Assembly: GCA_021851785.1 (NCBI GenBank)
Contig: JAJZBV010000012.1
Location: 1-64,000, forward strand
DNA: 64,000 nucleotides
Reading direction: 5' to 3'
From: Pseudomonadota bacterium
GTDB taxonomy: Bacteria > Pseudomonadota > Alphaproteobacteria > Acetobacterales > Acetobacteraceae
In this document: positions 1 to 64,000 of the stretch, in pieces
Layout: each line of letters begins with the position of its first letter
Position numbering within the stretch: position 1 is the first letter of the stretch
Notes under the pieces: model-generated
What the model was told of the DNA's origin: nothing
Seen by the model: the letters and a program-made list of their open reading frames with translations, nothing else
Databases searched by the model: none
Program-made: the position numbers and the translations under genes

Positions 1-470
1 CCACCAGTGTTCTGGCCGCCATTCGCGCCTTGGCTGCCGTAGCCGCTCTGCTGATTATTGTCGCAGTTCGCGCCCTGGCCGCCCGATTGGCCGCCTTGCT
101 GGTTATTGTCGCCCGAGCCGCCCTGGCTGCCGTAACCGCTCTGCTGGTTGGTGTCGCAGTTCGCGCCCTGGCCGCCCGATTGGCCGCCTTGCTGGTTATT
201 GTCGCCCGAGCCGCCCTGATTGCCGTAGCCGCTCTGCTGGTTGGTGTCGCAGTTCGCGCCCTGGCCGCCCGATTGGCCGCCTTGCTGGTTATTGTCGCCC
301 GAGCCGCCCTGGCTGCCGTAGCCGCCTTGGCTGCCGTAGCCGCTCTGCTGATTATTGCCGCCCTGGCCGCCTTGGCTGCCGTAGCCGCTCTGCTGGTTGG
401 TGTCGCAGTTCGCGCCCTGGCTGCCGTAGCCGCTCTGCTGATTATTGTCGCCCGAGCCGCCCTGGCCAGT
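1..470 (-). repeat. In-frame tandem repeats (about 93-bp/31-codon higher-order unit) coding SGDNNQQGGQSGGQGANCDTNQQSGYG(S/N)QGG
   Basis: Recurring blocks such as ctggttattgtcgcccgagccgccctg and ctgctggttggtgtcgcagttcgcgccctg. Confidence 0.9.
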
Positions 471-2369
471 GCCCGACGTCTGATAGCTAACCGTGACGGT
501 ATATTGCCAAGTCTCTCCGGGGTTAAAAACACCGTTATGGTTAGTGTCCCCGATATTGTAGCCACCACTCAAAATCTGCTTGGCGGTGATATCATCGGGC
601 TGCGACGCGGTTCCGATATTGTCCGTCACCTGTGGATTATAAAGATTTGTGTTGCCGGTATTGGTGACATCGATGGTGTAGGTCACTTGGCCACAATTAT
701 TGATGACAACCGAACTCGGCACCTTGATGACCGAAATCGACGGGCCAGAGGGGGTTGTGGTTCCCGTCGAACCCAGCGGCACCAAGCCGGCATCGACATT
801 GGTGACGTTCTCGCCCGAGGTCAGTGTGATCGGCGCGGTGAGCCCGGTCGTCTGGTTCGGCGCACTGCCGAGGTCGTTCGCGATCGAGGTCTGCGGCGAC
901 AGCGTGTAGCCGCTCGGTGTCACGAACTGTACCTCATAGGTGCCGGGCGTCAGATTGGTGAAATCATAGAGCCCCTGGCCGTTCGTCGTCGTCGTCGCGA
1001 GCACCGTGCCGCTGGTGTTCTCCAGATCCACCGTCACCCCGGCCACACCCGGACCGGCATTCACCCCGCTCTGGATCCCGGTCCCGGCCGTATCCAGAAA
1101 CACGTTGTCGCCGATCGAGGCGGGCTGATAGAGGCCGGCATCGATATTGGTGATGTTCTCGCCCGGCGCCAGCGTGATCGCCTGCGTGATCCCGGTCGTC
1201 TGGTTCGGGGCGCTGCCGAGGTCGTTCGCGATCGAGGTCTGCGGCGTCAGGTCATAGCCGCTCGGCGCCACGAACTGAACCTCATAGGTGCCGGCCGCCA
1301 GATTGGTGAAATCATAAAGCCCCTGGCTGTTCGTCGTCGTCGTCGCGAGCACCGTCGTACCCGCGGCATTGAGCAGATCCACCGTCACCCCGGCCACACC
1401 CGGACCGGCATTCACCCCGCTCTGGAGGCCGCTCGCATCGGGCGAGAGGAACACATTGTCGCCGATCGAACCCAGCGGCACCAAGCCGGCATCGACATTG
1501 GTGACGTTCTCGCCCGAGGTCAGTGTGATCGGCGCGGTGAGCCCGGTCGTCTGGTTCGGCGCACTGCCGAGGTCGTTCGCGATCGAGGTCTGCGGCGACA
1601 GCGTGTAGCCGCTCGGTGTCACGAACTGTACCTCATAGGTGCCGGGCGTCAGATTGGTGAAATCATAGAGCCCCTGGCCGTTCGTCGTCGTCGTCGCGAG
1701 CACCGTGCCGCTGGTGTTCTCCAGATCCACCGTCACCCCGGCCACACCCGGACCGGCATTCACCCCGCTCTGGATCCCGGTCCCGGCCGTATCCAGAAAC
1801 ACGTTGTCGCCGATCGAGGCGAGCGAGGTCAGCGGGGTTTGCCCGAAGATCTGATCGATCTCGCTGAAGGTTGCCTGGGCGCTGCTCGCGGCGGTGGACG
1901 AGACCGAGGCGATGACCTGCACATCGACCTTGAGGCTGGTCTCGCCGATCGAGAGCGGGATATCGCCGGCGGTATAAGGGGGGGCGGTCGGGTTGGCGAG
2001 ATTGACGGTGATCTGGCCAAGCTCGGCATTGGTGGTCGGATTGTAAACGGTCTCGACCGCGGTCAGCGAGACGCCCGTCGCGACCGCCGAGTCGGGAACC
2101 ATCGACAATCCGAGCCTGGTGATCGCGTCCGCCGGGTTGGTGGAGGTGACATCGTAGGTGAAATCGAGCGTCTCGCTGCCGCCGGGGGCAATCGCACCGG
2201 TATGGAACCCGGCCCATTCGATCATGCCGCCGCCGACAGGGAGGAGATCGAAGGAAGACGTCTGGCCGATGAACGGCGTGACCGAACCGCTATCGGTCTC
2301 GGTGGCCGCGACATTGGTGAAGGCGAGGTTGAAGCCCGACGCATTGGGAAATGTTTGCGAATTGGACAT
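1..2369 (-). CDS. SdrD_B/Cna-B-like repeat surface protein with C-terminal DUF11-like segment and Q/N/G/S-rich tandem repeats; runs off the left edge
   Basis: Minus-strand reading from ATG at 2369-2367 (GGAGGGGGG upstream) gives MSNSQTFPNASGFNLAFTNVAATETDSG..., then three ~115-aa SIGDNVFLDTAGTGIQSGVNAGPGVAGVTVDLENTSGTVLATTTTNGQGLYDFTNLTPGTYEVQF units, then ISVIKVPSSVVINNCGQVTYTIDVTNTGNTN, then SGDNNQQGGQSGGQGANCDTNQQSGYG repeats. Absent from the ORF track because it has no stop inside the window. Confidence 0.85.
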   Translation of the reverse strand, partial: MSNSQTFPNASGFNLAFTNVAATETDSGSVTPFIGQTSSFDLLPVGGGMIEWAGFHTGAIAPGGSETLDFTYDVTSTNPADAITRLGLSMVPDSAVATGVSLTAVETVYNPTTNAELGQITVNLANPTAPPYTAGDIPLSIGETSLKVDVQVIASVSSTAASSAQATFSEIDQIFGQTPLTSLASIGDNVFLDTAGTGIQSGVNAGPGVAGVTVDLENTSGTVLATTTTNGQGLYDFTNLTPGTYEVQFVTPSGYTLSPQTSIANDLGSAPNQTTGLTAPITLTSGENVTNVDAGLVPLGSIGDNVFLSPDASGLQSGVNAGPGVAGVTVDLLNAAGTTVLATTTTNSQGLYDFTNLAAGTYEVQFVAPSGYDLTPQTSIANDLGSAPNQTTGITQAITLAPGENITNIDAGLYQPASIGDNVFLDTAGTGIQSGVNAGPGVAGVTVDLENTSGTVLATTTTNGQGLYDFTNLTPGTYEVQFVTPSGYTLSPQTSIANDLGSAPNQTTGLTAPITLTSGENVTNVDAGLVPLGSTGTTTPSGPSISVIKVPSSVVINNCGQVTYTIDVTNTGNTNLYNPQVTDNIGTASQPDDITAKQILSGGYNIGDTNHNGVFNPGETWQYTVTVSYQTSGTGQGGSGDNNQQSGYGSQGANCDTNQQSGYGSQGGQGGNNQQSGYGSQGGYGSQGGSGDNNQQGGQSGGQGANCDTNQQSGYGNQGGSGDNNQQGGQSGGQGANCDTNQQSGYGSQGGSGDNNQQGGQSGGQGANCDNNQQSGYGSQGANGGQNTG
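768..1820 (-). repeat. Three ~350-bp SdrD_B-type coding repeats; first and third appear identical, middle one diverged
   Basis: Direct comparison of about 768-1120 with about 1468-1820; the central unit (about 1121-1467) differs at many positions. Confidence 0.85.
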
Positions 2370-2428
2370 GGAGCCCCCCTCCGCCTTCTCGCCTATCGAA
2401 AAGACGGCCGATCTGAACGATTGAAAGG

Positions 2429-2454
2429 GGGGCAAGCCGCGTTCGGCTTGCCCC
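2429..2454. terminator. GC-rich hairpin, probable terminator of the PEP-CTERM gene
   Basis: ggggcaagccg-cgtt-cggcttgcccc, perfect 11-bp stem and 4-nt loop between two minus-strand genes. Confidence 0.65.
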
Positions 2455-2476
2455 GCGGCGTCACGTCAGCCGCGCA

Positions 2477-3130
2477 TTAAGCGGCGCGGGCACGGCGGGC
2501 GATGAAAAGCGCCCCAAGGCCAAGGCTGAAGAGGCCGATCATGCCCGGCTCGGGAACCGTGTTCGTGGGGCCGGGGACATCATAGAAATACTGCGTCACG
2601 GAAAGCAGGCTTGAGGACGGGCTGACCGCGATATCCTTGGTGATATAAATATTATTGTCGGCCGAACTCAGCGTCAGCGTGGTCGAGCTATTGAGACCGT
2701 TGCCCGAGGTGCTGGCAAGGGAAGAGCCTGAGTTGTAGTCAACAACACTCTCGCCGACCGACACGGTCCCGGTGCCGCCGCCGACCGCAAGGCCGATGGC
2801 GGAGATATTGCCGGGCGCGCTTTGCACCTCGAAATTCAGGGTCAAATCCTCGATGGAAGAGGTGCTATTGGTCAGCAGCGTGCCGCCATTCGCGCCGGTG
2901 ATCTCGATGCCGGCATACCCTCCTGGCGATGAGGTCACAGCGAGCATCTCGCCGCCGCAGCCTGAACCCGAGCAGAGAATGCCTGAAATCGTCGCGTCCC
3001 CGATCTGGAGCGAGTCGGTTCCATCACTCAGATTGATACTGCCGGTCAGCGTCGAGGCTTGCGCGCCTCCCGCCATGGCAAGGCATCCCGCGACACTCGC
3101 GATCATCATCCTGGAAGAAAGGCGGCGCAT
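2477..3130 (-). CDS. PEP-CTERM sorting-domain protein (exported)
   Basis: Signal peptide MRRLSSRMMIASVAGCLAMAGGAQA and C-terminal VPEPGMIGLFSLGLGALFIARRARAA; start trimmed from ORF 2477..3199. Confidence 0.8.
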   Translation of the reverse strand: MRRLSSRMMIASVAGCLAMAGGAQASTLTGSINLSDGTDSLQIGDATISGILCSGSGCGGEMLAVTSSPGGYAGIEITGANGGTLLTNSTSSIEDLTLNFEVQSAPGNISAIGLAVGGGTGTVSVGESVVDYNSGSSLASTSGNGLNSSTTLTLSSADNNIYITKDIAVSPSSSLLSVTQYFYDVPGPTNTVPEPGMIGLFSLGLGALFIARRARAA

Positions 3131-3301
3131 GTGCTGTTTCCCGTGAGTTTGCGTGCTTGTCATGCAGCGGTCGAAGAAAGGTTGACGAATAATTAACAAC
3201 CTTACTTTGCCGTGCCAAACGCCGGGCTGTCAAGCATTAATTAAGTAAGAGTGAATTTTTTAGACGCCCTCCCGGCCGGCAAAGGCGGCTCGCGCTCGGG
3301 C

Positions 3302-6300
3302 TCAATCCGCCGAGGAACCGAGCTTTTCCGCGAGGCGCGAGGGCTTGCGCCGCCGCCCGGGGGCGAGCCAGTGTTGCAGGCGATCGAGATAGAGATAGAT
3401 CACCGGCGTCGTATAGAGGGTCAGAACCTGGCTCAGCAGCAGCCCGCCGACCATGGTGATGCCGAGCGGGCGGCGGAGTTCGGCGCCGGCGCCGTTTTCC
3501 AGCATCAGCGGCAGACCGCCGAGCAACGCCGCCATCGTCGTCATCAGGATCGGGCGAAACCGCAAGAGACACGCCTGCCGGATCGCCTCCAGCGGCGAGA
3601 GCCCGCCCTCGCGCTCGGCGTGGATCGCGAAATCGACCATCATGATGCCGTTTTTCTTGACGATGCCGATCAAGAGGATGATGCCGATGATGGCGATCAC
3701 CGAGAGATCGTTATGCGTCAGCATCAGCGCCACCAGCGCGCCGACCCCGGCCGAGGGCAGTGTCGAGAGGATAGTCAGCGGCAGGATATAGCTCTCATAG
3801 AGCACGCCGAGAATGATATAGACCGCGATCAGCGCGGCGGCGATGAGATAAGGCTGACTCGAGAGCGAGGATTGAAACGCCTGCGCGGTGCCCTGGAAAC
3901 TGCCTTGCACGGTCGCCGGCACGCCGAGTTCGGCCTCGGCGCCGGCAATCGCCTTGACGGCATCGCCGAGCGCCGCGCCAGGGGCGAGGTTGAACGAGAT
4001 CGTCACCGAGGGAAACAGGCTCTGGTGGCTGACCGAAAGCGGCGCCACCTTCATGGTATCGAAGTGGACGAAGGTCGAGAGCGGCACCACCCGGCCATTG
4101 CTGCCCTTGGCATAGAGCAGGTTGAGGGTTTCTGGCCTGCCCTCGAGCCTCGGCGGCACTTCGAGAATGACGTAGTAGTAATTGAGCTGAGTGAAATACT
4201 GCGTCACCTCGCGCTGGCCGAAGGCGTCATAGAGAATATCGTCGATCTGCTGCGGCTCGATGCCGTACATCGCCGCCTTGTCGCGGTCGATGACCAGGGT
4301 CGCGGTGGTGCCGGCCATTTGCTGATCGGTCGCGACGTCACGCAATTGTGGAATTTTTTTCAGACGATCCAGCACCCGCGGCGCCCAAGCGTAAAGCTCG
4401 CCGAGATCGGGATCCTGGAGCGTGTATTCATACATGGTGCGCGAAAGCCGCCCGCCGATGCGGATATCCTGCGCCGCCTGAAGATAGAGCCGCACGCCGG
4501 GCACCGCGGCGAGCTTGGGGCGCAGCTCCTCGATCACCTGCTGCGCCGTGAGCTTGCGCTCGCCCCAGGGTTTCAGGTTGATATAGGCGCGGCTGGAATT
4601 GCCGGTCTGCCCCCCCGCCCCGGCCCCGACATAAGCGGTGAAGGACTGGACGTTGGGGTCATGCAGCACGACCCCGTTGATCGCCTGCTGACGCTGATAC
4701 ATCTCGTCGAAGGAAACATCCTGCGCCGCATCCGCCATGCCGATGATGAGGCCGGTATCCTGCTGCGGGAAAAACCCTTTCGGGATCACGATATAAAGAT
4801 AGACGGTGACGGCGACGGTGGCGAGGAAGGTGAGCAGGGTGAAAAACCGGAAGCGAAGCGCGATGGCGAGCGTGCGTTCGTAAAACGCCACCATGCCGTC
4901 GAAAACACGCTCGATGAAATTATAGAAGACGCCGTGCCGGGTTTGGTGGCGCAGAAAACGCGAGCACATCATCGGCGTCAGCGTGAGAGACACGACGCCC
5001 GAGATCAGCACCGCCAATGACAGGGTGACGGCGAATTCGCGGAACAAACGGCCGATGATCCCGCCCATGAACAAAAGCGGGATGAAAACGGCGACCAGCG
5101 AGAGGCTGATCGAGACGATGGTGAAACCGATCTCGCCCGCGCCGATCAGCGCCGCCTCCATCGGGCGCATGCCGTCCTCGATATGGCGGAACACGTTCTC
5201 CAGCATGACGATGGCGTCGTCGACGACGAAGCCGACGGCGATGGTCATCGCCATCAGCGAAAGATTGTCGAGACTGTAGCCAAGCGCATACATGCCGGCG
5301 AAGGTGCAGATCAGGGCGAGCGGAATCGCCACACTCGGGATGATCGTCGCCCAAAAAGTGCGAAGAAACAGAAATACCACCAGCACCACCAAGGCCACGG
5401 CGAGCATCAGGGTGAATTCCACGTCATCGACCGAGGCGCGGATGGTCTGGGTGCGATCGACGAGGGTGTAGAGATGGATCGAAGGCGGATAGGCCGCCTC
5501 CAGTTGCGGCAGCTTCGCCTTCACCCGCTCGACGGTGTCGATGACATTGGCGCCGGGCTGCTTGAAAATCACCAGCAAGATGCCGCGCTTGCCGTTCTGC
5601 CAGGCCGCCAATTCGCGGTTCTGCGCGCCGTCGATCGCCGAGCCGATATCGCGCACCCGGACCGGCGCGCCGTTGCGATAGGTGACGATGACCTTCTGAT
5701 ATTCGGCGGCCTTGGTGAGCTGGTCGTTGTCATAGAGGGTGAAGGAGCGCTTCGGCCCGTCGATGCTGCCTTTGGGGTTGTCAACCGTGGTTTGGGTCAG
5801 CGCCGAGCGCACGTCCTCGAGCGTCATGCCCATCGCGGCGAGCTTGGCGGGATCGATGCGCACCCGCACCGCCGGTTTCTGCTGGCCGGCGACCAGCACC
5901 TGGGCGACGCCGGAAATCTGCGAGAGCTGCTGCGAGACCACGTTCTCGGCGTAGTCATCGACCACCGTGATCGGCAGGGTGTCGGATTGCATCGCGAGCA
6001 GGAGGATCGGCGAATCCGAGGGATTGACCTTGTAGTAGGAGGGCGGGCTCGGCAGATTTTTGGGCAATTGGCCGGAGGCGGCATTGATCGCCGCCTGCAC
6101 GTCACCGGCGGCACCGTCGATGTTCCGGTTGAGATCGAATTGCAGAATGATCTGGGTATAGCCGAGCACGCTGATCGAGGTCATCTGGCTGACCCCGGGG
6201 ATGGTCGCGAATTGCTGCTCGAGCGGCGTTGCGACGGTTGCCGCCATGGTCTCGGGGCTGGCGCCGGGGAATTGGGCGGTGACGGCGATGGTCGGGAAAT

Positions 6301-6421
6301 CGATATTGGGGAGCGGCGCGACCGGCAGGAACGGATAGGCGGCGATGCCGACCAGCAGCAAGGCCGCCATCAACAGCGAGGTGCCGATCGGGCGGCGGAT
6401 GAAGGGCGTCGAGAGGCTCAT
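3302..6421 (-). CDS. RND efflux transporter permease, MdtB/MdtC type
   Basis: ORF 3302..6460, start probably MSLSTPFIRRPIGTSLLMAALLLVGIAAYPFLPVAPLPNIDFPTI; typical HAE1 RND sequence. Confidence 0.93.
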   Translation of the reverse strand: MSLSTPFIRRPIGTSLLMAALLLVGIAAYPFLPVAPLPNIDFPTIAVTAQFPGASPETMAATVATPLEQQFATIPGVSQMTSISVLGYTQIILQFDLNRNIDGAAGDVQAAINAASGQLPKNLPSPPSYYKVNPSDSPILLLAMQSDTLPITVVDDYAENVVSQQLSQISGVAQVLVAGQQKPAVRVRIDPAKLAAMGMTLEDVRSALTQTTVDNPKGSIDGPKRSFTLYDNDQLTKAAEYQKVIVTYRNGAPVRVRDIGSAIDGAQNRELAAWQNGKRGILLVIFKQPGANVIDTVERVKAKLPQLEAAYPPSIHLYTLVDRTQTIRASVDDVEFTLMLAVALVVLVVFLFLRTFWATIIPSVAIPLALICTFAGMYALGYSLDNLSLMAMTIAVGFVVDDAIVMLENVFRHIEDGMRPMEAALIGAGEIGFTIVSISLSLVAVFIPLLFMGGIIGRLFREFAVTLSLAVLISGVVSLTLTPMMCSRFLRHQTRHGVFYNFIERVFDGMVAFYERTLAIALRFRFFTLLTFLATVAVTVYLYIVIPKGFFPQQDTGLIIGMADAAQDVSFDEMYQRQQAINGVVLHDPNVQSFTAYVGAGAGGQTGNSSRAYINLKPWGERKLTAQQVIEELRPKLAAVPGVRLYLQAAQDIRIGGRLSRTMYEYTLQDPDLGELYAWAPRVLDRLKKIPQLRDVATDQQMAGTTATLVIDRDKAAMYGIEPQQIDDILYDAFGQREVTQYFTQLNYYYVILEVPPRLEGRPETLNLLYAKGSNGRVVPLSTFVHFDTMKVAPLSVSHQSLFPSVTISFNLAPGAALGDAVKAIAGAEAELGVPATVQGSFQGTAQAFQSSLSSQPYLIAAALIAVYIILGVLYESYILPLTILSTLPSAGVGALVALMLTHNDLSVIAIIGIILLIGIVKKNGIMMVDFAIHAEREGGLSPLEAIRQACLLRFRPILMTTMAALLGGLPLMLENGAGAELRRPLGITMVGGLLLSQVLTLYTTPVIYLYLDRLQHWLAPGRRRKPSRLAEKLGSSAD

Positions 6422-6425
6422 CCCG

Positions 6426-7616
6426 TCAGCCGCCATCCCGCCCGGCGGCGCCCTCGGCACTCGCCGCGTGCCCCGCGACAGGCATGCCCTCGGCGAGCCG
6501 CGACTGCCCGTTCACCACCACCACATCGCCCACCACGAGCCCCTTGGCGATGGCGGCGACGCCGTCCCGCTCCAGCGTCTCCGCGACCGGGCGCAGCGCG
6601 ACGGTCTGATCGGGCTTGACGACGAAGACGAACAGGCCGTTCGCGCCGCGCTCGACGGCCGCCTCCGGCACCGTCACCGCCCGCGCGAGAATCCCGATTT
6701 CGACCCGCGCCTCGATATATTGGCCGGGCCAGAGATGATTGTCGGCATTGGCGAACTGGGCCTTGAGCCTGATGGTTCCGGTGGTGGTGTCGATCTGGTT
6801 GTCGGGGGTGAGCAGAACGCCCTCGGAAAGGAGGGTGCGGTTGTCGGACGTGTAGGCGCGCACCGCGACCGCGCCCCCCTTCGCCGCCGCCCGCGCGAGC
6901 GCATCCATCACCTGCGGCAGATCATCCTCGGGCAAGGTGAAAACGGCGGTGATCGGCTGCACCTCGGTCACGCTGATCAGCCCGCCGGCCTGGTTCGCGG
7001 TGATCAGATTGCCGGGATCGATCTGGCGCAAGCCGACGCGGCCAGCGACCGGCGAGGTGATGTGGGCAAAGGAAAAATTGAGCGCCGCTTGTTCGATCGC
7101 CGCCTCATCGGCCTGGATCGAGGCGCGCAGCGCGCCCACCGTGCCCTGCTGGTCATCGACGTTCTGCCAGGACTGGAATTCGTGCTTGGCGAGCACCTTG
7201 TAGCGCTCGAAATCGCGCTCGGCGGCGACGAGATTGGCCTCGTCGCGGGCCTTCTCTGCGCGCGCCATATCGAGCGCCGCCTGAAACGGCCGCGGGTCGA
7301 TGACCGCGATCAGATCACCCTTCTTGACGATCTGCCCTTCGGCGACGTTGACGCTCTGGAGATAGCCGGTGACCTGGGCGCGCACGGTGACGGCGTAGAG
7401 CGCCCGCACATTGCCGATCCCGACCAGCTCCTCCGGCACGTCCGCCGCTTTTGCCACATCGGTCACCACCGGCACCGCGAAGGCCGCCGGCGGCGGCGCC
7501 GCGCTGGCAGGCGGCTCGCGCAGAACCAAGCTGGCGCCAAGGCCAATAGCAGCGATACCCGCCCCGGCGAGGGCGGCGGCATACCAGCGGCGCAAGCGGG
7601 GGCGGGGAGCGGTCAT
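6426..7616 (-). CDS. RND efflux periplasmic adaptor (membrane fusion protein), MdtA-like
   Basis: HlyD-family motifs (VTGYLQSVNVAEGQIVKKGDLIAVIDPRPFQAALD) directly upstream of the RND gene. Confidence 0.9.
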   Translation of the reverse strand: MTAPRPRLRRWYAAALAGAGIAAIGLGASLVLREPPASAAPPPAAFAVPVVTDVAKAADVPEELVGIGNVRALYAVTVRAQVTGYLQSVNVAEGQIVKKGDLIAVIDPRPFQAALDMARAEKARDEANLVAAERDFERYKVLAKHEFQSWQNVDDQQGTVGALRASIQADEAAIEQAALNFSFAHITSPVAGRVGLRQIDPGNLITANQAGGLISVTEVQPITAVFTLPEDDLPQVMDALARAAAKGGAVAVRAYTSDNRTLLSEGVLLTPDNQIDTTTGTIRLKAQFANADNHLWPGQYIEARVEIGILARAVTVPEAAVERGANGLFVFVVKPDQTVALRPVAETLERDGVAAIAKGLVVGDVVVVNGQSRLAEGMPVAGHAASAEGAAGRDGG

Positions 7617-7726
7617 GCGGCGGATCCCGGCGAACGAAACGGGCACTAGCGTGCCATATCATAAGCCGGCAGGCAAAATCCGACCGCCGCCGGCGATGAA
7701 ACCCCCGCTCCCACGCGGGACGACGC

Positions 7727-9313
7727 TCAGAAATCGAGTGTCGCCGCCTGGCGCACCAGCGGCAAGTGCCGCACCGCTTCCAGAACCGCCTCAGGCACCG
7801 CCTCATCGACCGAAACCAGGCAGATCGCATCGCCCCCGGCATTGGCGCGGCCGAGATGGAAGGTCGCGATGTTGATCCCGGCCTCGGCGAGAAGCGCGCC
7901 GAAGCGGCCGATGAAGCCGGGCCGATCCTCGTTCGTCACATAGAGCATGTGGGAGGAGAAATCCGCCTCCACCTGGATGCCCTTGATTTCGACGAGACGC
8001 GGCTTGGCGCCGGCGAACAGGGTGCCGGCGACGCTCCGCTCATGCTCGTCGGTCTCGACCGAAACCCGCACCAGGGTCTGGTATTCGCTCGGCCGGTCGA
8101 GCACCGTCTCGGCGATATCGAGGCCGCGCTCGCGCGCCAGCAGCGGCGCGTTCACCATGTTGACGCCGGCGAACATCGGCGAAAGCAGCCCGGCCAGCGC
8201 CGCCGCGGTCAGCGGCTTGTGGTTGAGCTTCGCCGCCTGCCCCTCGTATTCGATGGTGATGCGGCGCAAGACCCCTTCCCGCGCCCGCGTGAGCTGGCCG
8301 GCGAAGGCGCCAAGCAAGCGGCAGAGTTCCATATAGGGCTTGAGCCGCGGCGCATCCTCGGCCGAGACCGAGGGCATGTTGATGGCGTTGGTGACGGCGC
8401 CGGTGAGCAGGAAATCGCTCATCTGCTCCGCGACCTGGAGCGCCACATTCTCCTGCGCCTCCGAGGTCGCGGCACCGAGATGCGGCGTGCAGACGACGTT
8501 CTCCAGCGCGAATAGCGGGTTTGCGGTCGCCGGCTCGGCGGCGAAGACGTCGAGCGCGGCACCCGCGACATGCCCGGCGCGGAGCGCGTCATGGAGCGCC
8601 GCCTCGTCGATCAGCCCGCCGCGCGCGCAGTTGATGATGCGAACGCCGCGCCTGGTCTTGGCGAGTGCGGCGCGCGAGAGGATGTCGCGGGTCTCATCGG
8701 TGAGCGGGGTATGGAGGGTGATGACATCGGCGCGCGCGAGCAGATCCGCGAGCGTCACTTTTTCCACCCCGAGCGTCAGCGCCCGCTCCTCGCTGAGGAA
8801 GGGATCATAGGCGATCACCTTCATCTTGAGGCCGATGGCGCGGTCGGCGACGATCGAGCCGATATTGCCGCAGCCGATCAGGCCGAGGGTTTTCGCAAAC
8901 AGCTCGACGCCCATGAAGCGGTTCTTTTCCCACTTCCCGGCCTTGGTCGATTGCGTCGCCTCGGGGATCTGGCGGGCGAGCGCGAACATCAGCGCGATCG
9001 CGTGCTCGGCGGTGGTGATGGCGTTGCCGTTGGGCGTGTTCATCACCACCACGCCGCGCGCCGTCGCCGCCTTGACATCGACATTATCGACGCCGATCCC
9101 GGCGCGGCCAACCACTTTCAGATTGCTGGCCGCCTCGAGCAATTCCTTGGTGACCTTGGTCGCCGAGCGGATCGCGAGCCCGTCATAAGGGGCGATGATG
9201 GCGCGGAGTTCCCCCGGCGTGAGGCCGGGGCGAAGATCGGCCTCGAGGCCGCGGGCGCGGAAGATATCGACGGCGGCGGGCGAAAGCTTATCGCTGATCA
9301 GGATTTTCGGCAT
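7727..9313 (-). CDS. serA: D-3-phosphoglycerate dehydrogenase
   Basis: MPKILISDKLSPAAVDIFRARGLEADLRPG...VGRAGIGVDNVDVKAAT..., C-terminal ACT-like region; adjacent to serC. Confidence 0.95.
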   Translation of the reverse strand: MPKILISDKLSPAAVDIFRARGLEADLRPGLTPGELRAIIAPYDGLAIRSATKVTKELLEAASNLKVVGRAGIGVDNVDVKAATARGVVVMNTPNGNAITTAEHAIALMFALARQIPEATQSTKAGKWEKNRFMGVELFAKTLGLIGCGNIGSIVADRAIGLKMKVIAYDPFLSEERALTLGVEKVTLADLLARADVITLHTPLTDETRDILSRAALAKTRRGVRIINCARGGLIDEAALHDALRAGHVAGAALDVFAAEPATANPLFALENVVCTPHLGAATSEAQENVALQVAEQMSDFLLTGAVTNAINMPSVSAEDAPRLKPYMELCRLLGAFAGQLTRAREGVLRRITIEYEGQAAKLNHKPLTAAALAGLLSPMFAGVNMVNAPLLARERGLDIAETVLDRPSEYQTLVRVSVETDEHERSVAGTLFAGAKPRLVEIKGIQVEADFSSHMLYVTNEDRPGFIGRFGALLAEAGINIATFHLGRANAGGDAICLVSVDEAVPEAVLEAVRHLPLVRQAATLDF

Positions 9314-9316
9314 TTT

Positions 9317-10516
9317 TCACTCCCCGGCGGCTGGCGTGTACTGGGCGCTGATCTCGGCCTCGGCCCAGTCGAGCCAGGGGAGAAGGGCTTCGATGTCGCT
9401 CGGTTCCACCGTCGCCCCGGCCCAGATGCGAAGCCCCGGCGGCGCGTCGCGATAGCTTGCGATATCAAAAGCAACGCCTTCGGCCTCGAGAAGGGCGGCG
9501 ATTTTCTTCGCCGCCTCGGCCCGGCCCGCCGGCGCCAGCGCCTGGAACCAGGGCGCCTTGATGGTGAGACAGATCGAGGTCGAGGAGCGGGTGCGGGGAT
9601 CGCGGGCCAGAAACTCCGCCCATTCGCTCCGCTCGACCCAGGCGGCGACGGTGGCGAGACTGGCCTCCGAGCGGGCGATCAACGCGGGGAGACCGCCGAT
9701 CCGCTCCGCCCAGCGCAACCCGTCGAGCGCGTCCTCGACCGCGAGCATGCTCGGGGTGTTGATGGTCTCGCCCTGAAACACGCCCTCGCTCAGTTTTCCC
9801 CCTTTGGTGAGGCGGAAAATCTTCGGCAGCGGCCAGGAAGGCTGATAGGTCTCGAGCCGCGCCGCGGCGCGCGGCGAGAGCGCCAGCATGCCATGCGCGC
9901 CTTCGCCGCCGAGCACTTTCTGCCACGACCAGGTGACGACATCGAGCTTGTCCCAGGGAAGTTCCATCGCGAACGCCGCCGAGGTCGCATCGCAAATCGC
10001 GAGCCCCGCGCGGTCGGCGGCGATCCAGCCGGCGTCGGGGACGCGAACGCCCGACGTGGTGCCGTTCCAGGTGAACACCACATCATGGGCGGGATCGACC
10101 GCGCCGAGATCGGGCAGACGCCCGTAATCGGCGCTGAGCACGCGGGCCTCGCGGAGCTTGAGCTGCTTCACGATATCGTTCGCCCAACCTTCCGAAAAAC
10201 TCTCGAACGCCAGCACATCGACCGGGCGGGCGCCGAGCAGCGACCACAGCGCCAGCTCCACGGCGCCGGTATCGGAGGCAGGGACGATGCCGAGCCGCCA
10301 ATCGGCGGGCATGCCGAGGAGTGCCCGCGAGCGGGTGATGACCTCCAAAAGCCGCGCCTTGGGCAGTTTCGCGCGGTGGCTTCGCCCCAGTATCGCACCC
10401 CCAGGCATCGCGTCTTCGAGGGCGGCGAGCGAATAGCCGGGGTGCTTGGCGCAGGGGCCGGAGGAAAAATGGGGGTTGGCCGGGCGCAATGCCGGCGGCG
10501 TCGCGTGATGTGCCAT
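9317..10516 (-). CDS. serC: Phosphoserine aminotransferase
   Basis: [30 protein letters not shown]...; start trimmed to the ATG behind AGGGAGAG. Confidence 0.92.
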
Positions 10517-10600
10517 CTCTGGCTCTCCCTTGCAGAAGAGAAGCGCCCCGGTGGGGGGGCGTGACCCGGCACCGCTTTTAGGTGCAACGCAGCAAACGCG
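10517..10600 (-). promoter_or_regulatory. Candidate serC-motif leader RNA upstream of serC-serA
   Basis: Minus-strand leader GCACC-TAAAAGC-GGTGC then CGGGTCA then CGCCCC-CCCACC-GGGGCG then CTTCTCTTCTGCAAGGGAGAG before ATG: two stable hairpins abutting the RBS, upstream of serC in an alphaproteobacterium. Confidence 0.55.
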
Positions 10601-10649
10601 CAAGGGAAAACCGCAGCCTCCCAGGGCAATCGGGCGCGAGATGGCGCGT

Positions 10650-11246
10650 TCAGGCGAGGGCGAAGGCGCCGTGAAACAACGCGGGGGCCGTGGCCAGAAC
10701 GGCCAGAAGATCAGGGTCGAACTGGCCGGGATGGAGGCCCTCCCCCGCCGGTGTGCCGTTCAGCAGCCAATGGCAGGTCGCCTCATGCGACAGCGGCGCT
10801 TTATAGGTGCGTTCCTCGCGCAGGGCGGCATAGACGTCGCAGAGCGCGACCAGCCGCGCCGCCGGCGGGATCGCCTCGCCGCGGAGGCCATGCGGATAGC
10901 CCGACCCATCCCAGCGCTCATGGTGCATGAGCGCCACTTCCGCCGCCAGGGCCAATCCCGGCTCCCCCGAGGCAGTTAATATATCATGACCATACTCGGT
11001 ATGGCGCCGAACGAGCGCGTATTCTTCCGCCGAAAGCCGCCCGGGCTTCTCAAGCACGGCATCGGGCAGCACGAGCTTGCCGACATCGTGCAATTCGGCG
11101 GCATGGCGATAGGCGGCGCAGGTGGCGGGGGGCAGGCCCAGATGTTCCGAGAGCGCGAACGCGAGCGCGCCGCAGCGCCGCTCATGCGCGAAGGTCTCGC
11201 GCAAGCGGAGTTCCGAGAGCCGCCGTAACGCCGCTTTCGCGTTCAT
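10650..11246 (-). CDS. HD/HD-GYP-type phosphohydrolase domain protein
   Basis: [42 protein letters not shown]...[35 protein letters not shown]. Confidence 0.85.
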
Positions 11247-11415
11247 GGTCTTCCGCCCCTGTTCTGGCCTTCGGGTCAAAGTTCTTGCAAGCCATACCCT
11301 ATCGGGGCAGGGCAGCGCAAGCGCGACTGCGCCGCGCTTGCCACACGGCGCATTCGGAAAACGATTTTCCTCCAATCGGTTCTGATGTAGGATTGCGCCA
11401 TGATCTCAAGGATTC

Positions 11416-13863
11416 ATGGCCATGGCCGCCACCGCCTCACGGCGTGAGTTCGTCGGGCACGACGCTCGAAGGCAGGATCGCGGGGGACCGTCCCTCGAAG
11501 AGCGCCCCTTCGCCTCGCCCCGGCTCCGGGGCCTGATCGGCCGGCGGCTCGGCGAATTCTGCGGCCTGGCGCTCGCGTTGGGCGGCGTCACGCTGCTGGT
11601 CGCGCTCGCCTCCTATTCTCCGGCCGATCCCTCGCTCGACACCGCGACGCGGGTGGGGGTGCATAATCTCGCCGGGCCGCTCGGGGCGATCATCGCCGAT
11701 CTCCTGCTGCAATTCCTCGGGCTCGCCGGGGTGTTGCCGGCGCTCGCTTTGCTCGCCTGGGCGTGGCGGCTGGCCGCGCATCGCGGGCTCGGCGCGGCGC
11801 CGCTCCGGCTCGCGGCACTGATCGCGGCGCTGCCGGTTCTCGCCGGGCTCTTCGCCGCTCTCCCGCTGCCGGTCGCCTGGCCGAGCCCGGCCGGCCTCGG
11901 TGGCGCGATCGGCGGCATCGTCGCCGCGACCGCGCTTGCCGCCGGGCGCGGCCTGCTGGGCACGCTCGGGGTCGCCATCGTGGTCGCGCTCGGCGCGGCG
12001 CTGGCGGGGAGCCTCGCGCTGCTCGGCTTCGGCCTCTCCCTCGCGGAGTGGCGGGCGGCGGGCGGCGGCGTGGCTCGGCTCGCCGGCGACGGCGTCCGCC
12101 AGGGCCGCGACGGGGCCGGGCGGATTGTCCGCCTCTGGCGCGCGGCCAAGGCGCGGCTCGCGCCGATTCTCGGGCGCGATCTGCTCACCTCACCACCGGA
12201 GGGTTTCGCCGGCGCCGCCCGTCCGCCGGCGCCCACGGCATCCCCGGCCGCGGCCGCGCAAACGCCACCGCGTGCCCGCGTCATCGCGCCGCCACGCCGG
12301 CCACCGCCGCGCCAGGAGGCGCTGCCGCTCGCCGAATCCGGCTGGCAATTCCCCTCGCTCGCGCTTCTCAAACCGGCGCCGGCGCGCGCCGCCATCGGCC
12401 CCGGCGCCGATGCCCTCGAAGCCAATGCCCGGCTTTTGGAGAGCGTGCTCGCCGATTACGGCGTCCAGGGTACGATCCGCGACATCCGCCCGGGGCCGGT
12501 GGTGACCCTCTATGAGCTGGAGCCGGCCCCCGGCATCCGCAGCGCCCGCGTCATCGGCCTCGCCGACGATATCGCGCGCAGCCTCTCGGTGGTCGCGGTG
12601 CGCATCGCGACCGTGCCCGGGCGCAACGTCATCGGCATCGAAGTGCCCAACGCCAGGCGCGAGACGGTCTATCTCAGCGAGTTGCTGGAAAGCGATTCGT
12701 GGCACAAGCAGCCGGGGCGGCTCGCGCTCGCGCTCGGCAAGGACATCAGCGGCGCGCCGGTGATCGCCGACCTCGCGCGCATGCCGCATCTGCTGATCGC
12801 CGGCACCACCGGGTCGGGCAAATCGGTCGGCGTCAACGCGATGATCCTGAGCCTGCTCTATCGCCTCTCGCCCGATCAGTGCCGGCTGATCATGATCGAT
12901 CCCAAGATGCTGGAGCTGTCGGTCTATCAGGGCATTCCGCATCTGATGGCGCCGGTGGTGACCGAGCCGGTCAAGGCGGTGACGGCGCTGAAATGGACGG
13001 TGCGCGAGATGGAGCGCCGCTATCGCGCCATGAGCCAGCTCGGGGTGCGCAATATCGGCGGCTATAACGAGCGGGTGGCGGAAGCGCGTGAGCGGGGCGA
13101 GGTGGTGACGCGCCGGGTGCAGACCGGGTTCGATGCCGAGACCGGCCGCGCCGTCCATGAGGATCAACCGCTGGCGCTGGAGCCGCTACCCTTCATCGTC
13201 GTCGTCATCGACGAGATGGCGGACCTCATGATGGTCGCCGGCAAGGAGATCGAGGCGGCGGTGCAGCGCCTCGCCCAGATGGCGCGCGCCGCCGGCATCC
13301 ATGTCATCATGGCGACGCAGCGGCCCTCGGTCGATGTCATCACCGGGACCATCAAGGCCAATTTCCCGACCCGGATCAGCTTCCAGGTGATCAGCAAATT
13401 CGACAGCCGCACCATCCTCGGCGAGCAGGGCGCGGAGCAGCTGCTCGGCCAGGGCGACATGCTCTACATGATGGGCGGCGGGCGCATCACCCGCACCCAT
13501 GGGCCCTTCGTCACCGATCGCGAGGTCGAGGATGTCGTCGCCTTCCTCAGGAGCCAGGGCGAGCCGGCCTATCTCGAAGAGGTCACCGAGGCCGAGGACG
13601 GCGATTCCGGCACCAGCGGCGGCGGGTTCGGAGGCGGCGGGTTCGGTGGTGGCGATGGGGGCGGCGAGACCAGCCTCTTCGATCAGGCGGTCGATCTCGT
13701 CGCGCGGGAGGGGAAGGCGTCGACCTCGTTCATCCAGCGCCATCTCCAGATCGGCTATAACCGCGCCGCCAAGCTGATCGAACAGATGGAGAAAGAGGGC
13801 ATCGTCAGCGCCGCCAACCATGTCGGCAAGCGGGAAGTGCTGGCGCGCCGCCCGGACGAGTGA
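11416..13863 (+). CDS. ftsK: DNA translocase FtsK
   Basis: N-terminal TM segments, Walker A AGTTGSGKSVGVN, FtsK motor, C-terminal gamma winged helix STSFIQRHLQIGYNRAAKLIEQMEKEGIVS. Confidence 0.95.
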   Translation: MAMAATASRREFVGHDARRQDRGGPSLEERPFASPRLRGLIGRRLGEFCGLALALGGVTLLVALASYSPADPSLDTATRVGVHNLAGPLGAIIADLLLQFLGLAGVLPALALLAWAWRLAAHRGLGAAPLRLAALIAALPVLAGLFAALPLPVAWPSPAGLGGAIGGIVAATALAAGRGLLGTLGVAIVVALGAALAGSLALLGFGLSLAEWRAAGGGVARLAGDGVRQGRDGAGRIVRLWRAAKARLAPILGRDLLTSPPEGFAGAARPPAPTASPAAAAQTPPRARVIAPPRRPPPRQEALPLAESGWQFPSLALLKPAPARAAIGPGADALEANARLLESVLADYGVQGTIRDIRPGPVVTLYELEPAPGIRSARVIGLADDIARSLSVVAVRIATVPGRNVIGIEVPNARRETVYLSELLESDSWHKQPGRLALALGKDISGAPVIADLARMPHLLIAGTTGSGKSVGVNAMILSLLYRLSPDQCRLIMIDPKMLELSVYQGIPHLMAPVVTEPVKAVTALKWTVREMERRYRAMSQLGVRNIGGYNERVAEARERGEVVTRRVQTGFDAETGRAVHEDQPLALEPLPFIVVVIDEMADLMMVAGKEIEAAVQRLAQMARAAGIHVIMATQRPSVDVITGTIKANFPTRISFQVISKFDSRTILGEQGAEQLLGQGDMLYMMGGGRITRTHGPFVTDREVEDVVAFLRSQGEPAYLEEVTEAEDGDSGTSGGGFGGGGFGGGDGGGETSLFDQAVDLVAREGKASTSFIQRHLQIGYNRAAKLIEQMEKEGIVSAANHVGKREVLARRPDE

Positions 13864-13896
13864 GCGCGCTCTAAACCATTGATAGAGACTGATTCA

Positions 13897-13937
13897 CGTT
13901 TTGGCTGGGATCCCCTGTGGCGATCCCAGCCAAAACG
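13897..13937. terminator. Perfect 16-bp stem, 9-nt loop between convergent ftsK and HNH genes (bidirectional terminator candidate)
   Basis: cgttttggctgggatc-ccctgtggc-gatcccagccaaaacg. Confidence 0.75.
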
Positions 13938-13945
13938 ATCAGGCT

Positions 13946-14494
13946 CTAAGCCTCGAGTTCCGAATCCCAGTAGAGGAAATCGACCCAACTGTGATGCACC
14001 TGCTCACGCCCGAGCGGGGCGGCGGCATGGGCGAGTTCGCGCCGGCTCGGCCGGTAGGGGCGGCGCAGCAGATGCATTCCGGCCTCGCGCGGGGTGCGGT
14101 TGGCCTTGCCGAGATTGCACCGCGAGCAGGCGGTGACGACATTCTCCCAGGTCGTCCGCCCGCCGCGCGAGCGCGGCACGACGTGGTCGAAGGTGAGTTC
14201 GCTGGAGGAGAATTCCTCGGCGCAGTATTGGCAGCACCAGCGATCGCGGCAATAGATGTTGAAGCGGGTAAAGGCCGGATAACCGCCGAGATGGAGATAG
14301 CGTTTCAGGGCGACGACGCTCGGCACCCGCATCGCGCGGCTCGGCGAGCGGATGACATGGTCATATTCGGCGACCAGATTGACCCGTTGCAGAACCAGGG
14401 CGCTGACGGCGTCTTTCCAGTGCCAGGAGGAAAGCGGAAACCGCGACAGCGGTCGGAAATCGGCGTTCAGGACCAGGGTCTGCAAATCGTTCAT
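13946..14494 (-). CDS. HNH endonuclease
   Basis: MNDLQTLVLNADFRPLSRFPLSSWHWKDAV...CQYCAEEFSSSELTFDHVVPRSRGGRTTWENVVTACSRCNLGKANRTP. Confidence 0.9.
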   Translation of the reverse strand: MNDLQTLVLNADFRPLSRFPLSSWHWKDAVSALVLQRVNLVAEYDHVIRSPSRAMRVPSVVALKRYLHLGGYPAFTRFNIYCRDRWCCQYCAEEFSSSELTFDHVVPRSRGGRTTWENVVTACSRCNLGKANRTPREAGMHLLRRPYRPSRRELAHAAAPLGREQVHHSWVDFLYWDSELEA

Positions 14495-14775
14495 CACCGC
14501 CCCGGCTGGCGTCCCCCGGGCTGGCGTTCTTGGGCGGGCCTTCGTTTGAAAAACGACCGCACCCCTCGCCGCGTCACAGCGCCCAAAACCGGCCTGACAT
14601 TCCATCCGTCTCGGGGCAAAATCCGCTCCTGCTCGGGCGGAGCGCAATGTCTGGAGAGGCTTCGTCGCTCGGGCCGCCAGATATTGTGCGCCGCGAAAGT
14701 TCATCGCCGTTATCGCAGAGCCGGCGCGACGCCGCAACCCCGCCGGCGGGGCGGTCATCGAACTATCATGCGATC

Positions 14776-15591
14776 ATGATCACGACGCGCTTCGCCCCCT
14801 CGCCCACCGGCCCGCTTCATCTCGGTCACGCCTATGCCGCCCTCTTCGCCGAACACCGCGCGCGGGAGGCGGGCGGGCGGTTTCTGCTCCGCATCGAGGA
14901 TATCGACGAGACCCGCTGCCGGCCGGCCTTCACCCGCGCGATCCTCGCTGATCTCGCCTGGCTCGGCCTCGCCTTCGAGACGCCGGTTCGCGTGCAATCG
15001 GCGCATTTCGGCGACTACCGCGGCGTGCTCGATCAGCTTGCCGCGCGCGGGCTGCTCTATCCCTGTTTTTGCACCCGCGCCGATATCGCCCGAGCGAGCA
15101 GCACCCGGACGCCGGACGGGGCGCCGTTCTATCCCGGCACCTGCCGCGCGCTTCCCGCCGAAACCCGCCAGGCGCGCCTTACCGCCGGCGTCCCGCACGC
15201 CTTCCGCCTCGACATGGCCGCAGCGCTCGCCGCCTGCCCCGGCCCGCTCAGCTATCAGGAAACCGGCCTCGGCCGCCTCCCCTGCCATCCCGCGCGCTTC
15301 GGCGATGTCGTGCTCGGGCGGAAAGACAGCCCGGCGAGCTATCATCTCGCGGTGACCCATGACGACGCCTGGCAAGGGATCACGCTGGTCACGCGCGGGG
15401 AGGATCTGCGCCCGGCGACCGATCTCCATCGCCTGTTGCAGGCGCTGATGGGCTGGCCGGCGCCGGATTACGCGCATCACCGCCTGATCACCGATGCGCG
15501 CGGCGCGCGGCTCGCGAAATCCGCGGGCTCGGCGGGCTTGCGCACGCTCGGCCTCACGCCGGCCGAGATCCGCGCGCAACTCGGGTTTTGA
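14776..15591 (+). CDS. gluQRS: Glutamyl-Q tRNA(Asp) synthetase
   Basis: MITTRFAPSPTGPLHLGHAYAALFAEHRAREAGGRFLLRIEDIDETRCRP; short GluRS-like protein lacking the anticodon-binding domain. Confidence 0.9.
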   Translation: MITTRFAPSPTGPLHLGHAYAALFAEHRAREAGGRFLLRIEDIDETRCRPAFTRAILADLAWLGLAFETPVRVQSAHFGDYRGVLDQLAARGLLYPCFCTRADIARASSTRTPDGAPFYPGTCRALPAETRQARLTAGVPHAFRLDMAAALAACPGPLSYQETGLGRLPCHPARFGDVVLGRKDSPASYHLAVTHDDAWQGITLVTRGEDLRPATDLHRLLQALMGWPAPDYAHHRLITDARGARLAKSAGSAGLRTLGLTPAEIRAQLGF

Positions 15592-15602
15592 GCCGCACCC
15601 GG

Positions 15603-16901
15603 CTACATCTGGCCGGGCAGCCAGGTGGAAATGGCGGGGAATGCGATCAGGACGCAGAGGCGGACGATGTCGGTGATCACGAACGGGATGACACCGGCGA
15701 AAATCGTCGCGATGCGCACCTCGCCGATCACGCTTTTGATGACGAACACGTTCATCCCCACGGGAGGATGGATGAGGCCGAGTTCCACCGTCATGACGAT
15801 GATGATACCGAACCAGATCGGATCGAAACCGAGCGCGGTGATCAGCGGAAACACGATCGGAATGGTGAGAATGACCATCGCCATCGCGTCCATCACGCAG
15901 CCGAGCCCGAGATACATCAGCATGATCAGCGCGAGAATGCCGTAGCGCCCGATCCCGAGCCCGGCCAGCGTCGCCGTCAGATGCTGCGGGGTTTGCGTCA
16001 CGGTAAGGAAATAGCCGAACAACAGGGCGCCGATGAGGATGGTGAAGATCGCGGCGCTGGTGCGCACCGCGCGCACCAGGCACGCCATCAGTTGCGGCGC
16101 CGAGAGCCGGCGGCGGAAGGCCGCGATGACGAACGCGCCGCCGGCGCCCATGCTCGCCGCCTCGGTCGCGGTGAACATCCCGCCATAGAGTCCGCCGACG
16201 ACGAACAGAAACAAAAGCCCGATCGCCCAGACGCCGCGCAGCGCCGCGCGCCGCTCGGCCCAGGAGGCGCGCGGGGTGGTCGGCAAAAACCCGGGGCGGA
16301 GCGCGCCGATCAGGAAAATCGTCACCAGATACATCGCGATCGCGAGGAGCCCGGGAAGGACGCCAGCGATATAGAGCTTGCCGACATCCTGCTGGGTGAT
16401 CAGGCTATAGACCGCGAGCACGATGGAGGGCGGCAGAATGGCGCCGAGCGTGCCGCCGGCGGCGATGACACCAGCGGCGAAGCTTTGCGGATAGTGAAAG
16501 CGCCGCATCTCGGGATAGGCGACGGCGGAAAACGTCGCCGCGGTCGCGACCGAGGAGCCGGAGATCGCGGCAAACCCGGCGCAGGCGGCGATCGTCGCCA
16601 TGCCGAGCCCGCCACGACGATGGCCGAGGAAGCTGTGCGCCGCCTTGAACAATTCCGTGCTCATGCCGGATTCGGAGGCGATCGCGCCCATCAGCAGGAA
16701 CATCGGGATCACCGCGAAACCGGCATCGGTCGCGGTCCGGATCGGCGATTGCGCGAGCAGCTTCATCGCCGGCCCGAAACCGGCGATGCTGGCGAACCCG
16801 CCAACCCCGACCATCCCCATCGCGACGCCGACCGGCACGCGGAGCAGCATCAGCACGAACAACAGAACGAAGCCGAGGATCGCGATCAGGCTCGGGTCCA
16901 T
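15603..16901 (-). CDS. TRAP transporter large permease (DctM family)
   Basis: MDPSLIAILGFVLLFVLMLLRVPVGVAMGMVGVGG...; start moved downstream because the upstream part of the ORF reads through an intergenic repeat. Confidence 0.92.
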   Translation of the reverse strand: MDPSLIAILGFVLLFVLMLLRVPVGVAMGMVGVGGFASIAGFGPAMKLLAQSPIRTATDAGFAVIPMFLLMGAIASESGMSTELFKAAHSFLGHRRGGLGMATIAACAGFAAISGSSVATAATFSAVAYPEMRRFHYPQSFAAGVIAAGGTLGAILPPSIVLAVYSLITQQDVGKLYIAGVLPGLLAIAMYLVTIFLIGALRPGFLPTTPRASWAERRAALRGVWAIGLLFLFVVGGLYGGMFTATEAASMGAGGAFVIAAFRRRLSAPQLMACLVRAVRTSAAIFTILIGALLFGYFLTVTQTPQHLTATLAGLGIGRYGILALIMLMYLGLGCVMDAMAMVILTIPIVFPLITALGFDPIWFGIIIVMTVELGLIHPPVGMNVFVIKSVIGEVRIATIFAGVIPFVITDIVRLCVLIAFPAISTWLPGQM

Positions 16902-16919
16902 GCCGGGATCCTTATAAGT

Positions 16920-17033
16920 AACAACAGGAAGAAAAGATCTTCTTTTTCTGAAGAAAAAGAAGCAAAAAGACTTTCTTCCCGTTTTCTCGGAGCGGGCAGT
17001 GTCGCAGGCACTGCCCAACGGAAGAAAAAATCT
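16920..17033. repeat. Interspersed palindromic repeat, copy 1 (GC hairpin 16994-17016 plus AT-rich hairpin 16939-16962)
   Basis: gggcagtgtcgcaggcactgccc and cttctttttctgaagaaaaagaag; related copies near 22.9, 28.4, 36.8, 43.8, 48.3 and 50.5 kb. Confidence 0.9.
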
Positions 17034-17504
17034 TCATCCCCTTTCCCGCGGCGGCGGGCGGAGCAGGCGCAGCGTCGCGAGCAGGAAGCCGCTCGCGAAT
17101 CCGAGCCAGGCCAGGGCCTGAAACGGCCAGAGCGGCAGGTTGAGATCATAGCTCGCCTCGCCGCTCGTCTTCGTATCCAGGGCCTTCATCGCCATGGTCA
17201 CCGCGAGCGCCGCCATCGCCAGCGCCAGAACGATATCATCGAATCGCGCCAGCCCCCGCCGCGCCCGCTCCGGCACGGCGTTCCACAGGAGATCGACGGT
17301 GATGTGCTCGCCGCGATAGCCGGTGACGGCGATGCCCCAGAAAATCAGGATGCCGAGCAGATTGCGCCCGAGATCGTAGCTGTCCGGGATCGACCAGTTG
17401 AACACATAGCGCAGCACCACCGAGACGAAGGTGAGCGCGGTGACCAGGGCGAGCAGCCCGCCTGCCGCCCGCTCGATCGCGCCGATCAGGCGAAAGGAGC
17501 CCAT
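17034..17504 (-). CDS. TRAP transporter small permease (DctQ family)
   Basis: MGSFRLIGAIERAAGGLLALVTALTFVSVVLRYVFNWSIPDSYDLGRNLLG...; four TM segments, between DctP and DctM. Confidence 0.85.
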   Translation of the reverse strand: MGSFRLIGAIERAAGGLLALVTALTFVSVVLRYVFNWSIPDSYDLGRNLLGILIFWGIAVTGYRGEHITVDLLWNAVPERARRGLARFDDIVLALAMAALAVTMAMKALDTKTSGEASYDLNLPLWPFQALAWLGFASGFLLATLRLLRPPPRERG

Positions 17505-17512
17505 CGCCGCGC

Positions 17513-18565
17513 TCAGTATTGCGCGTGATGGTCGGTGAGGCTGGCGGCGAAGGTCTTGGCGATGGCGTCCGGGTCGCCGCCGGCGCGCTTGACCGCGGCC
17601 GCCCAATCCTGATGCAGTGGCGCCGCCGCGTCGCGCCACGCCTTGAGCTGCTCGGGGGTGAGGGTGAGGAGGGTCTGCCCCGGCTCGGCGGCGACCTTGG
17701 CACGGCCGGCGGCCTCGAAATCGGCCCAGGGGCTGGCGAACCGCACCGCCCATTCGGCGTTGCAATGGGCGTCGATCACCGCCTTCTGGTCCGCCGCCAG
17801 CCCGTCATAGCGCGTCTTGTTGAGCACCCAGACGAAGGTGGTGACGTAGACATTGGCGTCGATATGGAATTTTACCACCTTGTCGATGCCGAACAGCACC
17901 AGCGAGCCCCAGGGGAAGAAAATCCCGTCGGCGACGCGGCGCTCCAGCAGGTCACGCGCCGCCGGTGCCGAGGCCTGGACGTTGGTGCCACCCAGCAAAG
18001 TGACGAAATTGCCGATCGTCGCATCCGCCGGCCGCAGCTTGAGGCCGCGTATATCCGCCGGCATGAGAACCTGCCGGCGGGTGTGCAGCGTGCCCGGATC
18101 ATGCATGAAGGCGAAGCAATAATGCACGTCCTTCATCTCGCGCGCGGCATAGGCGCGATACCAGTCATCGAGGGCGGCGGTGCCGGTTTTCGCGTCGTGG
18201 TACTGAAACGGCAGATCACTCAGCGCGAGAATCGGAAACCGCCCGGGCTGATAGCCGGGATTGACGAAACTCGCATCGGCGATGCCGTCGCGCGCCATGT
18301 CGTAATGGTCGAACGCCTTGCCGAGCTGTTCGGCGGGAAAGATCACCGCGGTCAGCGAGCCATGCGAATCGGCCTTGAGTGACGCCGCCCATTCCTCCAC
18401 CGATTTTTGCAGCGGATGCGCCGGCGGCAGCCAGTGCGAGAGTTTCAGCTCGACCGTCTGATCCTCGGCCCGAGCCAGCGCGGGGATGGCGAGAGCGGCC
18501 AGGACCACCCCCGCAACCATGCCAAAAACCCGGCGCGGGCGAGATATGTTCCTCATATTGTTCAT
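17513..18565 (-). CDS. TRAP transporter substrate-binding protein (DctP family)
   Basis: Signal peptide then LKLSHWLPPAHPLQKSVEEWAASLKADSHGSL; DctP pattern. Confidence 0.9.
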   Translation of the reverse strand: MNNMRNISRPRRVFGMVAGVVLAALAIPALARAEDQTVELKLSHWLPPAHPLQKSVEEWAASLKADSHGSLTAVIFPAEQLGKAFDHYDMARDGIADASFVNPGYQPGRFPILALSDLPFQYHDAKTGTAALDDWYRAYAAREMKDVHYCFAFMHDPGTLHTRRQVLMPADIRGLKLRPADATIGNFVTLLGGTNVQASAPAARDLLERRVADGIFFPWGSLVLFGIDKVVKFHIDANVYVTTFVWVLNKTRYDGLAADQKAVIDAHCNAEWAVRFASPWADFEAAGRAKVAAEPGQTLLTLTPEQLKAWRDAAAPLHQDWAAAVKRAGGDPDAIAKTFAASLTDHHAQY

Positions 18566-18648
18566 TTTTCTTTCCCCCGGCGGCACGAGAGGGCGCCACT
18601 TGATGGTTATTATTCATATATACCGGCGCCGTTCAATCGGGCGCGCCG

Positions 18649-19365
18649 TCAAACCCGCCGCAGCGACCAGTAAAGCGGTGTCCGTCCGGCTTTGAGCGCC
18701 TTCGCCTCATAGCGCGTCGGCGCCCAATCCGGCGGGCGCATCGTCATGGGCGCGGCGGGCGCGAAAAACCGCTGCGCGGCCAGGGTTTCGGCGACCCAGG
18801 CCTGATAGGTCGGATCATCGGTCGCGATCCGCCACTCGCCGCCGGGGCAGAGCGCGCCGGCGATGAGCGGCAGGTTCTCGGGATGCACGAAGCGGCGCTT
18901 GGCGTGGCGCGCTTTCGGCCACGGGTCGGGGAACAGCAGAAACACGCGCGCGAGGGACGCTTCCGGCACGGCGCGCAGCACGATCCGCGCGTCGCCATCC
19001 CAAAGCCGGAGATGGGGCGGCAAGGGCGCGCCGGCCTCCCCGCCTTCCGGCACCAGCCGGCCGAGCAGCGAGGCGATGCCGTTGGCATAGACCTCGCACG
19101 CGATCAAAGCGACCTCGGGATGGGCGGCGATTTCGGCGAGCGCGTGCTCCCCGCCGCCAAAGCCGATCTCGAGCGCGACCGAGGCGAACCCGCCAAGCCC
19201 GGCGAGCGGATCAGCGGGGTCGAGGCGAAGGCGCGGCAGGGTTTCGGCCAAAAGCCGCGCCTGGCGCGGGCGCAAGGCGTGGCCGTGCTGGCGGCCATAG
19301 AGCCGCTCCGGCGGCTTCTTGACCTTGCTTGCGCCGGGAGCTTCCGGAATCAGCCCCTCAACGAC
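18649..19365 (-). CDS. trmB: tRNA (guanine-N7)-methyltransferase; start codon uncertain
   Basis: [37 protein letters not shown]...[24 protein letters not shown]; no clear ATG at the expected N-terminus, immediately after metK. Confidence 0.85.
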
Positions 19366-20545
19366 CGAAAGCCGCGCGCAGCGCGGGGACGAGATCGGTC
19401 CGCTCCCAAGTGAAGGTGCCGAGTTCGGGATCGGGCTCGCGGCCGAAATGGCCATAGGCCGAGGTCGGCACATAGATCGGGCGATTGAGATGGAGATGCT
19501 CGCGAATGCCGCGCGGCGAGAGGTTGACGAGATCGCGCAGCACCCGCTCCAGCCGGATTTCATCCACGTCGCGCCCGGTGCCGTGCAGATCGACATAGAC
19601 CGAAAGCGGATGCGAAACCCCGATCGCGTAGCTGATCTGGATCGTGCAGCTCTCGGCGAGCCCGGCGGCGACGACGTTTTTCGCGAGATAGCGGCAGGCA
19701 TAGGCGGCGGAGCGATCGACCTTGGTCGGATCCTTGCCACTGAAGGCGCCGCCGCCATGCGGCGCCGCCCCACCATAGGTATCGACGATGATCTTGCGCC
19801 CGGTCAGGCCGCAATCCCCGTCCGGGCCGCCGATGACGAATTTCCCCGTCGGGTTCACGTAAAACTGCGCCTCCGGGCACATCCAGCCGGCGGGCAGGCT
19901 GCTTTCGACGATCGGCCACAGCCGGCGCTTGATTTCCTCCCGCTCCAGCTCGGCGACGTGCTGGATGGAAACGACGATGCTGGTCGCCCCGACCGGCTTG
20001 CCATCGACATAGCGCAGCGTCACCTGGCTTTTGGCGTCGGGCAGCAGGCCGGCGGCCGAGAGGTCGCGGGCGCGGCGCAATTCGCTGATCCGGCGCAGGA
20101 TGAGATGGGCATAATAGATCGGCGCCGGCATCAGCGCCTCGGTCTCGCGGCAGGCATAGCCGAACATGATGCCCTGATCGCCGGCGCCTTCATCCTTGTT
20201 GCCGGCGGAATCGACGCCCTGGGCGATGTCCTGGGACTGGGCGTGGAGGTGGCATTCCACCGTGGCGTTGCGCCAACTGAACCCCTCCTGGTCATAGCCG
20301 ATGTCATGCACCGCAAGGCGCGCGAGATGCGCGAGATACTCGGCGGTGATGGTGTCCGGCCCGCGGGTTTCGCCGGCGAGCACGATGCGGTTGGTGGTCA
20401 CCAGGGTTTCGCAGGCGACGCGCGCATAGGGGTCGGCGGCGAGGAAGGCATCGAGCACGGTGTCGCTGATGCGGTCGGCAACCTTGTCGGGGTGCCCCTC
20501 GGAAACCGATTCGGAGGTGAACAGGAAATCGCCCTTATCGCGCAT
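19358..20545 (-). CDS. metK: S-adenosylmethionine synthetase
   Basis: [35 protein letters not shown]...; [12 protein letters not shown] motif. Confidence 0.96.
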
Positions 20546-20666
20546 GGCGCAATTCGTCCTCTTGTCGCGCAGGGACCGGAGAATGCCGGCGGCCGCGCCG
20601 GCGCAGGCGGCACCGGAGCGGAGGCTGTGTGGCGGAAACCGGCCTTGCGGTCAAGCCATTCCGGGC

Positions 20667-21440
20667 TCAGCCGGCAAGGCCGAGCACGTCGCGCATCGAG
20701 TAGAGGCCAGGCGGCTTGCCCGCCAGCCACAGCGCCGCCCGCAGCGCGCCCTGGGCGAAAATGCGGCGGTCGAAGGCGCGATGGGTCAGCGCGATATGTT
20801 CATGGGCGCCGGCGAAGATCAAACTGTGCTCGCCGACCACCTGGCCGCCACGCAGGGCCGCGAAGCCGATGGCGCCGGGCTTGCGCGCCCCGGTCTGGCC
20901 GTGGCGGCCGCTTTCCATCACCTCGGCGAGTTCGACCCCGCGCCCGGCGGCGACCGCGCGGCCGAGCCCGAGCGCGGTGCCGGACGGCGCATCGACCTTC
21001 TGGCGATGATGCATCTCGACGATTTCGGCGTCATAGCTCTCGGCCGGGAGCGCCGCCGCCATGCGTTCGGCGAGCGCCAGCAACAGTGTGACCCCTGGGG
21101 AAAAATTCGGCGCGGCGCAGACCGGAATGGCCCGCGCCACCTCGGCGATCATGGCTTCATCGGCGGCGAACAGCCCGGTGGTGCCGAGCACCCAGGGGGT
21201 TTTGGCCGCGGCCAAGGCCTCGGCGTGGCCGCCAACGGCGGCGGCATGGGTGAAATCGATCACCACGTCGGAGGCGGCGGCGAGGGCGGCGATATCGGCG
21301 AGGATCGAGACGCCGTCCGGCGGCAACGCGGCCGAGCCGGGGCGGAGCGTGCCGCCGGCGAGCATTCCCGCCATCCGCGCTTCCTCGGCGAGCAAGCGCC
21401 CCATCCGCCCGGCAACCCCGGCAATCCCGATGCGGGCCAT
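20667..21440 (-). CDS. dapB: 4-hydroxy-tetrahydrodipicolinate reductase
   Basis: MARIGIAGVAGRMGRLL...VVIDFTHAAAVGGHAEAL...EIVEMHHRQKVDAPSGTAL. Confidence 0.94.
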   Translation of the reverse strand: MARIGIAGVAGRMGRLLAEEARMAGMLAGGTLRPGSAALPPDGVSILADIAALAAASDVVIDFTHAAAVGGHAEALAAAKTPWVLGTTGLFAADEAMIAEVARAIPVCAAPNFSPGVTLLLALAERMAAALPAESYDAEIVEMHHRQKVDAPSGTALGLGRAVAAGRGVELAEVMESGRHGQTGARKPGAIGFAALRGGQVVGEHSLIFAGAHEHIALTHRAFDRRIFAQGALRAALWLAGKPPGLYSMRDVLGLAG

Positions 21441-21441
21441 C

Positions 21442-22806
21442 TCACGCCCCCCCGACACTGCGGGTGATCTGGCGGAGCGTCACGAATTCCTCCGCCGCCG
21501 TCGGGTGGATGCCGATGGTCTGGTCGAACTCCGCCTTGGTCGCGCCAGAGGTCAGGGCAACCGCGATCCCCTGCATGATCTCGGGCGCGTCCTCGCCGAA
21601 CATATGCGCGCCCAGAACCCGCCCGCTGGCGTGATCGACGACCAGCTTGATCAGGGTTTTGCGCGTCCGCCCGCTGATGGTGTGGCGCATCGGGGTGAAG
21701 CGGCTGAGGTAGATATCGGTCTTGCCCCGCGCCGCCGCTTCCTCCTCGGATAATCCAACCGTCGCGAGCGGCGGCGTGCTGAAGACGGCGGTCGCGACGG
21801 CGGCGAAATTCCATGGCCGCGCCTCTCCCGCGAACAGCAGATCGGCGAGCGCGTGCCCCTCGGCGGTCGCGACCGGCGTGAGGTTGAGGCGGTCGGTGAC
21901 ATCGCCGATCGCGTGGATATGCGCGACATTGGTGCGCCATTGCTCGCCGATCACGACCGCGCCGCCGGCGCTGGTCGCAACCCCGGCGCGAGCGAGGCCC
22001 AGCCCCTCGGTATTGGCGCCGCGCCCGGAGGCGAAAAACACGCAATCGGCGGCGATCCGCCGGCCATCGGCGAGCACCGCGACCCGTCCGGCGCCCATCG
22101 CTTCCACTTCGGCGATATTGCTTTCGGGAAAGAGACGCACCCCCTGCGCCACCAGCGCCTCGGCCATCGCCTCGCGCAAATCCCGATCGAAGCCACGGAG
22201 CGGCAGGGGCTGGCGGAACACCAGATCGACCTCGGCGCCGAGACCACGGAAAATCCCCGCGAATTCGACGGCGATATAGCCGCTGCCGAGGATCACCACG
22301 CGATCGGGGCGTTGGTCGAGATAAAACGCATCATCGGAGACGATGCCGAGTGCTGCGCCGGGAATGGCGGGGCGAAGCGGGCGGCCGCCGGTCGCGATGA
22401 CGATCCGCTCGGCGCTCACCACCTGGTCGCCGACCGCGATCCGGTGCGCATCGAGAAACCGGGCATGGGCCTCGAATATTTTTGCCCCGGCGCCATCGAG
22501 CAGGCGGCGATAAATGCCGTTGAGGCGGGCGATCTCGCGGTCTTTCGCCGCGATCAGCGCCGCCCAGTCATGCGCCCCCGGCGCCGCGCCGCGCCAGCCG
22601 AACCCCGCCGCGTCCTCGGCATGGGCACCATATTCGGCCGCCTGGACGAGGATTTTCTTCGGCACACAGCCGATATTGACGCAGGTGCCGCCCCAGAACC
22701 GCCCCTCGGCAACCCCGACCCGCGCGCCATGCGCGGCGGCGATCCGCCCGCAGCGAACCCCCGCGGAGCCGCCGCCAATCACGAACAGATCGAAATCGAA
22801 GGTCAT
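21442..22806 (-). CDS. gor: Glutathione-disulfide reductase
   Basis: MTFDFDLFVIGGGSAGVRCGRIAAAHGARVGVAEGRFWGGTCVNIGCVPKKI with redox CVNIGC motif. Confidence 0.92.
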   Translation of the reverse strand: MTFDFDLFVIGGGSAGVRCGRIAAAHGARVGVAEGRFWGGTCVNIGCVPKKILVQAAEYGAHAEDAAGFGWRGAAPGAHDWAALIAAKDREIARLNGIYRRLLDGAGAKIFEAHARFLDAHRIAVGDQVVSAERIVIATGGRPLRPAIPGAALGIVSDDAFYLDQRPDRVVILGSGYIAVEFAGIFRGLGAEVDLVFRQPLPLRGFDRDLREAMAEALVAQGVRLFPESNIAEVEAMGAGRVAVLADGRRIAADCVFFASGRGANTEGLGLARAGVATSAGGAVVIGEQWRTNVAHIHAIGDVTDRLNLTPVATAEGHALADLLFAGEARPWNFAAVATAVFSTPPLATVGLSEEEAAARGKTDIYLSRFTPMRHTISGRTRKTLIKLVVDHASGRVLGAHMFGEDAPEIMQGIAVALTSGATKAEFDQTIGIHPTAAEEFVTLRQITRSVGGA

Positions 22807-22827
22807 TCAGGTCTCCGTGAGTTAAGG

Positions 22828-22936
22828 CAAAAAAGACTTTCTTCCCGTTTTCTCGGAGCGGGCAGTGCCGCAGGCACTGCCCAACGGATAAAAGTTTTTG
22901 GTTCTTTTTTTCAAAAAAGAACGATTTTTTCTTCCC
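22828..22936. repeat. Interspersed palindromic repeat, copy 2 (GC hairpin 22860-22882, AT hairpin 22901-22922)
   Basis: gggcagtgccgcaggcactgccc and gttctttttttcaaaaaagaac. Confidence 0.9.
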
Positions 22937-24415
22937 TTACGTCCCGATTCCGCCCAGAGCCAAGTATTTGATTTCGAGGTAATCCTCGATGCCGTATTTG
23001 GAGCCCTCACGGCCGAGGCCGGAGGATTTCATGCCGCCGAACGGCGCGACCTCGGTCGAGATGATGCCCTCATTGATGCCGATGATGCCGTATTCGAGCG
23101 CCTCGGCGACGCGGAAGATGCGCCCGACATCGCGGGCGTAGAAATAGGCGGCGAGGCCGAATTCGGTGTCGTTGGCGAGTTTCACCGCCTCTTCCTCGGT
23201 CTCGAACCGGAACAGCGGCGCGACCGGGCCGAAGGTCTCCTCGCGGAAGATGTCGGCGCCGGCCGAGACGTCGGCGAGGATGGTGGGGGTGAAGAAATTG
23301 CCGCCACGCGGATGGCGCGCGCCCCCGGTGACGATGCGGGCGCCGCGTTTCACGGCATCGGCGATATGCGCCTCGACCTTGGCGACCGCCTCGGCGTTGA
23401 TCAGCGGCCCCTGCGTCACCCCTGGTTCCATGCCGTCCCCGACCCGGAGCGCCTCCACCGCCGCCTTCAGCTTGGCGGCGAAGGCGTCATAGACGCCGCC
23501 CTGTACCAGGAGCCGGTTGGCGCAGACGCAGGTCTGTCCGGCATTGCGGTATTTGCTGGCCATCGCGCCGAGAACCGCGGCGTCGAGATCGGCGTCGTCG
23601 AAGACGATGAACGGCGCGTTGCCGCCCAGTTCCATGCTGGTTTTCTTGATCGTCGGCGCGCATTGCGCGAGCAGCCTCGCGCCGATTTCGGTCGAGCCGG
23701 TGAAGGAGAGCTTGCGCACCAGCGGATTGCTGGTCAGTTCCGCGCCCATCTCGCCGGAAGGCCCGGTGATGACGTTGCAGACCCCGGCCGGCATGCCGGC
23801 GCGCTCGGCGAGGACGGCGATGGCGAGCGCGGAGAACGGCGTCTGGCTCGCCGGGCGGATGACGCCGGTGCAGCCCGCGGCCCAGCCCGGCCCGGCCTTG
23901 CGGGTGATCATCGCTGCGGGAAAATTCCACGGCGTGATTGCGGCGAAGACACCGATCGGCTCCTTTTGCACGATGATCCGCCGTCCCTTGGCGTTTTGCG
24001 GAATGGTGTCGCCATAGACGCGCTTGCCCTCCTCGGCGAACCATTCGATGAAGCTCGCGGCGTAAGCGATCTCGCCCTTCGCTTCGGCCAGAGGCTTCCC
24101 CTGCTCGGCGGTCATGATCACCGCGAGATCGTCGGCGTTGGCGAGCATCAGATCATTGAGCCGGCGCAAAATCGCCGCGCGCTCTTTCGCGGTGAGCGCG
24201 CGCCAGGCGGGATAGGCGGCATAAGCGGCCTCGATCGCGGCCCTGGTCTCGGCCGCGCCCAGCGCCGGCACCTCGCCGATGACCTCGCCATTGGCCGGGT
24301 TGCGCACCGCGACCGTCCGCCCCGAAGCGGCGCCGATCCATTGGCCGCCGACGTAATTCTGCTGCCGGAACAGGCTCGCATCCTTGAGCGACAGGGGGGA
24401 GATGGGGTTGAGCAT
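22937..24415 (-). CDS. gabD: NAD(P)-dependent succinate-semialdehyde dehydrogenase
   Basis: ALDH family; EQGKPLAEAKGEIAYAASFIEWFAEEGKRVYGD and MELGGNAPFIVFDDADLD. Confidence 0.88.
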   Translation of the reverse strand: MLNPISPLSLKDASLFRQQNYVGGQWIGAASGRTVAVRNPANGEVIGEVPALGAAETRAAIEAAYAAYPAWRALTAKERAAILRRLNDLMLANADDLAVIMTAEQGKPLAEAKGEIAYAASFIEWFAEEGKRVYGDTIPQNAKGRRIIVQKEPIGVFAAITPWNFPAAMITRKAGPGWAAGCTGVIRPASQTPFSALAIAVLAERAGMPAGVCNVITGPSGEMGAELTSNPLVRKLSFTGSTEIGARLLAQCAPTIKKTSMELGGNAPFIVFDDADLDAAVLGAMASKYRNAGQTCVCANRLLVQGGVYDAFAAKLKAAVEALRVGDGMEPGVTQGPLINAEAVAKVEAHIADAVKRGARIVTGGARHPRGGNFFTPTILADVSAGADIFREETFGPVAPLFRFETEEEAVKLANDTEFGLAAYFYARDVGRIFRVAEALEYGIIGINEGIISTEVAPFGGMKSSGLGREGSKYGIEDYLEIKYLALGGIGT

Positions 24416-24521
24416 CGCGTTCCTCCTCGCAAGAACCGTTCTTCTTCACATAGACCCGCGCGACGTCACGCGCCAGCGCCGCTCTTTCGCGCACCCGGCG
24501 AGTGTGATTAGATTTGCCGTC

Positions 24522-24896
24522 ATGCCGCGCATCGCTCGCCAGGAAAAACCGCTGCCCGCCAACCGCCTGACCATCCGGGTCGATCTCGCCACGGGGGCGC
24601 GGATCGGGCCGGGCAAGGTCGCGCTGTTGGAGGCGATCGAACGCCACGGCTCGATTTCGGCGGCGGGGCGGGAGTTGCGCATGTCCTATCGCCGCGCCTG
24701 GGATCTGGTGGAGGCGCTGAACAAAGCCCTCGGCACCGCCGTGGTCAGCACCGCGACCGGCGGCGCCGGCGGCGGCGGCGCGACACTGACCGCGACCGGG
24801 GCGGCGGTGGTCGCCGAATACCGCGCGATCGAACGCGAGGCCCTCGCCGCCGCCCTGCCGCGCATCGAGGCGATGCTGCGCCCCCCTCGCGGCTGA
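24522..24896 (+). CDS. ModE/LysR-type winged-helix DNA-binding regulator
   Basis: GPGKVALLEAIERHGSISAAGRELRMSYRRAWDLVEALNKALGTAVVSTATGGAGGGGATLTATG, the ModE N-terminal domain pattern. Confidence 0.85.
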   Translation: MPRIARQEKPLPANRLTIRVDLATGARIGPGKVALLEAIERHGSISAAGRELRMSYRRAWDLVEALNKALGTAVVSTATGGAGGGGATLTATGAAVVAEYRAIEREALAAALPRIEAMLRPPRG

Positions 24897-24903
24897 GGCG
24901 GCG

Positions 24904-27900
24904 TCAGACCTCCTCGACGCGCTCGACGCTGGGGAGCAGCGTCAGCGCCTGCGCCAAAACCGGGGTCACGTGGAACCCGCCCGGCAGCACGATCTCGACC
25001 TCCTGCTCGGTCTCCGGCAAGCGCGGCACCAGCCGCACCCGGCCCTTGCCGCCGCGCTCGCGCGCCAGGAGGTCGCGGATATCGGGCAATCCCCCGCCAT
25101 CGCGGAGCCAGACCCGAATGCCGCTCGCGACCGCCGCCGCAGCGGCATCGAGGGCGGAGATCTCGTGCGCGGTGAGGCGAAGATTTTCGCCCTCGAGGCG
25201 GAGATCGACGCTGGCGAGCAGGCTCGCCCCGGGTTGCAGCAGATCGCGGGCGCGGGCGAGGGTCTCGCTGAACAGCGTGATCTCGAACGATCCGCCGGCA
25301 TCGGAGAGCCGCGCCCAGGCCATGCGGCTCCCCGTGCGGGTCGGGCGCTCCTTGACGCTGATCAGCGTCCCGGCGAGCCGCACGCGGCCGATCCCGGCGG
25401 CGGCGCGGGCGGCGATCGCGCTGCTCGCGATGACCCCGAGCCGCCGCAGCGCCCCGGCATAGGCATCGAGCGGATGGGCGGTGATGTGAAACCCGACCGC
25501 CTCCGCCTCATAGCCGAGCCGCTCCATCGGCGGCCAGGCGGCGACATCGGCGAGACGCAGCGCCTCCCGCCGGCCGTCGCCGCCGAACAGCGCCGCCTGG
25601 CCGCTGTCGCGCTCCTGGGCTGCGGCCTGGGCGCGGCGGAGCACGGTCTCGGCGCTGGCAAAAACGCGGGCGCGGTTATCCTCCAGACTGTCGAACGCGC
25701 CGGCCTTGGCGAGATTCTCGATCTGCATGCGGTTGAGCGCGCGGGCGTCGATCCGGGCAGCGAAATCGGCGAAATCGGCGAACGGGCGGCCGCCGCGCGC
25801 CGCGACCAGCGCCGCCATCGCCGCCTCGCCGACTTTTTTCACCGCCGCCAGCGCGTAGCGGATGGCGAGTTTGCCGTCCTCGCCGCGCTCCAGCGTGAAA
25901 TCGGCGCCGGAGCGGTTGATGTCCGGCGCCAGGACGGCGATGCCGAGCGCCCGCGCCTCCTGGCGGAGTGCCGCGAGCTTGTCGGTATTGTTGATGGCGA
26001 GACTCATGCAGGCGGCGATGAAGGCGGTCGGGTGATTGGCGCGCATCCAGGCGGTCTGATAGGCGACCAGGGCATAGGCCGCCGCGTGCGATTTGTTGAA
26101 GCCGTAATCGGCGAATTTTTCCATGAGATCGAAAATCTCGCTGGCCTTGGCGGCCTCGATCCCGCGCGCGGCGGCGCCTTCGAGAAAAATCCGCCGCTGC
26201 GCCTCCATCTCGGCGCGGATCTTCTTGCCCATGGCGCGGCGCAGCAGATCGGCGGCGCCGAGGCTGTAGCCGGCAAGAAGCTGGGCGATCTGCATCACCT
26301 GCTCCTGATAGACCATGATCCCGTAGGTCTCGCCGAGGATATCGGCGAGATCGGGGTGCGGCGGCGCCCATTTCTCGCCGTGCTTTCTCTGGCAATAGGC
26401 CGGGATATTGGCCATCGGGCCGGGGCGATAGAGGGCGACGGCGGCGATCAGATCCTCGAAACGGTCGGGCCGCATCTGGCGCAGAACATCGCGCATGCCC
26501 TGGCTTTCGAACTGGAACACGCCGCCGGCCTCGCCACGGGCCAACATCTCGTAGGTTTTCGCGTCATCGAGCGGTAGTTCCGCGAGATCGACGGCGTCCC
26601 CCTGCTCGGCAAGAAAATCCACCGCGCGCTTGAGGATGGTGAGTGTTGTCAGGCCAAGAAAATCGAATTTCACCAGCCCCGCCTGCTCGACATATTTCAT
26701 CGAATACTGGGTGACGAGAAATTCCGAGCGCGGATCGCGATAGAGCGGCACGAGATCGATCAGCGGCCGGTCGCCGATGACGATGCCGGCGGCGTGGGTG
26801 CTGGCGTGGCGATAAAGTCCTTCGAGCTGGAGCGCGATTTCCAAGAGGCGCGCGATGGCCTCGTCATCCTCGCGCGCCTCCCGCAAACGCGGCTCGCCGG
26901 CGATCGCCTGCGCCAGCGTCACCGGCTTCGCCGGATTGTTCGGGATCAGCTCGGCGATCTTGTTGACCTGGCCATAGGGCAGGCCGAGCACCCGGCCGAC
27001 GTCGCGGACCACGGCACGGGCCTGCAATTTTCCGAAGGTGATGATCTGCGCGACCCGATCGGCGCCGTATTCGGCGCGGACATAGGCGATCACCTCGTCG
27101 CGCCGGTGCTGGCAGAAATCGATGTCGAAATCCGGCATCGAGACGCGCTCGGGGTTGAGAAAACGCTCGAACAGCAAGCCGAAGCGGAGCGGGTCGAGAT
27201 CGGTGATGGTCAGCGCCCAGGCAACCACCGATCCCGCGCCCGAGCCGCGCCCGGGGCCGACCGGTATGCCCTGCGCCTTGGCCCATTGGATAAAATCGGC
27301 AACGATCAGGAAATAGCCGGGGAATCCCATCTTGGCGATCACGTCGAGTTCGTAAGCGAGCCGCTCGCGATAATGCGCGGCTTCCGCCACATCGATGCCG
27401 GCCGCCGCGAGGCGGGCATCGAGCCCGGCCAGCGCCATCGCCCGCAACGTCGCTTCCTCGCTGGTTCCGGCGGCGATTTTCGGAAATACCGGCAGCATCG
27501 GCGTGCGGCTTTCGGCCATCACGGCGCAGCGCCGCGCGATCGCCAGCGTGTTGTCGCAGGTTTCCGGCAGATCGGCGAACAAGGCGCGCATCTCGGCGGC
27601 ACTCTTGAACCCGTGCGCGCGGGTCACCCGCCGGCGCTCGCTCTCGGCGAGCAAGCGGCCCTCGGCGATGCAGAGCAGCGCGTCATGCGCCTCGAACATC
27701 GCTTCCTGGGCAAAAAAGCAATCATTGGTGGCGACCAGTGGCAGGCCGGCTGCGTCGGCCAGCGTGATCAGCCCGGGCTCGATCGCACGTTCGAGCGCCA
27801 AGCCGTGGCGATGCAGTTCGATCACCGCGCGATCGGGAAAAGCCTCGCTGATTTCGGCAAGCAGCGCTTCCGCAGCAGAGCGCTGCCCCTCGGCGAGGAG

Positions 27901-28326
27901 ACGCGCGAGCGGTCCCGCGGTGCCGCCGGTGAGGAGAATGAGCCCCTCCGCATGCGCGGCGATGGTGGCGAGCGGCAATTGCGGCTTGAGCCCGGCCTCC
28001 GGGGTCAGAAAGCCGAGCGAGGAGAGCCGCTGCAAATTGGACAATCCCGCCGCGTCTTGCGCGAGCAGCACGATCGGATCGGGCGCGAGCCTGGGATTAT
28101 CGGCGCGCGCGAGATTGATCTGGCAGCCGATGATCGGCTGCACGCCGGCTTTCGCGCAAGCCTGGCTGAATTCCAGCGCCCCGAACAGATTGCCGCTATC
28201 GGTGATCGCAACCGCCGGCATCGCGCCTGCGCGCGCGCATTCGGCGATCTTCTCCGCCTTGATCGCACCCTCGCTCAACGAATAGGCGGAATGGACCCGG
28301 AGATGCACGAAATCGGCATGTGTCAT
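24904..28326 (-). CDS. dnaE: DNA polymerase III subunit alpha
   Basis: [23 protein letters not shown]...; PHP domain, [32 protein letters not shown]. Confidence 0.96.
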
Positions 28327-28341
28327 AGCATCACCATCGTT

Positions 28342-28425
28342 CTTGCAGCGGCGGTGCCGAAGGCACTGCCGCAACGGGGGAAAGTTTTTTGGTTCTTTTT
28401 TTCAAAAAAGAACCCTTTCCCTTTC
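28342..28425. repeat. Interspersed palindromic repeat, copy 3 (GC hairpin 28348-28372, AT hairpin 28391-28414)
   Basis: gcggcggtgccgaaggcactgccgc and ggttctttttttcaaaaaagaacc. Confidence 0.9.
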
Positions 28426-29112
28426 TTACATGGGCACGAGCCGTCCCTCGATGAGCGTCACGCGGCGATCCATGCGCGCCGCGAGATCGGGGTTGTGGGT
28501 CGCGATCAGGGCCGCGACCCCGCGCGCGCGCACCATATCGAGGAGGGCGGCGAACACCAGCTCGGCGGTCGCGACATCGAGATTGCCGGTCGGCTCGTCG
28601 GCGAGCAGAATCCGCGGCGCGTTGGCGAGCGCGCGCGCGATCGCGACCCGCTGCTGCTCGCCGCCCGAGAGCTTCCCCGGCAGATGATGGAGCCGCGCGC
28701 CGAGACCGAGCGCGGCCAGCAAATCACCGGCATGGCTTGCGGCGGCGCGGCGCGCGCGCCCCTTGATCATCTGCGGCAGGACGACATTCTCGAGCGCGCT
28801 GAACTCGCCGAGGAGATGATGAAACTGATAGACGAAACCGATGGTTTCGCTGCGGATCGCGCTCCGCTCGCCATCACCGAGCCGGCCCGCCGCCCGCCCG
28901 GCGATGAAAATCTCGCCCTCGTCCGGCTTTTCGAGCAGCCCGGCGAGATGCAGCAGTGTCGATTTGCCCGACCCCGATGGCGCGACCAGGGCGACGATCT
29001 CGCCGGCGGCGAGGGCGAGATCGACGCTGCGGAGAACCGGAAGCGGCCCGGCCTCGGTGCGGAAAATGCGCGCGACCCCCTGCATGGCGAGCGCCGTTCC
29101 CGGATCACTCAT
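28426..29112 (-). CDS. lolD: Lipoprotein-releasing ABC transporter ATP-binding protein
   Basis: [32 protein letters not shown], Walker [25 protein letters not shown]; next to lolC. Confidence 0.92.
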
Positions 29113-30370
29113 GGCGCAGCGCCTCGATCGGATCGGTGCGCGCGGCGCGCCAGCTTGGATAGAGTGTCGCCAGCAGCGAGAGCGCCAGCGCCATGACGAT
29201 GATCTCGGTGACTTCGCCCCAATCGAGCCGCGCCGGCAGATGCGCGAGGTAATAGACTTCCGGATTGAACACCGAAACCCCGGTGACGCTCTCCACCCAA
29301 TGCTGTAACGTTGCGATATTGAGACAAAAAACGACACCGAGCAGGGTTCCGATCAGCGTCCCGGCGACGCCGACGGAGGCGCCGCACATCAGAAAAATCC
29401 GCATCACCGCGCCACGCGGCGCGCCCAGCGTGCGCAGGACCGCGATATCGCGCGTCTTGTCCTTGACCATCATGATCAGCGAGGAAATGACATTGAACGC
29501 CGCGACCAGGATGATCAGTGTCAGGATCAGGAACATCACGTTCTGCTCGACCTCGACGGCGGTGAAGAAACTATCGTTGCTGTGCTGCCAGTCGATGATG
29601 CGGACAGGGGTATCGCCGAGCGTCGCGCGAACGGCGCGGACGACGGCGCCGACCGCCAGCGGATCGGCAACCCGCACCTCGATCTCGCTCACCGTCTGCG
29701 GCTCCTGGAAAAACACCTGCGCGTCAGTGAGCGGCAGAAACGCATAAGCCTGATCGTATTCGTTCATGCCGATCTGGAAAATCGCGACCACCCGATAGGC
29801 GCGGATGCGCGGCACCGTCCCGAACGCCGTCGCCGCGCCTTGCGGTGAGATCAGCGTGAGATTGTCGCCGACGGAGAGCCCGAGGCGCCGCGCCATCCCG
29901 GCGCCGATCGCGATCGCGTCGCCGGGCGCGAAATCGCCGAGCGAGCCCTCGAGCAGGTGATCGCTGACCGCGTGCAGCGCGAGCAGATCCTCCTTGCGGA
30001 TGCCGCGGATGAGGCCGCCGGTCGCGGCGCCGCGCGGGCTTGAGACCAGAGCCTGGCCATCCACCACCGGGATCGCGGAGACGACATTGGGAATGCCGGC
30101 GATGCGCGCGGCAAGCGCCGCGTAATCGGCAAGACCACGCTCCGGCCCCTCGCTTTCGCTGGCATAAATGCCGAGATGGCCATTGAGGCCGAGAATACGG
30201 TTGAGCAGATCGACCTTGAAGCCGCCCATCACGCTCATCACGATGATCAGGGTCGCGACCCCGAGGGCGATGCCGATCAGCGAAAATCCGGCGATGACGG
30301 AGACGAAGCGCTCACCGCGGCGGGCACGGAGATAGCGGCCCGCGACCGCGCGCTCGAAAGCGTTGAACAT
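29105..30370 (-). CDS. lolC: Lipoprotein-releasing ABC transporter permease (LolC/E family)
   Basis: [51 protein letters not shown]. Confidence 0.92.
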
Positions 30371-30371
30371 G

Positions 30372-31688
30372 CTAGGCGCCGAGAAGTTTCGCGATCGCGG
30401 CGTCGGGCGAGACTTCTTCCCGCGCGCCATTCGCCCGCCGCTTGAGTTCCACCCTGCCGGCCGCGGCGCCGCGCGGGCCGACGATGATCTGCCAGGGATG
30501 GCCGAGGAGATCGGCATCGGCGAATTTCACCCCGGCGCGCTCCTCGCGGTCGTCATAGAGCGCGGCCGCGCCGAGGCGCGCGTAGATCTGTTCGCAAAGG
30601 CCATCGCAGGCGGCATCGCCGGGTTTGAGATTGAGGATGACGGCGCGAAACGGGGCGATGGCGTCGGGCCAGATGATGCCGGCCTCATCGTGCGAGGCCT
30701 CGATCACCGCGCCGACGAGGCGGCTCACGCCGATGCCGTAGCTGCCCATTTCGGGATGGAATTTCTGCCCGTCCGGCCCGGTCACGGTAAAATTCATCGG
30801 CTGGCTGTATTTGGTGCCGAAATGGAAAATATGCCCGACCTCGATCCCACGTCCCTCGCGCCGGCGCGCGGGATCGAGTTTTGCCCAGGGTTCGGCATCG
30901 TGTTTTTCGTCGGTCGCGGCGTAGGGCGTCGTCATCATGTCATAGAACCGCGCGAGGTCGCCCTCCGAACGGATATCGAAATCACCGCTGGTATAGTCGA
31001 TATCCTCGAACGCGGCGTCATAGAACACCTGGCTTTCGCCGGTCGCGGCGAGAATGATGAATTCATGGCTGAGATCACCGCCGATCGGCCCGGTATCGGC
31101 GGCCATCGGGATGGCGCGCAAGCCGAGCCGCTGGAACGTGCGCATGTAGGCGAGCATCATCCGCCGATAGCTGACCACCGCGCCGTGATGGTCGATATCG
31201 AAACTATAAGCATCCTTCATCAGGAATTCGCGCCCGCGCATGACGCCGAAACGCGGGCGCACCTCGTCGCGGAATTTCCACTGGATGTGATAGACGATCT
31301 GCGGCAGGGCGCGATAGGAATGCACCGATTGGCGGAAGAGATCGGTGATCATCTCCTCATTGGTCGGGCCATAGAGCAACTCACGCTGATGGCGGTCCTG
31401 GATGCGCAGCATCTCCTTGCCGTAGCCGTCATAGCGGCCGCTTTCGCGCCAGAGATCGGTCGATTGGATGGTCGGCATCAGCAATTCCTGGGCGCCGGCG
31501 GCGTCCTGCTCCTCGCGCACGATGCGGGCGATGTTGCTGAGCACGCGATAGCCGGCCGGAAGCCAGGCATAGATGCCGGCCGCGGTCTGGCGCACGAGGC
31601 CGGCGCGCAGCATCAGCCGGTGCGAGACGATCTGGGCCTCGGCCGGGGTTTCCTTGAGGGTGGGGAGCAGGGCGCGGGAGAGACGCAT
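30372..31688 (-). CDS. proS: Proline--tRNA ligase (short, lacking the INS editing domain)
   Basis: [50 protein letters not shown]...; 438 aa. Confidence 0.95.
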
Positions 31689-31815
31689 CGGTGATCGGGT
31701 CCATCTTGGCGGGTTGCGGCGCGGAGACTAGCGGCATCGATGCGATCCGGCCAGAGCGCGCGCTGAGCGGCGCGGGTTAAACCTATGTTCACCATCGCGC
31801 GGTATCCTTGCGACC

Positions 31816-33744
31816 ATGACGATAGACGCGGACAACATGAGCGCCGATCACGTGCTCTCGGCCGGCATCGCGGCCTACCAGGCCGGCGACCGCACCGCCG
31901 CGGTCCGGCATTTCACCGCCGCCGCCGCCCTGATGCCAGAGGCGCCCGAGCCGCGCCTGCTGCTCGGCCATATCCATCGCGAAACCGGGGATCTCGCCGG
32001 CGCCGTCGCATGGCTCCGCGCCGGGCTCGCCTTCGGCCCCGATTTTCAGGGCGAAATCGGCCTCGGCTTCGCGCTCATGGGGCTCGGCCGGCCGGCGGAG
32101 GCCGAACTCGCGTTCCGCGCCGCGCTCGCCCTCGGCCCGGACGATGCCGATGCCAATTTCGGCCTCGGCAATGCGCTCTATGATCGTGGCCGTTTCCAGG
32201 AAGCGGTCGAAATCTACCAGCGCCTGCTCGCGCGCCGGCCGGATTTCGCCGATGCCTGGGCCAATTGCGGCAATGCCTTGCAGGCGCAGTGCCGGTTCGA
32301 GGACTCCCTGCGATACTACCGCGAGGCGATCGCGCTGGTGCCCGACCATCTCCACGCGCACTCCAATCTCTGCGGCGCGCTGTTCCATACGAGGCGCTAC
32401 GACGAAGCCGTGGCGGCGGGCTCGGCCGCCATCGCCAAGGCGCCGGACTGGCCGATGGGCTATTCCAATCTCGCCGCCCCGCTCCGCGCCATCGGGCGGT
32501 TCGATGACGCCATCAATGCCTGTTTCAAGGCGCTCGCGCTCAAGCCCGACTATGCCGAGGCCTATGTCAATCTCGGCGCGGCGCTGTTCGAGACCGGGCA
32601 GTTCGACAACGCGATCGCCGCCTCCAACATCGCCCTGCAATGCCGGCCCGATGACGTCCCGGCGCTCTGCAACCGCGGGGTTTCCCTCTACGGCCGCGGC
32701 CGGATCGAGGAATCGATCGCCGATTTTCGCCGCGCCCTGGCGCTGGAGCCTCAAAATCCCGAGCCGGCGTTCAATCTCGCCCTCGCGCTCCTGATGACCG
32801 GGACGGAGATGCGCGAAGGATTCGCGCTTTACGAGCGCCGGCTGGAACGCGCCGAGGCGCCCAAACGCGCGCTGCCCAAGCCACGCTGGCGGGGCGAGGA
32901 CATCAGCGGCCGCACGATCCTCCTCCATGCCGAGCAAGGCCTTGGCGATACGCTGCAATTCGTCCGCTACGCGCCGCTGGTCGCGGCAAGTGGGGCGCGA
33001 ATCATCCTCGCGGTGCAGCCACCGCTCGCGCGGCTTTGCGCCGGCATGCCCGGGATCGCACAAGTGATCGCCGCCGGCACGGCACTGCCCGATTTCGATC
33101 TCCATTGCCCGCTGCTCAGCCTGCCGCACGTGTTTGGGACGGATCTCGCGACCATCCCCGCCGCCATCCCCTATCTCGCCGCCGATCCCGCCCTGGTCAA
33201 CCACTGGGCGACCCGCCTGCCGACCGGCCCAGTGGGTGGTGCGGGGCTCCGCGTCGGCCTCGTCTGGGCGGGGGAATCGCGGCCCGATCAGCCGAAATGC
33301 TTCCAGATCGACCGCCGCCGCTCGTTCGCGCTCGCCGCCCTCGCCCCGCTCGGCGCGGCGCCCGGCGTCACCTTCATCAGCCTCCAGAAAGGCCCACCGG
33401 CGGCACAGCTCGCGGACCCCCCCTTCGCGATCGCCAACCCGATGCCGGAGGTCACGGACTTCGCCGATACCGCGGCGCTCATCGCCGGGCTCGATCTCGT
33501 GATCTCGGTCGACACCTCGGTCGCCCATCTCGCCGGAGCGGTGGGAAAGCCGGTCTGGCTGCTGTCCCGTTTCGATGGCTGCTGGCGCTGGCTGCGTGAA
33601 CGGAGCGACAGCCCGTGGTACCCAAAACTCCGCCTCTACCGCCAGCCGAGCCAGGGCAATTGGGCGCCGGTGATCACCGCCCTCACCTCCGATCTCGCGA
33701 TCCTCGCCCGCCAGACATCAGACACCGCCGCCCGCGCCGCCTGA
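31816..33744 (+). CDS. TPR-repeat protein with C-terminal glycosyltransferase-like (GT9/GT-B) domain
   Basis: Tandem TPRs (FQEAVEIYQRLLARRPDFADAWANCGNAL...) then LHAEQGLGDTLQFVRYAPLV...DLVISVDTSVAHLAGAVGKPVWLL. Confidence 0.85.
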   Translation: MTIDADNMSADHVLSAGIAAYQAGDRTAAVRHFTAAAALMPEAPEPRLLLGHIHRETGDLAGAVAWLRAGLAFGPDFQGEIGLGFALMGLGRPAEAELAFRAALALGPDDADANFGLGNALYDRGRFQEAVEIYQRLLARRPDFADAWANCGNALQAQCRFEDSLRYYREAIALVPDHLHAHSNLCGALFHTRRYDEAVAAGSAAIAKAPDWPMGYSNLAAPLRAIGRFDDAINACFKALALKPDYAEAYVNLGAALFETGQFDNAIAASNIALQCRPDDVPALCNRGVSLYGRGRIEESIADFRRALALEPQNPEPAFNLALALLMTGTEMREGFALYERRLERAEAPKRALPKPRWRGEDISGRTILLHAEQGLGDTLQFVRYAPLVAASGARIILAVQPPLARLCAGMPGIAQVIAAGTALPDFDLHCPLLSLPHVFGTDLATIPAAIPYLAADPALVNHWATRLPTGPVGGAGLRVGLVWAGESRPDQPKCFQIDRRRSFALAALAPLGAAPGVTFISLQKGPPAAQLADPPFAIANPMPEVTDFADTAALIAGLDLVISVDTSVAHLAGAVGKPVWLLSRFDGCWRWLRERSDSPWYPKLRLYRQPSQGNWAPVITALTSDLAILARQTSDTAARAA

Positions 33745-35184
33745 TTACGCGGCGGTGCCGCCGACGGTCAGCGCCGCGAGCTTCAGCGTCGGCTGGCCGA
33801 CGCCGACCGGAACCCCCTGGCCGTTCTTGCCGCAGGTGCCGATCCCGGGGTCGAGCGCCATGTCATCGCCGATCATCTCCACCTTGGTCAGCGCCTCCGG
33901 CCCATTGCCGATCAGCGTCGCCCCCTTCACCGGCGCGGTCACCTTGCCGTCCTCGATCAGATAGGCTTCGGAGGCCGAGAACACGAATTTGCCGGAGGTG
34001 ATGTCCACCTGCCCGCCGCCGAAATTCACCGCGTACAAGCCGCGCTTGACCGAGCGGATCATTTCCTCGGCGGTATTGTTGCCACCCAGCATGATGGTGT
34101 TGGTCATGCGCGGCATTGGCGCATGGGCATAGGATTGGCGGCGGCCATTGCCGGTCGGGCGCATGCCCATCAGACGCGCGTTCTGGCGATCCTGCAGGTA
34201 GCCGGTGAGGATGCCGTCCTCGATCAACACCGTCCGCCCGCTCGGCGTGCCCTCGTCATCGACGGTGAGGCTGCCGCGGCGATCGGGCAGGGTTCCGTCA
34301 TCGACCACGGTGACGCCGGCTGCCGCGATGCGCTGGCCGAGGAGGCCGGCGAAGGCGGAGGTTTTCTTGCGGTTGAAATCCCCCTCCAACCCATGGCCGA
34401 TCGCCTCATGCAGCAAAATTCCCGGCCAGCCGGCGCCGAGCACGACAGGCATCTCGCCGGCCGGCGCCGGGCGGCTCTCGAGATTGACCAGCGCCTGGCG
34501 CAACGCCTCGTCCACCGCCGCCCGCCAGGTGTCCTCGCCGGTGACGCGGCCATAATCGAAGCGCCCGCCGGTGCCGAAGCTCCCGGTCTCCCGCCGGCCG
34601 CCGCTTTCCACCACCACCGCGACATTGAGCCGCACCAGCGGGCGGAGATCGGCGACCCGGCGGCCATCGGGGCGAAGAATCTGCACCGCCTGCCACTCCC
34701 CGGAGAGCGAGGCCATCACCTGCTTGACCCGCCCGTCCTTGCCGCGGGCATAAGCATCGATCGCGCCAAGGAGCCGCGCCCGCGCCTCGAACGGCATCAG
34801 CAGCAGCGGATTGGCCTCGTCATAGAGCCGCGCATTGCTGCCCGCCGGCGGCGCGGCGGCGCGGCCGCCATGCCCGGCGGCGACCGCTTGGACGGTCTCG
34901 GCGGCGCGACGCAACGCCCCCTCGCTGATCTCGCCGGCATGGGCATAGCCGGTCGCGGCGCCGGCGACGGCGCGGAGCCCGAAGCCGAGCGCGGTATCGA
35001 AGCCGGCGGCGCGGATATGCCCGTCATCGAGGCTGACCTGCTCGCTCTCGCGATATTCGAGGAATAATTCGCCGTCATCGGTCCCGGCGAGCGCTTCGGC
35101 GGTGAGGCGTTCGGCGGTATCACGGTCGAGAACGGCCTCGGCGCGCTCGAAAAACAGACGGTCGGTGGTGGCGAGCGGGGTCAT
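33745..35184 (-). CDS. tldD: Metalloprotease TldD
   Basis: MTPLATTDRLFFERAEAVLDRDTAERL...; GWPGILLHEAIGHGLEGDFNRK (HExxxH). The 787-aa ORF over-extends upstream of this start. Confidence 0.93.
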   Translation of the reverse strand: MTPLATTDRLFFERAEAVLDRDTAERLTAEALAGTDDGELFLEYRESEQVSLDDGHIRAAGFDTALGFGLRAVAGAATGYAHAGEISEGALRRAAETVQAVAAGHGGRAAAPPAGSNARLYDEANPLLLMPFEARARLLGAIDAYARGKDGRVKQVMASLSGEWQAVQILRPDGRRVADLRPLVRLNVAVVVESGGRRETGSFGTGGRFDYGRVTGEDTWRAAVDEALRQALVNLESRPAPAGEMPVVLGAGWPGILLHEAIGHGLEGDFNRKKTSAFAGLLGQRIAAAGVTVVDDGTLPDRRGSLTVDDEGTPSGRTVLIEDGILTGYLQDRQNARLMGMRPTGNGRRQSYAHAPMPRMTNTIMLGGNNTAEEMIRSVKRGLYAVNFGGGQVDITSGKFVFSASEAYLIEDGKVTAPVKGATLIGNGPEALTKVEMIGDDMALDPGIGTCGKNGQGVPVGVGQPTLKLAALTVGGTAA

Positions 35185-36248
35185 GGCACATCCTTCCGGA
35201 GATCGGGCACGCGCAGGACATAGACGGTGAAAAGCGACGCGGTGAGCGCCAACACCGCGCCGGCCTGATGGAGAACCGCCAGCGGCGCCGGAACGACCAG
35301 CAGAAGCGTGGTCACGCCGAGCAAAAATTGCAAGAAAATTACACCACCGAGCGCCGCCAGCGCGCGCCGCGCCAGGGGCGAAAGCCGCGCCCGCTGTCCG
35401 CTCGCGGCGACGAGCGTCAGCAGCGCGGCAAACAGCGCGAGAGAGGCGAGCAGCCGGTGATCGAACTGCACGGCGGCGATGTTTTCGTCGAAATTGCGCC
35501 AAATTGGCGAAAGACGCGCATAGCCCACCGGCACCAGATGCCCGTCCATGAGCGGAAACGTGTTGTAATCGAGCCCGGCATGCAGCCCGGCGACGAAACC
35601 GCCGGCGAGAATGGTGAGCGCGACGAGCGCCAGCGTCAGCCGCGCCCCGGCTCGGACCAGCACCACCCGCGCGCCCGCCGGGTCGGGAATCAGCTCGGAA
35701 AACGCCGTCCACAGCACGGCGGCATAGAGCGCCAAAGCGAGGCCGAGATGGATCACGAGGCGCGCCGGCGCCACCGCCGTGCTGTCGGGAAAAAATCCCG
35801 AGGCGACCATGAACCATCCGACCGCGCCCTGCAGCCCGCCGAGCACGAAAATCCCGAGGAGCCGCGCAACCAGGCGCCGCGCCAGCCACCCCCGCCACCA
35901 AAAGACGACGAGGGGGAGAAAAAACGCGACCCCCATCAGCCGCCCCCACAGCCGGTGCGTCCATTCCAGCCAGAAAATATGCTGGAACCCGGCGAGATCC
36001 ATGCCCTCGTGCAGCAGGTGGTATTGCGGGATCTGGCGATAGAGCGCGAATAGCCGCCGCCACTCGGCACCCGAAAGCGGCGGCACGACGCCGGCCAGCG
36101 GCGCCCATTCCATGATCGAGAGCCCGGAGCCGGACACCCGCGTGGCGCCGCCCAAAACCACCATCACCCCGATCATCGCCGCGATCACCAGTAACCAGAG
36201 GCCAACCGCGCGCCGCGCCGGCGACGCCTCGCGCCAGAACACGTTCAT
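35181..36248 (-). CDS. ctaA: Heme A synthase (COX15/CtaA)
   Basis: MNVFWREASPARRAVGLWLLVIAAMIGVMVVLGGATRVSGSGLSIMEWAPLAGVVPP. Confidence 0.92.
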   Translation of the reverse strand: MNVFWREASPARRAVGLWLLVIAAMIGVMVVLGGATRVSGSGLSIMEWAPLAGVVPPLSGAEWRRLFALYRQIPQYHLLHEGMDLAGFQHIFWLEWTHRLWGRLMGVAFFLPLVVFWWRGWLARRLVARLLGIFVLGGLQGAVGWFMVASGFFPDSTAVAPARLVIHLGLALALYAAVLWTAFSELIPDPAGARVVLVRAGARLTLALVALTILAGGFVAGLHAGLDYNTFPLMDGHLVPVGYARLSPIWRNFDENIAAVQFDHRLLASLALFAALLTLVAASGQRARLSPLARRALAALGGVIFLQFLLGVTTLLLVVPAPLAVLHQAGAVLALTASLFTVYVLRVPDLRKDVP

Positions 36249-36781
36249 GCCCGGGCCGCGAGCAGCGCCAGCGCCTCGGCGCACATCACCGCCGGCGTTT
36301 GCGCCGCATCGACCACCAGCGGCCCCTCCGCAGCATCTGGCGGCTCAAGCGTCGCGAACTGGCTCGCCAGCAGCGCCGGCGACATGAAATGCCCGCGCCG
36401 CGCCGCCAGCCGCGCCGCGACCACGGCCTCAGACGCCCGGGGATAGATCAGCGCGACGTCCGCGCCGCGCCCGCCGATGGGGCCGAGCAAGACCGGGCCA
36501 AGCAAACGGTCGCGATAGGCGCGCTTGAGCGCCGAACAGGTGACGATCCCGCCCCCGCCCGCCGCAAGCCGCGCCGCGATCCAGGCGCCGATACGATCGA
36601 GCCAGGGCGCGCGGTCTTCGTCCGAAAGCGCGATCCCGGCCGCCATTTTCGCGACATTCTCCGGCGAATGCAGCGCATCCCCCTCCTGAAACGGCCAACC
36701 GAGGGCCGCCGCCAGACACTCCGCCAGCGTCGTCTTGCCGACGCCGGAAACCCCCATGATCAGAACGACGACAGGGCGCAT
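36245..36781 (-). CDS. gntK: Gluconokinase
   Basis: MRPVVVLIMGVSGVGKTTLAECLAAALGWPFQEGDALHSPENVAKMAAGIALSDEDRAPWL. Confidence 0.93.
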   Translation of the reverse strand: MRPVVVLIMGVSGVGKTTLAECLAAALGWPFQEGDALHSPENVAKMAAGIALSDEDRAPWLDRIGAWIAARLAAGGGGIVTCSALKRAYRDRLLGPVLLGPIGGRGADVALIYPRASEAVVAARLAARRGHFMSPALLASQFATLEPPDAAEGPLVVDAAQTPAVMCAEALALLAARA

Positions 36782-36805
36782 GGAGTCCAGTAATCCATCA
36801 AAAAG

Positions 36806-36853
36806 GGGAAAGAAAACTTCTTTTTCTGAAGAAAAAGAAGCAAAAAGACTTTC
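36806..36853. repeat. Interspersed palindromic repeat, copy 4 (AT hairpin 36817-36840)
   Basis: cttctttttctgaagaaaaagaag, same 24-mer as copy 1. Confidence 0.9.
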
Positions 36854-37540
36854 CTACTCACCGCGCGCAAGACGCCTGACCCCGGTTTCCTCGGCGAGCA
36901 GGACGAGATCGGCGCGGCCGAGGAAGAACCCGGTCTCGACGACGCCGACGAGGCGGCGGAGCGCGTCATCGAGCGGCGCGGGGTCGGGCACCGCGCCGAA
37001 ATCGCAATCGAGGATGAGATTGCCGCCATCGCTGCGATAGGGCACGCCATCGGCCGCCGAGCGCAGCCGCGGAGCGCCGCCGAGAGCCTCGATCTTGCGC
37101 GAAGTCGCCTCCCAGCCGAAGGGAACCACCTCCACCGGAACGATGCCCGAAAGCGTCTCCACCAGCTTGCTCGCATCCGCCATGATCACCAGCCGGCGCG
37201 CGGCATCGGCGACGATTTTTTCGCGCAACAACGCGCCGCCGAGGCCCTTGATCAGATCGAGACCGTCGCGGGTGATCTGGTCGGCGCCGTCGATCGCGAG
37301 GTCGATCGCCGTCTCCTGCGCAAAATCGGTGAGCGGAATGCCCGCCGCCCGCGCGGCCAGAGCGGTACGCTCGGAGGTCGGGATCCCGCGCACGCGAAGC
37401 CCCTCGGTTTTGATCCGCTCGCCGAGCAGGGTGATCATGAACGCGGCCGTCGAGCCGGTGCCGAGCCCGAGCACCATGCCATCGGCGATTTCCGCCACCG
37501 CCGCCGCCGCCGCCCGCCGCTTCAAGCACTCGTGATCCAT
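36854..37540 (-). CDS. rpiA: Ribose-5-phosphate isomerase A
   Basis: MVLGLGTGSTAAFMI...LAIDGADQITRDGLDLIKGLGGALLREKIVADAA. Confidence 0.94.
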   Translation of the reverse strand: MDHECLKRRAAAAAVAEIADGMVLGLGTGSTAAFMITLLGERIKTEGLRVRGIPTSERTALAARAAGIPLTDFAQETAIDLAIDGADQITRDGLDLIKGLGGALLREKIVADAARRLVIMADASKLVETLSGIVPVEVVPFGWEATSRKIEALGGAPRLRSAADGVPYRSDGGNLILDCDFGAVPDPAPLDDALRRLVGVVETGFFLGRADLVLLAEETGVRRLARGE

Positions 37541-37718
37541 GCGTGTTCACCCCCGCAAGCGGCCCGCGGCCGCCATTCCACCGCCTCATCTGCCCCCGTG
37601 CCGAAGGCGAGGCAAGAGGGGGCGAGGCAGCGGCGCTCTTGAGCGTGGCGGCCCAAGGGGTAATCTCCAGGGGTAATCTCTCCCCCTCCCGGCGCGGCGT
37701 TTTGTGAAAGTATCGAAC

Positions 37719-40547
37719 ATGACCAATCCCCTGGCCCAGCTTCCCGCCCTCGGCCAATCGGTCTGGCTCGATTTCGTGAGCCGCCCATTGCTGGAGAAGG
37801 GCGAATTGCGGCGCCTGATCGCCGAGGACGGCATCCGCGGCGTCACCTCCAACCCCTCGATCTTCGAAAAAGCGATCGCCCATTCCACCGATTACGACGC
37901 CGATCTCGCCGCCTGCGTGCGCGCCGCCGATCGCGACGTCGACGCCTTGTTCGAGCATCTCGCCATCGCCGATATCCGCATGGCCGCCGATCAGTTGCGC
38001 CCGGTCCATGACCAGACCAAGGGCGTCGACGGCTATGTCAGCCTCGAGGTGTCGCCCTATCTCGCGATGGACACCGAGGGCACGATCGCCGAGGCGCGGC
38101 GGCTCTGGCGCGCCGTCGAGCGCCCCAATCTGATGATCAAGGTGCCCGGCACCGCGCCCGGCGTCTCGGCGATCCGGACCCTGATCGGGGACGGCATCAA
38201 CGTCAATGTCACCCTGCTGTTCTCGGTCGCCGCCTATGAAGCCGTGGCCGAGGCCTATCTCGCCGGGCTGGAGGCGGCGAATGCTGGCAGGCGCGACATC
38301 GCGCGCATCGCCTCCGTCGCCAGCTTCTTCGTCAGCCGCATCGACGCGGCGGTCGAACGCGAGGTGGCCGAGCGGCTGAAAACCGCGCGCGGCGCCGAGG
38401 CCGAGGCGCTGCGCGGCCTCGACGGCAAGGTCGCGATCGCCAACGCCAAACGCGCCTATCAGCGCTACCAGACCCTGATCACGAGCCCGCGCTGGAAAAA
38501 ACTCGTGGCCAAGGGGGCGCGGCCACAGCGCCTCCTCTGGGCCTCCACCGGCACCAAGAGCAAGCATCTTCCGGACACGCTCTATGTCGATGAACTGATC
38601 GGGCCGGAGACGGTCAACACCATGCCGCCGGCGACGATGGACGCGGTGCGCGACCACGGCCACGCCAAGATCACCCTGACGCACGATGTCGCCGGCGCCG
38701 AGGCGGTGCTGGCGACGCTGGCGCGCGTCCATATCTCGCTCGATGCGATCACCGAGGAACTGGTCGCCGATGGCGTGCGGCGCTTCGCCGATGATGCCGA
38801 CAAATTGTTCGCCGCCGTCGCCCGCCGCCGCGCCGAGGTGCTGGACGGCACGGCGCCGCGCCAGACGATCACCCCCGGCCCGGACGCCGAAATCTTCGCC
38901 GCCGAGAGCGAGCGCTGGCGCGAGGAGGGGCTGATCCGGCTCCTGTGGCGGCGCGATTCGGCGCTCTGGACCGGCGCCGACGAGGATCAATGGCTCGGCT
39001 GGCTGGACGCCATCGCCGCCGGCGAGGCGGCTCTCCCGGCGCTCACCGCGTTCAGGGCCGATCTCGCCAAGGCCGGGTTCACCGACATCGTGCTCCTCGG
39101 CATGGGCGGCTCCAGCCTCGGCGCCGAAGTGCTGGCGACGACGCTCAAGCCCGCGGCCAAGGGGCCGCGCTTTCATATGCTCGATTCCACCGACCCGGCC
39201 CAGATCGCCGCCCTCGAAGCGGCGATCACGCTCGAAACCACGCTCTTCATCGTCGCCAGCAAGTCCGGCGCGACCCTCGAGCCGGAGCTGATGCGGCGCC
39301 ATTTCTTCGCCCGCGCCGGCGATGCCAAGCAGTTCGTCGCCATCACCGATCCCGGCTCGGCGCTCGAGAAAATCGCCAAGGCCGATGGCTACCGCGCGAT
39401 TTTCCCCGGCGAGAAGACGATCGGCGGGCGCTATTCGGTGTTGTCCCATTTCGGCCTGGTGCCGGCGGCGGCGCTCGGGCTCGATGTCGCGCGCCTGCTC
39501 ACGCTTGCCAGGCAAATGCAGCATGGAAGCGGCGCGAGCGTGCCGCCGGACGAAAATCCCGGTGTCGCGCTCGGCGTTTTTCTCGGCATCAACGCCCGCG
39601 CCGGGCGCGACAAGGTGACACTCATCGCCTCTCCCGGGATCAAAGCGATCGGCGCCTGGCTCGAGCAATTGCTCGCCGAATCGACCGGCAAGCACGGCCA
39701 CGGCCTGATCCCGATCGCCAATGAGCCGCCGGTCGCGCCCGAGGAGTACAGCACCGATCGGGTCTTCGCCTATCTCGCGCTGGACGGCGCCGCCGATCCC
39801 GCGCAACAGCGCCTGGTCGCCGCCCTCGAGGCGATGGGCCGGCCGGTCGCGCGTCTCCGCGTGCCCTCGCCCGACCATATCGGCCAGGAATTTTTCCGCT
39901 GGGAGATCGCGACCGCGGTCGCCGGCAATATTCTCGGCATCAATCCCTTCGATCAGCCCGATGTCGAGGCGAGCAAGATCAAGACAAGGGCGCTCACCGA
40001 AGATTTCGAGAAAACCGGCGCATTTTCCGAAACCGCGCCGCTGCTCCGCGACGGCGCCATCGCGCTTTACGCCGATCCCGCGAACGCGCGCGCGCTTGCG
40101 GGCGCGAAGACGCTTGCCGATGCGCTCGCCGCCCATTTTGCCCGCGCCAAACCCGGCGATTATGCCGCGATCCTCGCCTATATCGCGCGCAACCCGGCGC
40201 ATGAGGCGGCGCTCGAGGGCCTCCGCCGAACCATTCTCGCGGCCAAGAAAATCGCGACCTGCCTCGGCTTCGGCCCGCGCTTTCTGCACTCCACCGGCCA
40301 GGTTTACAAAGGCGGGCCGAATTCCGGGATTTTCCTGCAAATCACCGCGTCCGACGCCAACGACATCGCGATCCCGGGTCAGCGCGCCACGTTCGGGATC
40401 GTCAAGGCGGCGCAGGCTTTGGGCGATCTCGGCGTATTGGTCGAGCGCCACCGGCGGGTTCTTCGCCTTCATATCGGCGGCGATCTCGGATCGGGGCTCG
40501 CCGCCCTCGATACCGCCCTGATGCGCGCGCTCGAAACGAAATCTTAA
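37719..40547 (+). CDS. tal-pgi: Bifunctional transaldolase/glucose-6-phosphate isomerase fusion
   Basis: N-terminal transaldolase (GVTSNPSIFEKAI, NLMIKVPGT, VASFFVSRID) fused to a PGI domain (LLGMGGSSLGAEVL, FIVASKSGATLEP). Confidence 0.93.
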   Translation: MTNPLAQLPALGQSVWLDFVSRPLLEKGELRRLIAEDGIRGVTSNPSIFEKAIAHSTDYDADLAACVRAADRDVDALFEHLAIADIRMAADQLRPVHDQTKGVDGYVSLEVSPYLAMDTEGTIAEARRLWRAVERPNLMIKVPGTAPGVSAIRTLIGDGINVNVTLLFSVAAYEAVAEAYLAGLEAANAGRRDIARIASVASFFVSRIDAAVEREVAERLKTARGAEAEALRGLDGKVAIANAKRAYQRYQTLITSPRWKKLVAKGARPQRLLWASTGTKSKHLPDTLYVDELIGPETVNTMPPATMDAVRDHGHAKITLTHDVAGAEAVLATLARVHISLDAITEELVADGVRRFADDADKLFAAVARRRAEVLDGTAPRQTITPGPDAEIFAAESERWREEGLIRLLWRRDSALWTGADEDQWLGWLDAIAAGEAALPALTAFRADLAKAGFTDIVLLGMGGSSLGAEVLATTLKPAAKGPRFHMLDSTDPAQIAALEAAITLETTLFIVASKSGATLEPELMRRHFFARAGDAKQFVAITDPGSALEKIAKADGYRAIFPGEKTIGGRYSVLSHFGLVPAAALGLDVARLLTLARQMQHGSGASVPPDENPGVALGVFLGINARAGRDKVTLIASPGIKAIGAWLEQLLAESTGKHGHGLIPIANEPPVAPEEYSTDRVFAYLALDGAADPAQQRLVAALEAMGRPVARLRVPSPDHIGQEFFRWEIATAVAGNILGINPFDQPDVEASKIKTRALTEDFEKTGAFSETAPLLRDGAIALYADPANARALAGAKTLADALAAHFARAKPGDYAAILAYIARNPAHEAALEGLRRTILAAKKIATCLGFGPRFLHSTGQVYKGGPNSGIFLQITASDANDIAIPGQRATFGIVKAAQALGDLGVLVERHRRVLRLHIGGDLGSGLAALDTALMRALETKS

Positions 40548-40559
40548 GGGAAAAACATC

Positions 40560-41540
40560 ATGAAACTGGGCATCATCGGGCTTGGCCGGATGGGCGCGAA
40601 CATCGCCCGGCGGCTGATGCGCGCGGGCCATCAGGTCGCCGTCTTCGATCTCTCCACCGACGCGATCGCTTCCCTCGAGACGGACGGCGCCGAGGGCGCG
40701 ACCTCGCTCGCGGCACTCGCCGAGGCGCTCGCGCCGCCGCGCATCGCCTGGGTGATGCTGCCGGCCGGCCACATCACCGAGGAGACCATCGCCAGGCTCG
40801 GCGAGGTTTTCGCGAAAGACGACATCGTCATCGATGGCGGCAACACCTATTTCAAGGACGATGTCCGCCGCGCCGGCGAGTTGCAAAAGCGCGGCCTCCA
40901 TTACGTCGATGTCGGCACCTCGGGCGGTGTCTGGGGGTTGGAGCGTGGATTTTGCATGATGATCGGCGGCGAGACGCCGATCATCGAGCATCTCGACCCG
41001 ATTTTCCGCGCGCTTGCGCCTGGCGCCGGCGATGCGCCGCGGACGCCGGGGCGGCAGAACTTCGACCCGCGCGCCGAACAAGGCTACATCCATGCCGGGC
41101 CGGCCGGAGCCGGGCATTTCGTCAAAATGGTGCATAACGGCATCGAATACGGGCTGATGCAGGCCTATGCCGAGGGCTTCGACATTCTCCGCCATCGCGC
41201 CTCCGACGCCTTGCCCGCAGGCGAACGTTTCACCCTCACCCTCCCCGATATCGCCGAGGTCTGGCGCCGGGGCAGCGTGATTTCGTCCTGGCTCCTCGAT
41301 CTCACCGCGGCGGCGCTCGCCAAAAATCCCGATCTTTCGCATTTTGCCGGCCATGTCGCCGATTCCGGCGAGGGCCGCTGGACGATCGAGGCGGCGATCG
41401 ACGAGGCGGTGCCGGCGAACGTGCTCTCCGCCGCCCTCTATGCCCGGTTCCGCTCGCGCGAGGAGGAAAGCTTCGCCGACAAACTGCTTTCCGCCATGCG
41501 TTACGGCTTCGGCGGCCATGTCGAAACGCCCGGGACATGA
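40560..41540 (+). CDS. gnd: 6-phosphogluconate dehydrogenase (decarboxylating), short form
   Basis: [31 protein letters not shown]...[22 protein letters not shown]...[21 protein letters not shown]. Confidence 0.93.
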
Positions 41541-42247
41541 TGACGCCGGCCCGCATCGCCGCCGATCGCGACGCGCTGGCGACAGAGATCGCCGATTGGT
41601 TCGCCGCCCGCGTCGCCGCGGCGGCGGGGAGGCTGCGCGTTGCCTTGAGCGGCGGGGCGACGCCGCGCGATCTGTTCGCGAAGCTCGCGGCGCCGCCGTA
41701 TCGGGAGGCAATTCCCTGGGCGCGCGTCGAGCTGTTCTGGGGTGATGAGCGCTTCGTGCCCGCAGACCACCCCGAGAGCAATTACGGCATGACGCGGCGG
41801 GCGCTCCTCGATCACATCGCCATTCCGGCGGCGAACATCCACCCGATCCCGACCGACGGCACGCCCGATGAGGCGGCATCGCGCTATGAGGCGCTCCTCC
41901 GCGAGGTTTATGGCGCCGAGACGCTCGACCCCGCCCGGCCGCTGTTCGACATCGTCTTTCTCGGCCTCGGCGAGGATGGCCACACCGCGTCCCTGCTCCC
42001 CGGCCAGGCGGTGCTCGCCGAGCGCCGGGCCTGGGTCGCCGCCGTCACCCAAGGGCGGCCCGAGACGCGCATCACCCTGACCTATCCGGCGTTGGAGAGC
42101 AGCCGCCACGTGGCCTTTCTGGTTGCCGGCGCGAGCAAGGCGGCGATCTGCCGCGCCGTGCGCGAGGGCCGCGCCGACGTGCCGGCGGCGCGCCTTCACC
42201 CGGCCGGCGAGACGCTCTGGTTCCTCGATCGCGCCGCCGCCTCTTGA
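41537..42247 (+). CDS. pgl: 6-phosphogluconolactonase
   Basis: [18 protein letters not shown]...[22 protein letters not shown]...[16 protein letters not shown]; overlaps gnd by 4 bp. Confidence 0.93.
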
Positions 42248-43788
42248 CCGGACCCTTCCCCCTCGCGACAGTCGGCGCGCTTCGGGCGCGGGAGGATGGG
42301 ATGACGGGGTGGGCGCGGCTAGGGTTGGGGATCGCCGGAATCGTATTCGCTTGCGCCGGCCCAGCGCTGGCACAGGCCAAGGACACGCTCACGCTCGGGA
42401 TGGTGCTGGAGCCGCCGGGGCTCGACCCCACCGCCGGCGCCGCCGCCGCGATCCGCGAGGTGGTCTATGCCAATGTCTTCGAGGGTCTGACGCGGATCGA
42501 CGGCGAAGGCCACGTCGTGCCCGGCCTGGCCGCCTCGTGGACGATGTCGCCGGACGGCAAGACCTACCGCTTCGCGCTCCGCCCCCATGTCACTTTCCAT
42601 GACGGCACCCAATTCGACTGCGCGATCGTGAAATTTTCCTTCGACCGCGCCCGCGCCCCGGACAGCACCAACGCGCAGAAGGAGATTTTCGAGCCGATCG
42701 CGGCGATCGACTGCCCGGAGCCGGAGACCGCGGTGATCACCCTCAAGCGGCCGGACGCGGATTTCCTCTACGGCCTCGGCTGGGGCGACGCGGTGATGGT
42801 CGCGCCCCAAACGGCGGCACAAAACCAGACCACTCCGATCGGCACCGGCCCGTTCCGCTTCACCCGCTGGGTGAAGGGCGACCGCGTCGAACTCGCGCGG
42901 TACGCCGGCTATTGGGGCCAAGCCGCGCGGCTTTCCGCCGTGACCTTCAAATTCATCGCCGATCCCGCCGCCGCCGCGGCCGCGCTTCTCGCCGGCGATA
43001 TCGACGCCTTCGGCAATTTTCCGGCGCCCGAGATCCTGCCCCAGCTCCGCGCCGATTCCCGGTTCGCGGTGGTCATCGGCGCGACCGAGGGCAAAACCCT
43101 CCTCGCCCTCAACAACGCGCGCAAGCCCTTCGACGATATCCGCGTCCGCCGCGCCCTCGCCTACGCGATCGACCGCCGCGCGCTGGTCACGGCGACGATG
43201 TCGGGCGCGGCGCGGATCATCGGCTCGCATTATACCCCGAACGATCCCGGCTTCATCGATCTCGCCGCAACCTACCCCTATGATCCGGCGCGCGCCAAGG
43301 CGCTGCTCGCCGAAGCCGGCATCGCCCCCGGAACACGTTTCACGCTCGCGCTCCCGCCGCCGCCTTACGCGCGGCGCGGCGGCGAGGTGATCGCGGCGAT
43401 GCTGCAGGAGGTCGGGCTCAATGTCGATCTGGTGCCGATGGAATGGGCGACCTGGCTCGATCAGGTGTTCAAGCGTTCGGATTTCGACATGACGATCATC
43501 GCCCACACCGAGCCCCGCGATCTCGCGATCTACGCCCGCGATCACTATTATTTCAACTACCACAACGCCGCGTTCCAATCGCTCTTCGCGCGTTATCGCG
43601 AAACCACCGACCCGGCGGCCGGGATCGATCTTCTGCGGCAGATGCAGCGCCAGCTCGCCACCGACGAGCCCAATGTCTTCCTCTACGTCCTTCCCAAAAT
43701 TGGCGTCTGGAACGCGCATCTGCATGGACTCTGGAGCAATGATCCGATCCCGGCGAATGACGTGACCGGGGTTTATTGGGGAAATTGA
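42244..43788 (+). CDS. ABC transporter substrate-binding protein, peptide/nickel/opine family (SBP_bac_5)
   Basis: LTLGMVLEPPGLDPTAGAAAAIREVVYANVFEGLTRI...; SBP_bac_5 pattern. Confidence 0.9.
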   Translation: MTGPFPLATVGALRAREDGMTGWARLGLGIAGIVFACAGPALAQAKDTLTLGMVLEPPGLDPTAGAAAAIREVVYANVFEGLTRIDGEGHVVPGLAASWTMSPDGKTYRFALRPHVTFHDGTQFDCAIVKFSFDRARAPDSTNAQKEIFEPIAAIDCPEPETAVITLKRPDADFLYGLGWGDAVMVAPQTAAQNQTTPIGTGPFRFTRWVKGDRVELARYAGYWGQAARLSAVTFKFIADPAAAAAALLAGDIDAFGNFPAPEILPQLRADSRFAVVIGATEGKTLLALNNARKPFDDIRVRRALAYAIDRRALVTATMSGAARIIGSHYTPNDPGFIDLAATYPYDPARAKALLAEAGIAPGTRFTLALPPPPYARRGGEVIAAMLQEVGLNVDLVPMEWATWLDQVFKRSDFDMTIIAHTEPRDLAIYARDHYYFNYHNAAFQSLFARYRETTDPAAGIDLLRQMQRQLATDEPNVFLYVLPKIGVWNAHLHGLWSNDPIPANDVTGVYWGN

Positions 43789-43795
43789 ACGTGGC

Positions 43796-43872
43796 CCGCG
43801 ACACTGCCGCTCCGAGAAACCGGAGCAAAAGTCTTTTTGCTTCTTTTTCTTCAGAAAAAGAAGAGTCTTTCC
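43796..43872. repeat. Interspersed palindromic repeat, copy 5 (AT hairpin 43840-43863)
   Basis: cttctttttcttcagaaaaagaag preceded by degenerate ccgctccgagaaaccgg. Confidence 0.88.
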
Positions 43873-43882
43873 CCCCGTTTCG

Positions 43883-44836
43883 ATGATCCCCTATCTCGGC
43901 GGGCGGCTGGTTGTGCTCGCGGTCACGCTGTTCGCGGCGGCGGCGGTGGTTTTTCTGGTTCTCGACGTGTTGCCCGGCGATCCGGCGGCGCTGATCCTCG
44001 GCGTCAATGCGCGCCCCGACACGCTCGCCGCCCTGCATCACGCGATGGGCCTCGACCGGCCGGCGGCATGGCGTTTTCTCGCCTGGCTCGGCGGCATGCT
44101 GGCCGGTGATTTCGGCGACAGTTTCACCTATCACGTCCCCATCGCCGGGCTGATCGCCGATCGCGTCGGTGTCAGCCTGCCGCTGGCTTTGCTGGCGATC
44201 GCGCTTTCCACGGCGATCGCTATCCCGACCGGCGTTTTTGCCGCCGCCAAGCGCGGCAAACCCGCCGACACGCTGACCATGGCGGCGGCGCAAATCGGCG
44301 TCGCGGTGCCGAATTTCTGGCTCGGGCTGCTGCTGATCCTGGTCTTTTCGGTCAAGCTCGCCTGGCTTCCGGCGAGCGGCTTTCCCGGCTGGGCGGGCGG
44401 GATCTGGCCGGGCTTGCGCGCGCTGCTCCTCCCCGCCCTCGCGCTCGCTTTGCCGCAGGCGGCGATCCTCGCCCGCGTCACCCGCTCGGCGATGCTGGAG
44501 ACGATGGGCGAGGATTACATGCGGACGGCGCTCGCCAAGGGCGTTTCCCGCCGCGCGGCGCTCTGGCGCCACGCGGTGCCCAACGCGCTGATCCCGGTGG
44601 TGACGATCCTCGGCCTGCAATTCTCGTTTCTGCTCGCCGGCACCATCATCATCGAGAACGTCTTTACCCTCCCCGGGCTCGGCCGGCTGGTGTTCCAGGC
44701 GATCGCCGGGCGCGATCTCATCGTCGTCCAAGATCTCGTGGTCCTGCTCGCCGGCAGTGTCATCGTCGTCAATTTCCTGGTCGATATCGCCTATGTGCTG
44801 ATCGATCCACGCCTCCGCGCGCAAGGAGGGCGCTGA
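43883..44836 (+). CDS. ABC transporter permease (DppB family)
   Basis: MIPYLGGRLVVLAVTLFAAAAVVFLVLDVLPGDPAALILG...; EDYMRTALAKGVSRRAALWRHAVPNALIPVVTILG. Confidence 0.93.
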   Translation: MIPYLGGRLVVLAVTLFAAAAVVFLVLDVLPGDPAALILGVNARPDTLAALHHAMGLDRPAAWRFLAWLGGMLAGDFGDSFTYHVPIAGLIADRVGVSLPLALLAIALSTAIAIPTGVFAAAKRGKPADTLTMAAAQIGVAVPNFWLGLLLILVFSVKLAWLPASGFPGWAGGIWPGLRALLLPALALALPQAAILARVTRSAMLETMGEDYMRTALAKGVSRRAALWRHAVPNALIPVVTILGLQFSFLLAGTIIIENVFTLPGLGRLVFQAIAGRDLIVVQDLVVLLAGSVIVVNFLVDIAYVLIDPRLRAQGGR

Positions 44837-45648
44837 TGCGCCGCCACGCGGCGATGGCGGTCGGCGGCGCGATCAGCCTCGCCTTGCTGGCGATATCCCT
44901 CCTCGCCCTGGTCTGGACCCCCTATCCGCCGACCGCGATCGATATCGCGCACCGGCTCGCGGCGCCTTCGGCTGCCCATTGGCTCGGCACCGATCCGCTC
45001 GGGCGCGACGTGCTCTCGGTGCTGATCGCGGGGGGGCATAATTCGCTCGCCGTCGCGGTGGTCGCGGTCGGCGCCGGCCTCGTCGCCGGGGTGCCGCTCG
45101 GCCTCCTCGCCGGGCGGCGTGGCGGCGTGGTCGATGACCTCCTGATGCGCGGCGCCGATCTGATGTTCGCGTTTCCCGCCCTGCTCACCGCCGTGATCAT
45201 CACCGCACTCGCCGGGCCCGGGGCGATGAACGCGGCGCTGGCGATCGGCATTTTCAATGTCCCGGTCTTCGCCCGCCTCACCCGCGGGGCGACGCGGGCG
45301 CTCGGCGAGCGTGATTTCGTGCGCGCCGCCCAACTCCTCGGGCGGCACGAGCTGGCGATCGGGCGCGTGCATATCCTCCCCAACATCGCCGCCCTTCTGG
45401 TCGTGCAGGCGAGTACCCAGTTCGCCCTTGCCATCCTCGCCGAGGCCGGGCTCTCCTATGTCGGGCTCGGGACGCAGCCGCCGGCGCCGAGCTGGGGGCG
45501 GATGCTGAACGACGCCCAGACCTATATTTTCACCGCGCCCCGGCTCGCGATCTTTCCCGGGCTCGCGATCATGGCGGCGGTGCTGGGGTTGAACCTGCTC
45601 GGAGATGGCCTCCGCGATTTCCTCGACCCGCGGCTGCGCCGAATCTGA
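44836..45648 (+). CDS. ABC transporter permease (DppC family)
   Basis: HWLGTDPLGRDVLSVLIAGGHNSLAVAVVAV...; overlaps the previous ORF by 1 bp. Confidence 0.93.
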   Translation: MRRHAAMAVGGAISLALLAISLLALVWTPYPPTAIDIAHRLAAPSAAHWLGTDPLGRDVLSVLIAGGHNSLAVAVVAVGAGLVAGVPLGLLAGRRGGVVDDLLMRGADLMFAFPALLTAVIITALAGPGAMNAALAIGIFNVPVFARLTRGATRALGERDFVRAAQLLGRHELAIGRVHILPNIAALLVVQASTQFALAILAEAGLSYVGLGTQPPAPSWGRMLNDAQTYIFTAPRLAIFPGLAIMAAVLGLNLLGDGLRDFLDPRLRRI

Positions 45649-45800
45649 ATTTCATTTCATCGCGTTTCCCACGTCTCCGGCGATTCCGCCTCCGACGATC
45701 ACGCTCCGGGATTGAAGCGCGGGCACGCCCCGGCTAGAGGTTGAGGGTATCCTTCACCCTCCTTTCGCGCGAGCCTTCCTTCGCGCCTGATCGGGTTCGC

Positions 45801-46103
45801 ATGAACGCTCTCTTCTGGCTGCTCAATGAGCTGATCACGCTCTATTTCTGGGCCGTCATCCTGGCCGCGGTGATGAGCAATCTGATCGCTTTCAATGTCC
45901 TCGACACGCGCAACCGGCTGGTCTGGACGATCGCCGATTTCCTCGCCCGCATCACCGAGCCGGCGCTCCGGCCGATCCGCTCGATCCTGCCCTATTTCGG
46001 CGGCATCGACATCAGCCCGATCATCCTGGTCGTGCTGCTGCAAGCGCTCCGGATCCTGCTCGGCGAAATCCAGATCGGCCTCTGGCGTGCCGGGCTGTTC
46101 TGA
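45801..46103 (+). CDS. YggT family membrane protein
   Basis: MNALFWLLNELITLYFWAVILAAVMSNLIAFNVLDTRNRLVWTIADFLARITEPALRPIRSILPYFGGIDISPIILVVLLQ. Confidence 0.9.
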   Translation: MNALFWLLNELITLYFWAVILAAVMSNLIAFNVLDTRNRLVWTIADFLARITEPALRPIRSILPYFGGIDISPIILVVLLQALRILLGEIQIGLWRAGLF

Positions 46104-46171
46104 CATGCCGCAATGGCTGGCTGGCGCGCGGGGGAGGGTGATATCGTGCTTGCGGTGACGGGGCCCCGGCG

Positions 46172-47026
46172 ATGACCGCGCGCATCCTCGATGGCAAGGC
46201 GCTGGCCGAGCGGATTCGGGACGAAATCGCGGGGAAAATCACCGCCCTCCCCTATCGCCCCGGGCTCGCGGTGGTGATCGTCGGCCACGACCCGGCGAGC
46301 GCGGTCTATGTCCGCGCCAAGGAACGCGCGGCGGCGGCGGCCGGGTTCGCGGCGCGGACCCTTCCTCTCCCGGAAGCCACGTCCGAGGCGGCGCTGCTCG
46401 GCCTGATCGCCGAACTCAACGCCGATCCGGCGACCGATGGCATTCTGGTGCAGTTGCCGCTCCCGGCCCATATCCGCGCCCAATGGGTGATCGAGGCGAT
46501 CGATCCGGCCAAGGACGTGGACGGGTTTCACCCCCTCAATGCCGGCTATCTCGCGCTCGGCCTGCCGGCGATCGTGCCCTGCACGCCGCGCGGGGTGATG
46601 CGGCTTCTGGCCGAGGCCGGCGCCCCGCTCGCCGGCGCCCGGGCGGTGGTGCTCGGGCGTTCGGCGATCGTCGGCCGGCCGGTCGCGGCGCTTCTGACCG
46701 CGGCGGACGCGACGGTGACGCTGCTCCATTCGCGCTCGCGCGATATCGCCGCCGAATGCCGCCGCGCCGAGATCCTGATCGCCGCCGTCGGCCGCGCCGA
46801 GATGGTGCGCGGCGACTGGGTCGCGGAAGGCGCGGTGGTGATCGATGTCGGCATCAATCGCGGCGCCGACGGCAAATTGCGCGGCGACGTCGCCTTCGCC
46901 GAATGCGCGGCGCGGGCAAGCGCGATCACCAAGGTGCCGGGCGGGGTCGGGCCGATGACCATCGCCTATCTCCTGGAAAACACGTTCGCGGCCGCGCAAC
47001 GGCGGCGCGCGCGAGCCATGGGGTGA
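46172..47026 (+). CDS. folD: Bifunctional methylenetetrahydrofolate dehydrogenase/cyclohydrolase
   Basis: MTARILDGKALAERIRDEI...GILVQLPLPAHI...KDVDGFHPLNAGYL...VLGRSAIVGRPVAALL. Confidence 0.95.
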   Translation: MTARILDGKALAERIRDEIAGKITALPYRPGLAVVIVGHDPASAVYVRAKERAAAAAGFAARTLPLPEATSEAALLGLIAELNADPATDGILVQLPLPAHIRAQWVIEAIDPAKDVDGFHPLNAGYLALGLPAIVPCTPRGVMRLLAEAGAPLAGARAVVLGRSAIVGRPVAALLTAADATVTLLHSRSRDIAAECRRAEILIAAVGRAEMVRGDWVAEGAVVIDVGINRGADGKLRGDVAFAECAARASAITKVPGGVGPMTIAYLLENTFAAAQRRRARAMG

Positions 47027-48309
47027 ACGCGCCCGAGATCGCCATCGTCGGCGCCGGCGTCGCGGGGCTCGCGGCGGCGTCGTTTCTCGCGCGGCGCGGC
47101 GCCCGGGTGATCCTCCTCGAAGCCCTGCCGCGCGCCGGCGGCCGCGCCTTCACCGACCATCCCGCCGCCCTCGGCGGGGCGCCGTTCGATCACGGTGCGT
47201 CCTGGCTGCACAGCGCCGAGCGCAACCCGCTCGCCCGCCTCGGCCGCTGGCGCGGCGAGGCGCTGATCGATACCGCCCGCGCCCGCCAGCGCCTCGTGAT
47301 CATCGCCGGCAGACCGGCGACGGAGGCCGAACTCGCCGCCCGCGATGCCGCCGATGCGGCGCTGGAAGCGGCGCTGGTCGCGCGCGCCGGGCGCCCCGGC
47401 GCCGATCCGAGCTTCGCCGCCGCCCTCGACGACCTGCCGCCCAACCCCTGGCACGCCAATAGCGAGGCGATCGAGGCGACCCTGATCGCCGCCGCCGATC
47501 CCGCCCGCCTCAGCCTCGCCGATTGGCGGGCCAACCGGCTGGAGGGGACGAATCTGCTGCCGCCCGAGGGGCTCGGCGCCTATGTCCTCCGCCTGCTCGC
47601 GCCGCCGGCCGGGGTTTTGGCCGCGGCAACCGCGGTCTCGCGCATCGACTGGGGCGGAGGGGGTGTCACGCTCGAAACCCCGCGCGGGACGGTGGCCGCG
47701 AAAGCCGCCATCGTCACCGTCTCGACCGGGGTTCTCGCCGCCGGGCACATCACGTTCACGCCCGCCCTTCCCGTGACAACGGCGTCGGCCATCGCCGCTC
47801 TCCCGATGGGGCTTCTGAGCAAGGTCGCGTTGCGCGCCGAGGGGGCCGAGCGGCTCGATCTCCCGCCCGGTTGCTTCGTCGAGCGCCGGCTGGACGCACG
47901 CGGCGAGCCGTTCATGGCCTTCAACGCCTGGCCGCGCGGGCGCGACCATGTCGTCGGCTTCATCGGCGGCGGGGCGGCCTGGGCACTCGCCCGGGCAGGG
48001 GTGAAAGCCGCCGAGGATTTCGCCCGCGCCGAACTCGCCCGCCTCTTTGGCACCCGCGCCGCCCGCGCCTTCGCGCCGGGAGCCGTCGCGACCACCTGGG
48101 GGAGCGATGCCACCTTCCTCGGCGCCTACGCCTACCCTCTGCCCGGCGCGGCGGCGGCGCGGCTTGCCCTTGCGACGCCGCTCGCCGGCGGCCGGCTCGC
48201 TTTCGCCGGCGAGGCCTGCCATCCGACGCTGGCCGGCACCGTCGCCGGCGCCGTCATCAGCGGCCGCGCCGTCGCCCGCGCCGCCTGGCACGCAGTGGGG
48301 TGTAGTTAA
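47023..48309 (+). CDS. FAD-dependent flavin amine oxidase
   Basis: GTG start overlapping the folD stop (GTGA); VNAPEIAIVGAGVAGLAAASFLARRGARVILLEALPRAGGRAFT and C-terminal LAFAGEACHPTLAGTVAGAVISG. The 608-aa ORF over-extends upstream. Confidence 0.9.
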   Translation: MNAPEIAIVGAGVAGLAAASFLARRGARVILLEALPRAGGRAFTDHPAALGGAPFDHGASWLHSAERNPLARLGRWRGEALIDTARARQRLVIIAGRPATEAELAARDAADAALEAALVARAGRPGADPSFAAALDDLPPNPWHANSEAIEATLIAAADPARLSLADWRANRLEGTNLLPPEGLGAYVLRLLAPPAGVLAAATAVSRIDWGGGGVTLETPRGTVAAKAAIVTVSTGVLAAGHITFTPALPVTTASAIAALPMGLLSKVALRAEGAERLDLPPGCFVERRLDARGEPFMAFNAWPRGRDHVVGFIGGGAAWALARAGVKAAEDFARAELARLFGTRAARAFAPGAVATTWGSDATFLGAYAYPLPGAAAARLALATPLAGGRLAFAGEACHPTLAGTVAGAVISGRAVARAAWHAVGCS

Positions 48310-48311
48310 CG

Positions 48312-48382
48312 TGCGAGAGAAAACGTGGGGGAGAAATTGGTTCTTTTTTGAAAAAAAGAACCAAAAAACTTTTGTCCTGGGG
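48312..48382. repeat. Interspersed palindromic repeat, copy 6 (AT hairpin 48339-48362)
   Basis: ggttcttttttgaaaaaaagaaccaaaaaactttt. Confidence 0.9.
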
Positions 48383-48762
48383 TATTGTGTCGGCGGCGAT
48401 GCCACATAAAGGAAACGAGGAGGCGGGGCTTATACGAGGGCGCCTATCCGGCGACCTGTGGGGGTGGAAAGCGGGCCAGCAGCTCCGGGAGTAGCTGACC
48501 TGGAAAGGTGCCTCTCGGCAGTGTTTTCCCTCGTGTTGTGACGTATACTGAGTACTTTTCTATCCGCCAGAGCAGATCTCACAGCGGAACTCGGTGCGGG
48601 TGCGGAGGCGCGACATTCTGCGGTCGGTAGCGATTTTGACCATCGCGCGCGTTAACGAGTTTCGATAAATTGGCTTTCGGTAAGCGATGGTTTAGGCGGC
48701 TGTGGTCGCCTCGTATGCCACACGAAGCAGCTTAATCCAACAATCTTTCCAAGCAGAACCCC

Positions 48763-49871
48763 ATGGATCAAACCACCGACGAACAACCATTTGAGATCGA
48801 GGACGAGTTCAAACTCGGCATCGATGCAGGCGTCGAAGATGAGAGCGCCGAAGAAGCCACGAGCGTCAGCTTTAGCATCACGAGCTATGGGGCCGACTAC
48901 CCGGTCGATACCCTAGTTAAGCGGATGAAGGGGGAGGCGTTTTTCATCCCAAAATTTCAGCGTAACTTCGTGTGGTCGCAGAGACATGCGTCTCGCTTTA
49001 TCGAATCTTTGCTGATGGGCCTCCCGGTTCCGGGGATATTCCTTTACAAGGAAGCAGACACCGGGAAACATCTTGTCGTTGATGGCCAACAACGACTGCG
49101 TACTCTTCAGTATTTCTACGCCGGTGTGTTCAAAGATAAGGCATTTCGCCTCATTGGTGTCCGCAAGGAGTGGGAGGAAAAATCTTATGGAGACTTACAA
49201 CCCAACGAGCAACTTAAGCTTGATGACTCGATTGTCCATGCCACGGTGTTCCAGCAGGATGAACCGAAGAATTCTCTGAAAAGTTTGTACTTCGTATTTG
49301 AGCGGATCAACTCTGGCGGTATCCGTCTTTCACCGCAAGAGATCCGGAACTGCATCAGTGAAAGTGCGGTGCTCGAGGCGGTACGCGACCTGAACGACGA
49401 TCATAACTGGCGCGCGATTTTCGGCTCCAAGAAAAACAATCGACTGAAAGATCAGGAGCTAGTTCTACGCGCCCTGGCCATGATCCATGATCGCGCCAGC
49501 TACTCCGCTCCGATGCGGGATTTCTTGAACACCTTCGCGGCCGACGAAGAGAACAAGGTTCAATCTGCAACGCTAGACGAACTGCAACGTCTCTTTCGGC
49601 GGTCAATGGAAATCATTTTCAATACGAAAAAAAAGCGGCGTTTCGGCCTGTCCGAGCATTGAATGCCGCCGTTTTTGAAGCCGTTACCGTCGGCATCGCT
49701 GAACGCTTGCGTGCCATCAAGCAAGCTCCTGACCTTAATAAAGTCACGGCCGAATATGACAAACTGCTTACAAATCAAGAGTTTTTGGGCGCTTCGAACA
49801 GCGCTACCGCGACCGAAGAATCGGTGAAGACCCGTCAGCGTTTGGCCGTCGACGCATTTTCTGGTACCTGA
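48763..49871 (+). CDS. DUF262-domain (GmrSD N-terminal-like/ParB-related) protein, interrupted by an apparent -1 frameshift at 49629-49635
   Basis: Zero frame 48763..49662: FFIPKFQRNFVWSQRHASRFIESLLMGLPVPGIFLYKEADTGKHLVVDGQQRLRTLQYFYAG (DGQQR motif). The -1 frame continues AAFRPVRALNAAVFEAVTVGIAERLRA...TATEESVKTRQRLAVDAFSGT, stop at 49869-49871. Confidence 0.85.
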
Positions 49872-49873
49872 AC

Positions 49874-50344
49874 TTGTCGATATCGGTTAATAATCGTTTC
49901 CGAGAGGTTGAAAAACTCGTAAACGCAGCTCAAGACAAGAATACTGATCCGGAGACAGCCTCTTATTACTGCAAACTCGGATGCATTATGATTTGCGGCA
50001 CAATAGAGCGCTCGGTTGAAGTCCTCGTCACCGAACGAGTCGCGCAACGATCGGCCCCTCAGATTTCCATGTTCCTGAAATCATTCTTCAAACGCGGAAA
50101 TAACTATGATTGTGATGAGATCGAAAATCTTCTCTTCAGATTCGACAGTAATTGGGGTCATGTGTTTCGAGCCTATATCGAGAAGCATGATGAGATAAAA
50201 GCTAGCATTTCCTCATGCTATGCTGTAAGAAACTCGATTGCGCACGGCGGCATCCAATCATTGGGGCCAAAGATATTGAGGCAGTATTTCGATAATGCCT
50301 TTACGTTGATTGCCGAACTCGAGGGTTTCCTGCGGTCTAATTGA
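49874..50344 (+). CDS. HEPN-domain protein (putative RNase; RiboL-PSP/MAE_28990-like)
   Basis: TTG start 2 nt after the DUF262 stop; helical 156-aa protein with CYAVRNSIAHGG, matching the HEPN R-x4-6-H motif (R at 50228-50230, H at 50243-50245). Confidence 0.72.
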   Translation: MSISVNNRFREVEKLVNAAQDKNTDPETASYYCKLGCIMICGTIERSVEVLVTERVAQRSAPQISMFLKSFFKRGNNYDCDEIENLLFRFDSNWGHVFRAYIEKHDEIKASISSCYAVRNSIAHGGIQSLGPKILRQYFDNAFTLIAELEGFLRSN

Positions 50345-50445
50345 AGGACTGGCATTACGCGCCGTGCCGGCGCTGATCACCACCGCCGGGCAGCCGCAAG
50401 GCATGTGCGCGCCCGCCCGCACCGCCCGGCACGCGATACGACGTA

Positions 50446-50505
50446 TTGAGAGCAAAAGTTTTTTGGTTCTTTTTTTTCAAAAAAGAACAATTTTTTCTCT
50501 CGTCC
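50446..50505. repeat. Interspersed palindromic repeat, copy 7 (AT hairpin 50466-50488), inverted relative to copy 6
   Basis: Minus strand reads GTTCTTTTTTGAAAAAAAAGAACCAAAAAACTTTTG. Confidence 0.9.
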
Positions 50506-50784
50506 CGACCTTAAAGCGCCTTAGAAAAATTCATACCGCCTTACGTCTCGCCGAGGGGCCATTCGGCTTGCCCCGGGCGGGCGCGGCCGGCTCCGGTTTT
50601 CGGGGCATGAGAGCGGTTTCCTGAAAATCGTGCCGTTGATCCGTTTTGAGGCTGTTTTCGCTCCGGCGGACCGGCGCCCTCGGCAGGGATCACTCCCGCG
50701 CGGATGGTTTTCGCGGCATTACCCGACGATTTTCGTCAAACGGGATTGACCTTGGCGTCATGCTTCGGAAACATTGGGCGTGCG

Positions 50785-51594
50785 ATGAGCTATAAATCTC
50801 CCCGGCGGCCGCAGTTTTTTTATACCACCGCGCCCCTCCCCTGTCCTTACGTCGCGGGGCGAACGGAACGGAAGCTGGTCACCGAAATCACCGGCCCCGA
50901 CGCCGAGGCCATGCATGACCGGCTCTCGCGCGCCGGCTTCCGGCGCAGCCACAATATCGCCTATGCCCCGGTCTGCCCGGGCTGTCAGGCCTGCGTTGCG
51001 ATCCGCATCCATGCCGCCCAGTTCCGCGGCCGGCGGCAGGCGCGGCGGATCTGGCGGGCGAATGCCGCGACCGAGGGGTTCGAGGTGCCGGCACGCGCCA
51101 CCGCCGAACAATTCCATCTCTTCCAGCGCTATCAGCGGCACCGTCACGGCGACGGCGACATGGCGACGATGAGTTTCTACGATTACCGCGCGATGGTCGA
51201 GGATACCCCGATCGAGACCTTCATCGTCGAATTCCGCGACCCCGATGACCGGCTGGTCGCCGCTTGCCTCACCGACCGGCTGAGTGACGGGTTGTCCGCG
51301 GTTTACAGCTTCTTCACCCCCGACCTCGCCCGCCGCTCGCTCGGCACGCTGATGGTGCTGTGGCTGGTCGAGCGGGCGCGGGATTTGGATTTGCCTTATG
51401 TCTATCTCGGCTATTGGGTGCCGGAGAGCCCGAAGATGGCCTATAAGGCGAAATTCGCGCCGAGCGAGGTGCTGGTCGGCGGCGCCTGGCGCCCGCTCGG
51501 CGGCGGTCACGGCCCTCATGCCCAAGTTGCGCGCGCCGACGACGCGGCCCCGCCCGCCCTCGCCATCCAGATCCGCCCCGAGAGCGCCGGATAA
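50785..51594 (+). CDS. bpt: Aspartate/glutamate leucyltransferase or arginyl-tRNA-protein transferase (N-end rule)
   Basis: MSYKSPRRPQFFYTTAPLPCPYVAGRTERKLVTEITG...NIAYAPVCPGCQACVAIRI...VYLGYWVPESPKMAYKAKFAPSEVL. Confidence 0.92.
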   Translation: MSYKSPRRPQFFYTTAPLPCPYVAGRTERKLVTEITGPDAEAMHDRLSRAGFRRSHNIAYAPVCPGCQACVAIRIHAAQFRGRRQARRIWRANAATEGFEVPARATAEQFHLFQRYQRHRHGDGDMATMSFYDYRAMVEDTPIETFIVEFRDPDDRLVAACLTDRLSDGLSAVYSFFTPDLARRSLGTLMVLWLVERARDLDLPYVYLGYWVPESPKMAYKAKFAPSEVLVGGAWRPLGGGHGPHAQVARADDAAPPALAIQIRPESAG

Positions 51595-51855
51595 ATACGC
51601 TGGATAAATCTCCCATCGCGAGAAAACACGGCGCCCCAAGCCCGGTTTGCGCTGCCCGAAACGTTAATCGGGAGTTAATTTTTAGTTGACGATGCCATTT
51701 TTTGAGTTACTATTAAGCTCTATAAGGCGCATCAGCCGCCTCTCGCTCGACGCGAACGCCGGCTTCGGTGATTCCGATTTCTATCCGGCCAGTTTCTATC
51801 CGGCCTGACCGCGACCAGAGTCTGCCATCTCGGGGAAAGCAAAAGGAGTGAAGCC

Positions 51856-53640
51856 GTGAGCGGAAGCAATATCGTGGTTATTCCCAACAACACCAATGGC
51901 ACGCTGGACACGGTCAGTACCCCGCAAGACTATCTGTTCGTTGCGGTCGAGCAGGGGGGAACTCTTGATATAATCGCGGGTAATATAACCGCGGGTATAA
52001 CCGCGGACGGCACGGTTACCGTTACCAACCTCGCCGTCCAGCAGGGCGGGTTTGACAGCGGCGGAACCTATTACCAGCCAGGCAGCATCGTTATCGCTGG
52101 CGGCGTTCTCGACAATACCGGCACCGCCGTCATCGGGGGCCTGGTCGAGATCGAAAACGGCGGTTCGGCCTCTCTCACCCTCGCCTCCCCGAATTCGACC
52201 ATCAACGGCGTCCCCGCGACCCCCGGCACGATCGACATCGTCGGGGCGAGTTCGGTTAATCTCGCCTACGCCCAGGGCGTCACCGCGTTCGGCGGTCTTT
52301 TCGATTACGCGACCCCCGGCGGCACGGCCGCGCCCGGCGGCACGGCGACGGTCAACGATATCATCGCCAATCTCGGCAGCTTCGGTGATTTCACCGCCGG
52401 CGACACGATCGACCTCGCGGGTTACGCCACGGGCACGAGCTTCAATGTGAGCGCGGTGAACCTGTTCGCCACATCTCCAGGGGACAACGCGCTAGCGAGC
52501 AACGTCTACGACCTGACCGATACGATCGGCGGCACCACCTCCACCATCGCGACGATCGTCACGACCAATGGCTCGACGCCGGTCTTCAACACCAGCAATG
52601 ACACCGTGACCGCCTGCTACGCCGCCGGGACGCGGATCCTGACCGTGCGCGGCGAAGTGGCGGTGGAGGAATTGCGCGTCGGCGATCTCGTCGTCACCTT
52701 CGCTGGCGGCGGCGCGCCGCTGAAGCCGGTGCGCTGGGTCGGCTATCGCCATGTCGATCTCACCACCCACCCCAGCCCCGAGCAGGTGCGTCCGGTGCGG
52801 CTCGCCGCCGGCACCCTCGCCCCCGGCCTGCCGCATCGCGACCTCGTGCTCTCGCCCGGTCACGCCATCTGCATCGACGATCACTTGATCGATGTCGAGC
52901 GGCTCTTGAACGGCGTCACCGTGACGCAGGACACGGAGGCGACCAGCGTCACCTATTACCATGTCGAACTCGACGAACACGACCTCGTGCTCGCCGAGGG
53001 GGTGTTCTCCGAGACCTATCTCGACACCGGCAATCGCGGGCAATTCGCCAATGCCGGCAATATCATCGCGCTCCATCCCGATTTCTTGCCGCAGCAGGAT
53101 AAATCGGTCGGCGCCTGCCGGCCGTGGCTCACCGGCGGGCCGCTTCTTGCCGCCATCCGCGCCCGGCTGATCGGGGTGATCGAGGCGGACGGGTATCGCG
53201 TGACCGAGGCGCCCGATCTCCATCTCGTCGCCGGAGGGTGGCAGAGTTCTCCCGAAGCCGCCGGTGTGGCGAATTTCCGTTTCGCCCTGCCCCGTGTCGC
53301 GAGCGATCTCCATCTCCGCTCGCGGGTCTGGATGCCGGGCGGGCTTTCCGCCGAGAGCGAGGATATGCGCCGGCTTGGCGTCCGGGTGCGGCGCCTGGTC
53401 GCTTTCGGCCCCGCCGGAAGCCGCGAGATCGCGCTCGACCATCCCGCCCTCGGCACCGGGTTTTATCCCCTGGAGCGGGACGGCGACGATGCCTGGCGCT
53501 GGACCAACGGCGCGGCGCTGATCCCGGCGGGCCTGCTCGGCGATGCCACCGCCCTCGAGATCTCCCTCGCCGGCACCGGGTCGTATTGGGAAGCCCCGGC
53601 GGAGGACAGCGCCGAGAACGCCGTCAGGCTGTCCGCCTGA
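51856..53640 (+). CDS. Hint (Hedgehog/intein)-domain protein with N-terminal beta-rich surface-type repeats
   Basis: TACYAAGTRILTVRGEVAVEELRVGDLVVTFAGGGAPLKPVRWVGYRHVDL...LVLSPGHAICIDDHLIDVERLLNGVTV, a Hint_2 pattern. Confidence 0.88.
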   Translation: MSGSNIVVIPNNTNGTLDTVSTPQDYLFVAVEQGGTLDIIAGNITAGITADGTVTVTNLAVQQGGFDSGGTYYQPGSIVIAGGVLDNTGTAVIGGLVEIENGGSASLTLASPNSTINGVPATPGTIDIVGASSVNLAYAQGVTAFGGLFDYATPGGTAAPGGTATVNDIIANLGSFGDFTAGDTIDLAGYATGTSFNVSAVNLFATSPGDNALASNVYDLTDTIGGTTSTIATIVTTNGSTPVFNTSNDTVTACYAAGTRILTVRGEVAVEELRVGDLVVTFAGGGAPLKPVRWVGYRHVDLTTHPSPEQVRPVRLAAGTLAPGLPHRDLVLSPGHAICIDDHLIDVERLLNGVTVTQDTEATSVTYYHVELDEHDLVLAEGVFSETYLDTGNRGQFANAGNIIALHPDFLPQQDKSVGACRPWLTGGPLLAAIRARLIGVIEADGYRVTEAPDLHLVAGGWQSSPEAAGVANFRFALPRVASDLHLRSRVWMPGGLSAESEDMRRLGVRVRRLVAFGPAGSREIALDHPALGTGFYPLERDGDDAWRWTNGAALIPAGLLGDATALEISLAGTGSYWEAPAEDSAENAVRLSA

Positions 53641-53714
53641 GCGGATGGCCAGATGGCCGGCGAATAGGGATGATTGAGGGATGATTGACGGGGCCAATCC
53701 GGCGCGGCTACCCT

Positions 53715-53900
53715 GATCGGGATGGTTCCCCGGGAGGGGTGAAAAGGGAACGCGGTGCGATGCCGCGGCTGCCCCCGCAACTGTAAACGGCGAGCCGACC
53801 ATCTTTACGCCACTGGGAAGCCGCCCGGCGGGCTCGTCGGCGGTTTCCTGGGAAGGTGATGGTCGGCGTTGGAGCCGCGAGCCAGGAGACCTGCCATCAT
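53715..53900 (+). promoter_or_regulatory. Cobalamin (B12/AdoCbl) riboswitch
   Basis: ggttccccgggaggggtgaaaagggaacgcggtgcgatgccgcggctgcccccgcaactgtaaacggcgagcc...ccactggg...gggaaggtgatggtcggcgttggagccgcgagccaggagacctgcc: B12-box and flanking conserved elements. Confidence 0.93.
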
Positions 53901-53982
53901 CGACGTCAACGGCGGCCGCGGCGGGCGGGGAGTCCCTCTGTGTCTCACGCCGAGGACAGGCGACGTCATCCGCAGAGGCCTC

Positions 53983-55050
53983 ATGTCTTCTCTCTCGTCT
54001 CGAACACCCATCACCGCCGCCGCGCCATCGCTCCGTCCGCCGATCATCCGCCTTTATACCCTGCTGCTCGGCCTCAACCTCGCGGTCTGGGCCTGGGCGC
54101 TGATGCTGTTTCGCCATCAGCCGGCGCTGCTCGGCACCGCGTTGCTCGCTTATGGGTTCGGGCTCCGCCACGCTGTCGATGCCGATCATATCGCGGCGAT
54201 CGACAACGTCACCCGCAAGCTCATGCAGGAGGGCAAGCGGCCGGTCAGTGTCGGCTTCTTCTTCGCGCTCGGCCATTCCTCGGTCGTCCTGCTCGCCGCC
54301 GCCGCCATCGCCGGCGCGGCGAAGGCGCTGGCGTCACAGATCGACGTCGCGAAAAGCATCGGCGGTGTCGTCAGCACTTTGATCTCGGCGCTGTTTCTGT
54401 TCGCGATCGCGGCGATGAATTTTTTCATCCTGATCGCCGTCTGGCGGACATTCCAGGCGGCGCGGCGCGGCGCCCCGTTCAACGAGCAGGATTTCGACCT
54501 TCTGCTCAACAGCCGCGGCCTGCTCGCCCGCTTCTTCCGCCCGCTGTTCCGGCTGATCACGCAGAGCTGGCACATGCTTCCGCTCGGCTTCATGTTCGGC
54601 CTCGGCTTCGATACCGCGACCGAAATAGCGCTCCTCGGCATTTCCGCGACCGAGGCAGCCAAAGGGCTCTCGGCCTGGTCGATCATGGTGTTCCCGGCGC
54701 TATTTGCCGCCGGCATGTCGCTGATCGACACCACCGATGGCGTGCTCATGCTCGGCACCTATAGCTGGGCCTTCGTCAAGCCGATGCGCAAACTCTATTA
54801 CAACCTCAGCATCACCCTGGTCTCGGTGGTGGTCGCGGTCGCGATCGGCGGGATCGAGACGCTCGGGCTGATCGGCGACCAGCTCGGGCTCGGCGGCTGG
54901 TTCTGGGGTGGCATCGGCGCGCTCGACGACAATTTCGGCAGCCTCGGCTTCGTCATCATCGGCGTCTTCATCGCCGCCTGGATCGTGTCCCTCGTGATCT
55001 ATCGCTATCAAGGGCTCGACGAGATCGACATCGCCGCCGATCGCGGATAG
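53983..55050 (+). CDS. NiCoT-family (HoxN/NixA-type) nickel/cobalt permease; cobalt likely from riboswitch context
   Basis: RHAVDADHIAAIDNVTRKLMQEGKRPVSVGFFFALGHSSVV (HX4DH signature), FGLGFDTATEIALL. Confidence 0.92.
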   Translation: MSSLSSRTPITAAAPSLRPPIIRLYTLLLGLNLAVWAWALMLFRHQPALLGTALLAYGFGLRHAVDADHIAAIDNVTRKLMQEGKRPVSVGFFFALGHSSVVLLAAAAIAGAAKALASQIDVAKSIGGVVSTLISALFLFAIAAMNFFILIAVWRTFQAARRGAPFNEQDFDLLLNSRGLLARFFRPLFRLITQSWHMLPLGFMFGLGFDTATEIALLGISATEAAKGLSAWSIMVFPALFAAGMSLIDTTDGVLMLGTYSWAFVKPMRKLYYNLSITLVSVVVAVAIGGIETLGLIGDQLGLGGWFWGGIGALDDNFGSLGFVIIGVFIAAWIVSLVIYRYQGLDEIDIAADRG

Positions 55051-55102
55051 AAACGGAAAATCCGGAACTCGATGTTCGTGAAACACGCAAGGGGGGTTGC
55101 TC

Positions 55103-56065
55103 GTGCCGGCTCATAACCGTTTCGAAAATCCACTGCCCGGCATTCCGAACATCGAGAACCCGTTTTTCGACCAGATCTTCGGCGATCTCGATCCGCCGGC
55201 CGAAATCCTGCGAATCGCCGGGGATTTGCGCCAGAACGGTTTCGCGGTGATCGATTTCCCCGACCCCGACATCATGGACCGGGCCGAGCGGATCAAGCGC
55301 GATCTCGGGCCGCAATTCGACCGCCAAGGCTGGTTGAGCGGCACAGCCCCCTCCCAGCGTGTCCAGGATGCCTGGCGGCAACACCCGGATGTCCGCGCCG
55401 TCGCCTGCAACAGAGCGGTTCTCGATCTGCTCGGGGCGCTTTACGGGCGGGCGGCGTTTCCGTTTCAGACGCTGAATTTCTTCACCGGCTCGCAACAACG
55501 CGCGCATAGCGACAGCCTCCATTTCAGCTCCGACCCGGAGCGCTGGATGTGCGGCGTCTGGCTCGCGCTGGAAGACATCGACGACGATAACGGCCCGCTC
55601 CTCTATTATCCGGGCAGCCATGTCTGGCGGATTTTCGATAATGCCTGTCTTGGCATCGATGTTACTGAACTCAAGGGGTTTCACGATCGCTACCCCGATT
55701 TCGAGACCACCTGGGAACGGATCGCCGACGCCCAGGCGGCGAAACCGCAGCATTTTCACGCCCGCAAGGGTCAGGCGCTGATCTGGGCGGCCAATCTGCT
55801 CCATGGTGGCGATCGGCACCGCGACCGCAATCGCACCCGCTGGAGCCAGGTGACACACTATTTGTTCGAGGGCTGCGGCTATTACACGCCGCTCGGCTCG
55901 GACGTCTTCCGGGGCCGGATCGCGCTCCGCGAACCCTATAATATTCTCACCGGCAAAACCGTCCCGAACTCGCGCAGGCCGCCGCAGCCAGAGACGCCAC
56001 CATCAGGCGCGCGCACGGCGCGCCGTTTTCTCGGGCGCGCCGCCCGTCGTCTCGGGCTCCGCTAA
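55103..56065 (+). CDS. Phytanoyl-CoA dioxygenase (PhyH)-family Fe(II)/2OG oxygenase
   Basis: TLNFFTGSQQRAHSDSLHFSSDPERWMCGVWLALEDIDDDNGPLLYYPGSH, distal His in WAANLLHGGDRHRDRNRTRWSQVTHY; GTG start likely. Confidence 0.85.
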   Translation: MPAHNRFENPLPGIPNIENPFFDQIFGDLDPPAEILRIAGDLRQNGFAVIDFPDPDIMDRAERIKRDLGPQFDRQGWLSGTAPSQRVQDAWRQHPDVRAVACNRAVLDLLGALYGRAAFPFQTLNFFTGSQQRAHSDSLHFSSDPERWMCGVWLALEDIDDDNGPLLYYPGSHVWRIFDNACLGIDVTELKGFHDRYPDFETTWERIADAQAAKPQHFHARKGQALIWAANLLHGGDRHRDRNRTRWSQVTHYLFEGCGYYTPLGSDVFRGRIALREPYNILTGKTVPNSRRPPQPETPPSGARTARRFLGRAARRLGLR

Positions 56066-56251
56066 GGGCTTACAGTCTCCGGGAGACGCGGGGCAGAGTC
56101 ATCCTTTAGGCCAGGGGTTTCACCCCTGGACCCGAGCAAAGGCGGAGCCTTTGCAATCCTTTCCGGGATGCGGGTCTGGGGCCGCTGGCCCCAGCTTGTC
56201 CAGGGCAGCGTCCTGGCGTTGGCTTGATGCGATACAGTCTCCACAAGCCCT
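56065..56251. repeat. 187-bp hairpin-array element between convergent genes
   Basis: Hairpins at 56075-56087, 56111-56129, 56136-56154, 56176-56194 and 56200-56216; 7-bp inverted ends agggctt/aagccct and a 9-bp direct repeat acagtctcc just inside each end. Confidence 0.7.
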
Positions 56252-56263
56252 AAACCGATCGCG

Positions 56264-58270
56264 TTATTCCTGCGCGGCGAGAATCCGCGCCGCTGACGCC
56301 GGTGCGAGAGGGTCGCGGCGGTCGAGCCGCGTGATCGCCGGAAATGTCAGCCAGGGCTTGGGGCGGCGGGGAAACGGGGCCAGATTGCGGGCACCCGAAC
56401 TCAACGAAAGATTGGGGTTCCAGTAAGGGTCGTGGTCGAGGGTTTCGCCCCAGCGCGCGCGCATATAGGCGATTTCGGCGTAATAGCGCCGCGCCCTCTC
56501 GCCGCCGAGATCCTTGCCGCGGCTGGCCGATTCGAGATGATAGAGTTCGGCGAACGGCGTCCAGAGATTGCGATGGCCGAGAGCCTGGATGCGGAGACAA
56601 AGATCGACGTCGTTGAACGCGACCGTGAGATGCTCCTCATCGAAGCCGCCCACCTCCAGAAAGACCGATTTGCGCACCGCAAGGCAAGCGGCGGTGACGG
56701 CCGAGGTCGAGCGCGTGAGGCGCAAGAGATCGAATGCCCCGGGCGCGTCGCGCGTCTCGTAGCAATAATAATGGCCGGCGACCCCCTCCGGCCAGCCCAT
56801 GCCGAGAATGACCCCGGCGTGCTGGATGGTGTCATCGGCATAGAGCAGCTTGGCCCCGACCGCCCCGATCTCCGGCCGGAGCGCGTTCGAGACCATCTCG
56901 CGCAGCCAGCCGGGCGCGATCACGTCGATATCGTTGTTGAGCAGCAGCAGGATTTCCCCCCTCGCCGCGGCGACGGCGCGGTTATTGAGGCGGGAATAGT
57001 TGAACGGGCCCGGCATCGGCAAAACCCGCACCCGCCGGTCATGCGCGAGCCGGGCGTAAAGCGCCGCCGTCGCCGGCTCGCGGCTGTCGTTATCGGCGAT
57101 GATCACCTCGATCGCCGGGTAATCCGTCCGCGTCAGCACGCCGTCGAGACAGCGTTCCAGCAATTCCGCCCGGTCGCGGGTCGGGATGATGACCGAAACC
57201 AGCGGCGCCGTGGCGGGCAGCGGCCAGGCGATGCGATGGCGGTTTTCGCCCGCGATGGGCACGGCTTCGGCGGCGATCCCGCATCGTTCGAGATGGCGCG
57301 CGACGGCGGCGCGATCGAGCGCCGCCGTTTCCGCTGTCTCTCGCTCGTCGGGCGCCTCGTCGCGGCGGCGATGGCAGAGCACGCTCGGGATATGGCGGAT
57401 GCGGGCAGCGCCAGCGGCGAAAGCCAACGCCAACGCCGCTTCATGCCATGGTGGCGCCGCGCCATCCGCCGGCAACCCGCCGATCCGGGCAACGAGATCA
57501 GACCGATAGGCGCTGAGCCCGGTGAGATAATCCTGCGCCAGCAGCAGATCGGGGTCGAAATCCGGCTTGAAATAGGGCGCCGATCGCCGCCCCTCGGCGT
57601 CGATCTGATCCTCGTCGGCATAGAGCAGTTCAGCCTCGGGATGGGCGTTGATCTCGGTCGCGAGTTCATGGAGCGCCTGCGGCGGCAGGAGATCGCCGGC
57701 CATGATCGGCACCACCCAGCGCGCCAACGGCGCCGTCCTCGGCTCCGGAAAATCGCCGGCGCCATCATAGCGCTCGGCCTCGGTGGTGATGAGACGGAGC
57801 CGGGTGTCAGCGGCGGCGGCGCGTTCGAGGCCGCGTTGCTGCGGACCCGGCAAGGCGCCGCGCGCGGCGATCACCAATCGCCAATGGGGATAAAGCTGGT
57901 TTTCCAGGGTGGCGATGGTCGCGCGGATACGCGCAAGCGATGCGTCATGCGCCGGCATGAACAGCAGGAAATCGGGATGGATCGGCAATTGCCCGAGATG
58001 GCGGGCGATCGCGGCCCGATCGGCGGGCAGCAGCCGGTCATATTTGGCGATCCAGTTTTCGTAGGCGTTGGGGTTCTTGTGCTCGAAAACCGGCATCAGA
58101 AAGCGCCGCACTGGACGCCACAACACCCGGAGCACGGCGCCGAGAGCACGGTTGCGCCGCGCGAGCGCGCGCCCGGTCCGGATGCAGGCGAGCGAGAAAT
58201 CGGCCAGCGACAGCTTGCGCCGCGGTCCGCCGCCAGAATGATTGTCCGCGGAAAGGTTCGTCATCGGCAT
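56264..58270 (-). CDS. Family 2 glycosyltransferase (large, rhamnosyltransferase-like)
   Basis: PLVSVIIPTRDRAELLERCLDGVLTRTDYPAIEVIIADNDS...LLLLNNDIDVIAPGWLREMV...VGGFDEEHLTVAFNDVDLCLRI. Confidence 0.9.
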   Translation of the reverse strand: MPMTNLSADNHSGGGPRRKLSLADFSLACIRTGRALARRNRALGAVLRVLWRPVRRFLMPVFEHKNPNAYENWIAKYDRLLPADRAAIARHLGQLPIHPDFLLFMPAHDASLARIRATIATLENQLYPHWRLVIAARGALPGPQQRGLERAAAADTRLRLITTEAERYDGAGDFPEPRTAPLARWVVPIMAGDLLPPQALHELATEINAHPEAELLYADEDQIDAEGRRSAPYFKPDFDPDLLLAQDYLTGLSAYRSDLVARIGGLPADGAAPPWHEAALALAFAAGAARIRHIPSVLCHRRRDEAPDERETAETAALDRAAVARHLERCGIAAEAVPIAGENRHRIAWPLPATAPLVSVIIPTRDRAELLERCLDGVLTRTDYPAIEVIIADNDSREPATAALYARLAHDRRVRVLPMPGPFNYSRLNNRAVAAARGEILLLLNNDIDVIAPGWLREMVSNALRPEIGAVGAKLLYADDTIQHAGVILGMGWPEGVAGHYYCYETRDAPGAFDLLRLTRSTSAVTAACLAVRKSVFLEVGGFDEEHLTVAFNDVDLCLRIQALGHRNLWTPFAELYHLESASRGKDLGGERARRYYAEIAYMRARWGETLDHDPYWNPNLSLSSGARNLAPFPRRPKPWLTFPAITRLDRRDPLAPASAARILAAQE

Positions 58271-58556
58271 GGCAGGGGCAGAAGGCTCATCCGCGATTTT
58301 TCCGGATCACGTGTAATGCTCATAATGTCTTGCATCCCCTAGTAACATGCCAGATCGGCGCAGACAAAACAAACTTGGCGCCGACAATCAGATGATAAAA
58401 TATCGCCATTCGTTATAAAATAGACGCACGCCAAATAAAAAATGCGGCCCTGCTCAAAATTTTTTTGACCCGCCGCCGCGTTGCGATCATCCCCGACCCA
58501 GGCCAAACTCCGCGCCCCGGCGTTCGACCGACTCCGGTGACACAAAGGCCGCTCCG

Positions 58557-61500
58557 ATGGATGACATTCTTGCTTGCGCGTCCCATGACGCGCCGTTTCG
58601 CGCCTTGCCGCCGGCGCTCGCCCATGCCTGGCTGCTCGCCGCCCATCTTTGCCGCGGCCGGGACGTCGTCGCGGTGCTGCCCCATGCGCAGGCGACCGGG
58701 CCGGCCGTGGTCGCCTGCGCGGCAAAGTCGCTCCGCCTGGTGGTGCGCGGCGAGGTCGAGCGGGGACGCGAGGCGCTTCCCGCGGGCGCTGCCGACGCGG
58801 CCCTCTGCCTCGATACCCTGGAGCGGAGCGCCGATCCGGCGGCGCTTCTCGCAACGCTCCGCGCCGCCTTGCGCCCGGGCGGCTTCGTTCTCGTCAGCGC
58901 CCGCGACCGCGACGTCGTCTCACCCCCGCCGCCCCCCCTGGGGGCCTACCGCCATGCCTTCTCGCGCGCCGATCTCGCCGGGCTGCTCGGCGCCGCCTTC
59001 GCCCATGTCGCGCTCGTGCCCCAACGCGGCTTCGCCGGCTTCGCCGCCCTCCCCGAGACACCGCGCGGCGCGCTCGTGTTCGATCACGCCACGCCGGATG
59101 CGACCATTGCCTCACCCACCCTGCCGCGCGCGCCGTTTCTGCTCGCCCTCGCCAGCGACACGCCGCTTCCCGCTCTGCCGGCGAGCCTGCTCCTGCGCGA
59201 TGATTTCGCCGCCGTCGAAACCCTCCGCGCCGAGGCCGAGCAGGCCCGCGCCCTGGCGGCCCGCGACCACGCGATGATCGGCACCATCGCCGCGCGCATC
59301 GAGCGGCTGGAAGCCGAGATCGCGCGTTTGACGGCGAGTGCGCGCGAGGCCGAAGGCGAAGCCGCCGCGCTCCGCGCCGATCAGGCGAAACTGCTCGCCC
59401 TCGCCGGTCTCGGCCAGCGCCTGCGCGTCATCCAGCGCGGCTTCGGCGTGGCCCTCCGCGCGGCGCGAGAGGGCCGAACCCTCGCGCGCACGCGCCGCCA
59501 TCGCGATGGACAGAAAATCGCCCTGCTTTCCGCAAGCCCGCTTTTCGACCGCGCCTGGTATCTGACCCGCAACCCGGAGGTCGCGGCGAGCGGGATCGAT
59601 CCGGTGTGCCATTACGTCACTGATGGCGCCTTTCTCGGCTATGATCCCGGGCCGGATTTCTCGACGCTCGATTATTTCGCGCTCAATCCCGACGTGATTT
59701 CCGCCGAGGTCAATCCGCTCGAACATTACGAGCGTTTCGGCCGCGCCGAGAACCGCGCGATCCGCCCGGCGCAGCGCGATGCCGGGCCGCTGCCTGCGTC
59801 CGCGCCGGCGGCCGGGCAAGCCGCGCCGGCGCTCCGCGTCGCCATCCTCTCGGGCGAGGCGGAGACGCCCGGCCACACCTATCGCGTGATCCGCCTCGCC
59901 GACGCCCTCCGCGCCCAGGGCGCGATCGTGAGCACCCATGCGCCGACCACGAAAGACGGCAAGCCGGTCGCCGGCGAGAAGCTCGCCGATCGCATCGGCG
60001 TCGTCGATCTCCTCATCATCTGGCGCCTCGGCTGGAGCGCCGAACTCCGCGATATCGTCGAGCGGGCGCGGGCGGTGGGTGCGCGGCTCGTGCTCGATGT
60101 CGATGATCTGATGTTCGACGCCGAACACGCCTCGCCCGACGTGATCGACGGCATCCGCACCCGCGGCCTCGATCCCGCCGCCGTCAAGGGGCATTTCCTC
60201 GCCGTCCAGGAGACCTTGAAGGCGATGGATTTCGCCATCACGCCGACGCATTTCCTCGCCGGTGAAGTCCAGCGCTGGGCGATCCCGGCCTTCGTCATCC
60301 CGAACGGCTTCGACCGCGAGAATTGGTGGCTGGCGCGGCTCGCCGTTCGCGCCCGCCGGCTCGCGGCGCCGGACGGGCTGATCCGCCTCGGCTATGCCAG
60401 CGGCAGCCGCACCCATCAGCGCGATTTCAAGCGCGCCTCGGGCGCGGTCGCGCGGATTCTCGCCGCCCGGCCGCAATGCCGGCTGGTGCTGTTCCGCCAT
60501 GGCCCCTGGCCCACCCTCGATAGCGAGGAATTTCCCGAATTGATCGGGGTCGAGGATCAGATCGAGTGGCGGGCGACGGTGCCGGTCGCGGAATTGCCGC
60601 GCGAACTCGCCCGCTTCGATGTCAATCTCGCGCCGCTCGAAGCCGGCAATCCGTTTTGCGAGGCGAAAAGCGAGTTGAAATATTTCGAGGCGGCGCTGGC
60701 CGGCGTGCCCTCGATCTGCTCGCCGACGGCGCCGTTCCGCCGCGCGGTGCGGGAGGGCGAAACCGGGTTTCTCGCCGCCGACGAGGATGCCTGGCACACG
60801 GCGTTGCTCACCCTGGTCGATGACGCGGCGCTCAGGGCACGCATCGCCGAGCGCGCCTATCTCCATTGCCTCTGGGCGTATGGACCGGAGCGGCGGGGGG
60901 AAATGGCGGCGAGCTTTCTCGATCAGGTGCTGCGCCCCGGCCGCCAGGCGGCGCGGCAATTCGCGCTCGATATCGCGCTCGCCGCCCGCCCCGCGCCGGC
61001 CCTGCCCGCGCTCCCCGAGAGCGAGATCGTCTTCGCTCATGACACGCTGGCCCGCGGCGTCGCGACCGTCGTCGTGCCGCTCTACAATTATGCCGGCTAC
61101 GTCGCCGAAACGCTGGACTCGATCGAGGCGCAGACTTTGTCCGCGCTCGATCTGATCGTTGTCGATGACGCCTCGACCGATTCCTCCCTCACCGTCGCCA
61201 GGGATTGGCTCGCCGCCCATCACGCCCGCTTCGGCCGCGCGCTGCTTCTGCGCAACAAACAGAATGCCGGCCTCGCGCGCACCCGCAACGCCGGTTTCAC
61301 GCAGGCCGAGACGCCGTATGTCATGCCGTTCGACGCCGATAACATCCTCCTCCCCGACTGTCTCGTCCGCTGCCTCGCCGCGATCGAGGAAAGCGGCGCC
61401 GCCTTCGCCTATCCGACGATGCAGCGTTTCGGCGGCGCCGACGATATTTTCGCGAACCTCCCCTATGACCCGATCCGCCTCGCCCCCGGCAATTACATCG

Positions 61501-61805
61501 ACGCGACCGCCCTGGTGCGCCTCGCCGCCTGGGCGGCGATCGGCGGCTATCACGATATTCGCCCGACGGGGTGGGAGGATTTCGATTTCTGGTGCCGCCT
61601 CGCCGAGGCCGGCTTTTTTGGCGTGCATGTCGATCAGCCGCTGGTGCGCTATCGCGTGCATCAAACCTCGATGCTGCGCACCGTCACCAATATCGAGGAC
61701 AATCTGCGCACGCTGCGTGGCAAAATGCGGCGGCTCCATCCCTGGACATTGGAGGGGCGCGTCGTGGGCCCACCCTCCGGGGCCCACCCTCCGGGGATTG
61801 AGTGA
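58557..61805 (+). CDS. Multidomain protein: N-terminal methyltransferase-like, coiled coil, tandem NPDV/HY modules, GT-B (GT4-like) and C-terminal GT2 glycosyltransferase
   Basis: LRPGGFVLVSARDRD; FDRAWYLTRNPEVAASGIDPVCHYVTDGAFLGYDPGPDFSTLDYFALNPDVISAEVNPLEHYERFGR; VNLAPLEAGNPFCEAKSELKYFEAALAGVPSI; VATVVVPLYNYAGYVAETLDSIEAQTLSALDLIVVDDASTDSSL. Confidence 0.85.
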   Translation: MDDILACASHDAPFRALPPALAHAWLLAAHLCRGRDVVAVLPHAQATGPAVVACAAKSLRLVVRGEVERGREALPAGAADAALCLDTLERSADPAALLATLRAALRPGGFVLVSARDRDVVSPPPPPLGAYRHAFSRADLAGLLGAAFAHVALVPQRGFAGFAALPETPRGALVFDHATPDATIASPTLPRAPFLLALASDTPLPALPASLLLRDDFAAVETLRAEAEQARALAARDHAMIGTIAARIERLEAEIARLTASAREAEGEAAALRADQAKLLALAGLGQRLRVIQRGFGVALRAAREGRTLARTRRHRDGQKIALLSASPLFDRAWYLTRNPEVAASGIDPVCHYVTDGAFLGYDPGPDFSTLDYFALNPDVISAEVNPLEHYERFGRAENRAIRPAQRDAGPLPASAPAAGQAAPALRVAILSGEAETPGHTYRVIRLADALRAQGAIVSTHAPTTKDGKPVAGEKLADRIGVVDLLIIWRLGWSAELRDIVERARAVGARLVLDVDDLMFDAEHASPDVIDGIRTRGLDPAAVKGHFLAVQETLKAMDFAITPTHFLAGEVQRWAIPAFVIPNGFDRENWWLARLAVRARRLAAPDGLIRLGYASGSRTHQRDFKRASGAVARILAARPQCRLVLFRHGPWPTLDSEEFPELIGVEDQIEWRATVPVAELPRELARFDVNLAPLEAGNPFCEAKSELKYFEAALAGVPSICSPTAPFRRAVREGETGFLAADEDAWHTALLTLVDDAALRARIAERAYLHCLWAYGPERRGEMAASFLDQVLRPGRQAARQFALDIALAARPAPALPALPESEIVFAHDTLARGVATVVVPLYNYAGYVAETLDSIEAQTLSALDLIVVDDASTDSSLTVARDWLAAHHARFGRALLLRNKQNAGLARTRNAGFTQAETPYVMPFDADNILLPDCLVRCLAAIEESGAAFAYPTMQRFGGADDIFANLPYDPIRLAPGNYIDATALVRLAAWAAIGGYHDIRPTGWEDFDFWCRLAEAGFFGVHVDQPLVRYRVHQTSMLRTVTNIEDNLRTLRGKMRRLHPWTLEGRVVGPPSGAHPPGIE

Positions 61806-61873
61806 CCAGCGAGGCTGGGCCATAAAAGAAAATATCCCCGCATCGGGCGGGGTAAATAAAACCGGGAGGAAAC

Positions 61874-62845
61874 ATGCAACGCCGATCCTTGCTGCAAGCC
61901 GCCGCCGGAATTGCCGCCCTCGGCGCCCTGCCGGTGGCCGCGCGGGCCGCGGAAAAAACCGTCGTCTATCTCACGCCCGGGCTCGATCTGCCGTTCTGGC
62001 GCTATCTCGCCAAGGGCATCGGCGATACCGCCAAGGCGCAGGGCTATGGCTTCACCGCCCTCGACAGCCACAACAACGCCGCGACGCAATTGAAAAACGC
62101 GCAGGACGTGATCGCCCGGGGCGTTGCCGGCATCTGCATCTCGCCGACCGACAGTTCGACGGCCCCGGCGGTGCTCGGCCTCGCGGAGAAGGCCAACATC
62201 CCGGTGGTCGTCTCCGATATCGGCACCAATTCCGGCGAATACGTCTCTTTCGTGATTTCGGACAATTTCGACGGCGCCTATGGCATCGGCAAAGTCTTGG
62301 CATCCAAGATCAAGGCCAAGGGCTGGCAGGATGGCAGTTACGGCATGGTCACCATCAGCCAGGCGCGCAAGAACGGCCAGGCGCGCACCGCCGGCTTCCG
62401 CACCGCGATACGCGAGGCCGGCATCACCAAGGAAGTGCCGCTGCAACAGATGCAATCCTACACCACCGATGAAACCTTCCGCTTCGTCCAGGACATGCTG
62501 ACCGCGCATCCCGATCTTCGCGGCTTGTTCGTCCAGACCGACCAGCCGACCACCGGCGCCTTGCGCGCGATCAAGGCGGCGCGGCGCGAGGGGCAGATCC
62601 TGGTCGCCGCCTTCGACGGCACGCCGGAACTGGTGCAGCTCATCAAGGCCGGCCAGGTGGTCGGCTCGGGAATGCAGCAGCCCTATGAGATGGGCGTGAA
62701 ATCGGCGGAAGCCCTGCTCGCCCATTTCCGTGGCGCGAGCGTGCCCAAGCAGACCTCGGTGCCGATCCTGGTGATCACCAGCGAGAACGTCGATCGCATG
62801 CTGCCGGTCATCAAGCGCACGGTGTTCGCCGGCGAAATGGCCTGA
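61874..62845 (+). CDS. Sugar ABC transporter substrate-binding protein (RbsB-like)
   Basis: Signal peptide MQRRSLLQAAAGIAALGALPVAARA then KTVVYLTPGLDLPFWRYLAKGIGDTAKAQGYGFTALDSHNNAATQLKNAQDVIARGVAGICISPTDS. Confidence 0.92.
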   Translation: MQRRSLLQAAAGIAALGALPVAARAAEKTVVYLTPGLDLPFWRYLAKGIGDTAKAQGYGFTALDSHNNAATQLKNAQDVIARGVAGICISPTDSSTAPAVLGLAEKANIPVVVSDIGTNSGEYVSFVISDNFDGAYGIGKVLASKIKAKGWQDGSYGMVTISQARKNGQARTAGFRTAIREAGITKEVPLQQMQSYTTDETFRFVQDMLTAHPDLRGLFVQTDQPTTGALRAIKAARREGQILVAAFDGTPELVQLIKAGQVVGSGMQQPYEMGVKSAEALLAHFRGASVPKQTSVPILVITSENVDRMLPVIKRTVFAGEMA

Positions 62846-64000
62846 TGGCGAGCGTGGCGGCGGCGCGGGAGGCGGCTCTTGCCCCGCCGCCGCTGCTCCA
62901 GGCGAGCGGGATCGAGAAAACCTTTGGCTCGACGCGCGCCCTCGCCGGGGCCGATCTGGCATTGGCCGCCGGCGAGGTGCATGGCCTGCTCGGCGCCAAT
63001 GGCGCCGGCAAATCCACCCTCTCGCGCGTCATCAGCGGCCATGTCCGGCGCGATCGTGGCGAGCTGCTGTGGCGCGGCGCCAGTTTCGACCCGAGCGGCC
63101 CGCGCGAGGCGATCGCCGCCGGGATCGGCATGGTGATGCAGGAGACCAGCCTCGCCCCTGATCTCTCGGTCCTCGAAAACATCTTTCTCCCCGATCTCGC
63201 CCGCCCCGGACGGCTTTCGCGCGGCAACTGGCGGATGCGGGCGGAGGAGATCCTCGAAACCCTCGGCCAGACTGCCTCCCTGCCGCTCGCGGTCGAGGTC
63301 CGGCGGCTTTCGGCGGCGCAGCGGCAATTGGTCGAAATCGCCAAGGCGCTCGCCGTCGAGGCCGCGCTGATCATTTTCGACGAGCCCACCGCCTCCTTGA
63401 GCCCGGGCGAGGTCGAGCGCCTCTTCGATGTCATGGCGCGGCTCCGCGCCGGCGGGCGCGGTCTGGTGTTCGTCTCGCACCGGCTCGAGGAAGTGCTCGC
63501 GATCACCGACCGCGTGACGGTGATGCGCGAGGGGCGGACGGTCGCCCGGGCGCTGCCGACGGCGCGCCTGAGCCAGGCCGATATCGTGCGGCTGATGGTC
63601 GGCCAGGAACTCGGGCGCATCCATCAGCCCCGCGCCGCCGTCGGCGCGACGGCGCCGGTGCTCGCGGTGCGCGGTCTTAGCGCGCCGCCGATGGTGCGCG
63701 ATGTCTCGTTCACGCTTCATCGCGGCGAAATCCTCGGCCTGGGCGGGCTGGTCGGCGCCGGGCGGTCGGAAACGCTGGAGACCCTGTTCGGCCTCCGCGC
63801 TAAAGCCGCCGGCGACATCCACCTCCATGGCCGCCCTTTCGCCGCGCGCCATCCGGCGCAGGCGATCAGGGCCGGCATCGCCTTCGTCCCCGAGGACCGG
63901 CGCGGCCAGAGCATCATTCCCGATTTCTCGGTGCGCGAAAATCTCCTCCTCGGCCATCTCTCGGCCCATCGCGGCTTCGGCCTCGGCACGCGCGCGCGCG
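62845..64000 (+). CDS. Sugar ABC transporter ATP-binding protein (RbsA/MglA-like), truncated at the right edge
   Basis: [65 protein letters not shown]...RRLSAAQRQLVEIAKALAVEAALIIFDEPTASL, second ABC half begins LHRGEILGLGGLVGAGRSETL. Absent from the ORF track because it lacks a stop in the window. Confidence 0.93.
   Translation, partial: MASVAAAREAALAPPPLLQASGIEKTFGSTRALAGADLALAAGEVHGLLGANGAGKSTLSRVISGHVRRDRGELLWRGASFDPSGPREAIAAGIGMVMQETSLAPDLSVLENIFLPDLARPGRLSRGNWRMRAEEILETLGQTASLPLAVEVRRLSAAQRQLVEIAKALAVEAALIIFDEPTASLSPGEVERLFDVMARLRAGGRGLVFVSHRLEEVLAITDRVTVMREGRTVARALPTARLSQADIVRLMVGQELGRIHQPRAAVGATAPVLAVRGLSAPPMVRDVSFTLHRGEILGLGGLVGAGRSETLETLFGLRAKAAGDIHLHGRPFAARHPAQAIRAGIAFVPEDRRGQSIIPDFSVRENLLLGHLSAHRGFGLGTRAR

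Follow-up and report, generated by a model that had tools for sequence, protein, structure and literature searches.

A probable PD-T4-2-like DUF262-HEPN module with a frame break in its DUF262 gene in an Acetobacteraceae genome

In the present study, we found that a stretch of 64,000 nucleotides (the window) from an Acetobacteraceae genome of 3.16 Mb in 66 contigs carries, on an AT-richer segment, two neighbouring genes encoding a DUF262 protein and a HEPN protein, which we consider likely to form an anti-phage module that belongs with PD-T4-2 and was acquired horizontally. Directly demonstrated are the protein folds, the conservation of the catalytic motifs, a tight linkage of the two genes and the fact that the segment, present here, is absent from a congener. 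The DUF262-HEPN arrangement is already known, being that of PD-T4-2, and the pair described here is a new, possibly inactive, member: the reading frame of its DUF262 gene breaks within a run of eight A's, and this copy is more probably a decayed pair or a product of misassembly than a specialised variant. The coordinates of all features are collected in Table 1.

Table 1. Position of the DUF262-HEPN module, its frame break and its borders within the window
Feature	Position	Strand	Basis or remark
Palindrome, left copy, GGTTCTTTTTTGAAAAAAAGAACC	48339..48362	.	24-bp dispersed repeat
AT-richer inserted segment, ~2.0 kb	~48431-50453	.	GC profile and comparison with congener G185
DUF262 (GmrSD_N) protein, 299 aa as read	48763..49662	+	ORF, Pfam, motifs, structure model
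A8 run with the DUF262 frame break	49627..49634	+	in phase A_AAA_AAG
DUF262 remainder, -1 frame, AFRPVRALNAAVFEAV...VKTRQRLAVDAFSGT	49636..49871	+	matches PD-T4-2_A, NsnA and intact homologues in their C-terminal parts
HEPN protein (HEPN_RiboL-PSP), 156 aa, TTG start	49874..50344	+	ORF, Pfam, R119-x4-H124, structure model
Palindrome, right copy	50465..50488	.	inverted relative to left copy, inside a 41-nt inverted repeat

The GC content falls to 0.46-0.54 across the module (~48.4-50.5 kb), against 0.70-0.78 upstream and 0.63-0.70 downstream, and the module is flanked by an amine oxidase gene on one side and an arginyl-tRNA-protein transferase family gene (bpt) on the other, in agreement with an earlier, sequence-only reading of this DNA that had placed an AT-richer stretch between these two genes. 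The start which that reading had assigned to the stretch, 48383, falls within a flank common to the congener G185, so that the borders given in Table 1 are the better bounds of the insert. In G185, the same flanks (window 48339-48430, and 50454 onward) lie upstream of bpt with ~77 unrelated bp between them, and as these stand in place of ~2.0 kb, the module was either gained here or lost in G185; its low GC favours gain over loss. Among 300 genomes drawn from the Acetobacteraceae, the HEPN protein had a match only in the window's own genome, while searches for further copies yielded none in the phage collection and just two distant matches on plasmids. Both ends of the module lie close to copies of a palindrome with the pattern GGTTCTTTTTT-N2-AAAAAAGAACC, which occurs in 17 exact copies genome-wide (window sites at 22900, 28391, 48339 and 50465) and in 4-40 copies in five congeners, is absent from most other relatives and possibly serves as a terminator. 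The genes between 44836 and 55047 comprise transport, yggT, folD, amine oxidase, bpt, Hint-domain and nickel-transport genes, and since the flanking genes gave no convincing PADLOC match, a larger defence island was rejected. Downstream of bpt, the window encodes a 594-aa protein with a Hint_2 domain (51856-53637). Elsewhere in the same genome, contig G000:C34 carries a second pair of DUF262 and HEPN_RiboL-PSP genes (L219:219-2175, - strand), intact and divergent, with products of 396 aa and 253 aa, respectively; just upstream of it are a PIN-domain-like ORF and a Phd-like antitoxin ORF, both assigned from sequence only.

The DUF262 protein matches the Pfam family GmrSD_N (E 1.1e-29) and carries QR (residues 66-67), DGQQR (107-111) and FxxxN (179-183), the three motifs named for DUF262 (PMC12137116), all of which are invariant or nearly so across 38 DUF262 homologues. 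Its AlphaFold model (mean pLDDT 83.7) has BrxU as its top PDB match, with ParB CTPases and sulfiredoxin next, which fits the description of the DUF262 fold as ParB/Srx-like (PMC10952713), although the low whole-chain TM-scores of 0.2-0.3 mean that these matches back the core fold only. The second protein belongs to HEPN_RiboL-PSP (PF18735, E 3.7e-18), a family matched by 39 of the 40 HEPN proteins that we aligned, and its VRNSIAHG stretch corresponds to R119-x4-H124; in this alignment H124 is invariant, and R119 as well as E45 are at least 90% conserved. The AlphaFold model of the HEPN protein has a mean pLDDT of 95.3, and its top Foldseek matches are 2hsb, a HEPN protein (probability 1.00), and, at ~0.9, MntA-HepT toxins, with a TM of ~0.5 and weak E-values (>0.01). 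The sequence-only reading had described a DUF262 protein with FQRNFVW and DGQQR motifs next to a 156-aa HEPN protein with an R-x4-H motif, and both assignments are confirmed by profile and motif, the structural check on the second protein likewise pointing to HEPN proteins within the strength of those E-values. Its further proposal, that the pair differs from canonical GmrSD through the absence of a DUF1524 domain, is borne out as well, as Pfam found DUF1524 neither in the HEPN protein nor in the translations of the DUF262 gene in its two frames.

The association of the two genes is not particular to this genome. We took DUF262 homologues that scored at least 120 bits and left room for a further gene downstream, and called adjacent HEPN genes by profile; a HEPN gene lay directly downstream in 31/35 genomic, 30/38 viral-contig and 7/7 plasmid loci, whereas none of 32 genomic homologues below 80 bits had an adjacent HEPN. 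The plasmid pairs, seen in all seven regions opened, are from Hymenobacter, E. coli, Kocuria, Rhodococcus, Arthrobacter, Salmonella and Phaeobacter. The neighbourhood survey that had been called for earlier thus reveals a very strong co-occurrence, and both the operon idea and the defence reading put forward at that time stand. The present module is a further divergent example of a linkage that spans plasmids, viral contigs and genomes of many phyla.

What sets this copy apart is the state of its DUF262 gene. The open reading frame reaches its stop at 49662 after 299 aa, and the last ~80 residues are found in the -1 frame, which ends at 49869-49871; read through, the protein has 369 residues and aligns almost end to end with intact homologues, its residues 37-367 aligning with the Hymenobacter plasmid protein. 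The spacing of 2 nt between DUF262 stop and HEPN start, as previously noted, is hence correct for the stop of the -1 frame and incorrect for that at 49662, which lies 211 nt before the TTG. Because the gene is frame-broken, it is doubtful that the system is active here, short of the break being an artefact. An error of sequencing or assembly in the homopolymer, with the gene intact in the cell, is a possibility of some weight, though less likely than not. In favour of such an error, the break coincides exactly with one of the only two homopolymers of at least eight nucleotides in the 64 kb of the window, its longest (the other sits in the right-hand palindrome), the HEPN gene is unbroken and retains its catalytic residues, and beyond the break a near-invariant T (35/36 homologues) and R (36/36) are kept in the -1 frame; short-read assemblies, on the other hand, seldom miscount eight A's.

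For an intact member of the family, we propose that DUF262 would act as the sensor or NTPase and HEPN as the RNase, by analogy with what is described for their families. The DUF262 protein would most likely sense infection through its ParB/Srx-like nucleotide pocket, the trigger being perhaps a replication product or phage DNA that carries modifications, and most likely restrains its HEPN partner until then; after sensing, the HEPN protein, probably a dimer with R119 and H124 at the active site, would cut RNA and thereby halt phage growth. The steps of sensing, control and RNA cutting are modelled on related systems, and as the cited literature gives no mechanism for PD-T4-2, the conserved residues identified here could guide the design of mutants in an intact relative. 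The same two genes might instead constitute a toxin-antitoxin pair maintained for stability, with HEPN as the toxin, DUF262 as its neutraliser and no dedicated role in phage defence, given that the HEPN protein has the RxxxxH motif of HEPN-MNT systems, that its model is nearest to a HEPN protein and to the HepT toxins of such pairs, and that small two-gene modules with touching genes occur on plasmids and in viral contigs. We consider this unlikely, however, since the partner that Pfam identifies is DUF262 and not the MNT nucleotidyltransferase of such pairs, and since PD-T4-2, which has the same two domains, was found through selection for anti-T4 activity (Vassallo et al. 2022, PMC9519451), protects E. 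coli against T4 in both native and K-12 hosts and, when deleted from ECOR65, leaves T4 plaquing restored (PMC9519451).

Returning to the frame break, a third explanation would be programmed -1 slippage at the A8 run, yielding a short as well as a full-length DUF262 protein. The heptamer A_AAA_AAG is in the correct phase, the run is among the few of its length in the window, the -1 product aligns through the break without gaps against intact homologues (judged by eye), and a hairpin can form downstream. This hairpin is nevertheless ordinary, lying within the range of shuffled sequence (z -1.07), and a conserved slippery site was not found at the break position, as most close homologues have no run there and six with an A6-A8 run nearby (L047, L049, L064, L120, L130 and L136) have unbroken genes. 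The only other homologue that breaks nearby, in the Clostridia MAG locus L055 (6650-7200), does so at an A7 run close to the corresponding position and shifts in the opposite direction. A search of the homologues for matches in more than one frame returned nothing. With a hairpin no better than shuffles and a run that is not conserved, programmed frameshifting was set aside as very improbable, and the lack of a conserved slippery site in the homologues makes a mutation or an assembly error the likelier cause; decay or error is accordingly our first choice and recoding our last. The short protein would keep the nucleotide-pocket motifs and lose the C-terminal part. It is very improbable that the DUF262 sensor is switched by -1 frameshifting or by slippage in the A run, with short and long forms setting the amount or the restraint of HEPN. 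A functional break would raise the importance of the module, such support as there is for it coming from the sequence itself.

The preferred reading, a horizontally acquired module of the PD-T4-2 kind that is decayed or misrecorded in its DUF262 gene, also agrees with the comparison with known systems. The PADLOC model PD-T4-2_A matches the DUF262 protein at 1.7e-42 (residues 61-289) and the -1-frame remainder at 2.8e-4, while PD-T4-2_B matches the HEPN protein weakly (1.1e-7), its best model being hit by only 10 of the 40 partner HEPNs. The NsnA model of Menshen scores better than PD-T4-2_A both for the window DUF262 protein (1.1e-57) and in best score across the 38 DUF262 proteins, and the DUF262 gene, taken alone, therefore does not point to PD-T4-2 in particular. 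In Menshen (NsnABC), a predicted OLD nuclease accompanies the DUF262 gene (review PMC10952713), and although the window protein is closest to NsnA among the PADLOC models, membership in that system is barely conceivable and was rejected, because the pair lies between the amine oxidase gene and bpt with no OLD-type nuclease gene adjoining and has instead a HEPN partner without any Nsn match. The GmrSD, BrxU and SspE type IV restriction enzymes share with our protein a DUF262 domain containing QR, DGQQR and FxxxN, BrxU being its best structural match; unlike them, the module lacks the DUF1524 nuclease and has a separate HEPN protein as its putative effector. A 'Ribo L-PSP-HEPN ... operon with ParB' was noted computationally in 2013, its function untested (Anantharaman et al., PMC3710099), and corresponds to the present pair in having the same HEPN Pfam family beside a ParB-like (DUF262) gene. 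The likeness is closest to PD-T4-2, whose domains include DUF262 and the PF18735 HEPN (review PMC10952713): the same two domains are present, both genes match its PADLOC profiles and the genes are adjacent and co-directional, whereas the window pair differs in its frame-broken DUF262 gene, its divergent and weakly matching HEPN protein and a role in defence that is putative.

Follow-up and report, generated by a model that had tools for sequence, protein, structure and literature searches.

In the 64,000-nt stretch of DNA analysed here (the window), a DUF262 gene is divided between two reading frames exactly at an A_AAA_AAG heptamer, which raises the question of whether its product is completed by programmed -1 ribosomal frameshifting, as in dnaX, or whether the gene has been broken by a homopolymer lesion. 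The original prediction named both possibilities.

A DUF262 gene in two frames

The zero-frame DUF262 ORF extends on the plus strand from the ATG at 48763 to the TGA at 49660-49662 (299 codons), its last codons being ACG (49624) AAA AAA AAG (49633-49635) CGG CGT TTC GGC CTG TCC GAG CAT TGA. The three lysine codons contain an A8 tract (49627-49634) followed by G at 49635, which is the only run of eight A on the plus strand of the window and its longest A tract. Within this A8G tract (49627-49635), A_AAA_AAG occupies positions 49629-49635 in the phase required for a -1 slip. From 49635, the -1 frame reads AAFRPVRALNAAVFEAV... for 78 residues and terminates at the TGA at 49869-49871, 2 nt upstream of the TTG start (49874) of a HEPN ORF.

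The two pieces match the same defence-protein profiles in succession (PD-T4-2_A positions 54-286, then 293-362) and therefore represent one gene in two frames. The -1 frame segment (49635-49871) aligns with the C-terminal portions of two PADLOC profiles, PD-T4-2_A and NsnA (309-376), so that the tail is the real missing part of the protein. Direct reading of the codons thus bears out what had been described of the site, namely, a DUF262 gene split at a heptamer in the correct phase, the missing C-terminal part in the -1 frame, and an end of that frame 2 nt before the HEPN gene.

An accessory DUF262-HEPN cassette

The HEPN gene (49874-50344, plus strand) is intact and encodes a 156-aa RiboL-PSP-HEPN protein (Pfam PF18735, E 3.7e-18; PADLOC PD-T4-2_B, E 1.1e-7) that retains R-N-S-I-A-H, an Rx4H motif that we take to be significant in such proteins. 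The truncated 299-aa product of the DUF262/GmrSD_N gene (48763-49662, plus strand) has an intact N-terminal domain (Pfam PF03235, E 1.1e-29), and the best profile in the PADLOC search is NsnA (1.1e-57), with PD-T4-2_A at 1.7e-42. It retains DGQQR, the nucleotide-binding motif described for the DUF262 domain (PMC10952713). PD-T4-2 is a tested anti-phage system consisting of DUF262 and HEPN proteins (Vassallo et al. 2022, PMC9519451; domains listed in PMC10952713), and the window locus resembles it in its domains and their order, with RiboL-PSP-HEPN downstream of GmrSD_N/DUF262, and matches both profiles, but its DUF262 protein scores higher with NsnA and its gene is frame-broken. NsnA belongs to Menshen, in which the partner is an OLD-type nuclease (PMC10952713), whereas the partner in the window is HEPN; membership in Menshen was rejected because the locus has no OLD-type nuclease partner, and the flanking ORFs resemble, by eye, an FAD-type oxidoreductase and an arginyltransferase. 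Judging by domain content, the locus is an accessory DUF262 and RiboL-PSP-HEPN cassette of the PD-T4-2/Menshen-NsnA-like kind, and the DUF262 gene, located beside a HEPN RNase gene, is a probable anti-phage gene.

The cassette (plus strand, approximate limits 48431-50453) is missing at the corresponding place in the congener G185, whose contigs C30 and C20 are syntenic with the window contig, although the flanks in G185 lie on two contigs and part of the junction is unseen. Positions 136-226 of C20 match 48339-48430 of the window, and positions 304-425 match 50454-50584, with 77 nt between them. When five other genomes of the same genus were searched, none contained the DUF262 gene at E 1e-30. 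We infer a horizontal origin of the cassette.

Flanking the cassette are two copies of an interspersed repeat found throughout the genus (48339-48378 and 50454-50499), with the sequence GGTTCTTTTTT(C/G)AAAAAAGAACCAAAAAACTTTT and further copies around 22905-22920 and 28396-28412. The repeat is present in dozens of copies per genome in six genomes of the genus, with at least 80 matches in five of them, is often located near gene ends, and looks like a very conserved terminator. It also gives rise to many chance AAAAAAG sites; about half of the 18 AAAAAAAAG sites in the genome fall inside GGTTCTTTTTT..AAAAAAGAACC.

Relatives and the age of the break

Among 84,980 species genomes scanned, two contained close relatives, Chelativorans xinjiangense (L003) and Taklimakanibacter lacteus (L004), with N-terminal parts 84% and 79% identical to that of the window protein. 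In both, one uninterrupted frame (375 and 366 aa) encodes the DUF262 protein, ends directly before the HEPN start and contains neither A_AAA_AAG nor any A run of at least 7; their HEPN orthologues scored below the PD-T4-2_B profile threshold of 1e-5. The three-way DNA alignment contains one single-base gap in the window sequence, at the A tract, and all the remaining indels within the gene are in-frame. The 12 more distant relatives (about 30-47% identical), drawn from genomes of the same family, from the class, from the order of C. xinjiangense, and from a paralogue on another contig of the same genome, each have one open frame across the junction, and the heptamer is absent from the junction in all 14 relatives, close and distant. 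The junction in the relatives reads K-G-K-S-A-F or K-G-T-P-A-F, compared with Lys-Lys-Lys-Ala-Ala-Phe when both frames of the window are read together, the window lineage having become A-rich here. The plasmid copies from Hymenobacter, Kocuria and E. coli likewise carry an annotation of one DUF262 CDS each, and the gene downstream is adjacent to it or overlaps it by 4 nt (HEPN in Hymenobacter and Kocuria, hypothetical in E. coli). The viral contigs scanned contained no relatives. Uniformly single-frame orthologues without the heptamer were a finding that the original prediction itself had set against programmed frameshifting; of its two possibilities, the homopolymer lesion is supported, and the programmed shift is not.

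With the codons of each part read in its own frame, we obtained tail pN/pS values of 0.22 (window and C. xinjiangense), 0.29 (window and T. lacteus) and 0.30 (between the two intact orthologues), with amino-acid identities of 79%, 66% and 68%, respectively. By these measures, the tail in the -1 frame remains under constraint like the tails of the intact orthologues, and pseudogene decay of the tail was rejected, so that the break would be either recent or not present in the genome itself. Because synonymous sites are near saturation, this constraint indicates no more than one of three things: a break that is young relative to the divergence, continued expression of the tail, or no real break at all.

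We also surveyed the assembly for frameshifts. The stricter survey covered 11.6 thousand codons of genes conserved with G185 and yielded no true case; a single candidate was rejected as a stop-to-stop extension upstream of a start codon. In the laxer survey, of 28.7 thousand codons, every candidate resembled a gene boundary or an antisense frame, and no candidate coincided with a run of at least 7. The assembly is therefore not full of indel errors, although A8 tracts occur too seldom in coding sequence for the error rate at such sites to be gauged; a clean surrounding assembly makes a pure sequencing error less likely and does not affect a real mutation. In a large survey of frameshifted prokaryotic genes, frame breaks of this type confined to one genome were attributed to sequencing errors or recent indels (PMC3711429). 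The window case resembles these singletons in that the gene is broken in one genome and whole elsewhere, but differs from them in that the break happens to leave a shift-prone heptamer.

Two further DUF262 loci were encountered. On contig C34 of the same genome (216-2175, minus strand), a second DUF262 gene (396 aa) is in one frame, as is the 253-aa gene that follows it, which by eye resembles HEPN. A degraded DUF262 relative on a plasmid of Acinetobacter baumannii ATCC 17978 (NZ_CP074711.1, 1378-2507) is annotated in two pieces and broken at another position, so that DUF262 copies decay in other places too.

A lesion compared with slippage and frameshifting

We consider a single-base lesion, either a real recent indel or a sequencing/assembly error, in an acquired DUF262 and HEPN defence cassette to be the best explanation, with a probability of roughly 0.88. 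A horizontally acquired two-gene cassette would have lost one base in or next to the in-frame poly-A (Lys-Lys-Lys) of its DUF262 gene, through a recent true indel in the strain or through an error. If the break is real, the protein would stop at 299 aa and lack the conserved C-terminal ~75 residues, with consequences that might extend to the second gene. In neither the window nor the orthologues does the HEPN gene have a good ribosome-binding site, which suggests that its translation is coupled to that of DUF262, and in the relatives it starts at, or overlaps, the DUF262 stop. Given this arrangement, a premature stop about 210 nt upstream would probably abolish the coupling and, with it, HEPN output, leaving the cassette probably off. 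We infer loss of DUF262 function and a polar effect on HEPN. What had been noticed was, then, correctly seen, but the single-base break in the frame of this accessory defence gene is an ordinary one, and in other respects the locus is a further DUF262-HEPN defence cassette that is probably silenced.

A reversible change of poly-A length (phase variation), or RNA polymerase slippage on the A8 tract, could instead switch or partly rescue the gene. The intact tail and the presence of the longest A tract of the window at this very point are compatible with such a role, and poly-A slippage that rescues frames is documented in insect endosymbionts (PMC5009743), but the tract is short and absent from the orthologues, and the GC-rich genome is unlike the reduced genomes of endosymbionts, so that we regard this explanation as very unlikely. 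We find it implausible, too, that the site is a slippery one recently evolved in this lineage, with ribosomal or polymerase slippage keeping the output of full-length DUF262, and of the HEPN coupled to it, low and so restraining a defence system that is costly.

Lineage-specific programmed -1 frameshifting, yielding both the 299-aa and the full-length DUF262 protein and tuning HEPN translation by coupling, would account for the phase of the heptamer, the conserved tail, and the end of the -1 ORF 2 nt before HEPN. The first of these is uninformative: deletion of any base from an in-frame A9-G (Lys-Lys-Lys) leaves A_AAA_AAG in the frame-restoring phase, so that heptamer and phase are an automatic by-product of base loss and do not constitute independent evidence. 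The site shares heptamer and phase (49629-49635) with dnaX and IS-type frameshifting but lacks their other attributes, being conserved in no relative and without a Shine-Dalgarno-like or structural stimulator. No Shine-Dalgarno-like sequence is present around 10 nt upstream of the heptamer, the dnaX-like distance; anti-Shine-Dalgarno duplex energies are positive (unfavourable) at distances of 5-12 nt, and only a weak GGAAA (-3.3 kcal/mol) occurs farther upstream. The small stem TCGG-CCTGT-CCGA originally pointed out downstream is present (49643-49655, plus strand; 4 bp), but the fold of the downstream region is average for its composition (z = 0.10, equalled or bettered by 104 of 200 shuffles), and the stem is probably not significant. 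The host dnaX itself is one 664-codon open frame without the heptamer, the only AAAAAAG in the dnaX locus being located in a copy of the interspersed repeat. Taken with the heptamer-free relatives, these results make programmed frameshifting very improbable. Whenever an in-frame A tract suffers an indel, a classic slippery heptamer results in the phase that restores the frame, which cautions against calling programmed frameshifting without conservation or stimulators.

Some shifting at the site is a separate matter. In E. coli, A_AAA_AAG is among the most shift-prone motifs when stimulators are present, and these lift the best motif to 54%, whereas motifs without stimulators reach at most about tenfold over a background of ~0.05% (PMC4066793). 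Some full-length DUF262 protein may well be made in this way, and leaky low-level slippage probably occurs at the A8G site, as at any such tract.

We give almost no credence to a split gene producing two polypeptides, the second initiated by re-initiation at the tail-frame TTG (49659-49661) that overlaps the premature stop (TTGA, 49659-49662), since this TTG is the codon of a conserved Leu in RALNAAV, also present in T. lacteus, and no relative is split there.

A8G tracts elsewhere can sit within a long uninterrupted low-GC frame: on contig C4 of the same genome (73000-75500), an open frame of at least 705 codons, in what looks like foreign DNA, is intact despite two such tracts.
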